64,000 nt of DNA from Burkholderiales bacterium GJ-E10 (lineage in GTDB: Bacteria > Pseudomonadota > Gammaproteobacteria > Burkholderiales > Burkholderiaceae_F): NCBI GenBank assembly GCA_000828975.1, contig AP014683.1, positions 248,001 through 312,000 on the forward strand. Direction: 5' to 3'. Numbering within the stretch: position 1 is the first letter of the stretch; every line of letters begins with the position of its first letter. The translations under genes and the position numbers were made by a program. Shown piece after piece: positions 1 through 64,000 of the stretch. The notes below the pieces were generated by a model. That model was given only the letters and a program-made list of their open reading frames with translations. It had not been told where the DNA came from and did no database searches.

Positions 1-313
1 TTGACGACAACCATCGCCGAGTCGAACGTCGGCCTCGTGCGCCCGGTGCACCGGGTCGCCAGATCAGACGGTCGTAAGGCGCGACGCGCGGTCGTCACAG
101 GCCGTCGATCGCCAGGAAATTGATGCCAACCGGTTCGCGGCGGACTTGTTGATGCCAGAAAGTTTCGTCATAGAGGCGGTACGCCGCCGGCAGGAAAAGA
201 AAGCGGATATCTCACCGAGCCAAATCATCGATGAGCTGGCGGCTGAATTTCAGGTCAGCCCCCAAGCGATGGAGTACCGGCTGACAAATCTCGGCATGTT
301 CATTCCGCAGTAG
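1..313 (+). pseudogene. Fragment of an ImmA/IrrE-family metallopeptidase (C-terminal part, reading frame disturbed)
   Basis: The frame ending at the stop at 311-313 encodes a C-terminal segment with EIDANRFAADLLMPE, which matches the conserved E-x2-AN-x-FAAxLLMP helix that supplies the third zinc ligand in ImmA/IrrE (COG2856) peptidases. These proteins usually cleave a phage or mobile-element repressor. A stop lies at 2-4 in this frame. The preceding segment that should carry the HEXXH zinc motif is only vaguely recognisable, in a different frame (TIAESN.. where TIAHELGH is expected). The gene is therefore either frameshifted or runs in from the left in degraded form. No HEXXH is visible. I read it as a decayed remnant, but a sequencing indel at the edge would look the same. 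Confidence 0.6.
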
Positions 314-747
314 CACCGCGGGTTCCATTCTCTCGGCGCCGCCCCCCTCGTTCAGCCTAGGCCGTCCGCCGCGGCTTGACCGTCGTCGTGGCAGTCCACG
401 TTACCGGGGTAAGATCGGCTCCCTTTGGGGACGCCATTGAAATCAATGGCTTACATCGGCGGCCACCGCCAATGTTCCGGGTTTTCCCAAAGCTTGTCCA
501 AAAATCCCTCCTGAACCGTGCGATTCCGGGGGCTCGGTCGCTGCTTGCTGCGGCGGTTGACTGCGTGCGGTCTGCGTCTGCTGCGCCATTCGCCAGGGCG
601 CTCGCCGACGCGATGATCGGACTTGCGCTACAGTGGCTTGTCGCTTTTTTCAGGGTCTGCGACGGTGACGCAGCGGCCGAAGCCGGGCGCATTACCCCTC
701 TGACGTTCGCAGGAAATGACACGCGGCCGTGACCGCAAGGCTACGAA
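314..747. other. 434-bp stretch with no convincing gene
   Basis: Overlapping ORFs of about 120 codons exist on both strands, but neither has a recognisable domain or a clear ribosome binding site. They are typical of chance ORFs at this base composition. I see no tRNA, terminator or strong promoter. Confidence 0.4.
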
Positions 748-1260
748 ATGACAGAGAAAAGGCAGGTTGAGGAGATACCGCCGGCGGTGGTGATTACCGG
801 CCTGAAGCGCCGGGCCTTGCAAATCTATGGCTGGGCCCTGGATCTCATCGTTGGGGCTTTGGTCGTCGTCATGTTGCTGACTCTGATCGGGGCCGTGGTG
901 GGCCTGGTATTTGATTTCGTTACCGCCGTAGATGCCATTGGAAAGGGCGTGTCTAGCCACAGCCTTGTGCATGGGTTGGTCGACGCCCTCGATCGGCAAC
1001 TAGTGGTGGATGTCCTTTCCGTTTTCGTCCTGATCGAATTGTTTCGTACCTTCACCGATTACCTGGAGTTCCACCGCGTCCGCATGACGGTGCTGGCGGA
1101 GGTCGGCATCGCGTTCATTTTGCGGGAAATCTTCATCGGCCTTTACGACCACGCCATCGGTCCGACCGAGATTCTGGCGTTCGCCGCACTGCTTGCCGTG
1201 CTGGTCGCGGCGCGGATCGCTGCGGTTCGGTTTACGCTGCGCGTCAATAGCGCCGAGTAG
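748..1260 (+). CDS. PsiE-like (phosphate-starvation-inducible) inner-membrane protein
   Basis: The 170-residue protein has a short hydrophilic N-terminus and about four hydrophobic segments (roughly residues 30-55, 85-105, 115-130 and 140-160). It resembles the PsiE family, small inner-membrane proteins induced by phosphate starvation whose biochemical role is unknown. The FRTFTDYLEFHRVR stretch between the second and third membrane segments fits the family pattern. It stands alone, with 151 bases before the next gene. The family call rests on length, topology and this central motif, so psiE itself is not assigned. Confidence 0.65.
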   Translation: MTEKRQVEEIPPAVVITGLKRRALQIYGWALDLIVGALVVVMLLTLIGAVVGLVFDFVTAVDAIGKGVSSHSLVHGLVDALDRQLVVDVLSVFVLIELFRTFTDYLEFHRVRMTVLAEVGIAFILREIFIGLYDHAIGPTEILAFAALLAVLVAARIAAVRFTLRVNSAE

Positions 1261-1411
1261 TCCGCTCGACGCGCCGTAATGATGGAGTGCGGGTGCATGG
1301 ACGCGCTGGTTTCGAGTCCTCGTTGCCCGCTTCGATGCCGATGCGGCGAGGCTTGGCAACTGCGGTACTCTTTCTCTTTTCGGGGCTGAGAAGAAGCCCT
1401 GGAGCGGGGAA

Positions 1412-1774
1412 ATGATGCAAAACGGCGCAACGGACCGACGCCTCCACATGCGCTACCGCACGGCCGGTCGCGGCCGGTGGATTGCGATTCCTTCCGGGGT
1501 GCAGGTCGAATTCGAACTCCTGGATATTTCTCTTGGCGGAATCTCGTTCCGGGTTCCCCATCCCATTCCCGTCAACACGCGCGGCGCGATGCGGTTTTCG
1601 GTGCTGTGCGAGGGGCGGCAGGTCACGGTGGAGGCCCGCGGCGACGTGCGCAATTGCGTGCTGGAGCACTCGGAATACCGGATCGGCGTTCAGTTCCATG
1701 AACTCGGGGAGGCGGCGCACAACGCAATGGAGATGGTCATCGACGCGCGCAGCCGCATCGTCCACGGATACTAA
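1412..1774 (+). CDS. PilZ-domain protein (probable cyclic-di-GMP receptor)
   Basis: The 120-residue protein is a single PilZ domain. The N-terminal arginine cluster (RRLHMRYRTAGRGR) supplies the RxxxR c-di-GMP motif, and DISLGGIS is the D/NxSxxG motif of the first strands. Both halves of the binding site are present, so it should bind the second messenger. The partner it controls cannot be read from the sequence. It precedes the thioredoxin-fusion gene by 28 bases, so co-transcription is possible. A c-di-GMP enzyme with GGDEF and EAL domains is encoded at 25966-29289. Confidence 0.85.
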   Translation: MMQNGATDRRLHMRYRTAGRGRWIAIPSGVQVEFELLDISLGGISFRVPHPIPVNTRGAMRFSVLCEGRQVTVEARGDVRNCVLEHSEYRIGVQFHELGEAAHNAMEMVIDARSRIVHGY

Positions 1775-1802
1775 GTTCGCAGCGCTACCCTCAGGAGCGG
1801 CA

Positions 1803-2624
1803 ATGAAGGCATTTGCAATCGGTCCGTTGGTATTGCCGTACACGTGGTTCACCGGGATGGCGGCGCTCGTGCTGGGCCTCCAGGTTGGGCAGCGCGTGGC
1901 GCGTCGGGCCGGTGCGCGCGATGTCGCCCCGCATCTGTTCCACGTCCTGCTGGCCGGGCTGCTCGGCGCGCGGATCGCGTTCGTCTTGCGGTTCTGGCCC
2001 GCCTACCTGCAATCTCCCTGGAGCATTCCGGACATCCGTGACGGCGGCTGGGCGCCGCTGGCCGGTGTCATCGTGGCCCTCGGTTATGCGCTCTGGCTGG
2101 ATCGCGGCATCGCCGGCCTGCGCAAGCCGATCGTCGCCGGCGCGCTGGCGGCAAGCTGCGTCGGGGCCTTGGGCGCGGGGGTGGTTGCGGCGTTGCCGTC
2201 GGCGCGCGGTGCTGCGCTGCCGGACATTCGCCTGCCGGCGCTTGCCGGCGGCAGCGTGTCGCTTGCCGACTTTCGTGGCAAGCCGGTGGTCGTGAACGTA
2301 TGGGCGACGTGGTGTCCGCCCTGCGTCCGCGAACTGCCGGCGCTGGTGCGCGCGCAGGCGGAACATCCGGAGGTCCGGTTCGTTTTCGTTGCGCAAGAGA
2401 GCGCCGCGCAGCGGGTACGCGCATTCCTGCTGTCGCAGCATCTGGCGCCCCGCAATGTCCTGCTCGACGCCGACGGCGCCGTGGCGGCGCGGTTCCGGTC
2501 GCGCGCGCTGCCGACGACCCTGTTCTTCGATGCCCGGGGCCGCTTGGCGGCGGCGCGGATGGGGGCGTTGTCGGCCGCGACCCTGGCGCAGCGTCTGGAG
2601 CGGATTTCGGGGGACGCGCGATGA
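1803..2624 (+). CDS. Membrane thiol-disulfide oxidoreductase: Lgt-like membrane domain fused to a TlpA/ResA thioredoxin domain
   Basis: The 273-residue protein starts at ATG 1803, preceded by CAGGAGCGGCA. An upstream in-frame extension only shadows the PilZ gene. Residues 1 to about 130 hold several hydrophobic helices and a segment resembling the prolipoprotein diacylglyceryl transferase membrane fold (LLAGLLGARIAFVLRFW). From about residue 138 a thioredoxin fold follows, with the WCPPC active site near residues 170-174 and the cis-proline loop ALPTTLFF. The catalytic domain should face the periplasm and reduce or oxidise protein disulfides, for example in cytochrome c maturation. Lgt catalytic residues are not evident, so I infer an anchoring role for the N-terminal part. 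Its stop overlaps the start of greB by four bases. Confidence 0.78.
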   Translation: MKAFAIGPLVLPYTWFTGMAALVLGLQVGQRVARRAGARDVAPHLFHVLLAGLLGARIAFVLRFWPAYLQSPWSIPDIRDGGWAPLAGVIVALGYALWLDRGIAGLRKPIVAGALAASCVGALGAGVVAALPSARGAALPDIRLPALAGGSVSLADFRGKPVVVNVWATWCPPCVRELPALVRAQAEHPEVRFVFVAQESAAQRVRAFLLSQHLAPRNVLLDADGAVAARFRSRALPTTLFFDARGRLAAARMGALSAATLAQRLERISGDAR

Positions 2625-3199
2625 GCAAGGCGTTCGTGAAAGAGTCGGCCGGCGACGAGGAGGATGAATTCGAAGCGCCGGCGATCCCGGTCGGTGCCAA
2701 GAATTACATGACGACGGGCGGCTATTGGCGGTTGCGCCGGGAATTGACCCATCTCGTCAACGTCGCGCGGCCGGAGGTGGTGCGCACGGTGTCGTGGGCG
2801 GCGTCGAACGGCGACCGCTCGGAAAACGGCGACTACATCTATGGCAAGCGGCGCCTGCGCGAGATCGATCGCCGCATCCGCTTCCTGACCAAGCGGCTCG
2901 AATCGGCCGAGGTCGTCGACCCGGCGGCACGGGGCGCGACCGATCAGGTGTTCTTCGGAGCCCACGTCGAATATGAAACCAGCGACGGTTCGCGCAACGC
3001 GGTGACGATCGTCGGAGTGGATGAGGTCGACCCCGCGCGTCGACGCGTGAGCTGGATTTCGCCCATCGCGCGCGCCCTGCTCAAGGCGCGGGAAGGCGAC
3101 GTGGTGCAGTTCCGCACCCCCGCGGGCACCGAGACGATCGAGATCCTCTCGGTGCGTTATTCCTCGGAGGATTCCGACGACGAGTCGTCGGCGGCCTGA
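2621..3199 (+). CDS. greB: Transcription elongation factor GreB
   Basis: The 192-residue protein matches GreA/GreB. An N-terminal coiled coil (about residues 25-100) includes NYMTTGGYWRLRRELTHL and the acidic tip region NGDRSENGDYIYGKRRLREID, which enters the RNA polymerase secondary channel. The C-terminal FKBP-like domain includes RRRVSWISPIARALLKAREGD. GreB stimulates transcript cleavage in backtracked polymerase. The YIYGKRRLREIDRRIRFL signature favours GreB over GreA. An Asp/Glu-rich tail follows. The gene is coupled to the upstream thioredoxin fusion by an ATGA overlap. Its last 43 bases overlap the 3' end of the convergent spoT gene. Confidence 0.93.
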   Translation: MSKAFVKESAGDEEDEFEAPAIPVGAKNYMTTGGYWRLRRELTHLVNVARPEVVRTVSWAASNGDRSENGDYIYGKRRLREIDRRIRFLTKRLESAEVVDPAARGATDQVFFGAHVEYETSDGSRNAVTIVGVDEVDPARRRVSWISPIARALLKAREGDVVQFRTPAGTETIEILSVRYSSEDSDDESSAA

Positions 3200-5553
3200 G
3201 CCCTCGGCGATTGCCGGGTGCGCGCAACCCGCGTCACCTGGCGGATGTGGCGCAGCGTCCGTACGACGCGGGCCAGGTGGCGCCGGTCGTGGACCTGGAT
3301 CTTGAAGTGGATGGTGACGTCGTTGGCGTCCTCGTCGTCGACATTCACGCTGGCGATGTTCGACTCCGATTCGGCAATGGCCACGGCGACGTAGCCCAGG
3401 ACGCCGCGCTCGTTGCGCGCCCGCACGTCGATGTTCACCGCATAGACGCCGATCGGGTTCTGCGCCCAGCGCAGTTCGATCCATCGCTCCGGTTCGCCCC
3501 GGCGGGCCCGTTTGGCAACCGAGCAGTCCGCCTGATGGACGATCAGGCCCAGATCCCGCCGCAGCTGGCCGATGATTTCGTCGCCCGGGATCGGCGTGCA
3601 GCAGTTGGCGAATTGCAGGGCCATGCCTTCGGTGCCTTCGATCTGCAGCGCACCGCCGGACTTGGCGTCGAACGCCGTCATCGATTCCCCGGCATCCCCG
3701 GCGCCCGCCGCCGGGGGGGCACCGCGGAACAGGATGATGCTCAACTGCCGCGCAAGCACGGCGGCCAGGCGTCGGCCCAGGCCGATGTCGGACAGCAGGT
3801 CTTCCCGATCTTTGGCCTGCGCCTCGCGCAGCAGTTCGTTCCACTGGCCGGCATCCACATCGGCTAGATCGAACGTGAACTGGTGCGCCGCCTGGGCCAA
3901 CAGCCGCTGGCCGAGTTCGACGGACTCGTGGCGTTTCATCGTCCGCAGGAAATGGCGGATTTCCGATCGGGCGCGCCCGGTCCGCACGAAGCCGAGCCAG
4001 CCGGGATTGGGCTGCGCCGTCGGGCCGATGATGACCTCCACGATCTCGCCGTTGTGCAGTTCGCTGCGCAGCGATTGCATGTCGCCGTTGATCCGCGCCG
4101 CGATGCAGCGGTTGCCGATGTCGGTGTGGATCGCATAGGCGAAATCGACCGGGGTTGCACCGCGCGGCAACGGCACGATCTTCCCTTTGGGCGTGAAGAC
4201 GTAGACCTTGTCCGGGAACAGGTCCACTTTGATCGTTTCGAGAAATTCGGCGGAATCCCCCGTCTGCTGCTGGATCTCGATGAGCGACTGCAGCCATTCG
4301 TGGGTGCGCGCCTGCATCTCGGTGAAACTCTTGGCGTTTTCCTTGTACAGCCAATGTGCCGCGACGCCCGATTCGGCAATGCGGTTCATGTCGCGCGTGC
4401 GGATCTGGAACTCGACCGGCTGGCCGAACGGCCCGATCAGGGTCGTATGCAGCGACTGGTAGCCGTTGAGTTTGGGGATCGCGATGTAGTCCTTGAACTT
4501 CCCCGGAACCGGTTTGTAGAGGCCGTGCAGCACGCCCAGGGCGAGGTAGCACTCGGGAACCGAGCCGACGATCACGCGGAAGCCGTAGATGTCGAGCACC
4601 TCGGAGAGCGACAGGTGCTTTTCGGCCATCTTGCGGTAGATGCCGTAGAGGGTCTTCTCCCGTCCGAATACCTCGGCCTTGAGCTTGTTGCGCGTCAGTG
4701 TCTCCTGCACGGCGACGCGGATCTTTTCCAGCACTTCGCGCCGGTTGCCGCGGGCCGTGAGGATCGCCTTTTCGAGCACCCGGTGGCGCATCGGGTAGAG
4801 ATGCGCGAAGCATGCCTCCTGCAGCTCGCGGTAGATTTCGTTCAAGCCGAGGCGGTGTGCGATCGGAACGTAGATTTCCAGCGTTTCGCGGGCGATCCGC
4901 CGCTGGCGCCCCCGATCCATCGCCTCGAGCGTGCGGATGTTGTGCAGGCGGTCGGCGAGCTTGATGAGGATGACGCGGACGTCGTGCGCCATCGCCAGCA
5001 GCATCTTGCGGAAGTTTTCCGCTTGCGCCTCGGCCTGGCTCGCGAAGTTCAGGCGATCGAGCTTGGACACGCCATCGACCAGGTCGGCGACCACCGGGCC
5101 GAACTTCGCGACCAGATCCGACTTCGATACGCCGGAGTCCTCCATGACGTCATGCAGCAGCGCGGCCTGGATCGCCGGGACGTCCATGCGCCATTTGGCA
5201 AGGATTCCCGCGACGGCGACCGGATGGGTGATGTAGGGTTCGCCGCTCTTGCGAAACTGGCCGAGGTGCGCGGCGTCCGAGAAGCGGAAGGCTTCGCGGA
5301 CTTTCTGGATGTCGCTTGAGGAAAGGTAGGTCTTGAGCGTCTCGGTCAGTTCGCCGAAACGTACGACGCGGGGATCGAGAGTCGCCTGGTCTGCACCGGT
5401 TCGCCACACCGCGCTCCCGGCCTTGCGCAGGGCCGCCGCGGCCCTGCGGGCGAACCCGGCGGGCTTGGGCTGCGCCTCCGGTCCTTCCGGCGCGGCGGGA
5501 GCGGGCGGCGGTACGGGGGCAGGGGCCGGGTCGCCCGGCGACGTGGTGGTCAT
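3157..5553 (-). CDS. spoT: Bifunctional (p)ppGpp synthetase/hydrolase SpoT
   Basis: The 798-residue RelA/SpoT protein has an Ala/Pro-rich N-terminus. The HD hydrolase domain follows, with HDVMED at residues 134-139 intact, so (p)ppGpp hydrolysis is expected. The synthetase domain contains YGIYRK, DIYGFRVIV and GYQSLHTTL. A TGS domain starts around DLFPDKVYVFTPKG, and a C-terminal ACT domain ends in R..R basic repeats. It adjusts the alarmone level during starvation. The gene lies 60 bases behind rpoZ on the same strand, the usual arrangement, and is probably transcribed with it. Its 3' end overlaps the convergent greB by 43 bases. Confidence 0.95.
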   Translation of the reverse strand: MTTTSPGDPAPAPVPPPAPAAPEGPEAQPKPAGFARRAAAALRKAGSAVWRTGADQATLDPRVVRFGELTETLKTYLSSSDIQKVREAFRFSDAAHLGQFRKSGEPYITHPVAVAGILAKWRMDVPAIQAALLHDVMEDSGVSKSDLVAKFGPVVADLVDGVSKLDRLNFASQAEAQAENFRKMLLAMAHDVRVILIKLADRLHNIRTLEAMDRGRQRRIARETLEIYVPIAHRLGLNEIYRELQEACFAHLYPMRHRVLEKAILTARGNRREVLEKIRVAVQETLTRNKLKAEVFGREKTLYGIYRKMAEKHLSLSEVLDIYGFRVIVGSVPECYLALGVLHGLYKPVPGKFKDYIAIPKLNGYQSLHTTLIGPFGQPVEFQIRTRDMNRIAESGVAAHWLYKENAKSFTEMQARTHEWLQSLIEIQQQTGDSAEFLETIKVDLFPDKVYVFTPKGKIVPLPRGATPVDFAYAIHTDIGNRCIAARINGDMQSLRSELHNGEIVEVIIGPTAQPNPGWLGFVRTGRARSEIRHFLRTMKRHESVELGQRLLAQAAHQFTFDLADVDAGQWNELLREAQAKDREDLLSDIGLGRRLAAVLARQLSIILFRGAPPAAGAGDAGESMTAFDAKSGGALQIEGTEGMALQFANCCTPIPGDEIIGQLRRDLGLIVHQADCSVAKRARRGEPERWIELRWAQNPIGVYAVNIDVRARNERGVLGYVAVAIAESESNIASVNVDDEDANDVTIHFKIQVHDRRHLARVVRTLRHIRQVTRVARTRQSPRAQAADDSSSESSEE

Positions 5554-5613
5554 GAACGCTACGCTAGCGCGCAGGCGTCAAATCGGCAATTGGCTGCCGG
5601 GCGGGGAAAGCGG

Positions 5614-5817
5614 TCAGGTCGGAACCTTGCGCAGCATTTCGAGCCCCACCTTCCCGGAGGCGATTTCGCGCAGCGCCGCCACGGCGGGCTTGTCCTTGGT
5701 CTCGATCCGGGGCGTGTGCCCCTGGGAAAGCTGGCGGGCGCGATACGCTGCCGCAAGCACGAGCTGGAAGCGGTTCGGGATCTGTTTGAGGCAATCTTCG
5801 ACGGTGATGCGGGCCAT
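5614..5817 (-). CDS. rpoZ: DNA-directed RNA polymerase omega subunit
   Basis: The 67-residue protein matches Rpo[31 protein letters not shown] is split by the usual NRF.L...A..RA pattern, and [16 protein letters not shown] is the second conserved block. Omega binds the beta-prime C-terminus, helps core assembly and forms part of a ppGpp site. It is the first gene of the rpoZ-spoT unit. In many relatives gmk lies upstream, but here the upstream neighbour is an unrelated response regulator. Confidence 0.95.
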
Positions 5818-5853
5818 GATCGGGCAACCAGTCAGTCAGGATGTAGGGGGGCG

Positions 5854-5881
5854 ATTATAGACGTCGGGCGGCATCGATCAA
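5854..5881 (-). promoter_or_regulatory. Probable sigma-70 promoter of rpoZ-spoT
   Basis: On the minus strand a perfect TATAAT (5859-5854) follows TTGATC (5881-5876) at a 16-base spacing. The start point would be about 30 bases upstream of the rpoZ ATG. Confidence 0.6.
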
Positions 5882-5915
5882 AACCATGCCCGTACCGCTT
5901 GCGCGGCGCGGGCGG

Positions 5916-6521
5916 CTACGGCCGGATCAGCTTCCCCGTGACCGCCTGCACCACCGCCTGGATCCGCGTCGCCACGCCCAGTTTGGCGCGGGCGTTGTCG
6001 ATGTGGAAGTCCACGGTCCGCTTGCTCAGCCCGACGATCTGGGCGATTTCGTCCGAGGTCTTGCCGCGCGCCGACCAAGTGAGCACCTCGGCCTCGCGCG
6101 CGGTGAGCCCGACGTTGCGCTGCCAGTGTCCGGCGCGCGCGACGCGTGCCAGCCGTGCGGTGATGATGGCCGCGAGCACGTCGAAGTCGATCGGTTTGGT
6201 GACATAGTCGTCGGCGCCGAGTTGGCGGCCCTTGAGCTGGTTCTCCCGCTCGGTGAGCGCCGTGAGAAACACGAACGGCATGTCCGAAAATCGCGGCGCC
6301 ATGGCGGTGAGATGCTCCAGGACCTCGAACCCGGAGAGGCCGGGCATGCTCACATCGCACAACACGAGGTCCGGCTGGCGGGCCAGGATCGACGCCATCC
6401 CGGCATGCCCGTCGTATGCCAGAATGACTTCGTAGCCGCGTTCGGCAAGGTCCTCCTGGACGAGCGACGCGGTTTCGCGTTCGTCTTCGATGCACAGGAT
6501 CGTTTTTCGGCTTCCGGCCAC
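5916..6521 (-). CDS. Two-component response regulator, receiver plus LuxR-type HTH
   Basis: The 201-residue protein uses the GTG at 6521, which has AAAGG ten bases upstream. Starts further upstream in this frame would run into the kinase gene. The receiver has the acidic pair in ILCIEDE, phospho-acceptor Asp near residue 56 in LVLCDVSMPG, and the conserved lysine in VTKPID. The C-terminal LuxR/FixJ HTH (GLTAREAEVLTWSARGKTSDEIAQ, split after A) is intact, so it should be a DNA-binding activator or repressor. It is transcribed away from the histidine kinase gene, whose start is only 30 bases distant. The pairing is inferred from position. The target genes and signal are not visible. Confidence 0.9.
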   Translation of the reverse strand: MAGSRKTILCIEDERETASLVQEDLAERGYEVILAYDGHAGMASILARQPDLVLCDVSMPGLSGFEVLEHLTAMAPRFSDMPFVFLTALTERENQLKGRQLGADDYVTKPIDFDVLAAIITARLARVARAGHWQRNVGLTAREAEVLTWSARGKTSDEIAQIVGLSKRTVDFHIDNARAKLGVATRIQAVVQAVTGKLIRP

Positions 6522-6551
6522 GGTGTACCAACCTTTCAGCAGGCGGCGATC

Positions 6552-8150
6552 GTGACGCAACGCTACTCCATCCGAACGCGGCTGTCGCTTGCCCTGGCCC
6601 TGCTCGGCCTGCTGGCGTTGGCGCTGGGGGTGTTCAGCGTGGCGAGCCTGCGGACGGTCGACTCGGCGTCGGCGCAAATCCGCGATCGATGGCTGCAGAG
6701 CGTGCGTTTTCTGGGCGACGTCACCAATTACACATCCGATTTCCGCGGTGCCGAGGCCGACCGGCTGCTTGCCCGAACCCCCGCCGATGTCACCGCCGCC
6801 GACCATGCCATCGCCAATCTGGATCGCATCATATCGGTTTCGCGGCGCAATTATGAGTCGCTTCCCCACAGCGACACCGAAACGGAGTTGTGGCGGGATT
6901 TCGAAGGGTACTGGGCGACATACCGGAGCGTGGCGGACCAGGAGTTCGCGTTGGCGCGGCGGCGGCGCGTGCGGGAGGCCGAGACGCTGTACCGATCGAA
7001 ATCGATGACGGCGTACCGCGCGGCCAGTGACGCCGTGGATCTCCTTACCGACCGCACGGTCCGCAGCGCCAACGAGGCCAGCGACCGCGCGGACGAAACG
7101 TTTCATCAGGCGTTTCTCTGGATCGGGACCGCCATCGCCGTCGCGGGATTGTGGGTGGTTCTGTCGATATGGCACATCACGCGCACGGTGTCGGGGCCGA
7201 TCCTCGGTCTGGCCGGTCGCATGCGAGACCTGGCGGCGAGCCGTACGGACGGCGAGATCGAGGGAACCGGTCGGGGCGACGAAATCGGCGAAATGGCGCG
7301 CGCCGTGGTGGTGTTCCGCAACAACGCGATCGAACTCATGGCGAGCCAGCGCGGGCTGGAACAGCAGGCATCGATGCTCGCCGAGAAATTGGAGGCCGAG
7401 CGGGAATTGGCGGCGATGCAGCGCAATTTCATCGCCGTCGCTTCGCACGAGTTCCGCACGCCGCTGACCTGGATCGATGGGCAGGCGCAGCGGCTGCTCA
7501 AGATGAAGGGAGCATCGGACGACGAGATTTTCGAGCGCGCCGGAAAGATCCGGGCTGCGGTGCAGCGGATCACGAACGTGATGGACCGGCTGCTGAACTC
7601 GTCGCTGTTGGTCGAGGAGCGCGGCAGCCTGTACTTCCATCCCGCGCCGATCGATCTGGCGGCGATCCTGCGCGAGGTGTGTCAGGTGTACCGGGAAATC
7701 GCGTCGGGGGCGAAGATCGCCGAGGACCTGTCGGGTCTGCCGCCGCAGATCGAGGGGGATGCCAGACTGCTGGATCAGGCGTTCGGGAACTTGTTGTCCA
7801 ATGCGATCAAGTATTCTCCGGGCGGTGCGCGGGTGCAGGTCCTTGGTGGCGTGGAGTGCGGACCAGAAGGCGCCCCGACGCGGGTGCGGGTGGCGGTCGA
7901 GGATCAGGGTATGGGAATCCCTTCCGAGGATCGGGAGCATTTGTTCGAGCGCCATTTTCGCGGCGCAATGGTCAAAGGAATTGTCGGAACCGGGATCGGC
8001 CTGTACCTGGCGAAGATGATCGTCGACATGCACGGAGGCGAGATTCGGGTCGAGAGCGAGACGGGGCGCGGTTCCCGATTTACGGTGATCCTGCCGATCG
8101 CGCAGGAGGGGAAGGCCGGGCGGGCGATGGCAGGCGTGGAGTCGCAATGA
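6552..8150 (+). CDS. Membrane sensor histidine kinase
   Basis: The 532-residue protein uses GTG 6552. It has a transmembrane helix at about residues 10-32, a roughly 150-residue helical periplasmic sensor region resembling a four-helix bundle, and a second transmembrane helix near 186-210. HAMP follows (PILGLAGRMRDLA..GDEIGEMARAV), then a coiled coil, HisKA with the phospho-histidine in ASHEFRTPL (about residue 299), and an HATPase domain (NLLSNAIKYSPGG, DQGMGIP, GTGIGLYLAK). All catalytic boxes are present. Its predicted partner is the divergent response regulator. The stop overlaps the start of the exported protein at 8147 (ATGA), suggesting translational coupling. Confidence 0.92.
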   Translation: MTQRYSIRTRLSLALALLGLLALALGVFSVASLRTVDSASAQIRDRWLQSVRFLGDVTNYTSDFRGAEADRLLARTPADVTAADHAIANLDRIISVSRRNYESLPHSDTETELWRDFEGYWATYRSVADQEFALARRRRVREAETLYRSKSMTAYRAASDAVDLLTDRTVRSANEASDRADETFHQAFLWIGTAIAVAGLWVVLSIWHITRTVSGPILGLAGRMRDLAASRTDGEIEGTGRGDEIGEMARAVVVFRNNAIELMASQRGLEQQASMLAEKLEAERELAAMQRNFIAVASHEFRTPLTWIDGQAQRLLKMKGASDDEIFERAGKIRAAVQRITNVMDRLLNSSLLVEERGSLYFHPAPIDLAAILREVCQVYREIASGAKIAEDLSGLPPQIEGDARLLDQAFGNLLSNAIKYSPGGARVQVLGGVECGPEGAPTRVRVAVEDQGMGIPSEDREHLFERHFRGAMVKGIVGTGIGLYLAKMIVDMHGGEIRVESETGRGSRFTVILPIAQEGKAGRAMAGVESQ

Positions 8151-8671
8151 CAGGAAATAGGGACGGGCGGAACGTGGGGAACAGCGGAATTCTTGGGTGC
8201 GTAGACAGAGGGGGGCGGCGGCTTCCGCAAGCTGTGCTGGCGGTCGGCCTGGCGGTCGCGGCGGCGGTTGCGGCGGCCGATGACAATGCGTTGCCGGTGG
8301 TGTCGCGCGGCGAGTGCAATTCGGCCGTGATTTCGCGCTGTCGTGAGCCGCTGTCGGATCAGCCGGTCGTGATCGATCCGGCGTTTCCGGTGGGCGGGAT
8401 CACCCGCAGGCAATGGGGGAACATCCTGAATTCGATTCCCGATGCCGGGCGGATCGTGATTTTCGGCGAGCGCCTGCGCGGCCCCGGGGTGCATGCCGTG
8501 TTCACCCGCAATCTCGGGACGGAGCGGCCTGAGCAGATCACGCGCAAGGCTCCGGGAGGAGCCCTATGTACGACATCAACCCGTAGCGGCTCGACGTACT
8601 GCTCCCGCTCCGGGAACGTGATGCCGGGCGTCGAGCCGCCGATCGTGCAGACGTGGTCATTCCATTTTTGA
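8147..8671 (+). CDS. Exported protein of unknown function, coupled to the histidine kinase gene
   Basis: I do not recognise this 174-residue protein. It has a polar N-terminus, a hydrophobic Ala/Val segment (AVLAVGLAVAAAVAAADD) that looks like a late signal peptide, and about 128 mature residues with four cysteines (GEC, SRC, ALC, TYC) that could form two disulfides. Its ATG overlaps the kinase stop, so it may be a periplasmic accessory to that sensor. Its last 134 bases are antisense to the 3' end of imuA. One of the two overlapping reading frames may be shorter than drawn in life. The length of the pre-signal segment makes the start uncertain. Confidence 0.6.
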   Translation: MTGNRDGRNVGNSGILGCVDRGGRRLPQAVLAVGLAVAAAVAAADDNALPVVSRGECNSAVISRCREPLSDQPVVIDPAFPVGGITRRQWGNILNSIPDAGRIVIFGERLRGPGVHAVFTRNLGTERPEQITRKAPGGALCTTSTRSGSTYCSRSGNVMPGVEPPIVQTWSFHF

Positions 8672-9389
8672 GTTCCGCCGGTTCCGGGGACGGCATTCCG
8701 CAGGGAGAGCCCGCCATCGCATCGCGCCATTCCGCGGGGTGTACCGGAAGCAGGACCGGGTCGAGCAGGGGTTGACCGCGGCGCTTGAGGATGCAGGCCG
8801 ACAGCCGGCCGGCGTCGTCCCGGAGCCGGATGCGCAACGTTGCCGGGGAAGGCGTGCGCGCATTGTGCGGGGACCGCAGGAGGAATACCAGCGTCCGGCT
8901 TCGCTGCGCAAGCAGGTGCAATCGCCGGAGCGCATGGAATCCGGCGTCCGGCCCCTGCGTGTCCGGAACCCATCCCAGCACGGCGCCGAGTTGTCCGCTG
9001 CGCAGGCATTGTTCCAGTGCCCAGTGACTTTCCCGCGGCGAATCCGGGCGAATGAAAATGTGGTCGGCCGGGTCGAGGCCTGCCTGGGCCAGCGCGGGGG
9101 CGTACGGTAGGGCCGCGGGTTCCGCGGCCGGATGTCGCGTGCAGGGGAGCACCCATGCGCACGAGGCGCCGCGCTTCGTGGCGGCGGCCAGGGCAGGCTG
9201 CAACAGGCTCAGTTCTCCGATCCCGGGATGGTCGACCAGCAGTTCGATGAGGTGGCCCTGCGGCCATCCGCCGCCGGGAAGTTCCCGGTCGAGCGCGGCG
9301 AAGCCGCTGGATGCGCAACGTTCCTGCGGGTCGTGCGCGAGCGCGTTGGCGCGCCAGACGCCGGGGGGAAGCGGTTCAGTGGAAGTCAT
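8538..9389 (-). CDS. imuA: ImuA, RecA-like accessory protein of the SOS mutasome
   Basis: The 283-residue protein matches ImuA (SulA/RecA-like superfamily). It has the N-terminal FAALDRELPGGGWPQGHLIELL block, a degenerate RecA-like core ([36 protein letters not shown]), and LHLLAQRSRTLVFLLR. ImuA acts with ImuB and DnaE2 in translesion synthesis after DNA damage. The start overlaps the end of dnaE2 by 14 bases, so it is the last gene of the lexA-imuB-dnaE2-imuA unit. In most bacteria imuA comes first. The final 45 or so residues are Arg/Ser-rich, unlike the family, and overlap the convergent gene, so the original stop may have been lost. Confidence 0.88.
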   Translation of the reverse strand: MTSTEPLPPGVWRANALAHDPQERCASSGFAALDRELPGGGWPQGHLIELLVDHPGIGELSLLQPALAAATKRGASCAWVLPCTRHPAAEPAALPYAPALAQAGLDPADHIFIRPDSPRESHWALEQCLRSGQLGAVLGWVPDTQGPDAGFHALRRLHLLAQRSRTLVFLLRSPHNARTPSPATLRIRLRDDAGRLSACILKRRGQPLLDPVLLPVHPAEWRDAMAGSPCGMPSPEPAELKNGMTTSARSAARRPASRSRSGSSTSSRYGLMSYIGLLPEPCA

Positions 9390-12300
9390 GGCTTTTTCCG
9401 ATCAGTCCGTTCAACAGGTGGGAGTGGTCGACCAGGCGTGCAGCGATCATGTGCGGAACCGGGCCGCTGGAGTCGCGTTGGCCGTACACGGTGAGCAAGG
9501 TGGATTCCAGCAATTCGCGCTCGAAACGTTCGGAGACGGTGCGCCGCACGACGATGTTGATCGTGCCGGTCTCGTCTTCCAGCGTGACGAAGGTCACGCC
9601 CCTGGCGGTCGATGGGCGTTGGCGGCAGATCACGATGCCGCTGGCACGGACCAGTTGGCGGTCGCGCGCGCGCGCGATTTCGCTGGCGCTCGACACCCGC
9701 ATCGTTTGCAGCGCCGGGCGCAGCAGGGCGAGCGGATGACGCCGCAGGCTCAGGCCCGTGCGCCGGTAGTCGGCGACGATGTCCTGTTCCTCCGTCGGTG
9801 CGCCGAGCGCGGGAGCGGCTTCGTGCGCCGGCGGATCGGCGGCCAGCGGCGCCTCGTGGGGTGCCTGCGGGTCGATGCCCAGGGCGTCCCAGAGCGCCGT
9901 GCGGCGGTTGCCGGCGAGGCTGCGCAGCGCATCGGCGTGTGCCAGCCGCTCCAGTTCGGCGCGGGACAATCGTGCGCGCCGCGCCAGATCGGTCAGGTTG
10001 CGGAACGGCGCCTGCATGCGCGCCGTCACGATGCGTTGCGCCGCCTCCTGCGCCAGTCCGCGGATCCGCGAGAGTCCCAGGCGCACGCAGGGGGTGCCGG
10101 CATCGTTTTCGTCGGGTTCCAGCGTGCAGGTCCAGTCGCTGGCGGCGACGCAGGCAGGGAGCACGCGGACGCCATGGTCGACGGCGCTGCGCACGATTTG
10201 CGCGGGGGCGTAGAACCCCATCGGCTGGGAATCGAGCAGCGCGGCGCAGAACGCTGCGGGGTGGTGGCGTTTGATCCAGGCCGACACATAGACCAGCCAT
10301 GCGAAGCTGGCGGCATGGCTCTCGGGAAAACCGTACTCGCCGAACCCTTCGATCTGGCGCACGATCCGTTCGGCATATTCGTCGCCATAGCCGCGCGCAA
10401 GCATGCCGGAAACCAGTTTGTCGCGCAGTGGGCCGATGCCGCCCTTGCGTTTCCATGACGCCATGGCGCGGCGCAGCTGGTCGGCCTCCCCGGGAGTGAA
10501 TCCTGCGGCGACGATTGCCAGTTGCATCACCTGCTCCTGGAAGATCGGCACGCCGAGTGTGCGTTCGAGCACGGCTTTGACGGCGGGCGATGGGTAGGAC
10601 GCGTCCTCCAGTCCCTGGCGGCGGCGCAGATACGGATGCACCATGCCGCCCTGGATCGGACCGGGACGCACGATCGCGGTTTGAATCACCAGGTCGTAAA
10701 AGCATTGCGGGCGCAGCCGCGGCAGCATGCTCATCTGCGCGCGCGACTCGACCTGGAATACGCCAAGGGAATCGCCCCGGCTCAGCATTTCGTAGACCGC
10801 AGGGTCCTCGCGGGGGATGTTCGCAAGGGTCAGCGCCGTCGGTCGGGCAGGGGTTTCCTCCGCGCATGGCGGGATCGGGGGCGATGCGGCGCGGTGCTCG
10901 AACGTATTGACGAGATCGAATGCGCGCCGCAGGCACGAGAGCATGCCCAGTGCGAGCACGTCCACCTTGAGCAGGCCCAGGGCGTCGAGATCGTCCTTGT
11001 CCCATTGGATGACGGTGCGCCCCGGCATGGCGGCGTTTTCAATCGGGACCAGACGCGACAGACGGTCGCGTGCGATGACGAATCCGCCGGTGTGCTGGGA
11101 GAGGTGCCGGGGGAAGCCGATCAGCTGCGGGAGGAGTTCGGCGAGCGGCTCCCGTGCCGGATGGTCGAAGTCTTCGGAAAGCGCCCAATCGGCCGTCCCG
11201 TCCGCTCGCGGCGATGCGCCGGCGCTCCGGGGCCGTCCGGCGGCCTCCTCCGATGCGCGGCCGTGTTCGCGGAATCGCAGCGACGCCGACCTTGCCAGTT
11301 GTTCGATCCGTTCTGCCGGCAGACCCAGCGCCGCGCCCAGATCGCGCACCGCGCCGCGCGTCCGGTAGGTGTGGACGGCGGCGGCGAGCGCGGTGCGTTC
11401 CCGTCCGTACTTGGCGAAGACGTATTGCATCACCTCTTCCCGGCGGCGATTTTCGAAATCGACGTCGATGTCGGGAGGTTCATTGCGCTCCCGGCTGAGA
11501 AATCGCTCGAACAGCAGGTTCGAGCAGGCGGGATCCACCTCGGTGATCCCGAGGCAGTAGCACACCGCCGAGTTGGCGGCGGAGCCGCGCCCCTGGCACA
11601 GGATGCCGCGGCTGCGGGCGAACCGGACGATGTCGTGCACGGTCAGGAAGTAGGGCTCGTACCGCAGGTCGCCGATGAGGACCAGCTCATGTTCGAGCTG
11701 GTCCTGCACGGATCGCGGGACTCCCTGCGGGTAGCGGCTCGTCGCGCCTTCGAGCGTGAGCCGGCGCAGATGGGTGGCCGGGGTTTCCCCGGCGGGAACG
11801 AGCTCGTCCGGATACTCGTAGCGCAACTCATCCAGGGAAAACGCGCAGCGCTGCGCGATGGCCACGGATTGCGCGAGCAGCTCGGGTGGATAGATCCGCG
11901 CCAGGCGCGCCCGCGAGCGCAGATGCCGTTCGGCGTTCGGGAAGAGCCGGGTTCCGCATCGCGATAGCGGAATTCCGTGTCGGATGGCGGTGACGGCATC
12001 CTGCAGCTTCTTGCGGCTGCGCACATGCATGTGCACGCCGCCGGCGGCGGTGAGCGGCATGCCGTAATGCCGGGCGAGCGACTGCAGGGTGCGGAGTCGT
12101 CCGGTGTCGTCGGGTCCGCGCAATAGTTCGCAGACGATTCCGGCGCGATCTTCGAAGCGCTCCCGCAGCCAGGCCGCATCCTGCTTCAGCGTGGTGTCAT
12201 CGCAGCCGCCCCGCCCCGGTGCGCCGTGCGCCGGCTCCGCGATCAGCAGCGCCAGCGTGTCGCGCAGCAAGGGTTCGTTGGTGTCGAAGGCCGCGCGATC

Positions 12301-12654
12301 GATGTGGTATCGGCCCTTGCCGGCGGCGCGGCGTGCGCGCGTGACGAGCTCGGAGAGGTTGCCGTACCCGGCGCGATTCTGCGCCAGCAGCACCAGTAGC
12401 GGGCCGTCTGCGAGGCGGATCTCGGTGCCGTGGAGCAGGCGGAAGTGGTTCGCGGCCGGGATTGTCGTGCGCGCGTTGCGCAGGGCGATGTGGGCGCGCG
12501 CAGCGCCGGCGAAGGAGCATTCGTCGGTCAGGGCGAGCCCGGCATACCCGAGGGCGAGCGCGCGCCCGAGCAGTTCCTCCGGGTGCGATGCGCCCCGCAG
12601 AAACGAGAAGTTGGACACGCAGTGGAGTTCCGCGTACTCAGGAAAAGAAGCCAT
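9376..12654 (-). CDS. dnaE2: Error-prone DNA polymerase DnaE2 (ImuC)
   Basis: The 1092-residue C-family polymerase starts at ATG 12654. The longer in-frame ORF upstream only shadows imuB. It has an N-terminal PHP domain (AELHCVSNFSFLRGASHPEELL, modified as in DnaE2), the palm with PDIDVDF as two of the catalytic aspartates, and a C-terminal OB fold (RASGIVICRQRPSTARGVTFVTLEDETG, split after G). The truncated C-terminus without the tau-binding region is typical of DnaE2 rather than DnaE1. It carries out translesion synthesis and SOS mutagenesis with ImuA and ImuB. The gene overlaps imuB by 17 bases and imuA by 14, indicating tight translational coupling. Confidence 0.95.
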   Translation of the reverse strand: MASFPEYAELHCVSNFSFLRGASHPEELLGRALALGYAGLALTDECSFAGAARAHIALRNARTTIPAANHFRLLHGTEIRLADGPLLVLLAQNRAGYGNLSELVTRARRAAGKGRYHIDRAAFDTNEPLLRDTLALLIAEPAHGAPGRGGCDDTTLKQDAAWLRERFEDRAGIVCELLRGPDDTGRLRTLQSLARHYGMPLTAAGGVHMHVRSRKKLQDAVTAIRHGIPLSRCGTRLFPNAERHLRSRARLARIYPPELLAQSVAIAQRCAFSLDELRYEYPDELVPAGETPATHLRRLTLEGATSRYPQGVPRSVQDQLEHELVLIGDLRYEPYFLTVHDIVRFARSRGILCQGRGSAANSAVCYCLGITEVDPACSNLLFERFLSRERNEPPDIDVDFENRRREEVMQYVFAKYGRERTALAAAVHTYRTRGAVRDLGAALGLPAERIEQLARSASLRFREHGRASEEAAGRPRSAGASPRADGTADWALSEDFDHPAREPLAELLPQLIGFPRHLSQHTGGFVIARDRLSRLVPIENAAMPGRTVIQWDKDDLDALGLLKVDVLALGMLSCLRRAFDLVNTFEHRAASPPIPPCAEETPARPTALTLANIPREDPAVYEMLSRGDSLGVFQVESRAQMSMLPRLRPQCFYDLVIQTAIVRPGPIQGGMVHPYLRRRQGLEDASYPSPAVKAVLERTLGVPIFQEQVMQLAIVAAGFTPGEADQLRRAMASWKRKGGIGPLRDKLVSGMLARGYGDEYAERIVRQIEGFGEYGFPESHAASFAWLVYVSAWIKRHHPAAFCAALLDSQPMGFYAPAQIVRSAVDHGVRVLPACVAASDWTCTLEPDENDAGTPCVRLGLSRIRGLAQEAAQRIVTARMQAPFRNLTDLARRARLSRAELERLAHADALRSLAGNRRTALWDALGIDPQAPHEAPLAADPPAHEAAPALGAPTEEQDIVADYRRTGLSLRRHPLALLRPALQTMRVSSASEIARARDRQLVRASGIVICRQRPSTARGVTFVTLEDETGTINIVVRRTVSERFERELLESTLLTVYGQRDSSGPVPHMIAARLVDHSHLLNGLIGKSHDFH

Positions 12655-14014
12655 GCAGGAACCAGGTTCGCGGCGCCGCGAGTTCGCGGTAGATCCAGAG
12701 CGTCTGTCCCCGGGAATTGCGGGCGACGAAGTAATCCCGGTGCACGGCATGCGTTCGCGGGCGAAGGGCGTCCCACCATCCCGCTTCGATCCGCTCGGGT
12801 CCGGCCAGCAGTGCCAGGGGGCCGCCGTAGCGGGGCTGGGGATGGTGGATCTCGGACACGCGCAGGGGTTGGGGCAGGATCCACAGCGGGCGCAACGCTG
12901 CCGGTGACGGGGCCATGAGTTCGGGGGAGGAAAAGATCGGGACACTGCAGTAGGCCCGCTCCGGGCGGTGATCGTCGCAGGTCTGCAACTGGAATACACC
13001 GGAAGAACCCAGGCGCGCATGGAGCATCTCGCACAGGTGGCGGGTGTTTCGGCGCGCCACGCCTCCCTCTTCGGGCAGGTTTCGGACGGCCGGGGGCAGC
13101 AGCTCGCCGCTGGATGTCGAAAACGCATGCGCCTGGAGAATTTCGAGTTCGAGGCCGACGACCGCTTCTGGCAGGCGCGCGCGCGTCAGCCGCTCGGTGA
13201 ACAGGGATTGCAGTCGGGTGGCATCGCGCTCCGGTGCCGCGAGCATCAGGGGAGTGGCACTGGGCGGCGGTGTCGTTCCGCGGCGCCTGGGGTGCTGCGT
13301 GCGCAACAGCAGGGCGGTGGCGCCCAGGTTGCGTGCGCGCAGGAATGTCTCGGCACCGCCAAGCAGCCGCGTGAGCGGGCCCTGGAGCGATTCGATGCCG
13401 ATGGCTGCAGTGGGAAGTTCTTCGTGCAGATGGAAGCGCTCGGGAGCGGGAAGGCAGGCTTGCGGGTCCGGGGCCGTTCCGATCATCCGGTCCAGGGCCG
13501 TCAGCCACCGGGTGCCGAACCGCCGCGCGAATGCGGCGCGCGGCAAGCGCAGAACGTCCCCGATCGTTTCGATGCCGAGATCGTCCAGCGGTTCGAGCCG
13601 TGGCGCCTCCCATGCGAGCGCACGCAGGGGAAGGGGGTCCAGGGCGGCACGGAGTTCGTACATTTCCACTGCCAGCGGCGCCGGGGCGGCGGTCAACCCG
13701 AGCGCGCGCGCTCGGGCAATCGCGTGGGCGGCGGCGGGGGTGGGGGCGCCGGCAGCGGCGATCCGGTCTGCGGCGAACCCCTGTTCGTACAGACCGTCCA
13801 GGATCTTGCGATGCAAGGTTGCGCGGCCGCCAAACAGGCGTTCGCTACCGCCGGTTTCGATCAGGAATCCCGCGTGGTCCGGGCCGGATAGCGGGGCGAC
13901 CTGTGTGCTGAAGCGCTGGGCCCATGCCGACAGGGGGATGGCATGGGCTTCGCTGCCTTGCCGAGGCGACGGCAGTGGCACGGGGTCCAGCAGGAAGGCG
14001 AACCAGAAAGGCAT
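12638..14014 (-). CDS. imuB: ImuB, Y-family polymerase-like mutasome hub (short N-terminus)
   Basis: The 458-residue protein matches ImuB, a catalytically dead Y-family polymerase homologue that recruits DnaE2 and the beta clamp. Visible landmarks are WAQRFSTQVAPL and ETGGSERLFGG in the palm, the fingers/HhH segment LDDLGIETIGDVLRLPRAAFARRFG, and the C-terminal RDYFVARNSRGQTLWIYRE motif. Only about 30 residues precede WAQRFS where relatives have about 80-90, so the first palm strands appear to be missing. The ATG lies 19 bases behind the lexA stop, and an upstream start would sit inside lexA. The protein may be genuinely shortened by fusion of the gene to lexA. Confidence 0.88.
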   Translation of the reverse strand: MPFWFAFLLDPVPLPSPRQGSEAHAIPLSAWAQRFSTQVAPLSGPDHAGFLIETGGSERLFGGRATLHRKILDGLYEQGFAADRIAAAGAPTPAAAHAIARARALGLTAAPAPLAVEMYELRAALDPLPLRALAWEAPRLEPLDDLGIETIGDVLRLPRAAFARRFGTRWLTALDRMIGTAPDPQACLPAPERFHLHEELPTAAIGIESLQGPLTRLLGGAETFLRARNLGATALLLRTQHPRRRGTTPPPSATPLMLAAPERDATRLQSLFTERLTRARLPEAVVGLELEILQAHAFSTSSGELLPPAVRNLPEEGGVARRNTRHLCEMLHARLGSSGVFQLQTCDDHRPERAYCSVPIFSSPELMAPSPAALRPLWILPQPLRVSEIHHPQPRYGGPLALLAGPERIEAGWWDALRPRTHAVHRDYFVARNSRGQTLWIYRELAAPRTWFLHGFFS

Positions 14015-14033
14015 GGCGACGGCAAGGTGCGGT

Positions 14034-14669
14034 TCATACCGTCGGGCGAATTACGCCGACCGCAAGACCTTCGATGACCAGAGGCGTACGCCGCAGGTCG
14101 ACCACGATGGGGGCGTAGTCGGGGTTTTCGGCGATCAGTTCGGCCCGGGAGCCTTGCATCTGCAATCGCTTGACGGTGACTTCGTCGCCCAGGCGGGCTA
14201 CGACGATCTGACCGTTGCGGGCCTGATTCTGCCGATGGACCGCCAGCCAGTCGCCGTCGAGGATGCCGGCGTCGCGCATGCTCATGCCGCGGACTTCCAG
14301 CAGATAGTCGGCGCGGGGCGTGAACGTGGCGGGATCCACGGCCGGATGCCGGAGAACGTTTTCCTGGGCGAGGATGGGGCTACCCGCCGCGACCTTGCCG
14401 ATGAGGGGCAGGCCGAACTCGCGCGCCGGTTCGGCGCGGATGGATTCGTGCAGACGGATGCCGCGCGAGGTTCCGGAGATCAGTTCGATCAGTCCCTTCT
14501 TCTGCAGCGCCTGCAGATGCTGTTCCGCGGCGTTGAGCGAACGGAACCCGAACGCGCGGGCGATTTCCTCGCGTGTCGGCGGAGCACCGCTTTGCGTGAG
14601 CGTCGTGCGAATGAATTCGAGGATTTCGCGTTGACGGGCGGTCAAGATGCCGGTCGGGTCGGGATGCAT
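14034..14669 (-). CDS. lexA: SOS repressor LexA
   Basis: The 211-residue protein has an N-terminal winged helix ([38 protein letters not shown]) and a C-terminal S24 peptidase domain. The Ala-Gly cleavage site lies in [14 protein letters not shown], the catalytic serine in [10 protein letters not shown] and the lysine in EVTVKRL. RecA filaments trigger self-cleavage. It is the first gene of the operon that continues with imuB, dnaE2 and imuA. The promoter carries a perfect LexA box, so it is autoregulated. The ATG at 14669 is chosen over the long upstream extension because it gives the standard MHPDP..LTARQ N-terminus. Confidence 0.96.
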
Positions 14670-14761
14670 GGGCGGGCTCCTGCGCGGGTTCGGCGCCTTG
14701 CGGTCCCCGCGCGGGCTCGGGCGGAGGCGGCAAGGCGCCGCGGGATACTGGATTTGTTCAC

Positions 14762-14791
14762 ACTGTACGGATATACAGTATCCATTGTCAA
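14762..14791 (-). promoter_or_regulatory. lexA-imuB-dnaE2-imuA promoter with a perfect LexA box
   Basis: On the minus strand TTGACA (14791-14786) and TACAGT (14767-14762) are separated by 18 bases. CTGT-N8-ACAG at 14763-14778 is a perfect LexA site with extended arms that overlaps the -10 element, so bound LexA would block polymerase. Confidence 0.85.
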
Positions 14792-14830
14792 CCGGGTTCG
14801 GTGATAGACTCGCCCGCAAGGATTTTTTGT

Positions 14831-14871
14831 GAAACCGCCGCGTACCGTGGTTGTACCGTTTGGCGGTTTTC
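14831..14871. repeat. Inverted repeat between lexA and scpB
   Basis: AAACCGCC and GGCGGTTT arms (8 bp) are separated by about 22 bases that contain GTACCG twice. It lies in the 369-bp divergent gap between lexA (start 14669) and scpB (start 15039). Apart from this and the lexA promoter I see no gene there. It could be an operator or a weak hairpin in the scpB leader. Confidence 0.35.
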
Positions 14872-15038
14872 GATAGCGGCCATTCGTGGCGACGGCGTGG
14901 TGGAGAACCGGCGCGGCTGTTTCCGGCGCGCTGTGCCCGCGCAGAGCTTGTTCCATCCGTTCTACCGGTCCGACGACACACGCGCGCCAGCTTTCGCTGT
15001 GCGCTGTGCTTGCGTCGGCTTGAACATTGCACCGAATC

Positions 15039-15710
15039 ATGAATACGCAAGAGGCGAAGATCGTCTTGGAAGCGGCCTTGCTCACCGCGGAGCAGCCGCT
15101 TGCCGTGAGTCAGTTGCGCAAACTGTTTCCGGAAGAACTCGATGACGAAACCGTCCGGGTTCTGCTGGAGGATCTGCGTCGCGATTGGGCGGGACGGGGA
15201 GTCGAACTGGTTCCGCTGGCAAGCGGGTGGCGTTTCCAGAGTACGACAGCGATGACGCCGTACCTGGATCGGCTGCATCCCGAAAAACCGCCGAAGTATT
15301 CGCGCGCAATCCTGGAAACGCTGGCGATCGTCGCCTATCGGCAACCCGTGACGCGGGGTGACATCGAAGAAATCCGGGGAGTGAGCGTTTCCTCGCCGGT
15401 GATCAAGACGCTGGAGGAGCGGGGCTGGATCGAAGCGATCGGCCATCGCGAGGCGCCGGGGCGTCCGGCGCTGTTCGCGACCACGCCCGCATTTCTGGAT
15501 GATTTTGGCCTGCGCTCGCTGCAGGAGCTGCCGCCGATCGGTGTCGATTCCGATACCGGCGCCGCGAAGCCGGAGCTTCCGCTTTCCGGGGCAGGGATCA
15601 CCGCCGCGTCCGCTTCGGCGGCACCGGCGGACGCCCCGGTTTTGCAGACCGATCTGATCGACGCCATTCCCGCTACCGAAGCCCTTACCGAAACGAATTC
15701 TTCTCTATGA
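15039..15710 (+). CDS. scpB: Segregation and condensation protein ScpB
   Basis: The 223-residue protein matches ScpB, a winged-helix kleisin partner that joins ScpA and SMC in the chromosome-condensing complex. The conserved core runs from [17 protein letters not shown] through [15 protein letters not shown] and the block [28 protein letters not shown] (split after QP). The last 50 residues are a low-complexity tail. ATG 15039 is preferred to the TTG four codons upstream. scpA is not in the window. The stop overlaps the rluB start (ATGA). Confidence 0.93.
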
Positions 15711-17227
15711 ACTCAAGTCCATCTGTGGATCTGCCCGACGACGGGCGCACCCCCGATTCCGACGTGCTGTCGGAATCCGTTCCCTTGCGCGAAGCGGCGG
15801 AAGGCCGCGACGCCGCGCCGGCCGCCGAAGGCCGCTCGCCGGAGTCGGAAAACGCGCCGGCGGATCCGTCTGCCGGGGCCGGAGAGCGCCGGGGGCGGGG
15901 CCTGCTCGGCCGTCGCCGTCGGGGGCCGCGCCACGGCGAGCGCGGGGCGCAGGGTGCCGCACCGGAAGGGGAGGGCGATGCCGCCATGCCGGTCGCGCCG
16001 GTCGCGCCGGTCGGAGAGGGCGAGGATTTCTCCGAGTTGGCGATGGCGGAGCAGGCGCTGGACCACACCGTCCTGGATCGCGGAAAGCGCGCGGCCAAAC
16101 AGGCGCTGAACGCCCAGTCCGACAAGTTGCACAAGGTTCTGGCAGATGCGGGAATCGGGTCGCGGCGCGACATGGAAGAACTCATCGTCGCCGGCCGGGT
16201 GTCGGTCAACGGTCAGCCGGCGCACGTCGGGCAGCGGGTTATGCCGACCGATCAGGTGCGGGTCAACGGCAAGCTGCTGATGCGAAAGCAGCCCGGGCGC
16301 TTGCCGCGCGTGCTGCTGTACCACAAGCCCGCCGGAGAGATCGTGTCGCAGGATGATCCGCAGTCGCGGGCAACGGTGTTCGACAAATTGCCCAAGATTT
16401 CCGGCGGACGCTGGATCGCCGTTGGCCGGCTGGATTTCAACACCGAAGGTCTGCTGGTGCTGACGACCTCGGGAGATCTGGCCAATCGCTTGATGCATCC
16501 GCGATTCGAGGTCGAACGGGAATATGCCGTGCGCATCCTGGGAGACCTGACGCCGGAGATCCAGGCGCGCCTGCTCGAAGGCGTTCAACTGGACGATGGC
16601 CCGGCGCGTTTTTCCCGGGTGGAGGATGCCGGTGGGCAGGGTGCGAACCATTGGTTCCGCGTGGTCATCCAGGAAGGTCGCAACCGCGAGGTGCGCCGGG
16701 TGTTCGAGGCGGTCGGGCTGACCGTCAGCCGTCTGATCCGGACCCGGTTCGGCGCGGTCCAGCTGCCGCGGACGCTTTCCCGGGGGCGGTACCAGGAACT
16801 GTCGCCGGCCTGGGTCGAGGCCTGGCTGAGCGACCTGGGGATCGGAATCAACGAGATGCGGTCGGGGGCGGGGCCGGCCGGACGTGGCAAGCCCGGAGGC
16901 GCCAAGCGCGGCAATCGCACGAACGGCGGCGGTGCCCGGGGCAACGCCGGCCGTCCGGGCGGCGGGCGTCAGCCGGATCCGATGGCGACGACCGTGCATT
17001 ACTTCGCGCAGGGCGCGCTGCCGGGCATGAAAGGGCCGTCGCGTCGGCCCGCCGGGGGGCGCCCGACGGGTTCGCGTCAGCCGGATCCGATGACCAGCAC
17101 CGTCAGCTACATCGCCAGCGGTCACGGGACCGGAGCGATTCGCGGCCCGCGCGGCGGCGGCGGAGCCGGCGCAGGCCGGGGCAATTTCCGGCGCACGAAG
17201 CCCCGCGGCGGCGGATTCGGCGGGTAG
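15707..17227 (+). CDS. rluB: 23S rRNA pseudouridine synthase RluB, with long disordered tails
   Basis: The 506-residue protein has a 140-residue acidic/Ala-rich N-terminal extension, an S4 RNA-binding domain ([20 protein letters not shown]..), and the RsuA/RluB catalytic domain. The catalytic aspartate lies in [13 protein letters not shown] (about residue 242), and the domain also shows [15 protein letters not shown]. RluB modifies U2605 of 23S rRNA in E. coli. After about residue 385 comes a Gly/Arg-rich tail containing two copies of RQPDPM-x-x-TV-x-Y (at about residues 422 and 463). The core is about 250 residues, so half of the protein is tail. It is coupled to scpB by ATGA. Confidence 0.9.
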
Positions 17228-17302
17228 CCTGGAGGTTGACCTGAAGGGCGCCGTGGTCGGCAGGACGATCCGAAACGCCCGCCGTGTTGCATCGCTTCGG
17301 TA

Positions 17303-17466
17303 TATAATAAATAGTTGTCGGAGTAGGTACGCCATCCGGCGGCGGAGCCGGTGTCCTGCCGAATTGTTCGCGGCGCCCGGCGCCGACTTCCGGCCGTCGG
17401 GAGTGAGGCGTCCGCCTGTTTTTTGCGGATGAGGAGAATGGGCTAGCAACGGCCCATTTTTTTTTC
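17303..17466 (+). promoter_or_regulatory. Probable promoter and structured leader of the rimP-nusA-infB operon
   Basis: TATAAT at 17303-17308 is a consensus -10, although no good -35 lies at the right distance. The transcript would begin near 17315 and run about 150 bases to rimP. It carries a small TCCGC/GCGGA hairpin (17410-17428) and then a terminator-like hairpin. The arrangement suggests attenuation or antitermination ahead of nusA. Confidence 0.5.
17437..17465 (+). terminator. Intrinsic-terminator-like hairpin directly upstream of rimP
   Basis: AATGGGC (17437-17443) pairs with GCCCATT (17452-17458) around an 8-base loop, followed by nine consecutive Ts (17457-17465). The rimP start codon comes immediately after, so termination here would switch off the whole operon. 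Confidence 0.65.
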
Positions 17467-17467
17467 C

Positions 17468-18169
17468 TTGAAAGAGACCGTAGTGCAAACCGAATCGCAA
17501 GCTGCGCAGATTCCGGCAGTTTCGGCTCGGCAGCGGCCCGGCGCCTTGGCGCCCAGCCATGCCGAGTTGCTTGCGCGCACCGTGGCCGGCCTGGGCTACG
17601 AGTTGGTGGATGTGGAGCGCGCCGGTCGGGGTTTGCTGCGGGTGACGATCGATCGCGAGCCGCAGGAAGGAACCGCCGGGGAGGATGCGGCGGGTGTCCT
17701 GCGCATCACGGTCGAGGATTGCGAGCGGGTGAGTCGGCATTTGAGCCACCTTTTCGCCGTGGAAGGGATCGATTACGACCGGCTGGAAGTGTCTTCCCCC
17801 GGCCTGGATCGTCCGCTGCGCAGCGCGCGCGATTTCGTGCGGTTCGCCGGTGCGCTGGTAAAGGTGCAGTTGTGCGAGCCGGTGGCGGGAAGGCGCCGTT
17901 TCCGCGGGCGATTGCTCGGGCTCGTCGCTGGTGCGGACGGCGCGGAGGAGCGGGTCCGCGTGGCGCTGATCCCGGATGGCGCGTTGCCGGCGGGTGGGGC
18001 GCGCCGCGGCGGTGCCGGCGCGCGAAAGGCGGCTGCGGCGGTGCAGGAGGAAATGATCGAGTTTGCGTTGGCGGATGTCGAAAAGGCACGTCTCGCTCCG
18101 GAGTGGGAGTTTGCCGCGCCCGCGCCGGAGTCGGCCCGGCGTGGCGGGCGTCCGCGTGGGAAAAAATAG
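17468..18169 (+). CDS. rimP: Ribosome maturation factor RimP (with an insertion)
   Basis: RimP promotes maturation of the 30S subunit. The match includes [40 protein letters not shown]-like [17 protein letters not shown], and [21 protein letters not shown]. The C-terminal SH3-like half is interrupted at about residues 175-197 by an Ala/Gly/Arg-rich insert, and the protein has a basic tail. It is therefore about 230 residues against the usual 150-160. Two starts are possible: TTG 17468, right after the T-run, or GTG 17483. Neither has a strong ribosome binding site. It is the first gene of the operon with nusA, infB, rbfA and truB. Confidence 0.9.
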
Positions 18170-18205
18170 GGTTCTGGCTGTTTTCGTTGGGGTTGAGCGA
18201 TCACG

Positions 18206-19684
18206 ATGAGTCGAGAAATTCTGTTGCTGGTGGATGCGTTGGCGCGCGAGAAGAACGTCCCGAAGGACGTGGTTTTCGGCGCGCTCGAATCTGCGCTCGC
18301 CGCTGCGACCAAGCGGCTGTTCGCCGAGGATGACGTGGAGATCCGGGTTGCCGTCGATCGGGAAACCGGCGAGTACGACGCGTTCCGGCGCTGGCTCGTC
18401 GTTCCGGACGAGGCCGGTCTCCAGGAGCCGGGTCATCAGATCATCCTGACCGATGCGCGCGAGCAGATCCCCGACGTCGAGGTCGACGAATACATCGAGG
18501 AGCCGTTGCCGCGGCAGGATCTCGGCCGCCGCTTCGCGCAGGATACGAAGCAGGTGATCCTGCAGAAGATCCGCGATGCCGAGCGCGAGCAACTGCTGGC
18601 GGAGTTTCTGTCGCGCAACGATTCCATCGTCAATGGCACCATCAAGCGCATGGACAAGGGCGATGCCATCGTCGAGATCGGCAAGATCGAGGGTCGCCTG
18701 CCGCGGTCCGAGATGATCCCGAAGGAGAATCTGCGCATCGGCGACCGCGTCCGCGCCTACGTCGCGAAGATCGATCGCAATCTGCGTGGTCCCCAGGTCA
18801 TTTTGACGAGGACGTCGCCCGAATTCCTGATGAAGCTCTTCGAGCTCGAGGTTCCGGAGATCGAGCAGGGGCTGCTGCAGATCAAGTCTGCGGCCCGCGA
18901 TCCGGGCGTGCGTGCCAAGATCGCGGTGTGGACCAACGATCGCCGCATCGATCCGATCGGCACCTGCGTCGGCATGCGCGGCTCCCGCGTTCAGGCGGTT
19001 ACCAATGAACTGGGCGGCGAGCGCGTCGATATCGTGCTGTGGTCGGATGACCCCGCGCAATTCGTGATCGGCGCCCTGGCGCCGGCCAACGTGTCGTCGA
19101 TCGTCGTCGACGAGGATCAGCATTCCATGGACGTCGTCGTCGACGAGGACAATCTCGCGATCGCGATCGGACGCAGCGGCCAGAACGTGCGGCTGGCCTC
19201 GGAACTGACCGGCTGGCAGATCAACATCATGACGGCCGAGGAATCGGACCAGAAGCAGCAGCAGGAGCAGGAGAACATCCGCAAGTCGTTCATGGAAAGC
19301 CTGGACGTGGATCAGGAGGTCGCGGACATCCTGATCGGCGAGGGTTTCTCGAGCGTCGAGGAGATCGCCTACGTGCCGGTGAACGAATTGCTGGAGATCG
19401 AGGCGTTCGATCCGGACACCGTCGAGGAACTGCGCACCCGGGCGCGCAATGCCGTGCTGACCGAGGCGATCCGGCGCGAGGAGACGCTCGACAAGGCGGA
19501 CAAGACGCTGCTCGAACTCGATGGCGTGGACGCCGAACTGGCGATCAAGCTCGCGGCGGCGGGTATCCGCACGCGCGACGAGCTCGGGGACCTGGGTGTC
19601 GATGAACTGGTGGACATGGCCGGGATCGAACCGGCACGGGCCAGCGCCCTGATCATGGCGGCGCGCGCCCACTGGTTTGAATGA
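18206..19684 (+). CDS. nusA: Transcription termination/antitermination factor NusA
   Basis: The 492-residue protein has the complete NusA layout. An N-terminal polymerase-binding domain starts [18 protein letters not shown]. The S1 domain follows (about 135-200, [20 protein letters not shown]), then two KH domains ([22 protein letters not shown] split after [19 protein letters not shown]). Two C-terminal acidic AR repeats (about 360-492) complete it, as in proteobacteria. NusA controls pausing, termination and antitermination. It may autoregulate this operon through the leader upstream of rimP. Confidence 0.96.
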
Positions 19685-19882
19685 ATTGAGTGACAAGCGT
19701 GGTGGCGATGTTTGATTGGGGTGCTGACCGAGGCGGCAGTCGTGAATGCCGCGGGGGGTGCTCGAGGGCGGGTCGCAGACCCCCATCGAAGCCGATCCTC
19801 CGGGTTTTCGTCGCAAGCAACTTCGTAGCCGAAGCATCTGCGTCATTCATTTAGGAAGCGTTGAATAGGGGTCTGACACAGG

Positions 19883-22651
19883 ATGGCCAGTAACACAGTC
19901 GCTCAATTCGCAACGGAACTGAAGCTTCCGCCGTCGGTGCTGTTGGAGCAGTTGCGCTCCGCCGGCGTGGACAAGCACGTCGAAACCGACGAACTGTCGG
20001 AGGAAGACAAGGCGCGTCTGCTCGAAGCGTTGCGCAAGGCGCACGGTGGCGGCCAGGATGCCGGCAAGCGAAAGATCACCCTCACGCGCCGCTCGACTTC
20101 GGCAATCAAGCAGGCGGACGCGACCGGCAAGGCGCGGACGATCCAGGTCGAGGTTCGCAAGAAGCGCGTGTTCGTCAAGCGCGATGAGTCCGAGGGCGAC
20201 GTGGCTGCGGCGCCGTCGGCTGCGGCTCCCGCTTCCGTCATCGATGAGACGGAGCAGGCGCGCCGCGAAGAGGAAGCGCGCCGGCAGGCCGAACTGATCG
20301 CCCGCCAGATGGAAGAGGCGCGCGAGCGCGCCGAACGCGCGCAGCGCGAACTCGAGGAGGCGCAGCGGCGCGAGCAGGCGGCGCGCGAGGCCTCGGAGTC
20401 GCAGGCTGTCGAAGGCCAGGCACAACTGGAGCGCGCGCAGGCCGAACGGGATGCGGCGGCGGCGGCGCAGGCGCAGGCGGCGGAACAGGCGCGGCTTGCG
20501 CAATTGGAGCAGGAACGTGCGCGTCGGGCGGTGGAAGAGGAGGTCGCGGCGATCAAGAACATGATGGCGGCGCCCAAGAAGGTGTTGCGGGCTCCCGCTG
20601 CCGAAGGAACATTGCACAAGCCGGCGACGGCTGCCGTCCCGGCCAAGACCGGCGTAGCCGCGAAGCCCGCGGGCGAGCGCAAGGACGACAAGAAGGCGCC
20701 GGTGGCAGGGGCGAAGGAAGTCAAGTCCGCCAAGCTCGCATCGAGCTGGTCCGAGGACGCGGCGCGCCGTCGGCAGATCAAGACCCGCGGCGACTCCGCC
20801 GCCCCCGGGGCGGGAGCTTCCTGGCGTGCGCCGAAGGGCCATCGTCGGCAGGACGACCGGGACAAGAACCAGTTTGCTGCGCCGGAGGCCATCGTGCGCG
20901 AGGTGTCGGTACCCGAAACCATCACGGTTGCGGATCTGGCGCACAAGATGGCGGTCAAGGCCTCCGAGGTCATCAAGCTGCTGATGAAACTCGGCCAGAT
21001 GGTCACGATCAACCAGGTGCTGGATCAGGAGACGGCGATGATCGTCGTCGAAGAGATGGGGCACAAGGCGTTTGCGGCCAAACTCGACGATCCGGAGGCG
21101 CTGCTCGCGGAGCAGGAGCCGAACGCGCCGCATGTGGCCATGGAGCCGCGCCCGCCCGTCGTGACCGTCATGGGCCACGTCGACCACGGCAAGACTTCGT
21201 TGCTGGATTACATCCGCCGCGCCAAGGTTGCCGCCGGCGAAGCCGGCGGGATCACGCAGCATATCGGCGCGTATCACGTCGAAACCCCGCGCGGCGTCAT
21301 CACCTTTCTCGATACGCCGGGTCACGAAGCGTTCACGGCGATGCGGGCGCGCGGCGCGAAGGCGACGGACATCGTCATCCTCGTCGTTGCGGCCGACGAC
21401 GGCGTGATGCCGCAGACCGCGGAGGCGATCGCCCATGCGAAATCCGCCGGCGTGCCGATCGTCGTTGCGCTCAACAAGATCGACAAGCCGGAAGCCAACC
21501 CGGAGCGGGTGAAGCAGGAGCTGGTTGCGCATTCGGTCGTGCCCGAGGAGTACGGTGGCGATTCGCCGTTCGTCCCGGTGTCCGCCAAGACCGGGGCCGG
21601 GATCGACGACCTGCTCGAGAATGTCCTGCTCCAGGCCGAGGTTCTGGAGTTGCAGGCGCCGAAGGAGGCTCCGGCCAAGGGCCTGATCATCGAGTCCCGC
21701 CTGGACAAGGGGCGAGGACCGGTGGCGTCGGTGCTGGTGCAGTCCGGAACCCTCAAGCGCGGTGACGTCGTCCTTGCGGGAAGCTGCTTCGGCCGTGTGC
21801 GCGCGATGCTCGACGAGGGTGGAAAATCGATTCCGTCGGCGGGACCGTCGATCCCGGTGGAAATCCAGGGTCTTTCGGACGTGCCTGCGGCAGGCGACGA
21901 GCTGATCGTGCTGGGCGACGAGCGCAAGGCGCGCGAAATCGCCCTGTTCCGCCAGGGCAAGTTCCGCGACACCAAGCTTGCCAAGCAGCAGGCCGCCAAG
22001 CTCGAGAACATTTTCGAGAGCATGGGCGAGGGCGAGGTCAAGACCCTGGCGCTGATCATCAAGTCGGACGTGCAGGGTTCCCAGGAGGCGCTGGTGCACG
22101 CGCTCACCAAGCTCTCGACGGCGGAAGTCAAGGTGCAGGTGGTGCATGCGCAGGTGGGCGGTGTGACCGAAAGCGACGTCAATCTCGCGATGGCCTCCAA
22201 GGCGGTCATCATCGGCTTCAACGTGCGGGCGGACCAGTCTGCGCGCAAGCTGGCCGAGAGCAACGGCATCGACATCCGCTACTACAACGTGATCTATGAC
22301 GCGGTCGACGACGTGCGCGCCGCCCTGGGTGGAATGCTGGCTCCGGAAAAGCGCGAGAACATCCTCGGCCTGGTGGAAATCCGGCAGGTGTTCCGGATTT
22401 CCAAGGTTGGGTCGGTCGCCGGCTGCATGGTGCTCGACGGCCTGATCAAGCGGACCGCGAGTGCCCGCCTGTTGCGTGACAACGTCGTGATCTGGACGGG
22501 CGAACTCGATTCGCTCAAGCGGTTCAAGGACGACGTGCGCGAAGTCAAGGCGGGTTTCGAGTGCGGCCTTTCGCTCAAGGGATACGACGACATCAAGGAA
22601 GGCGATCAACTCGAGATCTTCGAGGTGCAGGAGGTTGCCCGGACGCTCTGA
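19883..22651 (+). CDS. infB: Translation initiation factor IF-2
   Basis: The 922-residue GTPase has a small N-terminal IF2N domain and a long charged Ala/Arg/Glu-rich helical linker (about 90-240). A second IF2N domain ([20 protein letters not shown]) precedes the G domain, with GHVDHGKT near residue 431, DTPGHEAF and NKIDKPEAN. Domains II to IV end in [19 protein letters not shown]-2 delivers initiator tRNA to the 30S subunit. The 198-base gap after nusA shows no hairpin with a T-run. Internal starts giving shorter IF-2 forms are known in E. coli but cannot be shown here. Confidence 0.96.
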
Positions 22652-22756
22652 CCTGCGCCTTGCGGCAGGTCGCGCGTCGCGGGGCGATGGGCGATGGCGC
22701 CGCGGAAGGCAGGATCGGCGGCAGGCGCTGTTTCCTGGACGACCCGGAACCCACTC

Positions 22757-23110
22757 ATGGTGAAATCTCCAAACCGCGGCCAACGCGTCGCCGATCAGAT
22801 CCAGCGCGATCTTTCGGAGTTGATCGCGCGCGAAGTGCGCGATCCGCGCGTCGGCATGGTGACGATCAGTGGCGTCGATCTGACGCCGGATTACGCGCAC
22901 GCGAAGGTGCACTTCACCGTGATCGGATCCGATCCGGCGGAATCCGCCGCGGGGCTCAACGCCGCCGCGGGGCACTTGCACAACCTGCTGTTCAAGCGCC
23001 TGCGCATCCATACCGTGCCCCGGTTGCATTTCGTGCAGGACACCTCGATCGAGCGCGGCTTCCGCATCGACGCCTTGATCGATGAAGCGATGCGGGAGAC
23101 CGGCAAATAG
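22757..23110 (+). CDS. rbfA: Ribosome-binding factor A
   Basis: The 117-residue KH-type protein matches Rbf[42 protein letters not shown] and the C-terminal [19 protein letters not shown]. It binds the 30S subunit for late 16S processing and cold adaptation. ATG 22757 gives the family's usual MxKSPNR start. The ORF is open 63 bases further upstream without similarity. It sits between infB and truB as expected. Confidence 0.93.
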
Positions 23111-23149
23111 GGGGCATCCTCTTCCCTTCGGGGATGGGGCGAGAGAACG

Positions 23150-24058
23150 ATGGTGCGCCGCTCCAATGCCGATCGGGTCGACGGCGTGCTCGTGCTGGAC
23201 AAGCCGCTCGGCATGACGTCCAATGCGGCGCTGCAGACGGCGCGCCGCCTGATGAACGCCCGCAAGGCCGGCCATGGCGGAACGCTCGATCCGCTCGCCA
23301 GCGGCCTGCTGCCGCTGACGTTCGGCGAGGCGACGAAGTTCTCCGCGGATCTCCTGGACGCAGACAAGGAGTACCAGGCGCAACTGGAATTGGGGGTCAC
23401 CACGACGAGCGGCGACGCCGAGGGCGAGGTGGTGGCCCGCAGCCCGGTGGACGTTTCCCGCGCACGGTTCGAGGACGTGCTTGCGGGCTTCGTCGGCGAG
23501 ATCGAACAGGTGCCGCCGATGTATTCGGCGCTCAAGCGGGACGGGCGCGCGCTCTATGCGCTGGCGCGCGCCGGCATCGAGGTCGAGCGCGCACCGCGTA
23601 CCGTGACCGTTTCCCGGTTGGCGCTGATCGAGTGGGATCCGCTGCGGCCCCGCGTCGAAGTTGCCTGCAGCAAAGGCACGTACGTACGCGTCCTGGCGGA
23701 GGACATCGGCCGCGCGCTGGGCTGCGGTGCGCATCTGGCCGCCCTCCGGCGTACGCGGGTGGGGGCGTTGACGCTTGACCGGGCGGCGACCTTGGCGGAC
23801 CTGGAGGCGCTGGCGCTGTCCGACCGCCGGGAACGGCTCGCGCCGGCGGACGCGCTGCTGACCGGGTTGCCCCGCATCGTGCTCGATGCGGCCGCGACGC
23901 AGCGATTCGGTCATGGTCAGCGCGTAGCGTTGGCGCATGCGGACTGCCCGCGCGTTCGCGTGTACGGCGGTTGCGGCAGGCTGCTGGGATTGGGAATGTG
24001 CGAAGGGGGCTGGCTGGCTCCCGGACGTTTGATTTCGAATATCGAGGAAGCGAAATGA
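23150..24058 (+). CDS. truB: tRNA pseudouridine-55 synthase TruB
   Basis: The 302-residue protein converts U55 of the tRNA T-loop. The catalytic aspartate is Asp47 in [16 protein letters not shown]. Other family blocks are [34 protein letters not shown] (split at GV) and [24 protein letters not shown]-like C-terminal domain covers about 240-302. The stop overlaps the typA start (ATGA). Confidence 0.95.
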
Positions 24059-25896
24059 CATCGAGAGCGTTACGAAACATCGCGATCATCGCGCACGTCG
24101 ACCACGGCAAGACGACGCTGGTCGACAAGCTGCTCACGCAATCCGGCACGTTCCGGGACAACCAGCAGGTTGCCGAGCGGGTCATGGACAGCAATGACCT
24201 CGAGCGGGAGCGCGGCATCACCATTCTTGCGAAGAACTGTGCGATCGAGTACGAGGGAACGCACATCAACATCGTCGACACTCCCGGACACGCCGACTTC
24301 GGCGGCGAGGTGGAGCGTGTGCTGTCGATGGTCGACGGCGTGCTGCTCCTCGTCGATGCCGTCGAGGGGCCGATGCCGCAGACCCGGTTCGTCACCCGCA
24401 AGGCGCTTGCGCAGGGATTGAAGCCGATCGTCGTCGTCAACAAGATCGACCGGCCGGGCGCGCGGCCCGATTACGTCGTCAACGCGACCTTCGATCTTTT
24501 CGACAAGCTGGGCGCAACCGAAGAGCAGCTCGATTTCCCGGTGGTCTACGCCTCGGCGCTCAACGGCTACGCGACGACGAGCCTGGACGACCTCGAGACG
24601 GCGCGCACCGACGGCCGCGGCATGCGGCCTCTGTTCGAGGCGATCCTGCAGCATGTTCCGGTCCGGGACGAGGATCCCGACGGCGGCTTGCAGTTGCAGA
24701 TCTCCTCGCTCGACTACTCGAGTTACGTCGGCAAGATCGGCATCGGCCGGATCCGGCGCGGCCGGATCCGCGCGGGACAGGAAGTGGCGGTCCTCGACGG
24801 GCCGGGATCCACGCCCTTGCGCGGCCGGATCAACCAGGTGCTGAAGTTCCGCGGACTCGACCGGGAACTGGTGGACGAGGCGATCGCCGGAGACATCGTG
24901 CTCATCAACGGCATCGAGGAACTCAATATCGGTTCGACGGTCTGCGCCCCGGACGTTCCCGACGCGCTTCCGCTTCTGCGCGTCGACGAACCGACCCTGG
25001 TGATGAACTTCTGCGTGAACACGAGCCCCTTGGCGGGGCGGGAAGGCAAGTTCGTAACGAGCCGCCAGTTGCGGGAACGCCTCGAACGCGAACTCAAATC
25101 GAACGTCGCGCTGCGCATGCGCGAAACCGACGACGAAACGGTGTTCGAGGTGGCGGGTCGCGGCGAATTGCACCTGACCGTGCTCATCGAGAACATGCGT
25201 CGCGAGGGCTATGAACTCGCGGTGTCGCGGCCCCGCGTCATGTTCAAGGAAATCGACGGCGAGCGTTGCGAGCCGTACGAGATGCTGACGGTTGACGTGG
25301 AGGAGCAGCACCAGGGAACGGTCATGGAGGAACTTGGCCGTCGCCGGGGGGACTTGCTCGACATGCAGCCGGACGGACGCGGGCGGGTGCGCCTCGAGTA
25401 CCGCATCGCCGCTCGGGGACTGATCGGGTTCCAGGGCGAATTCCTGACGATGACGCGCGGCACCGGGCTCATCAGTCACGTGTTCGACGATTACGGCCCT
25501 GTGCGCGCCCCGGATCTGGGCGAGCGGCGCAATGGCGTGCTGATCTCGCAGGACGACGGCGACGCCGTGGCCTACGCCCTGTGGAAGCTGCAGGAGCGTG
25601 GCCGCATGTTCGTCTCGCCCGGCGACAAGCTGTATGAAGGAATGATCATCGGCATCCACTCCCGCGACAACGATCTCGTCGTCAATCCGGTGCGGGAAAA
25701 GAAGCTCACCAACGTCCGGGCGTCCGGCAAGGACGAGCACATCGACCTCGTGCCGCCGATCAAGCTCACCCTGGAATATGCGGTCGAGTTCATTGCCGAT
25801 GACGAACTGGTGGAGGTCACGCCGATGACGATCCGCCTCCGCAAGCGGTTCCTGAAGGAACACGAGCGCAAGCGCGCGCAACGCGAAGCGGCTTGA
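24055..25896 (+). CDS. typA: Ribosome-associated GTPase TypA/BipA
   Basis: The 613-residue translational GTPase has [40 protein letters not shown] and [10 protein letters not shown]. An EF-G-like domain II follows, then domain V and the BipA-specific C-terminal domain ([12 protein letters not shown]). BipA acts in 50S assembly at low temperature and in stress responses. ATG 24055 is coupled to truB, and the longer ORF upstream only shadows truB. Typical length. Confidence 0.95.
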
Positions 25897-25965
25897 CCGG
25901 GATGGGGAATGGCCGCGCGCTCCCGGGCGGGGAGGCGCGGCGGTTCCCCGGTAACCGGGCGGAGT

Positions 25966-28900
25966 TCACGGCTTGGCCGCGGCATCGACCGCATGATCGG
26001 GGGTGCCCGCCCCTTCCTTCCCGTGGGGCGGCGTCAACCGGTCCGCAGGATCGGGCCAGGCCAGGATCCGGTCCGGTGGCAGCGGCACGCCGAAGAGGTA
26101 GCCTTGCGCCGATCGGCAGCCGATCGAGCGCAGGATCTCGACCTGCAGCGGATCCTCGACGCCTTCGGCGACGCTGTGCTTGCCCAGGCTTTCGATGAGC
26201 ATCACGCTCGCACGGGTCAGCGCGCGCATATCCGGTGCGATGGCCAGATCGGCGATGAAGGACCGGTCGATCTTCACGCAATCGAACGGATACTGGCGCA
26301 GGCATGCCAGCGAGGACGTTCCGGTTCCGAAGTCGTCCATGGCCAGCCGCACACCCATGTCCCGCAGTCGCTGCATCAGGACCAGTACGGCGTCGGGATC
26401 GCGCATCACATCGCGCTCCGTGACCTCGAGCTGCAGGGCGCCGGTAGGCATGGCGTTTTCCGTCAGCAGTTGGTCGACGTGGCGCACCAGGGCGTTGGGG
26501 AAGCCCATCTGGATGCGGGAGATGTTCACGCTGACGCCGCGCGGCGCGCGTTGGGGGTGCTCGGTCTGCCACTTTCGCCATTGCCGGCAGGCCTGCCGTT
26601 GCACCCATTCGTCGAGGCTGACGATGAGGCCGGACTCCTCCGCGATCGGGATGAATTCGGCGGGCGCGATGCCGCCGAGTTCCGGGTGGTTCCAGCGGAC
26701 CAGCGCTTCGACCGACTGCATCGCCTCCGTATCGAGGGATACGATCGGCTGATAGACGAGCGATAGTTGCGGCGTGCCGATCGCCTTGCGCAGTTCGGCC
26801 TCGATCTGGAATTCCCGCGCGACCTTGCGGCGCATGCCGGGATCGAAGGCGGCGACGCGGCCGCGGCCTGCGCGCTTGGCGTTGTACATGGCGGTGTCGA
26901 CGTCGCGCAGCACCGCGTCCGCGCCTTCGTCGCAGTGCTCGCTGCCGACCACGCCGATGGAAGCCGCCATGCGGATCTCCTGCCGCTCGATCGTATAGGG
27001 CTCGTTGATCGACGCGAGGATGCGCTGGGCGATCCGCACGGCCTCTCCGGTGTCGGGCACGCCCTCCAGCAGGACGGCGAACTCGTCTCCTCCGAAGCGG
27101 GCGGCAAGGAATGACTCGTTCGCACCGGAGGCGGCCGCGACTTCCCACAGTACGGCCTGCAAGCGTCCGGCGATGGTACGAAGGACCGCGTCGCCGGCCG
27201 GGTGGCCGAGCGTGTCGTTGACGACCTTGAAGCGGTCCAGGTCGAGCAGCAATACGCAGAATCCCGCAACGCGATGGCGGCAGGTCCGATCGATGGCCGC
27301 GCCGAGGCGGTGGACGAAAAGACTGCGGCTGGCCAGCCCGGTGACGCTGTCGGCATTGGCGGCCGCGAGCGCCGCCAGTTCGATTTCCTTGCGCCCGGTG
27401 ACGTCGATGCGAATGCCCAGGACGCGCAACGGCGTGCCGTCCCGCTTGCGGCTCGCGATCCGGCCGCGGTCATGCACCCAGATCCACCGTCCGTCGCGAT
27501 GACGCACGCGCAACTCGCAGTCGAACGAGTCGGTCGTGCCGTCGAGGTGGTCACGGAACTGGGCCGCATAGCGGGCGAGGTCATCCTCGTGGGCGCGGTA
27601 CTCCAGGGACCCGATGCGCACCGGCGCGGTCGTTGTCGGCGTGTCGCCGCAGATCCGAAGCCACCGTCGGTCGACCACGGTCGTTGCGGATGGCACGTCA
27701 TACTCCCAGGTGCCGGCACCCGTGCCGTCGAGCACCGATTCGAGGCGTCGATGGGCCAGCACCCGTTCGGTCACGTCGGTCTCGACGCCGATGAAGCCGA
27801 CGTGCCGGTCGTTTTCGTCATGCACCGGCTGGATGTCCAGATCCAGCCAGTAGGTCCGGCCGTGGCGCGAACGGTTGAGGATCTGCACATGGGCGCCCTG
27901 TCCCGACGCGAGTGCTTCGTGCAGTTGTCGCACCGTAGCCGGGTCGGTCTGATCGAACTGCAGCAGGCTGCCGGGCTTCTTGCCGATCACTTCGGCAAGG
28001 GAATAGCCGGTCATTGCTTCGAATGCCGCGTTGGCCCAGAGAATGCGCCGGTCGACGTCGCAGATCAGGACGCCGTTCTTCGTGTTCCGCGCCACCATCG
28101 TCAGCCGGTGCAGCTCGTCGGTCTGGGCGAGCAGGGCGCGCTGCTGGCTGCGGACGATGTTGCGGATCGGGAGCGCGACGCCGGCGCCATATGCCAGCGC
28201 GCTCAAGGCGACGAGCAGGGTGGCTGCGGCCGCGTAGTCGACGAGGTCCCGCAGTTCCTCCTCGGTGACGGACTGCAGCACGGCGACCGCTTGGTCCATG
28301 GCAGGGAGGAATCGCTCTGACGAACGCATCAAGCCGGACAGGGCCCGGTCCTGGGCGGCTATCGTTGCGCCCGCGGCGCCCGCGGCCGCCGCTTGCCGGA
28401 GCACGACCGAGCGCCGCGCTTCGGCTCGGGCCATGGCCCAGGACGCCGTATGCCGCGCCTCGCTCCATGCCATCGTCGAGGCGCGGACGAGACCATCGAG
28501 GCTCGCGGCGTCGCGGCGCAGCGCGCGCGCATCACCATCCAGCGCGTCGATCGCCCGTGCCCGCGGAATGCCGTTCGTCGCCAGAGCCCGCTGCGCCATC
28601 CATCCGATCCGCTGGCTGAGCATGCGCTGGCGCCCGGCGAGATTCATGATCCGCGACGAGGTTCGGATGACGGAGGCATCGCGGAGGATTCCGGCAGTGG
28701 CACCCAGGGTTAGCAGGGCGATCAGGCCGGCCGCCGTGAGCACGCTGATCAGAACGATCCGGCCGAGGTGGCGGTCGCTCGGCGGGTTTACGGCGGCGGC
28801 GCGGACTTCCGCCGCCCGCAGGGCCGCAAGTCCGCCGCCCATGGGAAGCATCAGGACGGAAAGCATGCCGGCGTCGAGCAGCATCGCCGCTTGCGTCGGA

Positions 28901-29289
28901 AATGCCGACGGCGCGCCTGTGACGTAGCGGTGGATCGAGAACTCGAAGGAGGTCGTGGCCGCGCCGATGATCATCCACCCCACGGTGTCGATGACCGGGC
29001 GCTCGGCCGTATCGTCTTGCCGGTTGCCCACGACCACGGTCTGCCATGCCATCGTCGTCACGGCCGCAGCCAGCAGGGAGTCGAACAGCGCCTGCTGCCA
29101 GACCGGGATGGTGGTTTGCAACTGGGCGAAGACCGCCATGATCGCCCATTCCGCCACGAATACCGCTCCGGCGAAGATCCAGAGCCGGGTCCGCATGGCG
29201 CGCCGATCGGTCGACAACTCTGGTATCGGTTGCCCCGGTGTTGGATTCATTTCACGGTGTGCCGTAAGCGGAGATTCACGCGCCGACAT
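25966..29289 (-). CDS. Cyclic-di-GMP signalling protein: PilJ-type sensor, PAS domains, GGDEF and EAL
   Basis: The 1107-residue protein starts at ATG 29289, with GGGA just upstream; ATG 29250 is an alternative. Several transmembrane helices are followed by a PilJ-type helical sensor (SRIMNLAGRQRMLSQRI). Two PAS domains come next, the first around NGVLICDVDRRILWANAAFEAMTGYS (split after RR). The GGDEF domain (DLDRFKVVNDTLGH; RFGGDEF intact) and the EAL domain follow, with EALVRW, VNIS, DDFGTG, KIDRSF and AEGVE all kept, so both synthesis and breakdown of c-di-GMP look possible. The RxxD inhibition site is absent five residues before GGDEF. It converges on typA. An FNR-type site lies 136 bases upstream. 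Confidence 0.93.
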   Translation of the reverse strand: MSARESPLTAHREMNPTPGQPIPELSTDRRAMRTRLWIFAGAVFVAEWAIMAVFAQLQTTIPVWQQALFDSLLAAAVTTMAWQTVVVGNRQDDTAERPVIDTVGWMIIGAATTSFEFSIHRYVTGAPSAFPTQAAMLLDAGMLSVLMLPMGGGLAALRAAEVRAAAVNPPSDRHLGRIVLISVLTAAGLIALLTLGATAGILRDASVIRTSSRIMNLAGRQRMLSQRIGWMAQRALATNGIPRARAIDALDGDARALRRDAASLDGLVRASTMAWSEARHTASWAMARAEARRSVVLRQAAAAGAAGATIAAQDRALSGLMRSSERFLPAMDQAVAVLQSVTEEELRDLVDYAAAATLLVALSALAYGAGVALPIRNIVRSQQRALLAQTDELHRLTMVARNTKNGVLICDVDRRILWANAAFEAMTGYSLAEVIGKKPGSLLQFDQTDPATVRQLHEALASGQGAHVQILNRSRHGRTYWLDLDIQPVHDENDRHVGFIGVETDVTERVLAHRRLESVLDGTGAGTWEYDVPSATTVVDRRWLRICGDTPTTTAPVRIGSLEYRAHEDDLARYAAQFRDHLDGTTDSFDCELRVRHRDGRWIWVHDRGRIASRKRDGTPLRVLGIRIDVTGRKEIELAALAAANADSVTGLASRSLFVHRLGAAIDRTCRHRVAGFCVLLLDLDRFKVVNDTLGHPAGDAVLRTIAGRLQAVLWEVAAASGANESFLAARFGGDEFAVLLEGVPDTGEAVRIAQRILASINEPYTIERQEIRMAASIGVVGSEHCDEGADAVLRDVDTAMYNAKRAGRGRVAAFDPGMRRKVAREFQIEAELRKAIGTPQLSLVYQPIVSLDTEAMQSVEALVRWNHPELGGIAPAEFIPIAEESGLIVSLDEWVQRQACRQWRKWQTEHPQRAPRGVSVNISRIQMGFPNALVRHVDQLLTENAMPTGALQLEVTERDVMRDPDAVLVLMQRLRDMGVRLAMDDFGTGTSSLACLRQYPFDCVKIDRSFIADLAIAPDMRALTRASVMLIESLGKHSVAEGVEDPLQVEILRSIGCRSAQGYLFGVPLPPDRILAWPDPADRLTPPHGKEGAGTPDHAVDAAAKP

Positions 29290-29878
29290 GAATTCCCGGA
29301 ATACCGGTGCGGCGGACCGGGGCAATGATGCGCACCCGGGTGCAGGGTGAGAAGCGTGTCCTCCGGTGATTTGGGGCGGTTTTCCGGCGCAATTTGCTGC
29401 GGGTCGCCGCCACGCGGGACCCCGTTGACGTGCGTCAACCGATTCGATTGATTACGAACGGGTTGCCGCCCCGGCCCCGCGCGCGAAGCGGCAATGTGCG
29501 GAAGCCTGACCTTGATTGCAAGGGCTTTCATGCCTCGCCTGTCGGGTTCGAGAACGATCCGGGTGGGATCGCGATGGCCGGATAAGAAGCTGCGCTTACG
29601 AACCGGGTAGGAACTGATTGTTGCGAATAAGTTCCATTCTCGTTAATTCTTTATGGATATTCCAGAAGTGGTCGCTCGTCAACGGATGAGGGGCGCCCAT
29701 GCGCCGTTCCGGTCCAGGGAAAATCCGACCCGGGCGATCTGCTCCGAAGTCGTTGCGGAGCGAAAAAAAACCTCGCTGGGAACGTGTAAATTTGATTCAC
29801 GTCGTACAAAATCCGGGTTTGCGCGGGCGGACCTTGGGTGGGTCGCCCGCGATCCGGAGTTTGCAACGGTGGACAGGT
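29290..29878. other. 589-bp divergent intergenic region
   Basis: It separates the GGDEF-EAL gene from the receiver-like gene. I see one FNR-type dyad (29425-29438), an AT-richer stretch at about 29615-29660 and a run of eight As near 29763. I find no convincing gene or terminator. Short ORFs here lack similarity and good start signals. Confidence 0.5.
29425..29438. promoter_or_regulatory. FNR/ANR-type binding site
   Basis: TTGACGTGCGTCAA is a perfect TTGAC-N4-GTCAA dyad, close to the FNR/ANR/DNR consensus. It lies 136 bases upstream of the chosen start of the c-di-GMP gene (minus strand). No -10 element sits at the ideal class II distance on either strand, so the regulated promoter is uncertain. 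Confidence 0.55.
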
Positions 29879-30667
29879 ATGCGTGACCTTGGCTGGTTGG
29901 CAGAGCGACGCGTTGTGGTGGTGATCGGCGGAGACGCCGAGCTTCAGCACGACTTGTCGAACGGCTTTCGCGAGCAGGGTCTCCGAGCCGAAGCCGTCGC
30001 CGACCTCGAAGGGGCGATCGCGCGCATCTTCGATCCGGACGTGCTACTGACTTGCGTCCCGCTCGACGCCCCCGGTTGGAGCGGGTTCGACATCCTGTCT
30101 CTGATCCGTTCGCACGAGCAGTCCCGGTCCGGAACCAGCGCTCCGGTCGTGGCAGTGGGGCGGCGCTGCCGTCCGGAAACGCGCGCACGCGCCCTGGCCG
30201 CCGGCTTCATATCCTGTCTGGGGGCGGCTGCGGTGCGCTCGTATCTGCTCGACGAAACCTTGTTGCGTGCCCGGACGTTGCGACCGCACCTCCACCGATA
30301 CACCCATTCGGAAGACCGGGATTCGATCGTTGCCCGTTTCCCGAGCGATTCCCACTCGGGGGGCGGACGGCATGCGATTCTCGGTCTGGCGCTCGCGATG
30401 GATTCCGGCGGCATCGATCTGCTGCAGCGCAGTCTGATGGCGGTGTACGAGGGCAAGGCGCAGGACGCGCTTGGCTCTACGGCCCAGTTGGGCGCCATCG
30501 CCCGGGGGACCGGTGCGAGCCGACTGGCAATCCTCTCGGATGCGATGGCGGCGTCGCTGGACGGCGGGAGGGACTCGATCGAGCGTTCGGTGATCCTGTC
30601 CCGCGTCGAACTGGATCGGGTGGTCCACACCTTGCGGGAAGAGGCGCTGCAGTTCTTCCCATCCTGA
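29879..30667 (+). CDS. Degenerate receiver plus Hpt-like helical domain, unknown function
   Basis: This 262-residue protein starts at ATG 29879; a longer in-frame ORF from 29699 lacks similarity. Residues 8-130 have the alternating strand/helix pattern of a response-regulator receiver (RRVVVVIGGDAELQHDLSNG, PDVLLTCVPL, PVVAVG). The phospho-acceptor aspartate is replaced (TC in LLTCVPL) and the first acidic pair is GD. The C-terminal part (about 165-262) resembles an Hpt helical bundle (QLGAIARGTGASRL where H-x-L-K-G-x5-G is expected), but the histidine is missing. It probably acts through protein contacts rather than phosphotransfer. No partner is adjacent. Confidence 0.55.
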   Translation: MRDLGWLAERRVVVVIGGDAELQHDLSNGFREQGLRAEAVADLEGAIARIFDPDVLLTCVPLDAPGWSGFDILSLIRSHEQSRSGTSAPVVAVGRRCRPETRARALAAGFISCLGAAAVRSYLLDETLLRARTLRPHLHRYTHSEDRDSIVARFPSDSHSGGGRHAILGLALAMDSGGIDLLQRSLMAVYEGKAQDALGSTAQLGAIARGTGASRLAILSDAMAASLDGGRDSIERSVILSRVELDRVVHTLREEALQFFPS

Positions 30668-30681
30668 TGCCGGATGCGCGC

Positions 30682-30709
30682 GATTCCATTCCAAAGATTC
30701 CATTCCAAA
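30682..30709 (+). repeat. 14-base tandem direct repeat upstream of the marR gene
   Basis: GATTCCATTCCAAA occurs twice in perfect tandem (30682-30695 and 30696-30709), about 130 bases before the MarR-family start. A TAGAAT -10-like hexamer follows at about 30734. The repeat could be a regulator binding site or an expandable tract. Confidence 0.6.
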
Positions 30710-30841
30710 ACTTGCCCTGCGACCGGGAGAAAACGGTAGAATGATTCGCGGTTATTCAGGCTTCCATTCAAGCCGCGCGGTGGGTACCAGGGCAGGATGT
30801 GCACCTGATTCAGGGGCGGTTCGGGACGATAGCGAGCACCT

Positions 30842-31342
30842 ATGGCAGAGGATTCACATCGACCGATGGACGATTTGTATGCCGGCCCCACGTTCCTGAT
30901 TCGCCGGGCTCATCAGATCGCCACGTCCGTATTCCAGGAGGCTTGTGCCGACCTGGATCTCACCCCGACCCAGTATTCCCTCCTGTTCGTGCTGCGCCAT
31001 CGCAATCCGGTGAGCCAGAACGAGCTGGGCCGGTACGCCTGCCTGGATCGCGCGACGACCAGCCTCGTCGTTCGCCTGCTGCGGGGGCGGGATCTGATTG
31101 CTGCGACGGACGACGCACGGGACAAGCGCAAGACCCTGCTGTCGCTGACCAGTGCCGGGCGGCTCCTGCTCGGACGCGCCGAACAACTCAGCACCAAGGC
31201 GAGCCGCGACCTGCTTTCGGTGTTCGACGAAGCGCAGGCGCGCACCTTCGTCGGTTTGCTGGATATCCTGGCGACCGGTCATGGCCGGCGCGATGTGGAG
31301 TACAAGGCCGAGACGGCCGGGGCCCGGTTCCGTTGGTCCTGA
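30842..31342 (+). CDS. MarR-family transcriptional regulator
   Basis: The 166-residue protein is a MarR winged helix: helices start FLIRRAHQIATSVFQEAC, the recognition region is LGRYACLDRATTSLVVRLL, and the wing carries DARDKRKTLLSLTSAGR (D-x-R-x4-L-T-x-x-G). MarR dimers usually repress transport or aromatic-catabolism genes and respond to small ligands. It is followed 49 bases later by glucokinase on the same strand. Its ligand and targets are not visible. The family has no catalytic residues to check. Confidence 0.9.
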   Translation: MAEDSHRPMDDLYAGPTFLIRRAHQIATSVFQEACADLDLTPTQYSLLFVLRHRNPVSQNELGRYACLDRATTSLVVRLLRGRDLIAATDDARDKRKTLLSLTSAGRLLLGRAEQLSTKASRDLLSVFDEAQARTFVGLLDILATGHGRRDVEYKAETAGARFRWS

Positions 31343-31391
31343 GCGATCTGGATGGGGTGCGCCCCGGGAGCGCCGTCACAGAGGAGATCTG

Positions 31392-32393
31392 ATGGATCCG
31401 CCGCGGCTTCTCGCTGACATCGGGGGCACCCGCGCAAGACTGGGCCTGGAAGTCGCGCCCGGACGGATCGAGGCCGTGGCGCTGCATTCCTGTGATGACT
31501 TCCCCGGCGTCGATGCCTTGCTGTCCGCATATCTGCGCGACCGGGGAAATCCGCCGGTTCGCCACGCCGCAATCGCAATTGCCAATCCGGTGGCGGGAGA
31601 CGCGGTGCGGATGACCAATCGGGACTGGTCGTTTTCCGTATCCGGCCTGGAGCGCGCGCTGGGCTTTTCCCGCCTGGTGGTGATGAATGACATGGTTGCG
31701 ATGGCGATGGCGTTGCCGCGTCTTGCGCCGGAAGAGCTGCACAAGGTCGGGGATGCCGGCGAGCCCTGCACCGGGGTGAAGGTCCTGCTGGGGCCGGGAA
31801 CCGGGCTGGGGGTGGGTGCGCTGGTGCCGATCTCCGCCGCCGCGGGTGGCGATGTTCCGGAAACCTGGATGCCGGTGGCAAGCGAAGGGGGCCACGTCAG
31901 CTTTGCGCCGGCGGACGAAACGGAGTGTCGCTTGCTGGCGGTGCTGTGGCGGCGCTTTTCGCATGTCTCCGCCGAGCGGATCGTCTCGGGCACGGGAATT
32001 CCGCTGCTGCATTCCGCATTGTGCGCGGTCAATGGGGTGCCGGAAGAGCCGGCGGCGACGGCGGAGGATGTCGTCGCACGGGCGCGGGCGGACGATGGAT
32101 CGACGGCTGCGCAGTGCCTGTCGGTCTTCAGTGCGATGCTCGGCGGCATTGCCGGTAATCTGGCGCTGGCATATGGCGCGCGCGGAGGGGTATACCTGAG
32201 CGGCGGGGTGATCCCGCGCCTGGGCGAACGGTTCGACGTCGCGGCGTTCCGCCGGCGGTTTGAAGCGAAAGGCCGCTTTGCGGCGTATCTCGCGGCGATC
32301 CCGGTGTGGCGGATGGCTGCGGGAGACGATGTCGCGCTGCGGGGAGCCGCCGCGGAACTGGATCGAGTTCTGCAATCCGCCCGCACCGCTTGA
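31392..32393 (+). CDS. glk: Glucokinase (ROK-independent proteobacterial type)
   Basis: The 333-residue sugar kinase phosphorylates glucose with ATP. It has the phosphate loop LLADIGGTRARLGLE at the N-terminus, MTNRDWSFS, VMNDMVAMAMALPRL with the catalytic aspartate, GPGTGLGVGAL, and SEGGHVSFAP, the bacterial Glk signature. ATG 31392 follows GAGGAGATCTG, a strong ribosome binding site. The upstream in-frame extension overlaps the marR gene and is rejected. A glucan phosphorylase is encoded at 60298, but that is too far away to be an operon. Confidence 0.92.
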   Translation: MDPPRLLADIGGTRARLGLEVAPGRIEAVALHSCDDFPGVDALLSAYLRDRGNPPVRHAAIAIANPVAGDAVRMTNRDWSFSVSGLERALGFSRLVVMNDMVAMAMALPRLAPEELHKVGDAGEPCTGVKVLLGPGTGLGVGALVPISAAAGGDVPETWMPVASEGGHVSFAPADETECRLLAVLWRRFSHVSAERIVSGTGIPLLHSALCAVNGVPEEPAATAEDVVARARADDGSTAAQCLSVFSAMLGGIAGNLALAYGARGGVYLSGGVIPRLGERFDVAAFRRRFEAKGRFAAYLAAIPVWRMAAGDDVALRGAAAELDRVLQSARTA

Positions 32394-32492
32394 ACTTCGG
32401 TTTCCCGCCTCCATCTAACTGCCTAGCGCGCATGTGCGCATGCCGCGTCCCCTTGGTTTGCAAGGGATTTTCCTGGAGGGAGTTTCCCAGCT

Positions 32493-33320
32493 ATGAAACG
32501 ATTTCTCGCCATGCTCGTCCTTGCGGCGGCGGCCGGCTTGTCCACGGTGGCCATGGCAGCCGATCCGACGCTGCATCAGGTTTATCAGGCCGTGCAGGAA
32601 GGCCGGCTCAACGATGCCCAGTCGATGATGACTCAGGTGTTGCACGACCATCCGGACAGTGCCAAGGCGCACTATGTCGAGGCGGAAGTGCTGGTTCGCA
32701 TGGGCCGCGCAGCCGATGCGCAGGATCAGCTCGGCCAAGCCGAGCGCCTGAAGCCCGGGTTGCCGTTCGCGCGGCCCGATTCCGTGCGCAGCCTGCGTGC
32801 CATGATCGCCCGCCAGACGGGCGCGGCGCCGGCAATGCTGACGCCGTCTTCGGCGGCCCCGGCCTCGCACTTCCCCTGGGGGATCGTCCTGATCGTCGGC
32901 GGCGCAGTGCTGCTGCTGGTGGTGTTTCTGCGTGGGCAGCGCTCCCGCCCGGTGGTCATGGTGCAGGGCGGGCCGGGTATGCCCGGTGGTGCCATGGGAC
33001 CGATGGGCGGGGGCTATCCGCCACCGGGGTATGGTGGCGGCGGTGGGTATCCCATGGGTGGGGGTGGCATGGGGTCGGGCATCGTGAGCGGCCTTGCAAC
33101 GGGTGCGGCCCTGGGGGCGGGCATGGTGGCCGGGGAGGCGCTGGCCAATGACTTGATGGGCCATCATGGGTCGGGCGCCAACCCCGCCCCGTTTGTCGAC
33201 AACGGTCAGCAGCCGGTTGCCTTCGACGACGGCGGCAGCGACTTCGGCGTGGCGGATGCCGGCTCCTGGGATGACTCGAGCGACCTTGCCGGAGGCGGCG
33301 ACGGCGGAGACTGGAGCTGA
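32493..33320 (+). CDS. Exported TPR protein with one membrane helix and a glycine-rich tail
   Basis: The 275-residue protein has a signal peptide (MKRFLAMLVLAAAAGLSTVAMA), about two TPR motifs (YQAVQEGRLNDAQSMMTQVL; AHYVEAEVLVRMGRAADAQDQL, each a helix pair), and a linker. A transmembrane helix follows (WGIVLIVGGAVLLLVVFL, about 129-148), then a Gly/Met/Pro-rich stretch, a glycine-zipper segment, and an acidic Asp/Gly tail ending DGGDWS. Gly/Ser/Asp tails of this kind occur in small membrane proteins of the YgcG/TPM sort, but I cannot assign a function. The ribosome binding site is GGAGGGAG. A strong terminator hairpin follows immediately. Confidence 0.75.
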   Translation: MKRFLAMLVLAAAAGLSTVAMAADPTLHQVYQAVQEGRLNDAQSMMTQVLHDHPDSAKAHYVEAEVLVRMGRAADAQDQLGQAERLKPGLPFARPDSVRSLRAMIARQTGAAPAMLTPSSAAPASHFPWGIVLIVGGAVLLLVVFLRGQRSRPVVMVQGGPGMPGGAMGPMGGGYPPPGYGGGGGYPMGGGGMGSGIVSGLATGAALGAGMVAGEALANDLMGHHGSGANPAPFVDNGQQPVAFDDGGSDFGVADAGSWDDSSDLAGGGDGGDWS

Positions 33321-33326
33321 TGCGCG

Positions 33327-33356
33327 ACGGCGCCCCGCATGCGGGGCGCCGTTTCC
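33327..33356 (+). terminator. Intrinsic terminator after the TPR/glycine-rich gene
   Basis: ACGGCGCCCCGC (33327-33338) pairs with GCGGGGCGCCGT (33341-33352), followed by TTTCC. The stem is perfect and very GC-rich but the T tract is short. TACAAT at 33359-33364, just after it, may be the -10 for tRNA-Lys. Confidence 0.7.
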
Positions 33357-33387
33357 GCTACAATCCGGCCCTCGGTTGATCGAGGTC

Positions 33388-33463
33388 GGGGGTATAGCTC
33401 AGTTGGTAGAGCAGCGGACTCTTAATCCGTAGGTCGTAGGTTCGACTCCTACTGCCCCTACCA
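33388..33463 (+). tRNA. tRNA-Lys (anticodon CTT)
   Basis: A 76-base cloverleaf is present. The acceptor GGGGGTA pairs with TGCCCCT allowing G-T pairs. The D-arm is GCTC..GAGC, the anticodon stem GCGGA/TCCGT has loop CTCTTAA, and the T-arm is GTAGG-TTCGACT-CCTAC. CCA is encoded at 33461-33463. The CTT anticodon reads AAG. Confidence 0.95.
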
Positions 33464-33470
33464 GAATCGT

Positions 33471-33495
33471 CGGCGCATTCGCGCCGCGTTTTCTC
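33471..33495 (+). terminator. Terminator of tRNA-Lys
   Basis: CGGCGC-ATTC-GCGCCG (33471-33486) is followed by CGTTTTCTCTT, a short GC stem with a T-rich tail eight bases after the tRNA. Confidence 0.65.
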
Positions 33496-33502
33496 TTCCG
33501 AC

Positions 33503-33913
33503 TCACGCTTTTCGGAGCGTGATCGTCCCGTCTTTCCCGCGTGTGAACTGCTTGGCGTTGATCGCCGCCGCAATGGCTTGGTATGCGGCACTCTTGAATC
33601 GCGCCTGTTCCGACGCCGGGAGATCCTTGTCATAGCCTTTCGCCGCCAGCAGGTGCCGGACGAGTTCGGCCTGCGACATCGGCTTCGTCAGGATCTTCTG
33701 GGATAGATCGAGCATCTCCCCGCGGCTGAACCACTTGCGGCGCGCGCCGACGACTTCCCCCTTGGCCGCGCGGCCACGCCGCAGCCCCGGGATCGTTTCC
33801 TGGTCGCCGTTGTGTTCCAGTGCGATGCGGATGATCTGCCCATTCACGTGGCTGAGTTCCTTGAGTAATTCTTCGCGCCGCTGCAGAAGAGACAGGATCT
33901 GAGACGTAGACAT
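33503..33913 (-). CDS. Small protein with coiled-coil N-terminus and possible winged-helix C-terminus
   Basis: I do not recognise this 136-residue protein. Residues 5-35 (ILSLLQRREELLKELSHVNG onward) form a heptad-rich helix like the dimerisation helix of nucleoid proteins. A basic linker follows (GLRRGRAAKGEVVGARRKWF). The last 65 residues (MSQAELVRHLLAAKGY..FKSAAYQAIAAAINAKQFTR..DGTITLRKA) have the helix-helix-wing pattern of HARE-HTH-type winged helices. This suggests a small DNA-binding or chromatin-associated protein, which is inference. ATG 33913 is chosen; the open frame further upstream has no similarity. It is divergent from tonB. Confidence 0.7.
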   Translation of the reverse strand: MSTSQILSLLQRREELLKELSHVNGQIIRIALEHNGDQETIPGLRRGRAAKGEVVGARRKWFSRGEMLDLSQKILTKPMSQAELVRHLLAAKGYDKDLPASEQARFKSAAYQAIAAAINAKQFTRGKDGTITLRKA

Positions 33914-34118
33914 GATTATTTCTTGGTAAGGAGTGGGGCCACGGGGACGATAGCAAAGATTCCCGGTGCCGGGTGCCTGCGCCGGGCGCGTGGCGGGGCC
34001 TTGGGTCGCGGATGCTGCCCGTGGACGCTTACGGGATGCCCGAATCGTCGCATGCCGCCCTGACGTCGCGAAGATGACATGTAGTCGTTCTGCCATATTT
34101 CAAGCATAGAATCGCCGG

Positions 34119-34760
34119 ATGGACTATGCACAGCAGCAACGAAATCCGGCACGGCATTGGTTGGGTCTTTCCTTCGTTGCGTTGTTGCACGTCGTGGTCA
34201 TCTATGCGCTCGTCAACGGATTGGCGCACAAGATCGTCGATGCGGTGCGCAAGCCGATCGAGACGGTGATCGTCAAGGAAAACACCCCTCCGCCTCCGCC
34301 TCCGGCCGCGCCGCCGCCGCCCAAGCTCGACGTTCCGCCGCCGCCGTTCGTGCCGCCGCCGGAAATCCCGATCGCGGTTCCGCCGCCGCAGCACGCAATC
34401 GCCCAGGTTGTCCACACGCCGCCGCCGAAGCCGGTTGCGGTTCGGCCGGCACCGGCGCGCCCGGTGCAGGTGGCCCGGACACGTCCGGCGCTGGATCGAA
34501 GTTCCTGTGCCACCACGGAACCGGATTACCCCATGTCATCGCGGCGCAACATGGAGGCCGGAACGGTCGTGTTGCGCATCGAGATCGGCACCAATGGCCT
34601 GCCGGCGCGGGTGGACATCGCGCGGTCGAGTGGTTATGAGCGCCTGGACGTCTCGGCGCGGGAGTGGATTTCCGGTTGTCGGTTCCGTCCGGCCACGGTC
34701 GATGGCAAACCGGTATTGAGTTGGGTGGCGCAGGCGTACACCTTCACGCTGCAGGATTGA
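34119..34760 (+). CDS. tonB: TonB energy-transducing protein
   Basis: The 213-residue protein has one N-terminal membrane anchor (about 14-38, GLSFVALLHVVVIYALVNGL), then a proline-rich periplasmic spacer (about 55-115, poly-Pro with Lys-Leu-Asp and Pro-Lys-Pro). The C-terminal TonB domain follows (EPDYPMSSRRNMEAGTVVLRIEI..VARSS-like IARSSGYERLD..FRPATVDGKPV). It carries ExbB/ExbD energy to outer-membrane receptors. The gene heads tonB-exbB-exbD-exbD-TPR. A TAGAAT hexamer ends seven bases before the ATG and no Shine-Dalgarno is visible, so the mRNA may be leaderless. Confidence 0.92.
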   Translation: MDYAQQQRNPARHWLGLSFVALLHVVVIYALVNGLAHKIVDAVRKPIETVIVKENTPPPPPPAAPPPPKLDVPPPPFVPPPEIPIAVPPPQHAIAQVVHTPPPKPVAVRPAPARPVQVARTRPALDRSSCATTEPDYPMSSRRNMEAGTVVLRIEIGTNGLPARVDIARSSGYERLDVSAREWISGCRFRPATVDGKPVLSWVAQAYTFTLQD

Positions 34761-34764
34761 GGAA

Positions 34765-35640
34765 ATGGGGAGCATGGGCATGTTCGGCATTCGGTTTGGG
34801 CGCGCCGCATCGGCGGCGCGGATTTTCGTGTTGGGCGCGGCATTTGTGTTGGGGGCCGCGGCGTGGACGCCCCATGCGGTGGCGCAGACCGCGCCGACCT
34901 CCGCAGAACCGACGGCGGTTGCCGCGCCCATGGCGGCGCCCGTGCCGGTCGCGGGCGAGCCCGGGAAGGTCGAGGTGGCGAATCCGTATGGCCTCGGCGC
35001 ACTGTGGAAAAACGGCGATTTCGTCGCCCGTGGCACCTTGTTCGTGCTGGCGGTGATGTCGTTCGGCAGTTGGTACATCCTGTTCACCAAGTTCTGGGAA
35101 CAGTTCAAGCTGCTCTCCGAAGCGACGACCGTGCAGAAGAGTTTCTGGACCGCCGACTCGATCGCGGCGGGGATGGAGGCGCTCAAACCGCAAAGCGCCT
35201 TCCGGTTCATTGCGCAGTCGGGGGTCGAGGCCAACAGCAGGCACGCCGGTCCGCTGATGGAGCGGATCGATCTCAATACCTGGATCTCGCTTTCCATCGA
35301 TCGGGCGGTGATGAACGTCCAGAACCGGCTGCAGGACGGCCTCGCGTTTCTCGCGACGGTGGGATCCACGGCTCCGTTCGTCGGATTGTTCGGGACGGTG
35401 TGGGGGATCTACCATGCGCTGACCGCGATCGGGATCGCCGGACAGGCGTCGATCGACAAGGTGGCCGGGCCGGTGGGCGAGGCGCTGATCATGACGGCCT
35501 TCGGTTTGCTGGTCGCGGTTCCCGCGGTTCTGGGATACAACCTCCTCGTGCGCCGGAACAAGGTTGCGCTCGAGCGGGTGCGGGCATTCAGTGCGGACCT
35601 GCATCTGACCCTGCTGGGCGGATCCGGAAAGGGCCTGTGA
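34765..35640 (+). CDS. exbB: ExbB (MotA/TolQ/ExbB proton channel)
   Basis: The ORF has 291 codons. The true start may be ATG 34780, which has GGGGAG upstream and gives a cleaner N-terminus. A signal-like hydrophobic segment and an Ala/Pro linker precede the channel domain, as in ExbB proteins with an N-terminal extension. The three membrane helices and conserved blocks are visible: FVLAVMSFGSWYILFTKFWE, LAFLATVGSTAPFVGLFGTVWGIYHAL (split at GST), and GEALIMTAFGLLVAVPAV. ExbB with ExbD converts the proton gradient into TonB motion. It lies four bases after tonB. Confidence 0.92.
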   Translation: MGSMGMFGIRFGRAASAARIFVLGAAFVLGAAAWTPHAVAQTAPTSAEPTAVAAPMAAPVPVAGEPGKVEVANPYGLGALWKNGDFVARGTLFVLAVMSFGSWYILFTKFWEQFKLLSEATTVQKSFWTADSIAAGMEALKPQSAFRFIAQSGVEANSRHAGPLMERIDLNTWISLSIDRAVMNVQNRLQDGLAFLATVGSTAPFVGLFGTVWGIYHALTAIGIAGQASIDKVAGPVGEALIMTAFGLLVAVPAVLGYNLLVRRNKVALERVRAFSADLHLTLLGGSGKGL

Positions 35641-35689
35641 TCTTGGTCCGCCCGGTTTCGTTGCGTGCTCGTCCGGACAGGGTTGCGGC

Positions 35690-36121
35690 ATGGCGATAAA
35701 TCTCGTGCAAGGCGAATCGGACGGCGATGACGTCGTCTCCGCGATCAACACCACGCCGCTCGTCGACGTGATGCTCGTCTTGCTGATCATTTTCCTGATC
35801 ACCATTCCGGTCGTCGTCCATACCGTTCCCGTCAACCTGCCCAAGGAGCGGAATCAGCCGCGCCAGATCAAGCCGCAAACGGTGACGATCACGGTTGACC
35901 GTGCCGGCGACGTGTTCTGGGGAGCCGTGCGGATGGCCGACAACGATGCCCTGCTTGTCCGCTTGAAGGCGGCGGCGGTGAAGATTCCGCAGCCGGACGT
36001 GCAGATTCGCGGTGACATGGACGCGCGCTACGAAGGAATCGGCAAGGTGGTGTTCGACTGCCAGCGCGCAGGCATCGCCAAGGTGGGGTTCGTGATCCAG
36101 CCGCCGGCGAATGGAGGCTAG
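35690..36121 (+). CDS. exbD: ExbD (first copy)
   Basis: The 143-residue protein has a cytoplasmic N-terminus with INTTPLVDVMLVLLIIFLI, including the essential aspartate in PLVDVML inside the single membrane helix. A periplasmic domain follows (VTITVDRAGDVFWG.., DVQIRGDMDARYEGIGKVV). It forms the stator with ExbB. The N-terminal acidic stretch (ESDGDDVVSAI) differs from that of the second copy six bases downstream. Confidence 0.92.
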   Translation: MAINLVQGESDGDDVVSAINTTPLVDVMLVLLIIFLITIPVVVHTVPVNLPKERNQPRQIKPQTVTITVDRAGDVFWGAVRMADNDALLVRLKAAAVKIPQPDVQIRGDMDARYEGIGKVVFDCQRAGIAKVGFVIQPPANGG

Positions 36122-36127
36122 ACGAAG

Positions 36128-36556
36128 ATGGCGATGCACCTTGGCGGCAGCGGCAACGACGACCAGGACGTGATGGTCGACATCAACACCACGCCGCTCA
36201 TCGACGTGATGCTGGTGCTGCTCATCATGTTGATCATCACGATTCCCGTGCAGTTGCACTCGGTCAACCTCGACATGCCGGTCGGGACGCCCCCGCCGCC
36301 GCCCAAGCCTCCGGTGGTGGTCAATGTCGATGTCGATTTCGACGGCACGATCTATTGGAACGGGCAGCCGGTGGCGGATCGAAATTCATTGGATGCGCTG
36401 CTGCAGGCTGCTGCCGCCGAGCCGGATCAGCCGGAAATTCATCTGCGGCCCAACAAGCTGGCGACCTACAAATACGTTGCCGAGGTGCTGGCATCGGCCC
36501 AGCGCCTGGGATTGACCAAGATCGGACTGGTGGGCAATGAACAATTCATGCAATAG
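36128..36556 (+). CDS. exbD: ExbD (second copy)
   Basis: The 142-residue paralogue has VDINTTPLIDVMLVLLIMLII with the essential aspartate kept. A proline-rich linker (VGTPPPPPKPPVVV) and the periplasmic domain ending LGLTKIGLVGNEQFMQ follow. Two ExbD proteins per cluster are known in TonB systems that energise several or specialised receptors. The last 20 bases overlap the start of the TPR gene. Confidence 0.92.
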   Translation: MAMHLGGSGNDDQDVMVDINTTPLIDVMLVLLIMLIITIPVQLHSVNLDMPVGTPPPPPKPPVVVNVDVDFDGTIYWNGQPVADRNSLDALLQAAAAEPDQPEIHLRPNKLATYKYVAEVLASAQRLGLTKIGLVGNEQFMQ

Positions 36557-37817
36557 CAAGCGTCGCGGGGTCTGGATTCGCGCCGGTGTCGTGTTGGCAG
36601 CGCTCGCGGGAACGCCGGTCTGGATGCAGGCACATGCCGAACCGGTATCCGCTGCCCCGGCGCAGCAGGCCGTTCGGGCCCAGGTGGGCGAACCGTTGCG
36701 GGCCGCGCAGCAGCTCGCCAAGGAGCGGCAGTTTGCCGCGGCGCGCGACAAGATCCGGGCGGCGAGCGCAGTGGCCGACCTGAGTCCATACGAACACTTT
36801 CTCATCGAGCGCGTGCGGGCATTCGTCGCCGCCAACAGCGGGGATGAAAAAACGCTGACGACCTCCCTGACGGCGGTCGTCGGCAGCGGGTTCCTCGCGC
36901 CGGCGGACCGGCTGCGGATGATGCGGGCGCTCGCCGGCACGTACTACCGCGAGAAGAATTACGATCAGGCGGCGCAGTGGGCGGATCGGGTTCTGCATGA
37001 CGGCGGCCCCGATCCGGCGATGCAGGATGTCGCCATCGATTCCCGCTATCTGCGCAAGGACTATGGCTCGGCCGTCCAGTCGCTGCAGCAAGTGCTTGCG
37101 GCCGACGCCGCGGCCGGGCGCACGCCGTCCGAGGCGCATCTGCAGCTGTTGCTCTCGTGTGAGGACCACCTCGGGAATCGCGCCGGGGCCGCGGATGCGC
37201 TCGACCGCCTGCTCGCCGCGTACCCCAAGAAGGCATATTGGCGCCTGGCCCTGGCACGGATCGAGAGCAATCCGAAATTCCCCGATCGTCTCGGCCTGGA
37301 TCTGCTTCGGCTGCGGTTTGCCCTGGGATTGCTGACGCAGGAATCGGATGCGATGACCATGGCGCAACTGGATCTGCAGGCAGGCTTCCCCGCCGAGGCG
37401 CAAAAGGTCGTGGATGCGGCCGTGGCCGGCGGCGTGTTCGGCAAAGGTCCCGGCGCCGCGCGGGAACGGCGTCTCGAGGCGCTGGTGAAAAAGGACCTGG
37501 CCGAAGATCGGCGGGACCGCGCAGGGGATCGAGTTGAAGCGAAGAAGGCCCACACCGGCGATGCCCTGCTCAACATCGGATTCAACGATGTCCTCAACGG
37601 CAATGGCGCGGTCGGGCTGGCGCGGATGGAGCGCGGATTGCGCCAGGGCGGTATCGCGCATCCGGAAGATGGGCGGTTGCATCTCGCCATCGCATACTGG
37701 ATGGCGGGCGACGACGCCAGGGCGATCGCCGCCTTCCGCCGGGTTGGCGGCACCGATGGCGCGGCCGATCTGGCCCGCCTGTGGGCGGTGCACGTTGCGC
37801 ACCCGCAGCGCGGCTAG
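36537..37817 (+). CDS. Exported TPR protein of the TonB cluster
   Basis: The 426-residue protein has a signal peptide (GVVLAALAGTPVWMQAHAEP) and helical repeats throughout (PLRAAQQLAKERQFAAARDKI; LAGTYYREKNYDQAAQWADRVL split at NY; LHLAIAYWMAGDDARAIAAF). TPR-like repeats of this kind suggest a periplasmic adaptor. TPR proteins encoded in TonB-ExbB-ExbD-ExbD clusters are known in other proteobacteria and are needed for some TonB functions, so a role with this complex is likely but inferred. Its start overlaps the second exbD by 20 bases. Confidence 0.8.
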   Translation: MNNSCNSKRRGVWIRAGVVLAALAGTPVWMQAHAEPVSAAPAQQAVRAQVGEPLRAAQQLAKERQFAAARDKIRAASAVADLSPYEHFLIERVRAFVAANSGDEKTLTTSLTAVVGSGFLAPADRLRMMRALAGTYYREKNYDQAAQWADRVLHDGGPDPAMQDVAIDSRYLRKDYGSAVQSLQQVLAADAAAGRTPSEAHLQLLLSCEDHLGNRAGAADALDRLLAAYPKKAYWRLALARIESNPKFPDRLGLDLLRLRFALGLLTQESDAMTMAQLDLQAGFPAEAQKVVDAAVAGGVFGKGPGAARERRLEALVKKDLAEDRRDRAGDRVEAKKAHTGDALLNIGFNDVLNGNGAVGLARMERGLRQGGIAHPEDGRLHLAIAYWMAGDDARAIAAFRRVGGTDGAADLARLWAVHVAHPQRG

Positions 37818-37914
37818 GAGTTTGCGCGGGCGTTTTCCCGCGCCGCCTTCCCGATGAGGGGCGCGCCCTCGCTACAATGCCGCGGTGAAGGGTACCCCAC
37901 TCCGCGGAGATGAG

Positions 37915-39228
37915 ATGAAACGCGATCCCCAGGAAACCTTGCGCCCCGCCAAAACCAATGCGGAGTTGATGGCGCGCCGCCGCGCGGCCATGCCGCGCGG
38001 ATCGGGGCAGGTGCATGCAATATTCGTCGACCGCGCCGAAAACGCCGAAATCTGGGACGTCGAGGGAAAGCGCTACGTCGATTTCGCCGGCGGCATCTGC
38101 GTGGTCAACACCGGCCACCGGCATCCCAAGGTGGTCGCTGCGGTGCAGGCCCAACTGGGCCGGTTCACGCACACGGCATTTCAGTTGCTCGCATACGAAC
38201 CCCTGGTCGAGTTGGCGGAACGCTGCAACGCACTGGCTCCCGGGGACACGCCGAAAAAGTCCTTTTTCGCCACGACGGGCGCGGAGGCGGTGGAGAACGC
38301 CGTCAAGATCGCGCGGGGCTACACCGGCCGGCCGGGGCTGATCGCCTTCAGCGGCGGGTTCCACGGGCGCACGATGATGACCTTGTCGCTGACCGGCAAG
38401 GTGGCACCGTACAAGACGGGAATCGGGCCGTTTCCGGGCGAGGTGTACCACGCCCGGTTTCCCAACCCGTTGTTCGGCATCGGCGTCGAGGACTCGCTGG
38501 CCTCGATCGAACACCTTTTCCGCAACGATATCGGCCCCGAGCGTGTGGCCGCGATCATCGTCGAGCCGGTGCAGGGGGAAGGCGGGTTTTACGTCGCGCC
38601 GTTCGAGTTTCTGCGGGCCCTGCGCGAATTGTGCGATCGGCATGGAATCCTGCTGATCGTCGACGAGATCCAGAGCGGTGCGGGTCGAACCGGAACCTGG
38701 TTCGCGATCGAGCATTCGGGTGTGGTGCCGGATCTGATCACGATGGCGAAATCGATGGCGGGCGGCTTCCCGATCTCCGGCGTCGTCGGGCGCTCAGACA
38801 TCATGGATGCGCTCGGACCGGGCGCGCTGGGGGGAACCTACGGTGGCAATCCCCTGGCGGCCGCTGCCGCACTGGAAGTCCTCAACGTGTTCGAACAGGA
38901 GGGGTTGCTTGCGCGGGCGCAGGCGGTCGGCGAACGCTTGCGGACCGGACTGGAGCGCATTGCCGCGCGACACGCTTGCGTGGGAGATGTCCGTGGGCTG
39001 GGCGCGATGATCGCGGCCGAATTGTTCGACGGGGGAAACCGCGATGCGCCCGCGACGGAACTGACGACGCGCATCGTCGCCGAAGCGGCCCGGCGCGGGC
39101 TGGTGCTCCTTTCGGCCGGATCGAATTCCAACGTGTTGCGGATCATGGTGCCGCTCACGGCAAGCGATGCCATTCTCGACGAAGGCTTGCGGATCCTTGA
39201 AGAGACATTCGACGCCGTCGCGGCGTGA
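37915..39228 (+). CDS. gabT: 4-aminobutyrate aminotransferase
   Basis: The 437-residue class III PLP aminotransferase has VDFAGGICVVNTGHRHPKVV, TTGAEAVENAVKIAR, SGGFHGRTMMTLSLTGKV and the DEIQSGAGRTG block. The PLP lysine lies in MAKSMAGGFP and the C-terminal block is GGTYGGNPLA. It transfers the amino group of GABA to 2-oxoglutarate; 5-aminovalerate is a possible alternative substrate. ATG 37915 follows GGAGATGAG. TACAAT at 37873-37878 is a likely -10. A GC hairpin without a T tail lies at 39237-39258. Confidence 0.9.
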   Translation: MKRDPQETLRPAKTNAELMARRRAAMPRGSGQVHAIFVDRAENAEIWDVEGKRYVDFAGGICVVNTGHRHPKVVAAVQAQLGRFTHTAFQLLAYEPLVELAERCNALAPGDTPKKSFFATTGAEAVENAVKIARGYTGRPGLIAFSGGFHGRTMMTLSLTGKVAPYKTGIGPFPGEVYHARFPNPLFGIGVEDSLASIEHLFRNDIGPERVAAIIVEPVQGEGGFYVAPFEFLRALRELCDRHGILLIVDEIQSGAGRTGTWFAIEHSGVVPDLITMAKSMAGGFPISGVVGRSDIMDALGPGALGGTYGGNPLAAAAALEVLNVFEQEGLLARAQAVGERLRTGLERIAARHACVGDVRGLGAMIAAELFDGGNRDAPATELTTRIVAEAARRGLVLLSAGSNSNVLRIMVPLTASDAILDEGLRILEETFDAVAA

Positions 39229-39270
39229 ATCCGGAGCGGGGCACCGCGCGGAGCCCCGTAACACCGCTGT

Positions 39271-39311
39271 TTGACCTAGGTCATGTCGAGTCCGGCGGCG
39301 CTTGCCACAAT
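39271..39311 (+). promoter_or_regulatory. Candidate class II FNR-dependent promoter
   Basis: TTGACCTAGGTCAT (39271-39284) is an FNR/ANR-type dyad with one mismatch. CACAAT (39306-39311) would be the -10 and predicts a start at 39318-39319, so the dyad centre falls at -41.5 or -40.5, the exact class II position. No separate -35 is needed in this class. It is followed by no protein gene on this strand but by the stem-loops at 39339-39516. Confidence 0.65.
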
Positions 39312-39317
39312 GTAGTC

Positions 39318-39516
39318 GACCGGTGGTTTCCGGTTTCAGCTGGCGCTCCTTCCCATGCGCCAGCGGCTTGTCAGGGGATGCGCCAGCGAATCTGCGCATT
39401 CCCGGGCGAGCCAGAAAGGCCCTGGCAACGGGGCCTTTCGTTGCGTGTGGTGCTGCGCCCTGGATGGGTGCGTTTCTTTTACGGGTGCGTTCGCAAGAAC
39501 GTACCCGTTTTCTTTT
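39318..39516 (+). ncRNA. Candidate FNR-activated small regulatory RNA of about 200 nt
   Basis: Four stem-loops follow the FNR-type promoter. Stem 1 (39339-39364) is a perfect 8-bp stem with loop TCCTTCCCAT, which with the preceding C reads CTCCTTCCC and matches the 16S anti-Shine-Dalgarno CTCCTT, a common small-RNA seed. Stem 2 is at 39375-39403 (ATGCGC/GCGCAT plus GGG/CCC). Stem 3 is a perfect 9-bp stem at 39414-39439. Stem 4 is the terminator at 39481-39516. No convincing ORF lies within. By layout it is an analogue of FnrS/AniS, anaerobically induced RNAs that repress translation. Expression is unproven. Confidence 0.55.
39481..39516 (+). terminator. Strong intrinsic terminator, plus strand
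   Basis: ACGGGTGCGTTC (39481-39492) and GAACGTACCCGT (39497-39508) form a 12-bp stem with one G-T pair, closed by a GCAA loop and followed by TTTTCTTTT. The tail is on the plus strand only, so it ends a rightward transcript, not purU. Confidence 0.85.
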
Positions 39517-39569
39517 GGACGCATGCCCGGCTCCGGCGCATCGGAGAGGTTGTTACAGGAACCGCCCCG

Positions 39570-40439
39570 TCATGCAAAGACGATGGTCTTGTTGCCGTCG
39601 ATGAACACCCGATCCTCCAGGTGATGCCGGAGGGCGCGTGCCAGCACGGCCGCTTCGATGTCGCGGCCCAGCGCCTCCATTTCCGCGACGGAGTGCCGGT
39701 GGTCGACCGGGCGCACGTCCTGTTCGATGATCGGCCCTTCGTCCAGATCGCTGGTCACATAGTGCGCGGTGGCGCCGATCAGCTTGACGCCTCGGGCGTG
39801 TGCCTGGGCATAGGGCGAACCGCCCTTGAAGCTGGGCAGGAACGAATGATGGATGTTGATGCAGCGGCCGGCGAAATCGCGCGTGAACCGGTCGCTCAGG
39901 ATCTGCATGTATCGCGCCAGCACGACGACATCGGTCGCCGTGTCGGCGATGAGGCGCCGCAGGGCCTCTTCCTGCGCCATCTTGTCTCCGCCCACGATCG
40001 GCAGGTGATGGAACGCCACCCCCGCGCGGGCGGCAACCGGCTCCAGCAAGGCGTGATTGGATGCGATCCCGGCGATGGTCATCGGCAATTCGCCCAGTTC
40101 CCATCGGTAGAGCAGGTCGCGCAGGCAGTGGTCGACTTTCGAGACGAGCAGCAGCGCCCGGTAGGGGTGATCGTTGCGCCGGAGCGTCCAGTCCATCGAA
40201 AGCCGGGCCGCGGTGTCGTGGAAGCCGGTGTCGAGGACCGCGCCGGAAAAGTCCGGCGGCACCACGAAAACGCAGCGCAGGAAGAATCGCCGGGTTTCCG
40301 CGTCGTCGTACTGCGACAACTCGGTGATGTCGAACTGCCGGATCGCCAGATGGTGGGTGATCGCGGCGATGAGCCCGGTCGTCGCCGGACACGTCACGCG
40401 CAAGGTGTAGCTGTTCGCCGTCTGGGTGGAGTACGCCAT
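39570..40439 (-). CDS. purU: Formyltetrahydrofolate deformylase
   Basis: The 289-residue protein has an N-terminal ACT domain (TLRVTCPATTGLIAAITHHL, FDITELSQYDD) and a formyltransferase domain. The active-site histidine and loop lie in CINIHHSFLPSFKGG and the aspartate in VTSDLDEGPIIEQDV. It hydrolyses 10-formyl-THF to formate and THF, balancing one-carbon units. It lies 47 bases downstream of tRNA-Met on the same strand and may share its transcript. No terminator for this strand is evident beyond its stop. Confidence 0.94.
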   Translation of the reverse strand: MAYSTQTANSYTLRVTCPATTGLIAAITHHLAIRQFDITELSQYDDAETRRFFLRCVFVVPPDFSGAVLDTGFHDTAARLSMDWTLRRNDHPYRALLLVSKVDHCLRDLLYRWELGELPMTIAGIASNHALLEPVAARAGVAFHHLPIVGGDKMAQEEALRRLIADTATDVVVLARYMQILSDRFTRDFAGRCINIHHSFLPSFKGGSPYAQAHARGVKLIGATAHYVTSDLDEGPIIEQDVRPVDHRHSVAEMEALGRDIEAAVLARALRHHLEDRVFIDGNKTIVFA

Positions 40440-40486
40440 CGGGACCAGGTTCGCCCCTCGGAACGGAGGGATGAGCAGAAGAGGGG

Positions 40487-40563
40487 TGGTGGCGGATCAG
40501 GGACTCGAACCCCGGACACAAGGATTATGATTCCTCTGCTCTAACCAGCTGAGCTAATCCGCC
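40487..40563 (-). tRNA. tRNA-Met, elongator (anticodon CAT)
   Basis: A 77-base cloverleaf on the minus strand: acceptor GGCGGAT pairs with ATCCGCC, and the D-arm contains AGCTCAGCTGGTTAGAGC. The anticodon loop is ATCATAA with CAT, the T-loop is TTCGAGT, and CCA is encoded. The 1-72 base pair (G-C) indicates the elongator rather than the initiator. Confidence 0.93.
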
Positions 40564-40675
40564 AAAGGCTGCGGAGTATAGCGGAACTGCGGCCGAACTG
40601 CGCAGCGCGCACTCGGTCGGCGCCCCGGCGCCGGGTTCGGTGCCGGGTATCCGGCTGCGCCTACCAGGAACGGGC

Positions 40676-40726
40676 TTGACGCCGGGCGTGAAGGAAATTA
40701 CAGTAATACTGGATTTTCATTCAGTA
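40676..40726 (+). promoter_or_regulatory. recA promoter with LexA site
   Basis: TTGACG (40676-40681) and TACAGT (40699-40704) are 17 bases apart. TACTG-N10-CAGTA at 40707-40726 is a LexA-type dyad with perfect outer arms covering the predicted start point. The -10 hexamer is identical to that of lexA. Confidence 0.8.
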
Positions 40727-40746
40727 TCGCCTCGGCGGGAGAAATC

Positions 40747-41793
40747 ATGGACGACGGAAGGAGCGCCTTCGTGGCGGAAAACAAGGAACGGCAGAAGGCG
40801 CTCGCGGCTGCGCTGGCGCAAATCGAGAAGCAGTTCGGCAAGGGGTCGATCATGCGCCTCGCCGATGGCGAGGTCGTCGAGGACATCCAGACGGTATCCA
40901 CCGGATCGCTGGGTCTGGATATCGCGCTGGGCGTAGGCGGTCTGCCGCGCGGGCGCGTGGTGGAGATCTACGGGCCGGAATCCTCCGGCAAGACCACGCT
41001 CACGCTGCAGGTGATCGCCGAGATGCAGAAGATGAGCGGCACCTGTGCGTTCATCGACGCCGAGCACGCGCTCGATTCCCAGTATGCGCAGAAGCTCGGC
41101 GTCAATCTCCAGGATCTGCTGATCTCCCAGCCCGACACCGGTGAACAGGCGCTCGAGATCGTCGACGCGTTGGTGCGCTCCGGTTCGGTCGACCTGATCG
41201 TGGTCGATTCCGTGGCAGCGCTCACGCCCAAGGCGGAAATCGAGGGGGAGATGGGCGACGCGCTCCCCGGCCTGCAGGCGCGCCTGATGAGTCAGGCGCT
41301 GCGCAAGCTCACGGCGACCATCAAGCGCAGCAATTGCCTGGTGATTTTCATCAACCAGATCCGCATGAAGATCGGTGTGATGTTCGGCAACCCCGAGACT
41401 ACGACCGGGGGCAACGCCTTGAAGTTCTATGCCTCCGTGCGCCTGGATATCCGCCGCATCGGCTCGATCAAGAAGGGCGACGAAGTGATCGGTTCGGAAA
41501 CCCGGGTCAAGGTCGTCAAGAACAAGGTGGCGCCACCGTTCAAGCAGGCCGAGTTCGACATTCTCTATGGCGAGGGGATTTCCCGGGAAGGCGAAATCCT
41601 CGACATCGGCAGCCAGCAGAGCGTCGTGGAAAAGTCGGGCGCCTGGTATGCCTACGGCGGCGATCGGATCGGGCAAGGCAAGGATAATGCCCGCGAGTTC
41701 CTGCGCGCCAACCCCGACATCGCGATCGAGATCGAAAACAAGATTCGAGAGCGCCTCGGCATTACGCCGCGGGCCGCCGTGGACGGCCAGTAG
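40747..41793 (+). CDS. recA: Recombinase RecA
   Basis: The 348-residue protein is standard Rec[15 protein letters not shown] is at the N-terminus, Walker A is GPESSGKTT (about 79-87), and Walker B is [10 protein letters not shown]. Loop L1 lies around [20 protein letters not shown] and L2 around [22 protein letters not shown] (split after VMF). It drives strand exchange and triggers LexA cleavage. The N-terminus has a short extra segment ([13 protein letters not shown]). LexA control is predicted from the promoter. recX follows after 13 bases. Confidence 0.97.
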
Positions 41794-41806
41794 CGCGAGG
41801 CTTGCT

Positions 41807-42391
41807 GTGCCGTTTCCCGCGGTCGGATCTTCGCCGTTGCCGGAGCAGGGCGATTCCTCGCGCCTCCGCTCCCGCACGCGGGCGCGGGAAGGCGACCGGG
41901 GCGCAACGCCTCGGAAATCGCCCTGGCAGATCGCTCTCGCCGCCCTGGCCCGCCGCGAATACGGCCGCGCCGAACTGGAGCGGCTGCTGCGCCGGAAATT
42001 GGGTGCCGGGGAGGATCCGGAGGGCGAATTCGCCGCCGAAGCGATTCCGGACGAGATCGCGCGCACGCTGGACCGATTGCAAGCGCAGGGTTTCCTGTCC
42101 GACGCCCGCATGGCGCAGGCCTGGACCCGGTCCCGCGGCGCGCGCTATGGGCGCGTGCGTCTTCGTCAGGAACTCGCCCGAAAAGGGGTCGAGGATGCGG
42201 CCATCTCGGCGGCACTGCCCTCCGCCGACGAGGAGGGGCGGGCGGCGTTGGCGCTTTGGCAGAAAAAATTCGGGCGGCCGGCCGAGACGCCGCAGGAGCG
42301 CGCCCGGCAGGGCCGCTTCCTGGTCGCGCGCGGCTTCGATGCCGAAGTCGTTCGCCGGATCGTGAATGGATCGGCGAACGAAGCAATCTGA
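41807..42391 (+). CDS. recX: RecA modulator RecX
   Basis: The 194-residue protein starts at GTG 41807, with GAGG six bases upstream; the longer frame shadows recA. The helical RecX repeats are clear: ALAALARREYGRAELERLLRR, LDRLQAQGFLSDARMAQAWTRSRGARYGRVRLRQEL (split after DARMA), and RQGRFLVARGFDAEVVRRIV. RecX caps RecA filaments and limits their growth. About 45 N-terminal residues are Arg/Ser-rich and not conserved. Confidence 0.9.
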   Translation: MPFPAVGSSPLPEQGDSSRLRSRTRAREGDRGATPRKSPWQIALAALARREYGRAELERLLRRKLGAGEDPEGEFAAEAIPDEIARTLDRLQAQGFLSDARMAQAWTRSRGARYGRVRLRQELARKGVEDAAISAALPSADEEGRAALALWQKKFGRPAETPQERARQGRFLVARGFDAEVVRRIVNGSANEAI

Positions 42392-42458
42392 GTTTTTCCG
42401 CGTTGCAAACGTCATTTAGTATTGGGGTCTGCCCGCATGAGCGGAGTGGAGACCTTTC

Positions 42459-43658
42459 TTGAAAATCCACGAATACCAAGCCAAGGAGATCCTGCGGCGT
42501 TTCGGCGTGCCGGTGCCGCGCGGGGAGCCCGCGTTCGGCGTGGCTGAGGCGGTCGACGCGGCGCGCCGGCTTGGCGGCCCGCTGTGGGTCGTCAAGGCAC
42601 AGATCCATGCCGGAGGGCGCGGCAAGGGCGGCGGCGTGAGACTGGCCCGCTCGCTCGAGGAAGTGCGCGCCCACGCGCAGGACATGCTCGGCATGCGGTT
42701 GGTCACCCACCAGACGGGAGTGCATGGCCAGACCGTCCGTCGGCTGCTCATCGAGGAAGGGGTGGACATTCGCAAGGAACTGTACGCCGGCCTCGTCCTG
42801 GACCGGTCGGCGCAGAAGATCTGCCTCATGGCGTCCAGCGAAGGGGGCGTGGAAATCGAGGAGGTCGCGGCGCACACTCCGGAGAAGATCCATCGGGTGC
42901 TGATCGACCCGGTGGCCGGTCTGACAGATGCCCAGGCGGAAGCCATGGCGCGCGGCATCGGCATCCCGGACGCTTCGCTGGCGGCGGCGCGGCAGGCGCT
43001 GCAGGGCCTGTCCCGCGCATACTGGGAGTGCGACGCGACGCTCGCCGAAGTCAACCCGCTTGTGCTGACCGGCGATGGCGGCATCGTTGCCCTCGACGCG
43101 AAATTCAACTTCGATGCCAACGCGCTCTACCGCCATCCCGAATTGGTCGCGCTGCGCGACATGGACGAGGAGGATCCGGCGGAAATCGAGGCGTCGAAAT
43201 TCGACCTTTCCTACATTCAGCTGGACGGCAACATCGGCTGTCTGGTCAATGGCGCCGGGCTCGCCATGGCGACGATGGATACGATCAAGCTCTATGGCGG
43301 CACGCCGGCGAATTTCCTCGACGTCGGAGGCGGTGCGACGGTGGAGAAAGTGACCGAGGCGTTCAAGCTCATGCTGCACAACCCCGATTGCAAGGCGATT
43401 CTGGTCAATATCTTTGGCGGAATCATGAAGTGCGACACCATTGCCGAAGGCGTCATCGCGGCATCGCGCGCCGTGCACCTCGCAGTGCCCCTGGTGGTTC
43501 GCATGAAGGGGACGAACGAGGAACTGGGCCGCAGGATGCTGGCGGAGTCCGGCCTGCCGATCATCTCGGCCGACACCATGGCCGAGGCGGCGCAGCGCGT
43601 GGTTGCGGCGGTTTCCGGTGCCGGGGGCGCCGCGGCGCCGGCAGGGGGGCGGGCATGA
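42459..43658 (+). CDS. sucC: Succinyl-CoA synthetase beta subunit
   Basis: The 399-residue protein uses TTG 42459, which gives the canonical [20 protein letters not shown] start, with GGAGACC upstream. It has the ATP-grasp domain ([35 protein letters not shown]) and the CoA-ligase domain ([29 protein letters not shown]). It makes succinyl-CoA to succinate with ADP or GDP phosphorylation in the TCA cycle. sucD overlaps it (ATGA). Adjacent recA-recX is the common betaproteobacterial order. Confidence 0.95.
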
Positions 43659-44536
43659 GCATCCTGATCGACCGGAACACCCGCGTCGTCACCCAGGGGA
43701 TCACGGGCAAGACGGGCCAGTTCCATACCCGCGGCTGTCGCGATTACGCGTTCGGGCGGGAGTGCTTCGTGGCGGGGGTCAATCCCAGAAAGGCCGGAGA
43801 GAACTTCGAGGGAGTCCCCATCTACGGCACGGTGCGCGAAGCCAAGGAACAGACCGGCGTCAACGCCTCGGTCATCTACGTGCCTCCCGCCGGCGCGGCC
43901 GACGCAATCTGGGAGGCGGTGGAGGCGGAACTCGACATCGTGGTCTGCATCACGGAGGGAATTCCCGTGCGCGACATGATCCTCGTGCGGGATCGGATGC
44001 GGAAGGCGGGTTCGAGGACCGTTCTCCTCGGGCCGAACTGTCCTGGCCTGATCACCCCGGACGAAATCAAGATCGGCATCATGCCCGGGCACATCCATCG
44101 CCGGGGTCGCATCGGCGTGGTGTCGCGTTCGGGGACGCTCACCTACGAAGCCGTGGCGCAGCTGACCGAACTGGGGCTGGGGCAATCGAGTGCGGTCGGA
44201 ATCGGCGGTGATCCGGTGAACGGACTGAAGCATGTGGACGTGTTGCGGCTGTTCAACGACGATCCCGAAACCGATGCCGTCATCATGATCGGCGAGATCG
44301 GCGGCAATGACGAGGAGTTCGCCGCAGCATGGGCCCAGGAGCACATGAAGAAGCCCGTGGTCGCCTTCATTGCCGGTGTTACCGCACCGCCGGGAAAGCG
44401 CATGGGACACGCGGGCGCGATCATTTCCGGCGGCCACGGGACCGCCCAGGAAAAACTGGATGCGCTGGAGGCGGCAGGAATCCGCACCACCAGGAATCCC
44501 TCGGAACTCGGCAAGCTCCTGCAGAGCGTTCTGTAA
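43655..44536 (+). CDS. sucD: Succinyl-CoA synthetase alpha subunit
   Basis: The 293-residue protein has the CoA-binding Rossmann domain ([20 protein letters not shown]), [20 protein letters not shown], and the phospho-histidine loop in [18 protein letters not shown], which accepts the phosphate during catalysis. It pairs with SucC encoded immediately upstream. Typical length. Confidence 0.96.
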
Positions 44537-44577
44537 GGCGCGCGAAACGCGCAGACCGCGAAGAAGCGAAACGCACG

Positions 44578-45375
44578 ATGCCCGGACCCCTTGCGTTGCG
44601 GTTTGCGATCAAAAGCCATCCGGGCATGGTTCGGCCGCTGAACGAGGACGCCGTGGGGGCCGATCCGGCGATCGGCCTGTTTGTCGTTGCCGACGGGTTG
44701 GGCGGCTACAACGCCGGCGAGATCGCGGCGACGATGGCGGTCAGCCGTCTGCTGGGTGACCTGGGCCGGGGCCTGACGGCGGCCATCTGCTTTTCCAAGA
44801 CCTACGACCCCGCGGTTGCGCTGCGCCGGACATTGTTTGCGCTGAATGGCGAAATTTTCCGTGCGGCATTGCGGAGCACCATGTACGAAGGCATGGCGAC
44901 GACGGTGATCGCGGCGTGGTTGCTGGGCAGCCGGATGTGGGTCGCGCATGCCGGCGATTCCCGGCTCTACCGCTTGCGCGATGGAAATCTGGATCAGATC
45001 ACGAAAGATCATTCCTTTTCCCAGGAATTGCTCGATGCCGGCATGATCACCGTCGAAGAAGCACGCACCCTGCCGGCAAAAAATCTCGTGACCCGCGCGA
45101 TCGGCACGTCGCCGAATTGCGACCCGGAGGTCCGCGATTACGACGTGCAGCGGGGCGACCTGCTGCTCCTGTGTTCGGACGGCCTTACCGAAATGGTCGC
45201 GGAAGCGCGGATCCGCGCCCTGCTGTGCGCGTGCGACGGCGATCTTGCGGCCACCGCCCGCCGGCTGATCGACGAAGCCAACGACGCCGGGGGCCGGGAC
45301 AATTGTTCCGTGATCCTGGTCCAGGTCGATCGCGCCGGCATGGCGCGCGAGGATGACCCGCGGGCCGTTCCCTGA
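44578..45375 (+). CDS. PP2C-family serine/threonine protein phosphatase
   Basis: The 265-residue protein has the bacterial PP2C metal-binding motifs: RPLNEDAVGAD, FVVADGLGGYNAGEIA, WVAHAGDSRLYRLRDG, TKDHSF, LLLCSDGLTEM and GGRDNCSVILV. All aspartates that bind Mn/Mg are present, so it should dephosphorylate phospho-Ser/Thr proteins. It stands 41 bases after sucD and ahead of a double-FHA gene, which suggests a phospho-signalling cluster. No Ser/Thr kinase lies in the window. Confidence 0.9.
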   Translation: MPGPLALRFAIKSHPGMVRPLNEDAVGADPAIGLFVVADGLGGYNAGEIAATMAVSRLLGDLGRGLTAAICFSKTYDPAVALRRTLFALNGEIFRAALRSTMYEGMATTVIAAWLLGSRMWVAHAGDSRLYRLRDGNLDQITKDHSFSQELLDAGMITVEEARTLPAKNLVTRAIGTSPNCDPEVRDYDVQRGDLLLLCSDGLTEMVAEARIRALLCACDGDLAATARRLIDEANDAGGRDNCSVILVQVDRAGMAREDDPRAVP

Positions 45376-45444
45376 TTCGCGGCGAGGCGCTCCGCCGGTT
45401 GGCGCGGGGTGCCCGGATTTTTGCGCCACGACACCCGGGTCTGG

Positions 45445-45473
45445 TTGTTTTGGGGTCTCGAATCGAGTAGGCT
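45445..45473 (+). promoter_or_regulatory. Probable promoter of the FHA gene
   Basis: TTGTTT (45445-45450) and TAGGCT (45468-45473) are 17 bases apart, with a start about 50 bases ahead of the FHA gene ATG. Confidence 0.45.
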
Positions 45474-45533
45474 TGTTGGTGCGGAGAGATTCCGTTTGGC
45501 ATTTTTTTACCAGGCGAGCAGAGAGATCTGTAT

Positions 45534-46238
45534 ATGTCGAAGCTGATTCTGAGTCTGGATGGCGTCGTCCTGCGCGAAGTCGCCCTGACCAAGGATCGCG
45601 AGACGATCGGGCGCCGCTCGCACAACGATGTGGTGATCGACAATCTTGCGGTGAGCGGCGAGCATGCCGTCATCGTTCGGTCGGGCGACAACACGTACAT
45701 CGAGGATCTGGGGTCGACCAACGGCACTACGGTGAACGGCCAGCCGATCAAGCGGCACCTGCTGCGAAACGGCGACACCATCGAGGTCGGCAAATACCGG
45801 TTGCGCTATCTGCTCGATGCCGCGATGGGCGATGCCCCGGCGGGCGTCGACATCGACACCCAGCAGCCGCTGGCGCGCGAGTACTACAGCCCCGGCCCTG
45901 CCACGATCCAGGTGCGGCCGCCCGGAGAGCCGACCGCCGCGCCGCAGGCGCCGGCGACGATCCGCATCCTGACCGGCGGCAACGCGGGACGGGAGATGGC
46001 ACTCGTCAAGGCCCTGACTACGGTCGGGCGTCCCGGGAGCCAGGTGGCCGTCATCACCCGGCGTCCGACCGGCTATTTCATCGCCCATGTCGAGGGCGAC
46101 GTGTTTCCCGCCGTCAATGGCCGCAACCTGGGTTCGGCCGCGCATCCGCTGCACAACGGCGACGTGATCGAGCTTGCCGGGGTGCAGATGGAGTTCTGCT
46201 TTCCGGACTCGCGGCAGCCGGTCCAGAACGCCGCATAA
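45534..46238 (+). CDS. Protein with two FHA-type domains
   Basis: The 234-residue protein has an N-terminal FHA domain (about 5-95) with the phosphothreonine pocket: ETIGRRSHNDVVIDN, VSGEHAVIV, DLGSTNGTTVNG and LRNGDTIEVGKYRLRYL. A second, weaker FHA fold covers about 140-230 (IRILTGGNAGREMALVKALTTVG..NGRNLGSAAHPLHNGDVIELAGVQMEF, each part shorter), lacking the Arg/Ser/Asn set. It should bind a phosphorylated partner through the first domain. The neighbouring PP2C phosphatase fits this. No kinase or secretion genes are nearby. Confidence 0.88.
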   Translation: MSKLILSLDGVVLREVALTKDRETIGRRSHNDVVIDNLAVSGEHAVIVRSGDNTYIEDLGSTNGTTVNGQPIKRHLLRNGDTIEVGKYRLRYLLDAAMGDAPAGVDIDTQQPLAREYYSPGPATIQVRPPGEPTAAPQAPATIRILTGGNAGREMALVKALTTVGRPGSQVAVITRRPTGYFIAHVEGDVFPAVNGRNLGSAAHPLHNGDVIELAGVQMEFCFPDSRQPVQNAA

Positions 46239-46262
46239 GCGGCATCCTCCCGCCTGGCCGGG

Positions 46263-46288
46263 GCCCGCGCTGCGCGGGCGATCCTTTT
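46263..46288 (+). terminator. Possible terminator after the FHA gene
   Basis: GCCCGCGC (46263-46270) and GCGCGGGC (46272-46279) form a stem, followed by GATCCTTTT. The T tract is interrupted. Confidence 0.4.
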
Positions 46289-46382
46289 CCATCGTGAAAT
46301 AGAATCCCCGGGCGTGTGAGGCGGCCCCGGCGGCGGTCCGGGCTGCGGGGAACGATCGGAAAATCAGCGAGAGGGAGCGGGA

Positions 46383-47594
46383 ATGCAAAGGAACGGCGGG
46401 TTCGCCAAGGCGGCGAGGGCATTGCGCAAGGCGATCTGGGTGGGGAGCGTCCTGATGTGGGCGGCCGCGGCGCATCCGGCACTGGCGAGCGAGGTTTCGT
46501 CGGCGTCATTTGCGCAGTGGGTGGCAAGCTTGCAGCAGCACCCGGAGGACGAGGCGCTGCGCGCGCGGATCATTGCCGCGGCGCGCCGGCGGGCGGCGGC
46601 GGTTCCCGAGGAGGCGCGGCGGTATTTCATCCGGGGCAATACCGCCATGGCGAGCGGCCTGGGGACGTATGGCGCCCAGCGCGCGATTCGCAATTACGAC
46701 AAGGCGCTGGCCTTGGCGCCCTGGTGGGGCGAGGCATATCGCAACCTTGCCAAGGCGCAGGAAGCGGCCAAGGATTATTCTGGAGCGATCGACGCCTTGC
46801 ACCGGTTTCTGCAGACCGGTCCGGACAAATCGCAGGCACGGCAGGCACAGGACCACATTTACGCGCTGGAGGAAATGCGCGACGAGATGCGCGATCTGCA
46901 CGCGCAGCCCGCCGCAGCGACGCCGGTCGCGCCCGCCCCGGCGGCCCCCGTGGCCTCCGCGGCCGTCATCGCGCAACCCGCGACACCGGTTGCCACCTTG
47001 CCGAGCGCGGCAATGAAACTGGGAACGGTGTTCCGGGACTGCCCGGACTGTCCGGAAATGGTTGTCATCACGCCCGGATATGCGATGGGAAAATATCTGG
47101 TCACCCAGAAGCAATGGCGCGACGTGATGGGCGCCAACCCCAGCTTTTTCTTGAAGTGCGGGGAGAACTGTCCGGTGGAGCAGGTGAGCTGGGACGACGC
47201 TCAGGAGTTCCTGACCAAACTCAATGAGAAAACCGGCAGGCACTACCGCCTTCCGACGGAAGCGGAATGGCGGTTTGCGTGCCGCGGCGGGGCGGCGACG
47301 AAGTTCTGCGGCAGCCAGCGATACCAGGATGTCGCCTGGTTTGCCGGCAACAGCGGCGGACATACCCACCCGGTGGGGATGAAGCAGCCCAACGCGTTGG
47401 GCCTCTACGACATGAACGGCAATGTCTGGGAGTGGACCGACGGGTGCCTGGAGTATGACTGCGATTACCGCGTCCTGCGCGGCGGATCCTGGATCTACGA
47501 CCCGGGCTTTCGCGGAACGTCCAAGCGCATCGGTGTTGCGCGCTCGTATCGCCTGAACGAATACGGGCTCCGGGTCGTCCGGACCTTGCCGTAA
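46383..47594 (+). CDS. Exported TPR protein with a formylglycine-generating-enzyme-like (SUMF1) domain
   Basis: The 403-residue protein has a long N-terminus with a signal-like segment (VGSVLMWAAAAHPALAS) and TPR-like helices (about 85-155, including AIRNYDKALALAPWWGEAYR). An Ala/Pro linker precedes the FGE-sulfatase fold (about 215-403): MVVITPGYAMGKYLVTQKQW, VEQVSWDDAQEFLTKLNE, YRLPTEAEWRFACRGG, NALGLYDMNGNVWEWT, RVLRGGSW and ending GLRVVRTLP. The paired active-site cysteines of true FGE are not obvious, so a binding or structural role is likely. It follows the PP2C and FHA genes. Confidence 0.85.
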   Translation: MQRNGGFAKAARALRKAIWVGSVLMWAAAAHPALASEVSSASFAQWVASLQQHPEDEALRARIIAAARRRAAAVPEEARRYFIRGNTAMASGLGTYGAQRAIRNYDKALALAPWWGEAYRNLAKAQEAAKDYSGAIDALHRFLQTGPDKSQARQAQDHIYALEEMRDEMRDLHAQPAAATPVAPAPAAPVASAAVIAQPATPVATLPSAAMKLGTVFRDCPDCPEMVVITPGYAMGKYLVTQKQWRDVMGANPSFFLKCGENCPVEQVSWDDAQEFLTKLNEKTGRHYRLPTEAEWRFACRGGAATKFCGSQRYQDVAWFAGNSGGHTHPVGMKQPNALGLYDMNGNVWEWTDGCLEYDCDYRVLRGGSWIYDPGFRGTSKRIGVARSYRLNEYGLRVVRTLP

Positions 47595-47640
47595 CCGGCC
47601 CGGGGAGGGACCTGCGCTGCACCGCCGCACGGGTCCTCTG

Positions 47641-47683
47641 AAAAGCAAAACGGGCGGCACCGCATCGTTGCGGTGCCGCCCGT
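47641..47683 (-). terminator. Terminator of the cold-shock gene
   Basis: On the minus strand a 15-bp stem (ACGGGCGGCACCGCA with its complement, 47650-47683) closed by ACGA is followed by TTTGCTTTT. It lies 25 bases beyond the csp stop. Confidence 0.85.
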
Positions 47684-47708
47684 GGGCAGAAGGTACCCAG
47701 TCAGGTCG

Positions 47709-47912
47709 TCAGATCACGCGGATCTGGGTGGCCTGCGGGCCCTTGTTGCCTTGCGCGACGGTGAATTCAACGCGCTGGTTTTCCTGCAGGGACTTGAAGC
47801 CCGAGCCCTGGATTTCCGAAAAGTGGGCGAAGAGATCTTTCCCGCCGTCGTCGGGGGTGATGAACCCATACCCTTTTGCATCGTTGAACCATTTGACGGT
47901 TCCGGTCGCCAT
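47709..47912 (-). CDS. Cold-shock domain protein (CspA family)
   Basis: The 67-residue OB-fold protein has [20 protein letters not shown] and DLFAHFSEI, carrying the RNP1 (KGYGFI) and RNP2 (LFAHFS) nucleic-acid motifs. It should act as an RNA chaperone. ATG 47912 follows AGGAG at six bases. A leader of about 155 bases and a strong terminator frame it. Length is typical. Confidence 0.95.
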
Positions 47913-48081
47913 AAACAACTCCTGAAAACAAATTGGAAAAATCCCCGTGCGTTGAAAACCGCACACGGTGTGCAAACGATCAGGCACCGCAAGCTGGGGC
48001 TACCGCAGGAGCGCGATCTCGCGCGACCGGCTCGGAGGACCAATGGCAAACGAGGCTGAAACGAAATGCGCGGCCATTGTA
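47913..48081 (-). promoter_or_regulatory. csp promoter and long 5' leader
   Basis: TACAAT (48081-48076) on the minus strand predicts a start near 48069, giving an untranslated leader of about 157 bases, as in cspA-type cold-responsive mRNAs. A clear -35 is not seen. Confidence 0.45.
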
Positions 48082-48112
48082 TACGGGAATTTGCGATCCG
48101 GTTCCCCCCCCG

Positions 48113-48946
48113 TCAACCGAAACGAACTGCACAGACCGGCTTATTCAAGAGTCGATCGACGTAGGGCCGGCTGGCCGGGTCCGCGGCGCCCGCTCCGGCC
48201 GCGACGAGGATCGGAATCCAGTGTTCGGGCCGCGGGTGGCATGCCCGCGCTCCTGGGGCATTTGCCCAGTCGAGGAGGGCATGGTTCCGCGCCTGCGGGT
48301 CCGGATCGGCGATCGTCCGCGCCAGCCAGTCGTCGAACGCTTGCGCCGCGTCGTCGCCGCGGCCGGGTTGGAAGAACTCGCGCAGATTGTGGTAGCTCAT
48401 CCCGCTGGCAACGATCAATATGCCCTCGTCGCGCAAGGGCGCCAGCGCAGCTCCGACGGAGAAGTGGAACCGGGGATCGAAGTTGCGTTGCAGCGACAGC
48501 GGGACGATCGGCACATCGGCGTCGGGAACCATCAGTTTGAGCGGGACGAACACCCCGTGATCCAGGCCCCGATGATCGTCGGTGTCGGCTTCCACGCCGG
48601 CCTGGGCGAGCAGCGTCCGGATTCGCGCGCCCAGCGCCGGCGCGCCGCGGGCCGGATACCGGAGCCGGTACGTATGCTCCGGGAATCCGTAGTAGTCGAA
48701 TAGGAGCGCGTGCGACGGTGCGACGCCGATCGTCGGTTTCGGCGCTTCCCAGTGGGCGGAGACCACGACGATCGCTTGCGGCGCGGCCGGCAGCGACGCT
48801 GGGATTCCGCGCAGGTACGTCGCCATCCGGTCCCAAAGGTCGGGGGGCATCCCCGGCATCGGATCCATGAAAAAGCAGGGCCCGCCGCCATGCGGAATGT
48901 ATAGCGCGGGCTGGCGGGGGGTGGGGGCGGTGTAGGGCTCCGGCAT
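48113..48946 (-). CDS. DODA-type extradiol aromatic ring-opening dioxygenase family protein
   Basis: The 277-residue protein matches the LigB/DODA (YgiD) family. PALYIPHGGGPCFFM gives one metal-ligand histidine and VVSAHWE another. GLDHGVFVPLKLMVPDADVPIVPLSL (split after KLM) contains the third conserved histidine, and SGMSYHNL the catalytic one. These zinc or iron enzymes open catechol rings, 4,5-DOPA for YgiD. The real substrate is unknown. ATG 48946 follows GAGG at seven bases; a long upstream extension lacks similarity. It is divergent from the Ycf48-like gene. Confidence 0.88.
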   Translation of the reverse strand: MPEPYTAPTPRQPALYIPHGGGPCFFMDPMPGMPPDLWDRMATYLRGIPASLPAAPQAIVVVSAHWEAPKPTIGVAPSHALLFDYYGFPEHTYRLRYPARGAPALGARIRTLLAQAGVEADTDDHRGLDHGVFVPLKLMVPDADVPIVPLSLQRNFDPRFHFSVGAALAPLRDEGILIVASGMSYHNLREFFQPGRGDDAAQAFDDWLARTIADPDPQARNHALLDWANAPGARACHPRPEHWIPILVAAGAGAADPASRPYVDRLLNKPVCAVRFG

Positions 48947-49110
48947 GGCGCGACCTCGGTTGGGTGTCGCCGGTATCGTCGCCGATCGGGCGGCGCGAGG
49001 GTTGCATTTTTTTGTCGATCCCGTTCCGTCGGGCGACCTGGCGGCAGGCGGGGCGAATTCCGTCGGCCTTCTGCTACAGTCTAAAGTTTGCTTCGTTCCT
49101 GGAAACCGTC

Positions 49111-50682
49111 GTGAAGCTTCGTACCGCCCTGCCCGTGCTGCTTGCCACGCTTGCTCTTTGCGGATGCCTCGGCAACACCGGCAGCCCGCAGAGTCCGCCC
49201 ACCTCGGTGCGGACATATGGCGGCGACGCGATGATCAGCGTGACCTGGAGCGGGTCGGCCGCGACCAGCTACTGGCTGTTCTATGCGCAGGATCCGACGT
49301 TGAGCACCAATAACTGGGTGAACGGACTGCTCAACGCCGGCATCGCGCTCAATCCCAGTTCCCCCTGGCTGCTTTGCAACCAGGTCAACAATCCGAATCC
49401 CACGACCCAGTTCCCGGCGATGTATTTCACCATGGACGGCCGTACCGGCACGGCGCCGGGCGGTACCGGCAGCCCGGTGGTGAGCGCGGTGGCGCGCCCT
49501 GCGGGAGGGCCGTACCCGGGGAGCGGGGCACCCTGGACCCCCGGTGGCGGCATCGGCGTGACCAGCGGCTCCCTGGTTGGTCTCGGCTACGTCCCGGTGA
49601 CCACCTGCGGTTCCACGGGTGCCGGAGGCTTTCCTCCGGCAGGTCTGTTCGTCGCGGTCGGGAAGGGCGGCATGATCTATACCGCCCTGCTGCAGCCCGA
49701 CGTTGCCGGTCCCCTTACTGCGGACCAGGGCAACATGCCGCTTTCCTGGACGCCGGCCAATCTGCCGCAAGGGTTCCAGGCCGACCTCTACGCGGCAGCG
49801 GGCAACTCCAGCGGCGCAAACACCGCCACGCCGGGATATTCCGTCGTCGCCGTGGGCGCGGGGGGCGCGATCCTGCAAAGTTCCGACGGCGTCAACTGGA
49901 CGCAGGTCGCGTCCGGGACCACCGCCAATCTGCGCGGCGTGTCCGTGTACAGCGTCGACACCGCCACACCGGTGTTCGTGGTCGTCGGCGACCAGGGAAC
50001 CATCCTGACGAGTACTGACGGCATCCACTGGGGGGCCCAGATCAGCGGAACCACCAACAACCTGCGGGCGGTGCAGTGCGACACGCCCAGCAACACCTGC
50101 GTCGCCGTTGGCGACGGCGGAACGATCCTGATGTCGATCGCGTCGCCCTTCAGCCAGTGGGGGCGGGTCCCGGAGACCGCCAGCAAGACCAATAACTGGA
50201 TTGCCGTTGCGTATGGCAACGACGATGCCAATTCCGACGCCATTACGCTGCAATTGGGGGCCGGCACGCCGACCAATGCCGCGGCACTGAGCTCGTTCTA
50301 CGGCGGGTTCTCTCCCCTAGGATATACCTATTCCTCGAACCCGACCCAGGTGGGGATCAACACTACGAACGAAACCATCCAGACCTGGGTCGTGGTCGAC
50401 GCGCAGGGAAACACGGCCTATCTGTCGGGCGCCGGGACCAACCAGGCGTGGGCCTTTGGTTCGATCCCGGTGACCGGCGGCGCGTCCATCGTCGGGATCG
50501 GCTATACCACGCGTTTCCTGGCGCTCGACTCGGGCGGCAACGCCTATGCGAACGAGACCGGGGTGGGCACGAACTGGACGTCGACCGGCTATGCCGGAAT
50601 CGCCAACCCGGTCGCCCTGCAAAGCAGCGGCGATGGGTTCGTGGCGTTGAACGGCAGCGGCAGCAACGTCGCCTCCTACTGA
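49111..50682 (+). CDS. Exported lipoprotein-like beta-propeller protein with Ycf48/BNR-type repeats
   Basis: The 523-residue protein starts at GTG 49111 and has a lipoprotein-like signal (ALPVLLATLALCGC). It is Gly/Thr/Asn/Ser-rich. From about residue 215 it has repeats of the Asp-box kind found in Ycf48/HCF136 propellers: GAILQSSDGVNWTQVASGTT, GTILTSTDGIHWGAQISGTT and VAVGDGGTILMS. Ycf48 assists photosystem II assembly, but non-photosynthetic bacteria encode relatives of unknown role. The N-terminal 200 residues are not recognised. A GC hairpin follows, and the next gene converges. Confidence 0.75.
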   Translation: MKLRTALPVLLATLALCGCLGNTGSPQSPPTSVRTYGGDAMISVTWSGSAATSYWLFYAQDPTLSTNNWVNGLLNAGIALNPSSPWLLCNQVNNPNPTTQFPAMYFTMDGRTGTAPGGTGSPVVSAVARPAGGPYPGSGAPWTPGGGIGVTSGSLVGLGYVPVTTCGSTGAGGFPPAGLFVAVGKGGMIYTALLQPDVAGPLTADQGNMPLSWTPANLPQGFQADLYAAAGNSSGANTATPGYSVVAVGAGGAILQSSDGVNWTQVASGTTANLRGVSVYSVDTATPVFVVVGDQGTILTSTDGIHWGAQISGTTNNLRAVQCDTPSNTCVAVGDGGTILMSIASPFSQWGRVPETASKTNNWIAVAYGNDDANSDAITLQLGAGTPTNAAALSSFYGGFSPLGYTYSSNPTQVGINTTNETIQTWVVVDAQGNTAYLSGAGTNQAWAFGSIPVTGGASIVGIGYTTRFLALDSGGNAYANETGVGTNWTSTGYAGIANPVALQSSGDGFVALNGSGSNVASY

Positions 50683-50710
50683 TCTCCTGCGGATGTCCTC
50701 CAGGGCAAGG

Positions 50711-50743
50711 AAAGGCCACCTCCCGTCTGCCGGGGGTGGCCTT
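50711..50743. terminator. Shared hairpin between converging genes
   Basis: AAGGCCACCTCCCG and its complement flank TCTG, a near-perfect stem between the lipoprotein and outer-membrane genes. T tails are short on both strands, so it may be only a weak bidirectional terminator. Confidence 0.5.
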
Positions 50744-50769
50744 GCGGTGCGCGCGCGAATCCGGCCTGC

Positions 50770-51576
50770 TCAATAAAATGCGTAGACCACCTCCGCGCGC
50801 ACGGTGCGGCTGGGCGCGTCGTTCGTCGTACCGAACAACAATCCGGCGTCGAAGTCGATCGATCGCCCCGAGGCGAGCGGAATGCTTCCGAACACGGCCG
50901 GCCCGACGTTGTTCCAGCGGTTGAATACGATGTTTTGGGCTGCCCAGCTTTTCCCGTATCCGAATCCCTGGATGCCATAGTCGAGGGGGCCGGAGGTCCG
51001 GAATTTGAATTGGTACTGGAATCCGAGTTGGACGGCGGACCCATATGCCGGTCCACCCACGATCTTCGTGACCATCGGATCGAGGTTCACCTGGACGGGG
51101 CCGATGTCGGTCTGCAGCATCGGCGAAAGGGTGAGGTACCAGCCTTGCGACCAGACGCGCGGATGTTCGACCTCGATCATCGCGCCGAAATCCGCCCAAT
51201 GCTCGCCGGGGTCGGTGAATCGGAATACGCCCTCTTCGGTGAATCCATCCACGCCGCCGCCGCTTGATCCCGGGGTCGAGTTTGCGAACTGGAGGTAGGT
51301 TTCCGACAGGATGTGGTCGGTGACCCCCACTTCGTATTGCACTGCCGTGGCTTCCTGCGCGGGTGCGCCGTTGGGCGTCGCGGTCGCGGCGCCCGCGATG
51401 ACGGCGATTTCCTTCTGACCGGCGGAAATGTCGAGATCCTGGACGTAGTCGTCGGGGTCCGCCTCTGCGGTGCGGCAGACGGCGAGCACGGAAAGACAGG
51501 CTGCCGCGATCCGGACCCATCCTCGGGCGCGGCGCAGGCGGAGGCGCGCGGCGCAGACCGCGGTCATGGGTTTCAT
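50770..51576 (-). CDS. Probable outer-membrane beta-barrel protein
   Basis: The 268-residue protein starts at ATG 51576, with GGAGAG upstream; ATG 51594 is in frame but lacks a ribosome binding site. A basic N-terminus and hydrophobic segment form a long signal peptide ending near ADPDD. The mature part alternates hydrophobic and polar residues with many aromatics (YEVGVTDHILSETYLQF; WYLTLSPMLQTDIG; AVQLGFQYQFKFRTS) and ends in VYAFY, the aromatic C-terminus of outer-membrane barrels. The exact family is not recognised. A Fur-like site lies about 140 bases upstream. Confidence 0.72.
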   Translation of the reverse strand: MKPMTAVCAARLRLRRARGWVRIAAACLSVLAVCRTAEADPDDYVQDLDISAGQKEIAVIAGAATATPNGAPAQEATAVQYEVGVTDHILSETYLQFANSTPGSSGGGVDGFTEEGVFRFTDPGEHWADFGAMIEVEHPRVWSQGWYLTLSPMLQTDIGPVQVNLDPMVTKIVGGPAYGSAVQLGFQYQFKFRTSGPLDYGIQGFGYGKSWAAQNIVFNRWNNVGPAVFGSIPLASGRSIDFDAGLLFGTTNDAPSRTVRAEVVYAFY

Positions 51577-51716
51577 CGCGCAGTCTCTCCGCATGGGTGG
51601 GAAGCTGGCGATGGCGAAGCGGCGGACGGTGTTCTCATGGAGTTCTCTTCTGTATTATGAAAATTCGTTAAGGATAAAGCGAGTCGTTGCCCTGGATCGC
51701 AAATGGGCGACACCTA

Positions 51717-51736
51717 AATAGTAATGCTTCTCATTT
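51717..51736. promoter_or_regulatory. Fur-like site (weak)
   Basis: AATAGTAATGCTTCTCATTT reads on the minus strand as AAATGAGAAGCATTACTATT, similar to the Fur consensus core (AATGAGAATCATT). It lies in the 330-bp gap between the outer-membrane gene and hemA, about 70 bases upstream of a CATAAT (51659-51654) that may serve the outer-membrane gene. No other gene is seen in this gap. Confidence 0.35.
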
Positions 51737-51810
51737 AGATTTGCAAAGGAGGGCGCGGATCCGGGAGTGCCCGCGATCTTTCCGCAGGCCGCACGCCGCG
51801 TAAGACCTGC

Positions 51811-51840
51811 TTCTCAAATGCATCATTTTCCCGTCATAAT
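51811..51840 (+). promoter_or_regulatory. Probable hemA promoter
   Basis: TTCTCA (51811-51816) and CATAAT (51835-51840) are 18 bases apart, giving a leader of about 60 bases before hemA. Confidence 0.5.
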
Positions 51841-51906
51841 CTGCGGCTGCGTGCGGTAGGGATGGATTCCCGCGGAGAAAATGTCGGAGCGTTCCGACGG
51901 ACGACG

Positions 51907-53202
51907 ATGCAACTGCTGACCCTGGGATTGAATCACCAAACGGCGCCGCTCGCCTTGCGGGAGCGGGTCGCGTTTCTGCCGCAGGAAATCGAGGGCACGA
52001 TCGCGCGATTGCGACAGCGCTTCGCGAGTGCCACGCGCGGAACGGTGACCGAAGCGGCGATCGTCTCGACCTGCAATCGGACGGAGTTCTATTGCGCGGT
52101 GGACGATCCGGAACCGGCAGGGGCGGCCCTGTCGGAGTTCGTTGCCGAAGAGAAGGGTGTCGTCGCCAGCGATTTCGTGCGTTCCTCGTACACGCTGCCT
52201 GCGGCCGACGCGGTCCGCCATGCGTTCCGGGTGGCGAGCGGCCTCGATTCGATGGTCCTGGGGGAGCCGCAGATCCTCGGACAGATGAAGCAGGCGGAGC
52301 GACTGGCGCGCCAGGCGGGCGGCCTCGGTCTGTTGCTCAATCACTTGTTCCAGCGCACCTTTGCCGTTGCGAAGGAAGTACGCAGTTCGACCGAAATCGG
52401 ATCCCGGTCGGTGTCGATGGCAGCGGCGGCCGTGAAGATGGCCGAACGCATCTTCGGCGATATCGCCGATTGTCATGTGCTGTTCATCGGCGCAGGCGAG
52501 ATGATCGAACTGACGGCGACGCACTTCGCCGCGCGGCGGCCGAAGACGATCACCGTTGCCAACCGCACGTTCGAGCGCGCGCACAATCTGGCGTCGCACC
52601 TCCATGGACGCGCGATTCCGCTTTCCGACATTCCGGACGCGCTGGCGCACTTCGATATCGTCATCTCGTGCACCGCAAGTTCCCTGCCGATCATCGGGCT
52701 GGGCATGGTCGAGCGCGCGATCCGTAGTCGCCGTCATCGGCCGATGGTGGTCGTCGACCTTGCGGTGCCTCGCGACGTCGAACCCGAGGTCTCCCGTCTC
52801 GATGACGTGTTCGTGTACACCGTCGACGATCTCGGCCAGGTCGTGCAGACCGGGCAGGAGGCCCGCCAGGCCGCCGTGGCGCAGGCGGAGGTGATCATCG
52901 AGACTCGCGTGCGCGACTTTGAAAGCTGGCTTGCCGGCCGCGAGACGGTCCCGGTCATCCGCGACATGCGGGCGCGGGCGGAGTGCCTGCGCATGTACGA
53001 AATCGAACGCGCGCGGCGGCAGATCGCCCGCGGGGAACCCGTCGAAGTGGTGCTGGAGCGCTTTTCGCGCGCCCTCACCAACAAGTTCCTGCACGCCCCG
53101 ATCGCGGTGCTCAACGAGGCGGCGGGTGCTTCCGACGACGAACGTGTACGGCAGATCGGAATGCTCTCGCAGTTCTACCGCAAGCCGGCCAACCACCAAT
53201 GA
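51907..53202 (+). CDS. hemA: Glutamyl-tRNA reductase
   Basis: The 431-residue protein starts at ATG 51907 ([21 protein letters not shown]). The catalytic cysteine is Cys56 in STCNRTEFY. Other blocks are [19 protein letters not shown], the NADPH domain [18 protein letters not shown], and the C-terminal dimerisation helices ([15 protein letters not shown]). It reduces glutamyl-tRNA to glutamate-1-semialdehyde, the first step of haem synthesis. It heads the run hemA-prfA-prmC-grxD-ubiX. Confidence 0.96.
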
Positions 53203-53322
53203 TGGCATCGCACGTGTCGCACCGGCCGGCGTCGCGCTCCGAAGCTGCGGATTCCTCTGCGCCGGTGATGCCTTTTTCAATGCGTCATTAGCGCCCGCCC
53301 GGGCGGGTGGGTGCCTGTTCCC

Positions 53323-54405
53323 ATGAAAGAATCCATGCGGGCCAAACTGGCCCAGTTGGTGCATCGCCTTGCGGAAATCGATGCCGCGCTCGCGAGCGAG
53401 GACGCGGCGCGCGATCTCGACCAGTTCCGCCGACTGTCGCGGGAACGGGCGGAACTCGAGCCCGTGGTCGCGCGCTTCCGCGAGTTCCTGACGGCGGAAC
53501 AGGATCTGGACACCGCCCAGCAGATGATCGCCGACCCGGCGCTGCGCACGCTCGGTCAGGAGGAGGAGGGGATTGCCCGGACCCGGATCGCGGCGCTGGA
53601 AGACGAACTGCAACGGCTACTGTTGCCCACCGACCCGAACGACGAGCGCAATATCTTCCTCGAAATCCGGGCCGGCACCGGCGGCGAGGAGTCGGCCTTG
53701 TTCGCGGCGGCGCTGCTGCGCATGTATATGCGGTATGCCGAGCGGCGCCGCTGGCAGACGGAGATCCTGTCGGAGAGCCCTTCCGATCTCGGTGGCTATC
53801 GGGAGGTGATCGTCCGGATCGCGGGCCTGGGGGCATACAGCCGGCTGAAGTTCGAGTCCGGGGTGCACCGCGTGCAGCGGGTTCCGGAGACCGAGGCGCA
53901 GGGTCGCATCCACACTTCGGCCTGCACGGTCGCCGTGCTTCCCGAAGCCGACGAGATCGAGGACGTGAAGTTCGATCCAAGCGAGTTGCGGATCGATGTG
54001 TTCCGCGCCTCCGGCGCCGGGGGGCAGCACGTCAACAAGACCGAATCGGCCGTACGGGTCACCCATCTGCCGACCGGTCTGGTCGCGGAGTGCCAGGATG
54101 ACCGCTCGCAGCACAAGAACAAGGAGCGTGCGCTGAAGATTCTTGCGGCGCGGGTCAAGGACGCGCAGGTCCGTGCGCAGCAACAAAGCCAGGCGTCGGC
54201 GCGCCGTTCGCTGGTCGGCACCGGCGATCGCTCGGAGCGGATCCGCACCTACAATTTCCCGCAGGGGCGGGTGACCGATCACCGCATCAACTTGACGCTG
54301 TACAAGATCGACCAGATCATGGACGGCGACCTGGACGACCTGAGCAATGCGCTTACCGCGGAGTATCAGGCGGATCAGCTGGCGGCCCTGGCCGAATCGG
54401 AATAG
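53323..54405 (+). CDS. prfA: Peptide chain release factor 1
   Basis: The 360-residue protein has the GGQ loop ([21 protein letters not shown] split after Q) that triggers peptide release. The stop-codon-reading tripeptide is in [10 protein letters not shown] (PxT as PET), which marks RF1, reading UAA and UAG. ATG 53323 ([12 protein letters not shown]) is chosen over the GTG four codons upstream. PrmC, which methylates the GGQ glutamine, is encoded next. Confidence 0.95.
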
Positions 54406-54524
54406 CGCCGTTCCGGTGCCACCGGTTCCGGGCGGAACCTTGCGCCATGTCGTCCCCCGGTGAGCCGGGCGGAACTTTGTGTTCCCGGGGAAGTCTTTCC
54501 CTCCATTTCGAACCGGATTGCGCG

Positions 54525-55343
54525 ATGACCGATCCGCATGTCAATGCGAGCATTCTGCTGCGGCAATCCCGGCTTCCGTTCCGGGAGGCGCGCGCGCTGC
54601 TCGCCCTATCCCTGGCGGTGTCGCCGGAGCACCTCGTCGCGCATCCGGAAATCGCCGTGCATCCGGCCGCGCAAGGGCGGTTTTCCGATCTGGCGGCGCG
54701 ACGGCGCGGCGGCACGCCGATGGCCTACCTGACCGGGTTTCAGGAGTTCTACGGCCACACCCTCGAAGTCACGCCCGCCGTGCTCATTCCGCGACCCGAG
54801 ACGGAGCTTCTGGTCGATACCGCAATCCGCCTCCTGCCGTCCAGGCCGGGCGCCTCCGTGCTGGACCTCGGGACCGGTTCGGGTTGCATCGCGATCACGC
54901 TGGCGCTGGCGCAGCCGCACTGGCAGGTCGTTGCGAGCGATCGGTGCGTGCAGGCGCTGGCGGTCGCACGCCGGAACAGCAGCCGGTTGCAGGCGCGCGT
55001 CGCGCTGGTCGCCGCCGACTGGTTCGCACCGCTCGGCGGCGCGCAGTTCGATCTGATCGTCTCCAATCCTCCCTACGTGGCGGAGGGTGACCCCCATCTG
55101 TCCAGCCTGACCCACGAGCCCCGGCATGCCCTCACCGACGGTGCCGATGGCCTGAGCGCGCTGCGCACCATCATCGCGGGCGCAGGGAAGTATCTGCGCC
55201 CGGGCGGCGTTCTGCTGCTCGAGCATGGTTACGATCAGGGGCCGCAGGTGCATGCCCTGGCGCGGGAGCAAGGGTTCGGTTCGGTCGAGACCTTGCTGGA
55301 TCTCGAGGGCCGCGACCGCGTCTGCCTGGCGCGTTGGCAGTGA
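54525..55343 (+). CDS. prmC: Release-factor glutamine methyltransferase
   Basis: The 272-residue SAM methyltransferase has an N-terminal helical domain and the block GTPMAYLTGFQEFYG. SAM motif I is VLDLGTGSGCIAITLAL. The NPPY motif in LIVSNPPYVAEGDPHL holds the substrate glutamine of RF1/RF2. ATG 54525 is preferred to an upstream in-frame start at 54447, which adds a non-conserved stretch. It follows prfA after 119 bases. Confidence 0.94.
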   Translation: MTDPHVNASILLRQSRLPFREARALLALSLAVSPEHLVAHPEIAVHPAAQGRFSDLAARRRGGTPMAYLTGFQEFYGHTLEVTPAVLIPRPETELLVDTAIRLLPSRPGASVLDLGTGSGCIAITLALAQPHWQVVASDRCVQALAVARRNSSRLQARVALVAADWFAPLGGAQFDLIVSNPPYVAEGDPHLSSLTHEPRHALTDGADGLSALRTIIAGAGKYLRPGGVLLLEHGYDQGPQVHALAREQGFGSVETLLDLEGRDRVCLARWQ

Positions 55344-55459
55344 GCGTGCCGGCTGCCCGCGTCCTTCCCCACGCCCGGGACGGGGAATTTCCGGCGGCAT
55401 CCGCCGTCTCATGCGTGTAGGATCTCGTTCAAAGTCCGTTTCTTTCCTGGAATCCCATC

Positions 55460-55774
55460 ATGGAAGCGCAAGAGTTCATCCGGAAGACCGTCACCGAAAA
55501 TCCCGTGGTCCTGTTTATGAAAGGCACGGCGCAGTTCCCGCGTTGCGGGTTCTCGGGTCGCGCGGTGCAGATTCTCAAGGCTTGCGGCGTCAAGAACATC
55601 GTCATCGTCGATGTGCTCCAGGACGACGTCATCCGCCAGGCGATCAAGGACTACGCCAGTTGGCCGACGATCCCGCAGCTCTACGTCAACGGGCAGTTCG
55701 TCGGCGGCTCCGACATCATGAATGAAATGTACGAAAGCGGGGAGTTGCAGAACCTGCTCGACGCCACGCAGTGA
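55460..55774 (+). CDS. grxD: Monothiol glutaredoxin, Grx4 type
   Basis: The 104-residue protein has the CGFS active site (residues 29-32 in FPRCGFSGRAVQIL), ASWPTIPQLYVNGQFVGGSD for glutathione binding, and typical length. CGFS glutaredoxins carry and transfer [2Fe-2S] clusters. It fits with the haem and ubiquinone genes on either side. The stop overlaps the ubiX start (TGATG). Confidence 0.95.
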   Translation: MEAQEFIRKTVTENPVVLFMKGTAQFPRCGFSGRAVQILKACGVKNIVIVDVLQDDVIRQAIKDYASWPTIPQLYVNGQFVGGSDIMNEMYESGELQNLLDATQ

Positions 55775-56379
55775 TGCCGCGGCGTGTCATCGTCGCTGTC
55801 ACCGGTGCATCGGGCGCCGTGTACGGCGTGCGGTTGCTCGAGCACCTGCGTGCCGCGGGCGGGGTGGAAACCCATGTCGTGGTCTCGCATGCCGGTGCCT
55901 TGAGCGCAAGCCAGGAACTCGGGATCAAGCGCGGCGGCATCGAAGCGCTGGCCGACGTCGTCCATGGCGTATCGGATATCGGCGCAGCGATCGCCTCCGG
56001 GTCGTTCGCCTGGGAATCGATGGTGATTGCGCCGTGCTCGGGAAAGACGCTGGCCGCGATCGCCTGCGGTTTTGCCGACAACCTCATCTCCCGCGCCGCC
56101 GACGTCACCCTCAAGGAGCGGCGGCGTCTGGTCCTGCTCGTTCGCGAGGCGCCCCTGCATGCGGCGCATCTGCGCAACATGCAGGAAGTGACCCAGATGG
56201 GAGGCATCGTCTTCCCACCCGTGCCGGCGTTCTATCACCGCCCCCGCTCGATCGAGGAGATGGTCGACCAGACCCTCGCGCGCGTGCTCGATCTGATCGG
56301 AGTCGAGCACCAGCTCGCACCCCGGTGGCGCGGCGTGGCGGCGCCGGCGCCAGCGCCGGAATGCGGCCCCGGGACATGA
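55774..56379 (+). CDS. ubiX: Flavin prenyltransferase UbiX
   Basis: The 201-residue flavoprotein has RVIVAVTGASGAVYGVRLLE, SGSFAWESMVIAPCSGKTLA, a central block with RAADVTLKERRRLVLLVREAPL (split at KER) and PPVPAFYHRPRSIEEMVD. It prenylates FMN to make the cofactor of UbiD decarboxylase in ubiquinone synthesis. The usual ATG overlaps the grxD stop; a GTG one codon earlier is possible. Confidence 0.94.
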   Translation: MPRRVIVAVTGASGAVYGVRLLEHLRAAGGVETHVVVSHAGALSASQELGIKRGGIEALADVVHGVSDIGAAIASGSFAWESMVIAPCSGKTLAAIACGFADNLISRAADVTLKERRRLVLLVREAPLHAAHLRNMQEVTQMGGIVFPPVPAFYHRPRSIEEMVDQTLARVLDLIGVEHQLAPRWRGVAAPAPAPECGPGT

Positions 56380-56513
56380 CCTGTTACGCTCTGGTCGCGA
56401 TGGTTCGGCGGCATTCCCGCCCGACCGATCTACAATAACCTGCCTTGTCGTTGCGGGTTGTCCGCACCGAGGCATTCGCCGGGCCGTCCGGATTTTTTGC
56501 GGGGAGGTTTGCC

Positions 56514-57056
56514 ATGCGTCCTTTTTCCTGGGGACTCGGAGTTGTCGCCGGTGCCGGGTTCCTGGCATTGGCCGGTTGCCAGACCATGCCGACGGGTCCG
56601 ACCGTGCAGGTCATGCCGGCGCCCGGGAAGCCCTTCGATGTTTTCGTAGGGGAAGATCAGGTCTGCAAGGCCTACGCGTCGCAGGCGATCGCGGGCGGCA
56701 AGTCCTCGACCGCGAGTTCGCAGGTCGCCGGCACGGTCGCGGCGACCGCGCTGGGTGCCGCGGCGGGGGCGCTCCTGGGCAACAGCGGCGAGTCTGCCGC
56801 AGCGGGCGCGGGCGTCGGGCTGATCGCCGGTTCGGCGCTAGGCGCCGGCCAGGGCTCCAGTGACAGCTATATGTTGCAGCGGCAGTACAACATCGCATAC
56901 ATGCAATGCATGTATTCAAAGGGCAACATCGTGCCGGGGATGGCGGCTCCCAGCTACCGCATGCGCAATCTCCCGCCGCCTCCGCCCCCGCAGTCGCAGG
57001 GCAATCTTCCGCCGCCGCCCCCGCCGCCTCCGGGATATGGCGGCGAAGGCTACTAA
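56514..57056 (+). CDS. Glycine-zipper lipoprotein
   Basis: The 180-residue protein starts at ATG 56514 after GGGGAGG. A lipoprotein signal ends at the lipobox LAGC (VVAGAGFLALAGCQTM). A glycine-zipper segment follows (about 85-120, ALGAAAGALLGNSGESAAAGAGVG split after NSG), then LQRQYNIAYMQCMYSKGN, which matches YMQCM-type zipper lipoproteins, and a proline-rich tail. It is likely attached to the outer membrane. The function is unknown. Confidence 0.85.
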   Translation: MRPFSWGLGVVAGAGFLALAGCQTMPTGPTVQVMPAPGKPFDVFVGEDQVCKAYASQAIAGGKSSTASSQVAGTVAATALGAAAGALLGNSGESAAAGAGVGLIAGSALGAGQGSSDSYMLQRQYNIAYMQCMYSKGNIVPGMAAPSYRMRNLPPPPPPQSQGNLPPPPPPPPGYGGEGY

Positions 57057-57126
57057 GCTGATCGCACAGCATCGGACGGACGGAGAAACCCGGGCGCCGG
57101 CCGACCGGTCGGGTTCGTAACGGCGC

Positions 57127-57846
57127 TCAAGGCCAGATGCGCACGACGAGCGGCACGATCATTGCCGTCAGCAGGCCGTTCAATCCGATGCCCAATGCCG
57201 CGAACGCCGCGGCAAGGCTGTGGAGGGGAGCGACCCGCGCTGCCGCAAGGCCGCTGCCGGAGACTCCGGCAGCGAATCCCTGGACCCGCCAGTCGTGGAT
57301 GCGCAGGCGCCGCAAGGTTGCCTGAACGCAGATTGCGGCGACGATGCCGCCGGCGATCGCCATGGTTGCCGTCAGGGCGGGGATGCCGCCGATTTCGTCC
57401 GCGATCGGCATCGCGATCGGCGTGGTTGCCGCCTTGGGGGCGATCGAGAGCATCACGTCCCGCGTGCCGCCGAACAGCCGGACGATGGCGATGCCGCTGA
57501 CGATCGATGTCAGCGATCCGGCAAGCAGGGACAGCGCGACGCCCATCGGAACGCGGCGCACTTGCGGCAGGTGCCGCGCCAGGGGAACGGCGAGGGCCAC
57601 CGTTGCCGGGCCGAGCAGCATGTGGATGACGCGCGCACCCGAAAAATAGCTCGCGTACGTCGTGTGCGTGAGGCGCAGGATCGGGATGATCACGAGGATC
57701 GCGATCAGCACCGGATTGGCCAACGGCGAGTCGTTGCAGCGGCGCTGGATCCGCAGTCCGAGCACGTACGCGGCGATCGTCAGCGTCAACCAGAGCAGCG
57801 GGTTGGGCTGGAGCGGCGTCCAGACGGTCGCGACGAGGTCGCGCAT
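57127..57846 (-). CDS. lrgB: LrgB-family membrane protein
   Basis: The 239-residue protein has about six membrane helices. The family blocks are LLGPATVALAVPLARHLPQ, SIAPKAATTPIAMPIADEIGG (split at PKA) and the C-terminal GIGLNGLLTAMI. LrgB with LrgA forms a holin/antiholin-like or solute transport pair; in plants and some bacteria the family moves glycolate or pyruvate. It overlaps the lrgA stop by one base (TGATG). The much longer open frame upstream only shadows other genes. Confidence 0.88.
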   Translation of the reverse strand: MRDLVATVWTPLQPNPLLWLTLTIAAYVLGLRIQRRCNDSPLANPVLIAILVIIPILRLTHTTYASYFSGARVIHMLLGPATVALAVPLARHLPQVRRVPMGVALSLLAGSLTSIVSGIAIVRLFGGTRDVMLSIAPKAATTPIAMPIADEIGGIPALTATMAIAGGIVAAICVQATLRRLRIHDWRVQGFAAGVSGSGLAAARVAPLHSLAAAFAALGIGLNGLLTAMIVPLVVRIWP

Positions 57847-58274
57847 CACGCGTCCTCCCCCGCGGCCTGGGGCGGCCGCGATTCCGATTCGGGCTCCGCG
57901 GGCGCCGCGGCGTTGCCCGCCCTCCGGGTCGCGTGGTGCATCACGGTTCCCGTTGCGATGATGCCCAGGATCGTCGAGCCGACGACCCCGGCCAGGATCG
58001 GCGCCCACTCCCGCTGCAGCATGGGCGCCTCGGCCATGATGCCTACGCCGGCCGGCACGAAGAGCAGGCCCATGTTGCGGATCAGGCCATGGGCGGCGGT
58101 CGACAGCGGGGTCCGGTGGGACGACGGCACTTCGCCGTCCCGCCCGCGCCAGACCAGTGCAACCGTCAGCAGGAACATGCCGATGACGGGGCCGGGAAGG
58201 GGGACATGGGTCGCGCTGCGGATGACTTCGCCGAGGAGTTGAAATCCGAGCAGGACGAGGAAGGCCATGGGCAT
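57846..58274 (-). CDS. lrgA: LrgA-family (CidA/LrgA) membrane protein
   Basis: The 142-residue protein starts at ATG 58274 with AAAGGA eight bases upstream. It shows four membrane helices and FQLLGEVIRSATHVPLPGPVIGMFLL (split at HVP), the LrgA/CidA signature, with RNMGLLFVPAGVGIM next. A charged Ala/Pro/Glu tail follows. It pairs with lrgB. It is divergent from chrA, separated by about 80 bases. Confidence 0.88.
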   Translation of the reverse strand: MPMAFLVLLGFQLLGEVIRSATHVPLPGPVIGMFLLTVALVWRGRDGEVPSSHRTPLSTAAHGLIRNMGLLFVPAGVGIMAEAPMLQREWAPILAGVVGSTILGIIATGTVMHHATRRAGNAAAPAEPESESRPPQAAGEDA

Positions 58275-58353
58275 CGCGGAATCCTTTTGATGCCGGACGG
58301 TCGTGCGGGCGCGAGCCGGGACGCCGATGCGGCGTGAGATGATACTGCGCGAT

Positions 58354-59556
58354 ATGGGCAGCTCGATCGATTCCGCCGGTTCGCCCTGGGAGGTGCTGCG
58401 CGCCTTTCTGGCCCTGGGCTTGCGTTGTTTCGGCGGCCCCGTTGCGCACATCGGCTATTTCCATGACGAATTCGTCATGCGCCGGCGCTGGCTCGACGAG
58501 GAGGGCTTTGCCGACCTGGTCGGGCTCTGTCAATTTTTGCCCGGCCCCGCGAGCAGTCAGATCGGATTTGCGATCGGCCTGCTGCGGGCGGGTTATCTCG
58601 GCGGGTTCGCGGCATGGTTCGGCTTCACGCTGCCGTCGGCGGCCGCGCTGGTGCTGTTCGCCCGCGCGATGGGGGCGTTTGCCGGTCCCGCCGGCGCCGC
58701 GCTGCTGCATGGACTGAAATTGGTCGCCGTCGCCGTCGTCGCACAAGCGGTCCTCGGCATGGCCCGCAACCTGTGCTCGGACCGCGCCCGGGCGTCGATC
58801 GCGCTGGTCGCTGCGTTGATCGTCCTGTGGGGGGCGTCCTCGGCGGTGCAGATTGTTGCGATCATGCTGGGTGCGACGGCGGGGCTGCTGTTCTGTCGCG
58901 GGGCGGCCCCGCGGACGGCAGCGACCGTGCTTGCCTTCCCGGTCTCGCCCGCCGCGGGCGCGGCGGCATTGATCGGTTTTTTCGGCCTCCTTGCCGGCGT
59001 TCCGGTTTGGCGGAGCCTGGCGGACGGAATGGGGCTGGCGCATTTCGAGGCGTTCTATCGCGCGGGGGCGCTCGTGTTCGGCGGCGGCCACGTGGTGCTG
59101 CCGCTGCTCCACGACGCGTTCGTGTCGCGCGGTTGGGTCGATGATCGGGCGTTTCTCGCCGGGTATGGCGCGGCGCAGGCCGTCCCCGGGCCACTCTTCA
59201 CCTTCGCTGCCTATCTCGGGTTCCTCGTCAGTCCGCAGCATCGCCTGTCGGGAGCTGTCCTCGGCCTGTTGGGGATCTTCCTTCCGGGGATCCTGGTGCT
59301 GGTCGGCGCATTGCCGTACTGGAGCCGCCTGCGTGCAGGCGTCGCCGCGCGGGCGGCGATGCGCGGGGTCAATGCTGCGGTGGTCGGCCTGCTCGCCGCT
59401 GCGCTCTACAGCCCGATCTGGACGACGACCATCCGCGGCCCGAGGGATTTCGCCATTGCTCTCGCCGGATTCGTGATGTTGACGGTGTGGAAGGCGCCGC
59501 CCGTCGCCGTCGTTGCATTCTGCGCCATTGCCGCGACGATCATTCCCCATGCGTGA
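58354..59556 (+). CDS. chrA: Chromate transporter ChrA
   Basis: The 400-residue protein is a full-length two-domain CHR transporter. The first half carries FLALGLRCFGGPVAHIGYFHDEFV (split at PVA) and CQFLPGPASSQIGFAIGLLRAG (split at GF). The second half carries GALVFGGGHVVLPLLHDAFV and AAQAVPGPLFTFAAYLGF. It exports chromate or related anions. Starts at 58327 and 58354 are both possible. Its role may be general, since chromate stress is not implied by the neighbours. Confidence 0.92.
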   Translation: MGSSIDSAGSPWEVLRAFLALGLRCFGGPVAHIGYFHDEFVMRRRWLDEEGFADLVGLCQFLPGPASSQIGFAIGLLRAGYLGGFAAWFGFTLPSAAALVLFARAMGAFAGPAGAALLHGLKLVAVAVVAQAVLGMARNLCSDRARASIALVAALIVLWGASSAVQIVAIMLGATAGLLFCRGAAPRTAATVLAFPVSPAAGAAALIGFFGLLAGVPVWRSLADGMGLAHFEAFYRAGALVFGGGHVVLPLLHDAFVSRGWVDDRAFLAGYGAAQAVPGPLFTFAAYLGFLVSPQHRLSGAVLGLLGIFLPGILVLVGALPYWSRLRAGVAARAAMRGVNAAVVGLLAAALYSPIWTTTIRGPRDFAIALAGFVMLTVWKAPPVAVVAFCAIAATIIPHA

Positions 59557-59724
59557 GCGATCGGCGGCCAACGGCGCGGTCAACGTTCGCGGAGTGCGGC
59601 TTTCAAGGCGGGGCGGGAATTGGCGACAAGCGGTCATCCCGGTCAAGGTTTTGTGCGGCGCCGCGGCACGTCGTGGCCAATCGGGGGTAATCTGCCTCCC
59701 TCGACTTCTGGAGTGAGGTGGCGG

Positions 59725-60186
59725 ATGAAAAGGACCTGGATCGTTCTGGCCAATGCATCGCGCGCGCGGATTCTGGATCGCGAGCCCGGCGGTGGCCGCC
59801 TTGAGGAGTTGGCGGATCTGGTGCATCCGCAAAGTCGCGACAAGGGAAGTGCCCTGACCTCCGACCGGGAAGGCCATGCGCAGAAGGCGCACGGCGATCC
59901 GGGGCATGCCGGAACCGAGTTCCAGCCACGCACCGACCCCCGCCAAAAGGAACACGCGGTCTTCGCGACGGAGGTGTCCCGTTATCTGGAGGACGCGGTC
60001 ACGCAGGGGCGCTGTCCCGGGCTGGTGCTGATTGCTTCCGCTCCGTTTCTTGGCGAACTCGAGTCGCATCTGGGCAGCGCTGCGCGGCGGGTCGTGAGCG
60101 CGGCCATCCCACGCGATCTGACGGCGTTTTCCGGGCCCGATCTGGTGCGCGCCGTCACCGAGGTCCTGGACCGCCCGCGGCATTGA
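59725..60186 (+). CDS. Host-attachment family protein
   Basis: The 153-residue protein matches the Host_attach family (seen in AtsE-like proteins): KRTWIVLANASRARIL at the N-terminus, LVHPQSRDKGSALTSDREGHA, DPRQKEHAVFATEVSRYL, LIASAPFLGELESHLG and the final AVTEVL. The fold resembles eRF1 domain 3/ribonuclease-like proteins. The biochemical role is unknown despite the name. ATG 59725 follows GTGAGG. It is followed 111 bases later by glgP. Confidence 0.88.
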   Translation: MKRTWIVLANASRARILDREPGGGRLEELADLVHPQSRDKGSALTSDREGHAQKAHGDPGHAGTEFQPRTDPRQKEHAVFATEVSRYLEDAVTQGRCPGLVLIASAPFLGELESHLGSAARRVVSAAIPRDLTAFSGPDLVRAVTEVLDRPRH

Positions 60187-60297
60187 ATCGAGCGCGGCCG
60201 CCGGCGCAGATCCGGTGCCGAGGTTCGTCTGCGCCGATCGGGCGGCGTGCCCTCCGCCGCCGGACGTTGCGTCAGGAACGGGCTTGCCGAGGAAAAC

Positions 60298-62844
60298 ATG
60301 AGCGACCAAACACCCGTCAGCAAGCTGATCTACGGTCACTTGCTTGCAAAGGACATCGCGGGGTTTGACTCTTTGGTCGAGCTCGCCCTGGACATGCGAT
60401 CGTCGTGGGACCATGGCGCCGACGAGGTCTGGAAGAATCTGGATCTCGCGTTGTGGAACCTGACCCGCAATCCTTGGGCCATCTTGCAGACCGTGTCGCG
60501 AGACAAGCTCCAACGTGTCCTGGCGGATCCCGGCTTTCGCAAAAACGTCGAAGATCTGGTGCAAGCCCGGCGCGATGCGGCGGAGGAAGCCGCATGGTTT
60601 CAGCAAAGCCACCCCCAATCCCCGCTGCATTGCGTCGCGTACTTCAGCATGGAGTTCATGCTGAGCGAAGCGCTGCCCATCTACTCGGGGGGGCTGGGCA
60701 ATGTCGCCGGCGACCAGCTCAAGGCCGCCAGCGATTTGGGGGTCCCCGTGGTCGGTGTGGGATTGCTCTATCAGCAGGGCTATTTTCGCCAGGTAATCGA
60801 CAAGAACGGAGCGCAGCAGGCACTCTTCCCCTACAACGACCCCGGACAGCTGCCGATTGCGCCATTGCGGTATGCGAACGGCGAATGGCTGCGGCTGCAG
60901 CTCGATCTGCCCGGCAACCCGATCTGGCTGCGCGCGTGGCAGGCGCAGGTCGGCAGAACGACGCTTTACCTTTTGGACAGCAACGATGTTGCGAACTTCC
61001 CGCCGTATCGGGGGATCACCAGCGAGCTTTACGGCGGCGGGCCGGAACTGCGCTTGCAACAGGAATTGTTGCTGGGTATCGGCGGTTGGCGCTTGCTCAC
61101 GGCGCTGGGATTGCGGCCCGAAGTGTGTCACCTGAACGAAGGACATGCGGCCTTCGCGGTGCTGGAGCGCGCGCGCGGTTTCATGGAGGAGGCCGGGGTG
61201 CCTTTTGATGTTGCGCTTGCCACGACGCGTGCCGGCAATGTCTTCACGACCCACACGGCAGTGCCGGCCGGATTCGATCGGTTCGATCCTGCGCTCATCG
61301 AGCACTATCTTGGCACCTATGCGAAGGACACCCTCGGCATTTCTCCGCAGCAACTGCTGGCGCTCGGTCGGATGAACGCCGATGATGCGTCAGAGAGCTT
61401 CAACATGGCGTATCTGGCATTGCGCGGCAGCGGCGTGGCCAACGGCGTAAGCCGTTTGCATGGCGAGGTGAGCCGGAAGGTGTTCGCGCCGCTGTTCCCC
61501 GGCTGGCCGCAGCACGAGGTGCCGGTAGGCCACGTGACGAATGGCGTGCACATGCCGAGCTGGGACTCGGCCGCAGCCGACACGCTTTGGACCGAGGCTT
61601 GCGGCAAAGGCCGCTGGTTGGGCGGAACGGAGTCGCTGGAGCGGTCGATTCGCGGCATTCCGGATGCCCGCCTGTGGGGTTTTCGCAATCACGCCCGCGA
61701 GTTGCTGGTTTCCTATGCGCGGGAACGGCTGTCGCAACTCTTGACCGCATCGGGCGCCAGCGCGGAAGCGATCGAAGCGGCGAAGTACTTGCTGGATCCC
61801 ACCGCACTGACACTGGGGTTCGCACGGCGATTCGCGACATACAAGCGACCGAACTTGCTGCTCCAAGACACCGCGCGCTTGATGCGCCTGTTGACCGACC
61901 CCGCGCGTCCAGTGCAGCTCATTCTCGCCGGCAAAGCGCATCCTGCGGATCGCCCGGGGCAGGATCTCATTCAGCAGTGGACGACGTTCATCCGGCAATC
62001 CCCCGCGCGCCGGCACGTGATCTTCCTCAGCGACTACGATATGTTGCTGATGGAGCGACTGGTTCAAGGGGTGGATGTATGGCTCAACACGCCGCGGCGT
62101 CCGTGGGAAGCATGCGGCACCAGTGGCATGAAGGTGTTGGTCAACGGCGGCATCAACCTTTCGGAGCTCGATGGCTGGTGGGCGGAGGCGTACACGCCCG
62201 AGGTCGGCTGGGCGTTGGGGGACGGCCAGGAACATGATGACGATCCGAACTGGGACGATGTCGAAGCCGAAGCCCTCTACGATCTGCTCGAACGCGAGGT
62301 GATCCCGGAGTTCTATGCGCGCGACGAGCGAGGGATCCCCGTTGCCTGGATGGCGCGGGTGCGCGAAAGCATGGCCCGACTGACGCCGCGGTTTTCCACC
62401 AACCGCGCAGTGCGGGAGTACACCCAGCAGTGCTACCTCCCGGCCGCCACGGCCTACCGTGAACGCAGCGCCGACAAGGGCAGGATCGGCGCGCAAGTCG
62501 TGAGTTGGCGAAACGATCTCCAGCAAAAGTGGAGCGCGTTACGCTTCGGAGAAACCCGGGTCGAGACGGGCGGCGAGCAGAACGTATTCGAAGTTTCGGT
62601 GCATCTCGGCCGCCTCGACCCGGACGCAGTGCAGATCGAGCTCTACGCCGATGGGCGCGGTGAGCGCACGCCGGAGCGGCGGGTGATGGAGCGCGTTTCC
62701 GGTAGCGAGGGCGAGGGCCGTTTGGTCTATCGCGCTTCGGTGCCTGCAGTCCGGCCGGCGAGCGACTATACGGTGCGACTCGTACCAAATCACGACGGCG
62801 TCGCGGTTCCCCTCGAAGACCCGCACATCCTGTGGCAGCGGTGA
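60298..62844 (+). CDS. glgP: Alpha-glucan phosphorylase
   Basis: The 848-residue protein is of the TIGR02094-type (Thermotoga/Mycobacterium-like) phosphorylase family, not the E. coli GlgP subtype. Landmarks are AYFSMEFMLSEALPIYSGGLG, VVGVGLLYQQGYFRQ, VCHLNEGHAAFAVLE, TTHTAVPAGFDRFD, HVTNGVHMPSW, GFARRFATYKRPNLLL and the PLP lysine region ACGTSGMKVLVNGGINLSEL (split at VNG). It releases glucose-1-phosphate from glycogen. Base composition is visibly less GC-rich than in most of the window. Confidence 0.93.
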   Translation: MSDQTPVSKLIYGHLLAKDIAGFDSLVELALDMRSSWDHGADEVWKNLDLALWNLTRNPWAILQTVSRDKLQRVLADPGFRKNVEDLVQARRDAAEEAAWFQQSHPQSPLHCVAYFSMEFMLSEALPIYSGGLGNVAGDQLKAASDLGVPVVGVGLLYQQGYFRQVIDKNGAQQALFPYNDPGQLPIAPLRYANGEWLRLQLDLPGNPIWLRAWQAQVGRTTLYLLDSNDVANFPPYRGITSELYGGGPELRLQQELLLGIGGWRLLTALGLRPEVCHLNEGHAAFAVLERARGFMEEAGVPFDVALATTRAGNVFTTHTAVPAGFDRFDPALIEHYLGTYAKDTLGISPQQLLALGRMNADDASESFNMAYLALRGSGVANGVSRLHGEVSRKVFAPLFPGWPQHEVPVGHVTNGVHMPSWDSAAADTLWTEACGKGRWLGGTESLERSIRGIPDARLWGFRNHARELLVSYARERLSQLLTASGASAEAIEAAKYLLDPTALTLGFARRFATYKRPNLLLQDTARLMRLLTDPARPVQLILAGKAHPADRPGQDLIQQWTTFIRQSPARRHVIFLSDYDMLLMERLVQGVDVWLNTPRRPWEACGTSGMKVLVNGGINLSELDGWWAEAYTPEVGWALGDGQEHDDDPNWDDVEAEALYDLLEREVIPEFYARDERGIPVAWMARVRESMARLTPRFSTNRAVREYTQQCYLPAATAYRERSADKGRIGAQVVSWRNDLQQKWSALRFGETRVETGGEQNVFEVSVHLGRLDPDAVQIELYADGRGERTPERRVMERVSGSEGEGRLVYRASVPAVRPASDYTVRLVPNHDGVAVPLEDPHILWQR

Positions 62845-62928
62845 TCGGGCTCCATCCGAGTGCCGATACGGGTTTGATCTGCGTGTCGTGATGCCAACGC
62901 CCCACGTGTTGCGGGTCAGGAAAATCAA

Positions 62929-63555
62929 TTGATCAATGAAGAGAAGGAAACCGTACGGATCGAAGCGTTTAGCGATGGCGTTTTCGCGATTGCCATGACG
63001 CTGCTTGTGATTTCGATCAAGGTGCCGGGTTCCGATGCGGTGTCCGGCCGCGGCCTGGCGCTTGTGCTGGTCGCGCTCTGGCCGGCGTATTTGGCATTTT
63101 TTATCAGCTTCGTGACGGTTCTCATCATCTGGGTGCAACATCACTGGATATTCACCCAGATCCGGCGCGCCGATCATCCACTCCTTTACTGGAATGGCGT
63201 GCTGTTGCTCTTTGTCACCTTTGTTCCATTTCCAACGGGATTGTTGGCGCGGTATCTATTGAATCCGGAGGCGAGGGTCGCGGCGATTCTCTATACGGGG
63301 AATTTTCTACTGATCTCGATCGTCTTTTATGGGCTATGGCGGCATGTTTCGAAAGGCGGAAAGCTGCTGCCGGTCGACGTGGGCAGCTTGAATGAGGGGG
63401 AGGTGACACGGATCACCAAGCGCTACCAACTCGCCCCGCTTTTCTATTTCGTGGCGTTTGGGTTGTCGTTCATTTCCGAGATTGCGGGTGTCTCGTCCTG
63501 TCTATTCTTGGCGTTGTTTTTTGCCCTATGGGGTTGGCCGACGAGCGGGCGTTGA
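62929..63555 (+). CDS. TMEM175-type (DUF1211) membrane channel protein
   Basis: The 208-residue protein starts at TTG 62929 after AGGAAA. The first helix has the FSDGVFAIAMTLLVISIKVP signature (F-S-D-x-V-F-A-I), the selectivity-filter region of TMEM175 potassium channels. About six helices are visible, with VQHHWIFTQIRRADHPLLYWN between helices 3 and 4. Bacterial members are potassium-selective tetramers. The GC content is clearly lower than that of the neighbours, so recent transfer is possible. Confidence 0.88.
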   Translation: MINEEKETVRIEAFSDGVFAIAMTLLVISIKVPGSDAVSGRGLALVLVALWPAYLAFFISFVTVLIIWVQHHWIFTQIRRADHPLLYWNGVLLLFVTFVPFPTGLLARYLLNPEARVAAILYTGNFLLISIVFYGLWRHVSKGGKLLPVDVGSLNEGEVTRITKRYQLAPLFYFVAFGLSFISEIAGVSSCLFLALFFALWGWPTSGR

Positions 63556-63640
63556 CCAGATGCGATACGCCGGGCGGCGGGCAGGAGGCAGCGCCTCGCG
63601 TCGACGCCGCTTGGGTGAAGGGGAGGGGCCGGGGGAAACG

Positions 63641-64000
63641 ATGGAAACAGAGGAATTCGTGATCGCACGGACGCGCGCCTGGGTCGACCGCGTCGTGATC
63701 GGGCTCAACCTGTGCCCGTTTGCAAAGGGTCCGCAGAGCAAGGGCCAGGTGCGCTATGTCGTCTGCCCCGCGACCGACGCCGAGGGCCTGCTTGTCGCGC
63801 TGCTCGAGGAGTTGCGCCGGCTGGCCGGGGCCTCGTCCGACCGCGCGGAAACGACCCTGCTCATTCACCCATACGTTCTCAATGATTTTGCCGACTACAA
63901 CGACTTTCTCGATGTGGCCGAAGCCGCCGTGCAGCAACTGGACCTCGAGGGTGTGCTCCAGGTCGCCAGCTTTCATCCGCAGTACCAGTTTTCCGGCAGC
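63641..64000 (+). CDS. DUF1415-family protein, cut by the window end
   Basis: The first 120 residues are present. WVDRVVIGLNLCPFAKGPQSKGQVRYVV (split at PFA) and the block LLIHPYVLNDFADYNDFLDVAE, then LEGVLQVASFHPQYQFSG, match DUF1415, a family of about 180-190 residues with no known function. ATG 63641 follows GGGGGAA. The end lies outside the window. Confidence 0.88.
   Translation, partial: METEEFVIARTRAWVDRVVIGLNLCPFAKGPQSKGQVRYVVCPATDAEGLLVALLEELRRLAGASSDRAETTLLIHPYVLNDFADYNDFLDVAEAAVQQLDLEGVLQVASFHPQYQFSGS

Follow-up and report, generated by a model that had tools for sequence, protein, structure and literature searches.

To our knowledge, few small RNAs activated by FNR have been described (FnrS, AniS and gonococcal FnrS), and these are apparently not homologous. 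In Escherichia coli, FnrS is reported to carry an FNR class II site at −41.5, and no fnrS homolog is reported outside the Enterobacteriaceae (PMC3032703). In Neisseria meningitidis, NmsRA/NmsRB are reported to block Shine–Dalgarno regions with the UC-rich loop of their stem-loop 2 and to repress genes of the TCA cycle, sdhC, gltA and sucC among them (PMC5362039), and NrrF is reported to repress sdhCDAB (PMC5586341). The literature on FNR-regulated small RNAs gave enteric, Neisseria and Pseudomonas cases, and among the matches listed none was recognizable as the RNA considered here.

The locus studied lies within a 64-kb window, by which we mean the whole stretch of 64,000 nucleotides that was analysed, in the genome of Burkholderiales bacterium GJ-E10 (G000). 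An initial annotation had proposed an FNR-activated small RNA with an anti-Shine–Dalgarno loop. The part concerning FNR and the RNA is upheld by the dyad, its spacing in five species, the FNR proteins of the genome and the independence of the block from gabT, and the part concerning anti-Shine–Dalgarno repression is not. Comparison among species shows a conserved, structured and seemingly non-coding unit with a putative FNR-type promoter of its own; from this we infer transcription, oxygen control, a start site, a mode of action and a target.

A conserved block between gabT and purU

The gap between gabT and purU spans positions 39229–39569, and both neighbors named by the initial annotation were recovered above the cut-offs of their families: gabT with TIGR00700 (543 bits vs. 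507) and purU, convergent to it, with TIGR00655 (305 bits vs. 286). Within the gap, a block with sharp bounds of conservation runs from an FNR-type dyad at 39271 to the end of the last terminator at 39516. It contains the following features, where cells are those of a five-species alignment and G001, G002, G005 and G003 are the sister genomes of the same genus that carry the RNA:

39271–39284, + strand: FNR-type dyad TTGACCTAGGTCAT, centre 39277.5; 14/14 bases identical in G001, G005 and G002, with GTGATCCCGATCAT at the equivalent place in G003
39306–39311, + strand: predicted −10 element CACAAT; 6/6 bases identical in the same three sisters, aligned with CATAAA of G003
39318–39335, + strand: hairpin H1, 6 pairs; 96.7% of cells paired
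39339–39364, + strand: hairpin H2, 8-bp stem with pyrimidine-rich loop UCCUUCCCAU (39347–39356); 97.5% of cells paired
39365–39412, + strand: hairpin H3, its stem long and interrupted; pairing in 92% of cells, both sides changed at two pairs, variant in G003
39414–39439, + strand: hairpin H4, terminator-like; pairing in 100% of cells over 11 pairs, with a U-rich tail, UUUUCAAUU, in G003 alone
39454–39480 (stem 39454–39472), + strand: hairpin H5 with TTTCTTTT tail, first intrinsic-terminator candidate; invariant in three sisters, absent from G003
39481–39516, + strand: hairpin H6, 12 bp with GCAA loop and TTTCTTTT tail, main intrinsic-terminator candidate; absent from G003

The block occupies the same position in three of the sister genomes, G001, G002 and G005, and in the last of these purU was also observed beyond it. 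Identity of the RNA to the window is 97.5, 94.5 and 93.0% in G001, G005 and G002, respectively, and compares with 86, 76 and 77% at the fourfold sites of gabT, 90, 74 and 69% in the upstream flank (42 bases 5′ of the dyad), and 71, 62 and 71% in the downstream flank (52 bases 3′ of the last terminator); for the two more distant sisters, identity on either side of the block is about 61–74%. As the RNA and the dyad are above both the flanks and the fourfold sites, conservation starts at the dyad and stops at the terminator. From H4 to the tail of H5 (39414–39480), including a single-stranded linker, 67/67 bases are invariant in G000, G001, G005 and G002, and this invariance is not fully explained by structure alone. 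The stretch is kept more strictly than the pyrimidine-rich loop of H2.

This pattern bears on the simplest alternative, that the hairpins belong to the 3′ UTR of gabT, reached by read-through or released as a processed 3′-derived small RNA, and that the dyad is incidental. gabT and the small RNA are indeed on the same strand, only 42 bp separate gabT from the dyad, and the terminator scan gave no strong terminator between them. Conservation begins, however, at the dyad rather than at the gabT stop, the dyad and the −10 element are conserved together with their spacing, and in G003 other genes part gabT from the dyad–RNA unit; we regard the 3′ UTR reading as improbable and that of a free-standing gene, which we favor, as very probable.

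A small protein, encoded alone or by a dual-function RNA, could be suspected because this GC-rich genome has open frames running through the region. The 439-aa plus-strand frame at 39225–40544 is open but antisense to purU. A 1-base deletion puts the frame that begins at ATG 39355 out of register in G005, and in G003 this frame meets a stop after six codons; with that frame broken in both species, the coding reading was rejected. Changes between species, moreover, cluster at paired positions. A protein product is extremely improbable; the initial annotation had seen no reading frame of quality on this strand.

A putative FNR-dependent promoter

The predicted −10 element matches TATAAT at four of six positions and lies 21 bases 3′ of the dyad. 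With the start predicted at 39319, the dyad is centred at −41.5, and with the start at 39318, at −40.5; the class II spacing initially claimed is thus readable in the sequence. A sigma-70 scan of 38800–40000 found no promoter, as expected given that there is no −35 element. Relative to the predicted start, the class II layout, consisting of a dyad near −41.5 and a −10 element with no need for a −35, is conserved in four species and has its equivalent in G003. An FNR-activated class II promoter, with a deduced start position, appears well supported, and we consider activation of the RNA by FNR likely.

An oxygen-sensing FNR-type protein also seems to be available in the same genome. Among its five Crp-type helix-turn-helix matches, three are proteins with CxxCx5C, HxC and an ETVSR recognition helix, the former two of which we take to be the ligands of the FNR cluster and the latter the recognition residues. 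One protein scores above the NCBIfam Fnr cut-off of 228 bits (247.5), and the others score below it (190 and 200). FNR-like dyads of the form TTGAYNNNNRTCAW make up 41 rows (~30 places) in the genome, where the reversed control gives 11; one of them is located in the gap from fnr to a hemN-like gene, and another precedes a second fnr gene. The genome also encodes Hfq.

Two observations stand apart from the small RNA itself. Three FNR-type paralogs with cluster ligands (L144, L145 and L146) share one 3.28-Mb genome, and dyads adjoin two of the genes. Elsewhere in the window, a perfect FNR-type dyad, TTGACGTGCGTCAA, is found at 29425–29438; two divergent ORFs flank the long stretch in which it lies, where no gene was called.

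Structure of the predicted RNA

The predicted RNA folds at −114.3 kcal/mol vs. −79.9 kcal/mol in shuffled sequences (z −7.9; 0/200 shuffles as low), and the copy in G003 at z −3.9. In the alignment of the five species, paired cells amount to 95.8%, a level that 1/500 shuffles reach, and the proportion is 36–47% when the partners are slid. Only three pairs have changes on both sides, one of them a compensatory G-C to A-U change in H2 of G002, and as many are reached by 89/500 shuffles, so that covariation supports the fold modestly; the covariation score of the alignment is equalled by 32/500 shuffles. The energy z-scores agree with the fold, as do the exchanges in H6, where in G005 and G002 G-U pairs have become A-U or G-C with the stem still paired.

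In its details, the structure departs somewhat from the initial annotation. Hairpins are present as described, though about six of them form rather than four, two being terminator-like with T-rich tails. The 8-bp stem of H2 is perfect, and yet what it presents unpaired is UCCUUCCCAU and not CTCCTTCCC, the first C of which is in the stem. This loop reads UCUUUCCCAU in G002 and corresponds to the UUCUUCCGAU region in G003; an exposed pyrimidine-rich loop, as in RNAs of the NmsR type, is conserved in 5/5 species. The 12-bp, GCAA-capped terminator ending in TTTCTTTT was confirmed at 39481–39516. A GC-rich hairpin with a run of T behind it, as in an intrinsic terminator, is kept in three sisters, and G003 has H4 with a T tail.

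Terminators by themselves are unremarkable here, as the scan of 38800–40000 found two of them vs. a shuffle mean of 1.2. One might see no gene at all, just a cluster of terminators between convergent genes with a dyad arisen by chance: gabT and purU do converge, and chance alone would put about one terminator-like site in the stretch that was scanned. Against this stand the conservation of H1–H3 and the dyad far above the flanks and the retention of the dyad and H1–H4 in a different gene context in G003, which leave such a coincidence highly improbable.

A diverged copy in a fifth species

Searching with DNA alone missed the RNA in G003, where other ORFs come after gabT. A covariance model built from four copies (R1; G000, G001, G002 and G005) gave a match on the same contig, 1.6 kb after gabT (E 1.9e-5, 34.1 bits), with msrB-msrA-like ORFs separating the two. 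With R1, the opposite strand of the genuine locus in G005 outscores this match (35.4 bits), and some of what the model reads as structure is palindromic; the orthology of the G003 copy therefore rests also on synteny and base-level alignment.

The copy keeps H1, H2 with its pyrimidine loop, a variant of H3, and H4 with its U tail, and is without H5 and H6. Its dyad GTGATCCCGATCAT (TGAT-N4-ATCA) has a sequence other than that of the window and lies 28.5 bp from CATAAA, the distance seen in the window, or 30.5 bp from the −10 element if TAAAAT is taken for it; the sequence of the spacer between the two elements is not conserved. That the dyad has changed its sequence but retained its position, next to a drifting spacer, provides the best evidence that control by FNR is under selection, and the gene order suggests that the RNA travels with its own promoter, independently of gabT. 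The covariance search in relatives, one of the checks suggested at the outset, thus recovered an ortholog with the dyad and H1–H4 kept. A second FNR-type dyad lies 19 bp upstream of GTGATCCCGATCAT, giving G003 a tandem pair (L178, 1410–1443) before its copy of the RNA.

Distribution

The RNA is present in 5/7 genomes of the genus and was not found in G004 and G006, the genomes of which are 83% and 64% complete. A DNA search of 150 relatives gave five at E ≤ 0.001, including G052 with a 26-base match that has no dyad. Among 67 genomes of the family, 52 gave a match of some kind at E ≤ 1; those in G000, G001, G002 and G005 were strong and the rest short; two further short matches, in G005 and G002, had no dyad or hairpin context and were discarded. 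With stricter filters, R1 matched eight of 399 genomes of the order at E ≤ 0.05, three of them true and five weak (0.018–0.04). In 40 chosen genomes, R1 matched 12 at E ≤ 1; a second model, R2, which includes G003 and so matches it by construction, matched 25 of 40 at E ≤ 1. Those weak matches whose alignments were read fell mostly on common terminator-type hairpins and were set aside. No credible match was found in other genomes of the family (60 by DNA; 33 and 37, overlapping, by model) or outside the genus in the sampled order (399 genomes, model search with stricter filters), and plasmids and phages gave no match. Loss of the dyad, loop and terminator in relatives had been named as grounds for giving up the proposal; all three are kept within the genus and are undetected outside it.

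With Rfam, the window has two tRNAs at gathering thresholds. No family fits the RNA, the best sub-threshold E values of 0.89 (window stretch) and 0.16 (G003) being far below gathering scores, and fnrS is absent among matches up to E 10. The initial claim of a sequence unlike FnrS is supported by this, and no family for AniS or gonococcal FnrS was among the Rfam matches. On these comparisons, the locus is a putative new FNR-activated small RNA with its own sequence, outside the FnrS family.

Candidate targets of the H2 loop

General tests of the loop gave no sign of anti-Shine–Dalgarno action, the remaining element of the initial proposal. The loop complement GGGAARGAG has 115 sites in four genomes vs. 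101 for the reversed pattern, which is no enrichment. Leaving aside those in the RNA, 111 sites remain, and 73 of them were read (33/33 in G000, 25/26 in G002, 15/27 in G005 and 0/25 in G001); a plausible start lies downstream of eight of these (4/33, 4/25 and 0/15 in G000, G002 and G005), and by eye, no gene among the eight is common to the genomes. The exact complement is thus not tied to start codons, and duplex energies of the loop with 63 start regions are no better than those of shuffled loops, 15/60 of which were as low.

Target prediction with the loop, likewise suggested at the outset, left sdhA as the best lead. The sdh-gltA cluster was examined because of the NmsR targets, and the site in sdhA was found after choosing where to look. 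When complementarity was matched by species for 56 genes in four genomes, sdhA came first (P = 0.23 with permuted loops), the complementarity between its codons 3–5 and the loop extending for 7, 7, 6 and 7 bases in G000, G001, G005 and G002 (UGGGAAG in G000 and G001, CGGGAAG in G005, UGGGAAA in G002; start region at about 9540–9575 of L276, minus strand). The only changed loop among these, that of G002 (C to U), is matched by a G to A change in sdhA, keeping 7 bp. sdhA of G003 has no loop-complementary site. The sdhA site is not significant by itself, and we take it for a lead and no result; that sdhA is a target seems rather unlikely. The start region of recA (40747) was a close second in the ranking, with 7, 7, 7 and 5 bases.

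Instead of pairing through the H2 loop, the RNA could act as a sponge for a protein such as ProQ, Hfq or a CsrA-type regulator. Single-stranded stretches are few, the 67 invariant bases of H4–H5 are unexplained by the loop model, GGAU is exposed in the loop of H5, and Neisseria AniS is reported to be bound by ProQ through its terminator (PMC11912907). G003, however, does without H5 and H6, and the GGA of H3 is paired, with none seen there in G003. We consider a sponge quite unlikely, and a trans-acting repressor working through the H2 loop to have about an even chance.

Proposed function and relation to known systems

The explanation that we prefer, and hold to be somewhat probable as a whole, is that of an FNR class II small RNA repressing in trans through the H2 loop. 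Positions 39271–39516 would form a free-standing small RNA gene; at low oxygen, an FNR-type iron-sulphur regulator would bind the dyad near −41.5 and activate transcription from the CACAAT −10 element, as at class II promoters. The product would be a highly structured noncoding RNA of about 160–200 nt, or of about 120 nt in G003, where it would end at H4 with its U tail. It would most likely act in trans, the H2 loop pairing with purine-rich sequence at or just inside the translation starts of mRNAs for aerobic metabolism; such pairing would lower translation, as with NmsR and FnrS, and sdhA, encoding succinate dehydrogenase, would be the best candidate target. A bolder version, in which a genus-specific RNA independently took the role of FnrS and its FNR-induced loop shuts off sdhA through codons 3–5, with loop and target coevolving, we hold to be doubtful.

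If the preferred explanation is true, another unrelated FNR-activated RNA would speak for the view that the oxygen regulator has time and again enlisted new RNAs to turn off aerobic metabolism. The five species would also offer a compact case in which the promoter logic is kept while the RNA sequence drifts.

Among known systems, FnrS of E. coli and other enterobacteria is alike in being a free-standing small RNA with a class II site at −41.5 and an intrinsic terminator at its end; it differs in hairpin layout and gives no sequence or model match. Gonococcal FnrS and meningococcal AniS are described as FNR-activated, the gonococcal site being predicted to be of class II, and as analogous to enteric FnrS without homology. 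The gonococcal RNA is described as having a stem-loop at its 5′ end, a stretch lacking structure, and a terminator, whereas the present RNA is nearly all hairpins and has no Rfam match; the likeness is drawn from the descriptions of these RNAs. NrrF, likewise compared by description, shares the repression of sdhCDAB (here with sdhA as a candidate) but is controlled by Fur. FNR control is not part of what the consulted description says of NmsRA/NmsRB, whereas here control appears to be of the FNR type and the targets are candidates; with their UC-rich stem-loop 2 loop and repression of the TCA cycle, NmsRA/NmsRB are, among the systems considered, the closest in mechanism to what we propose.
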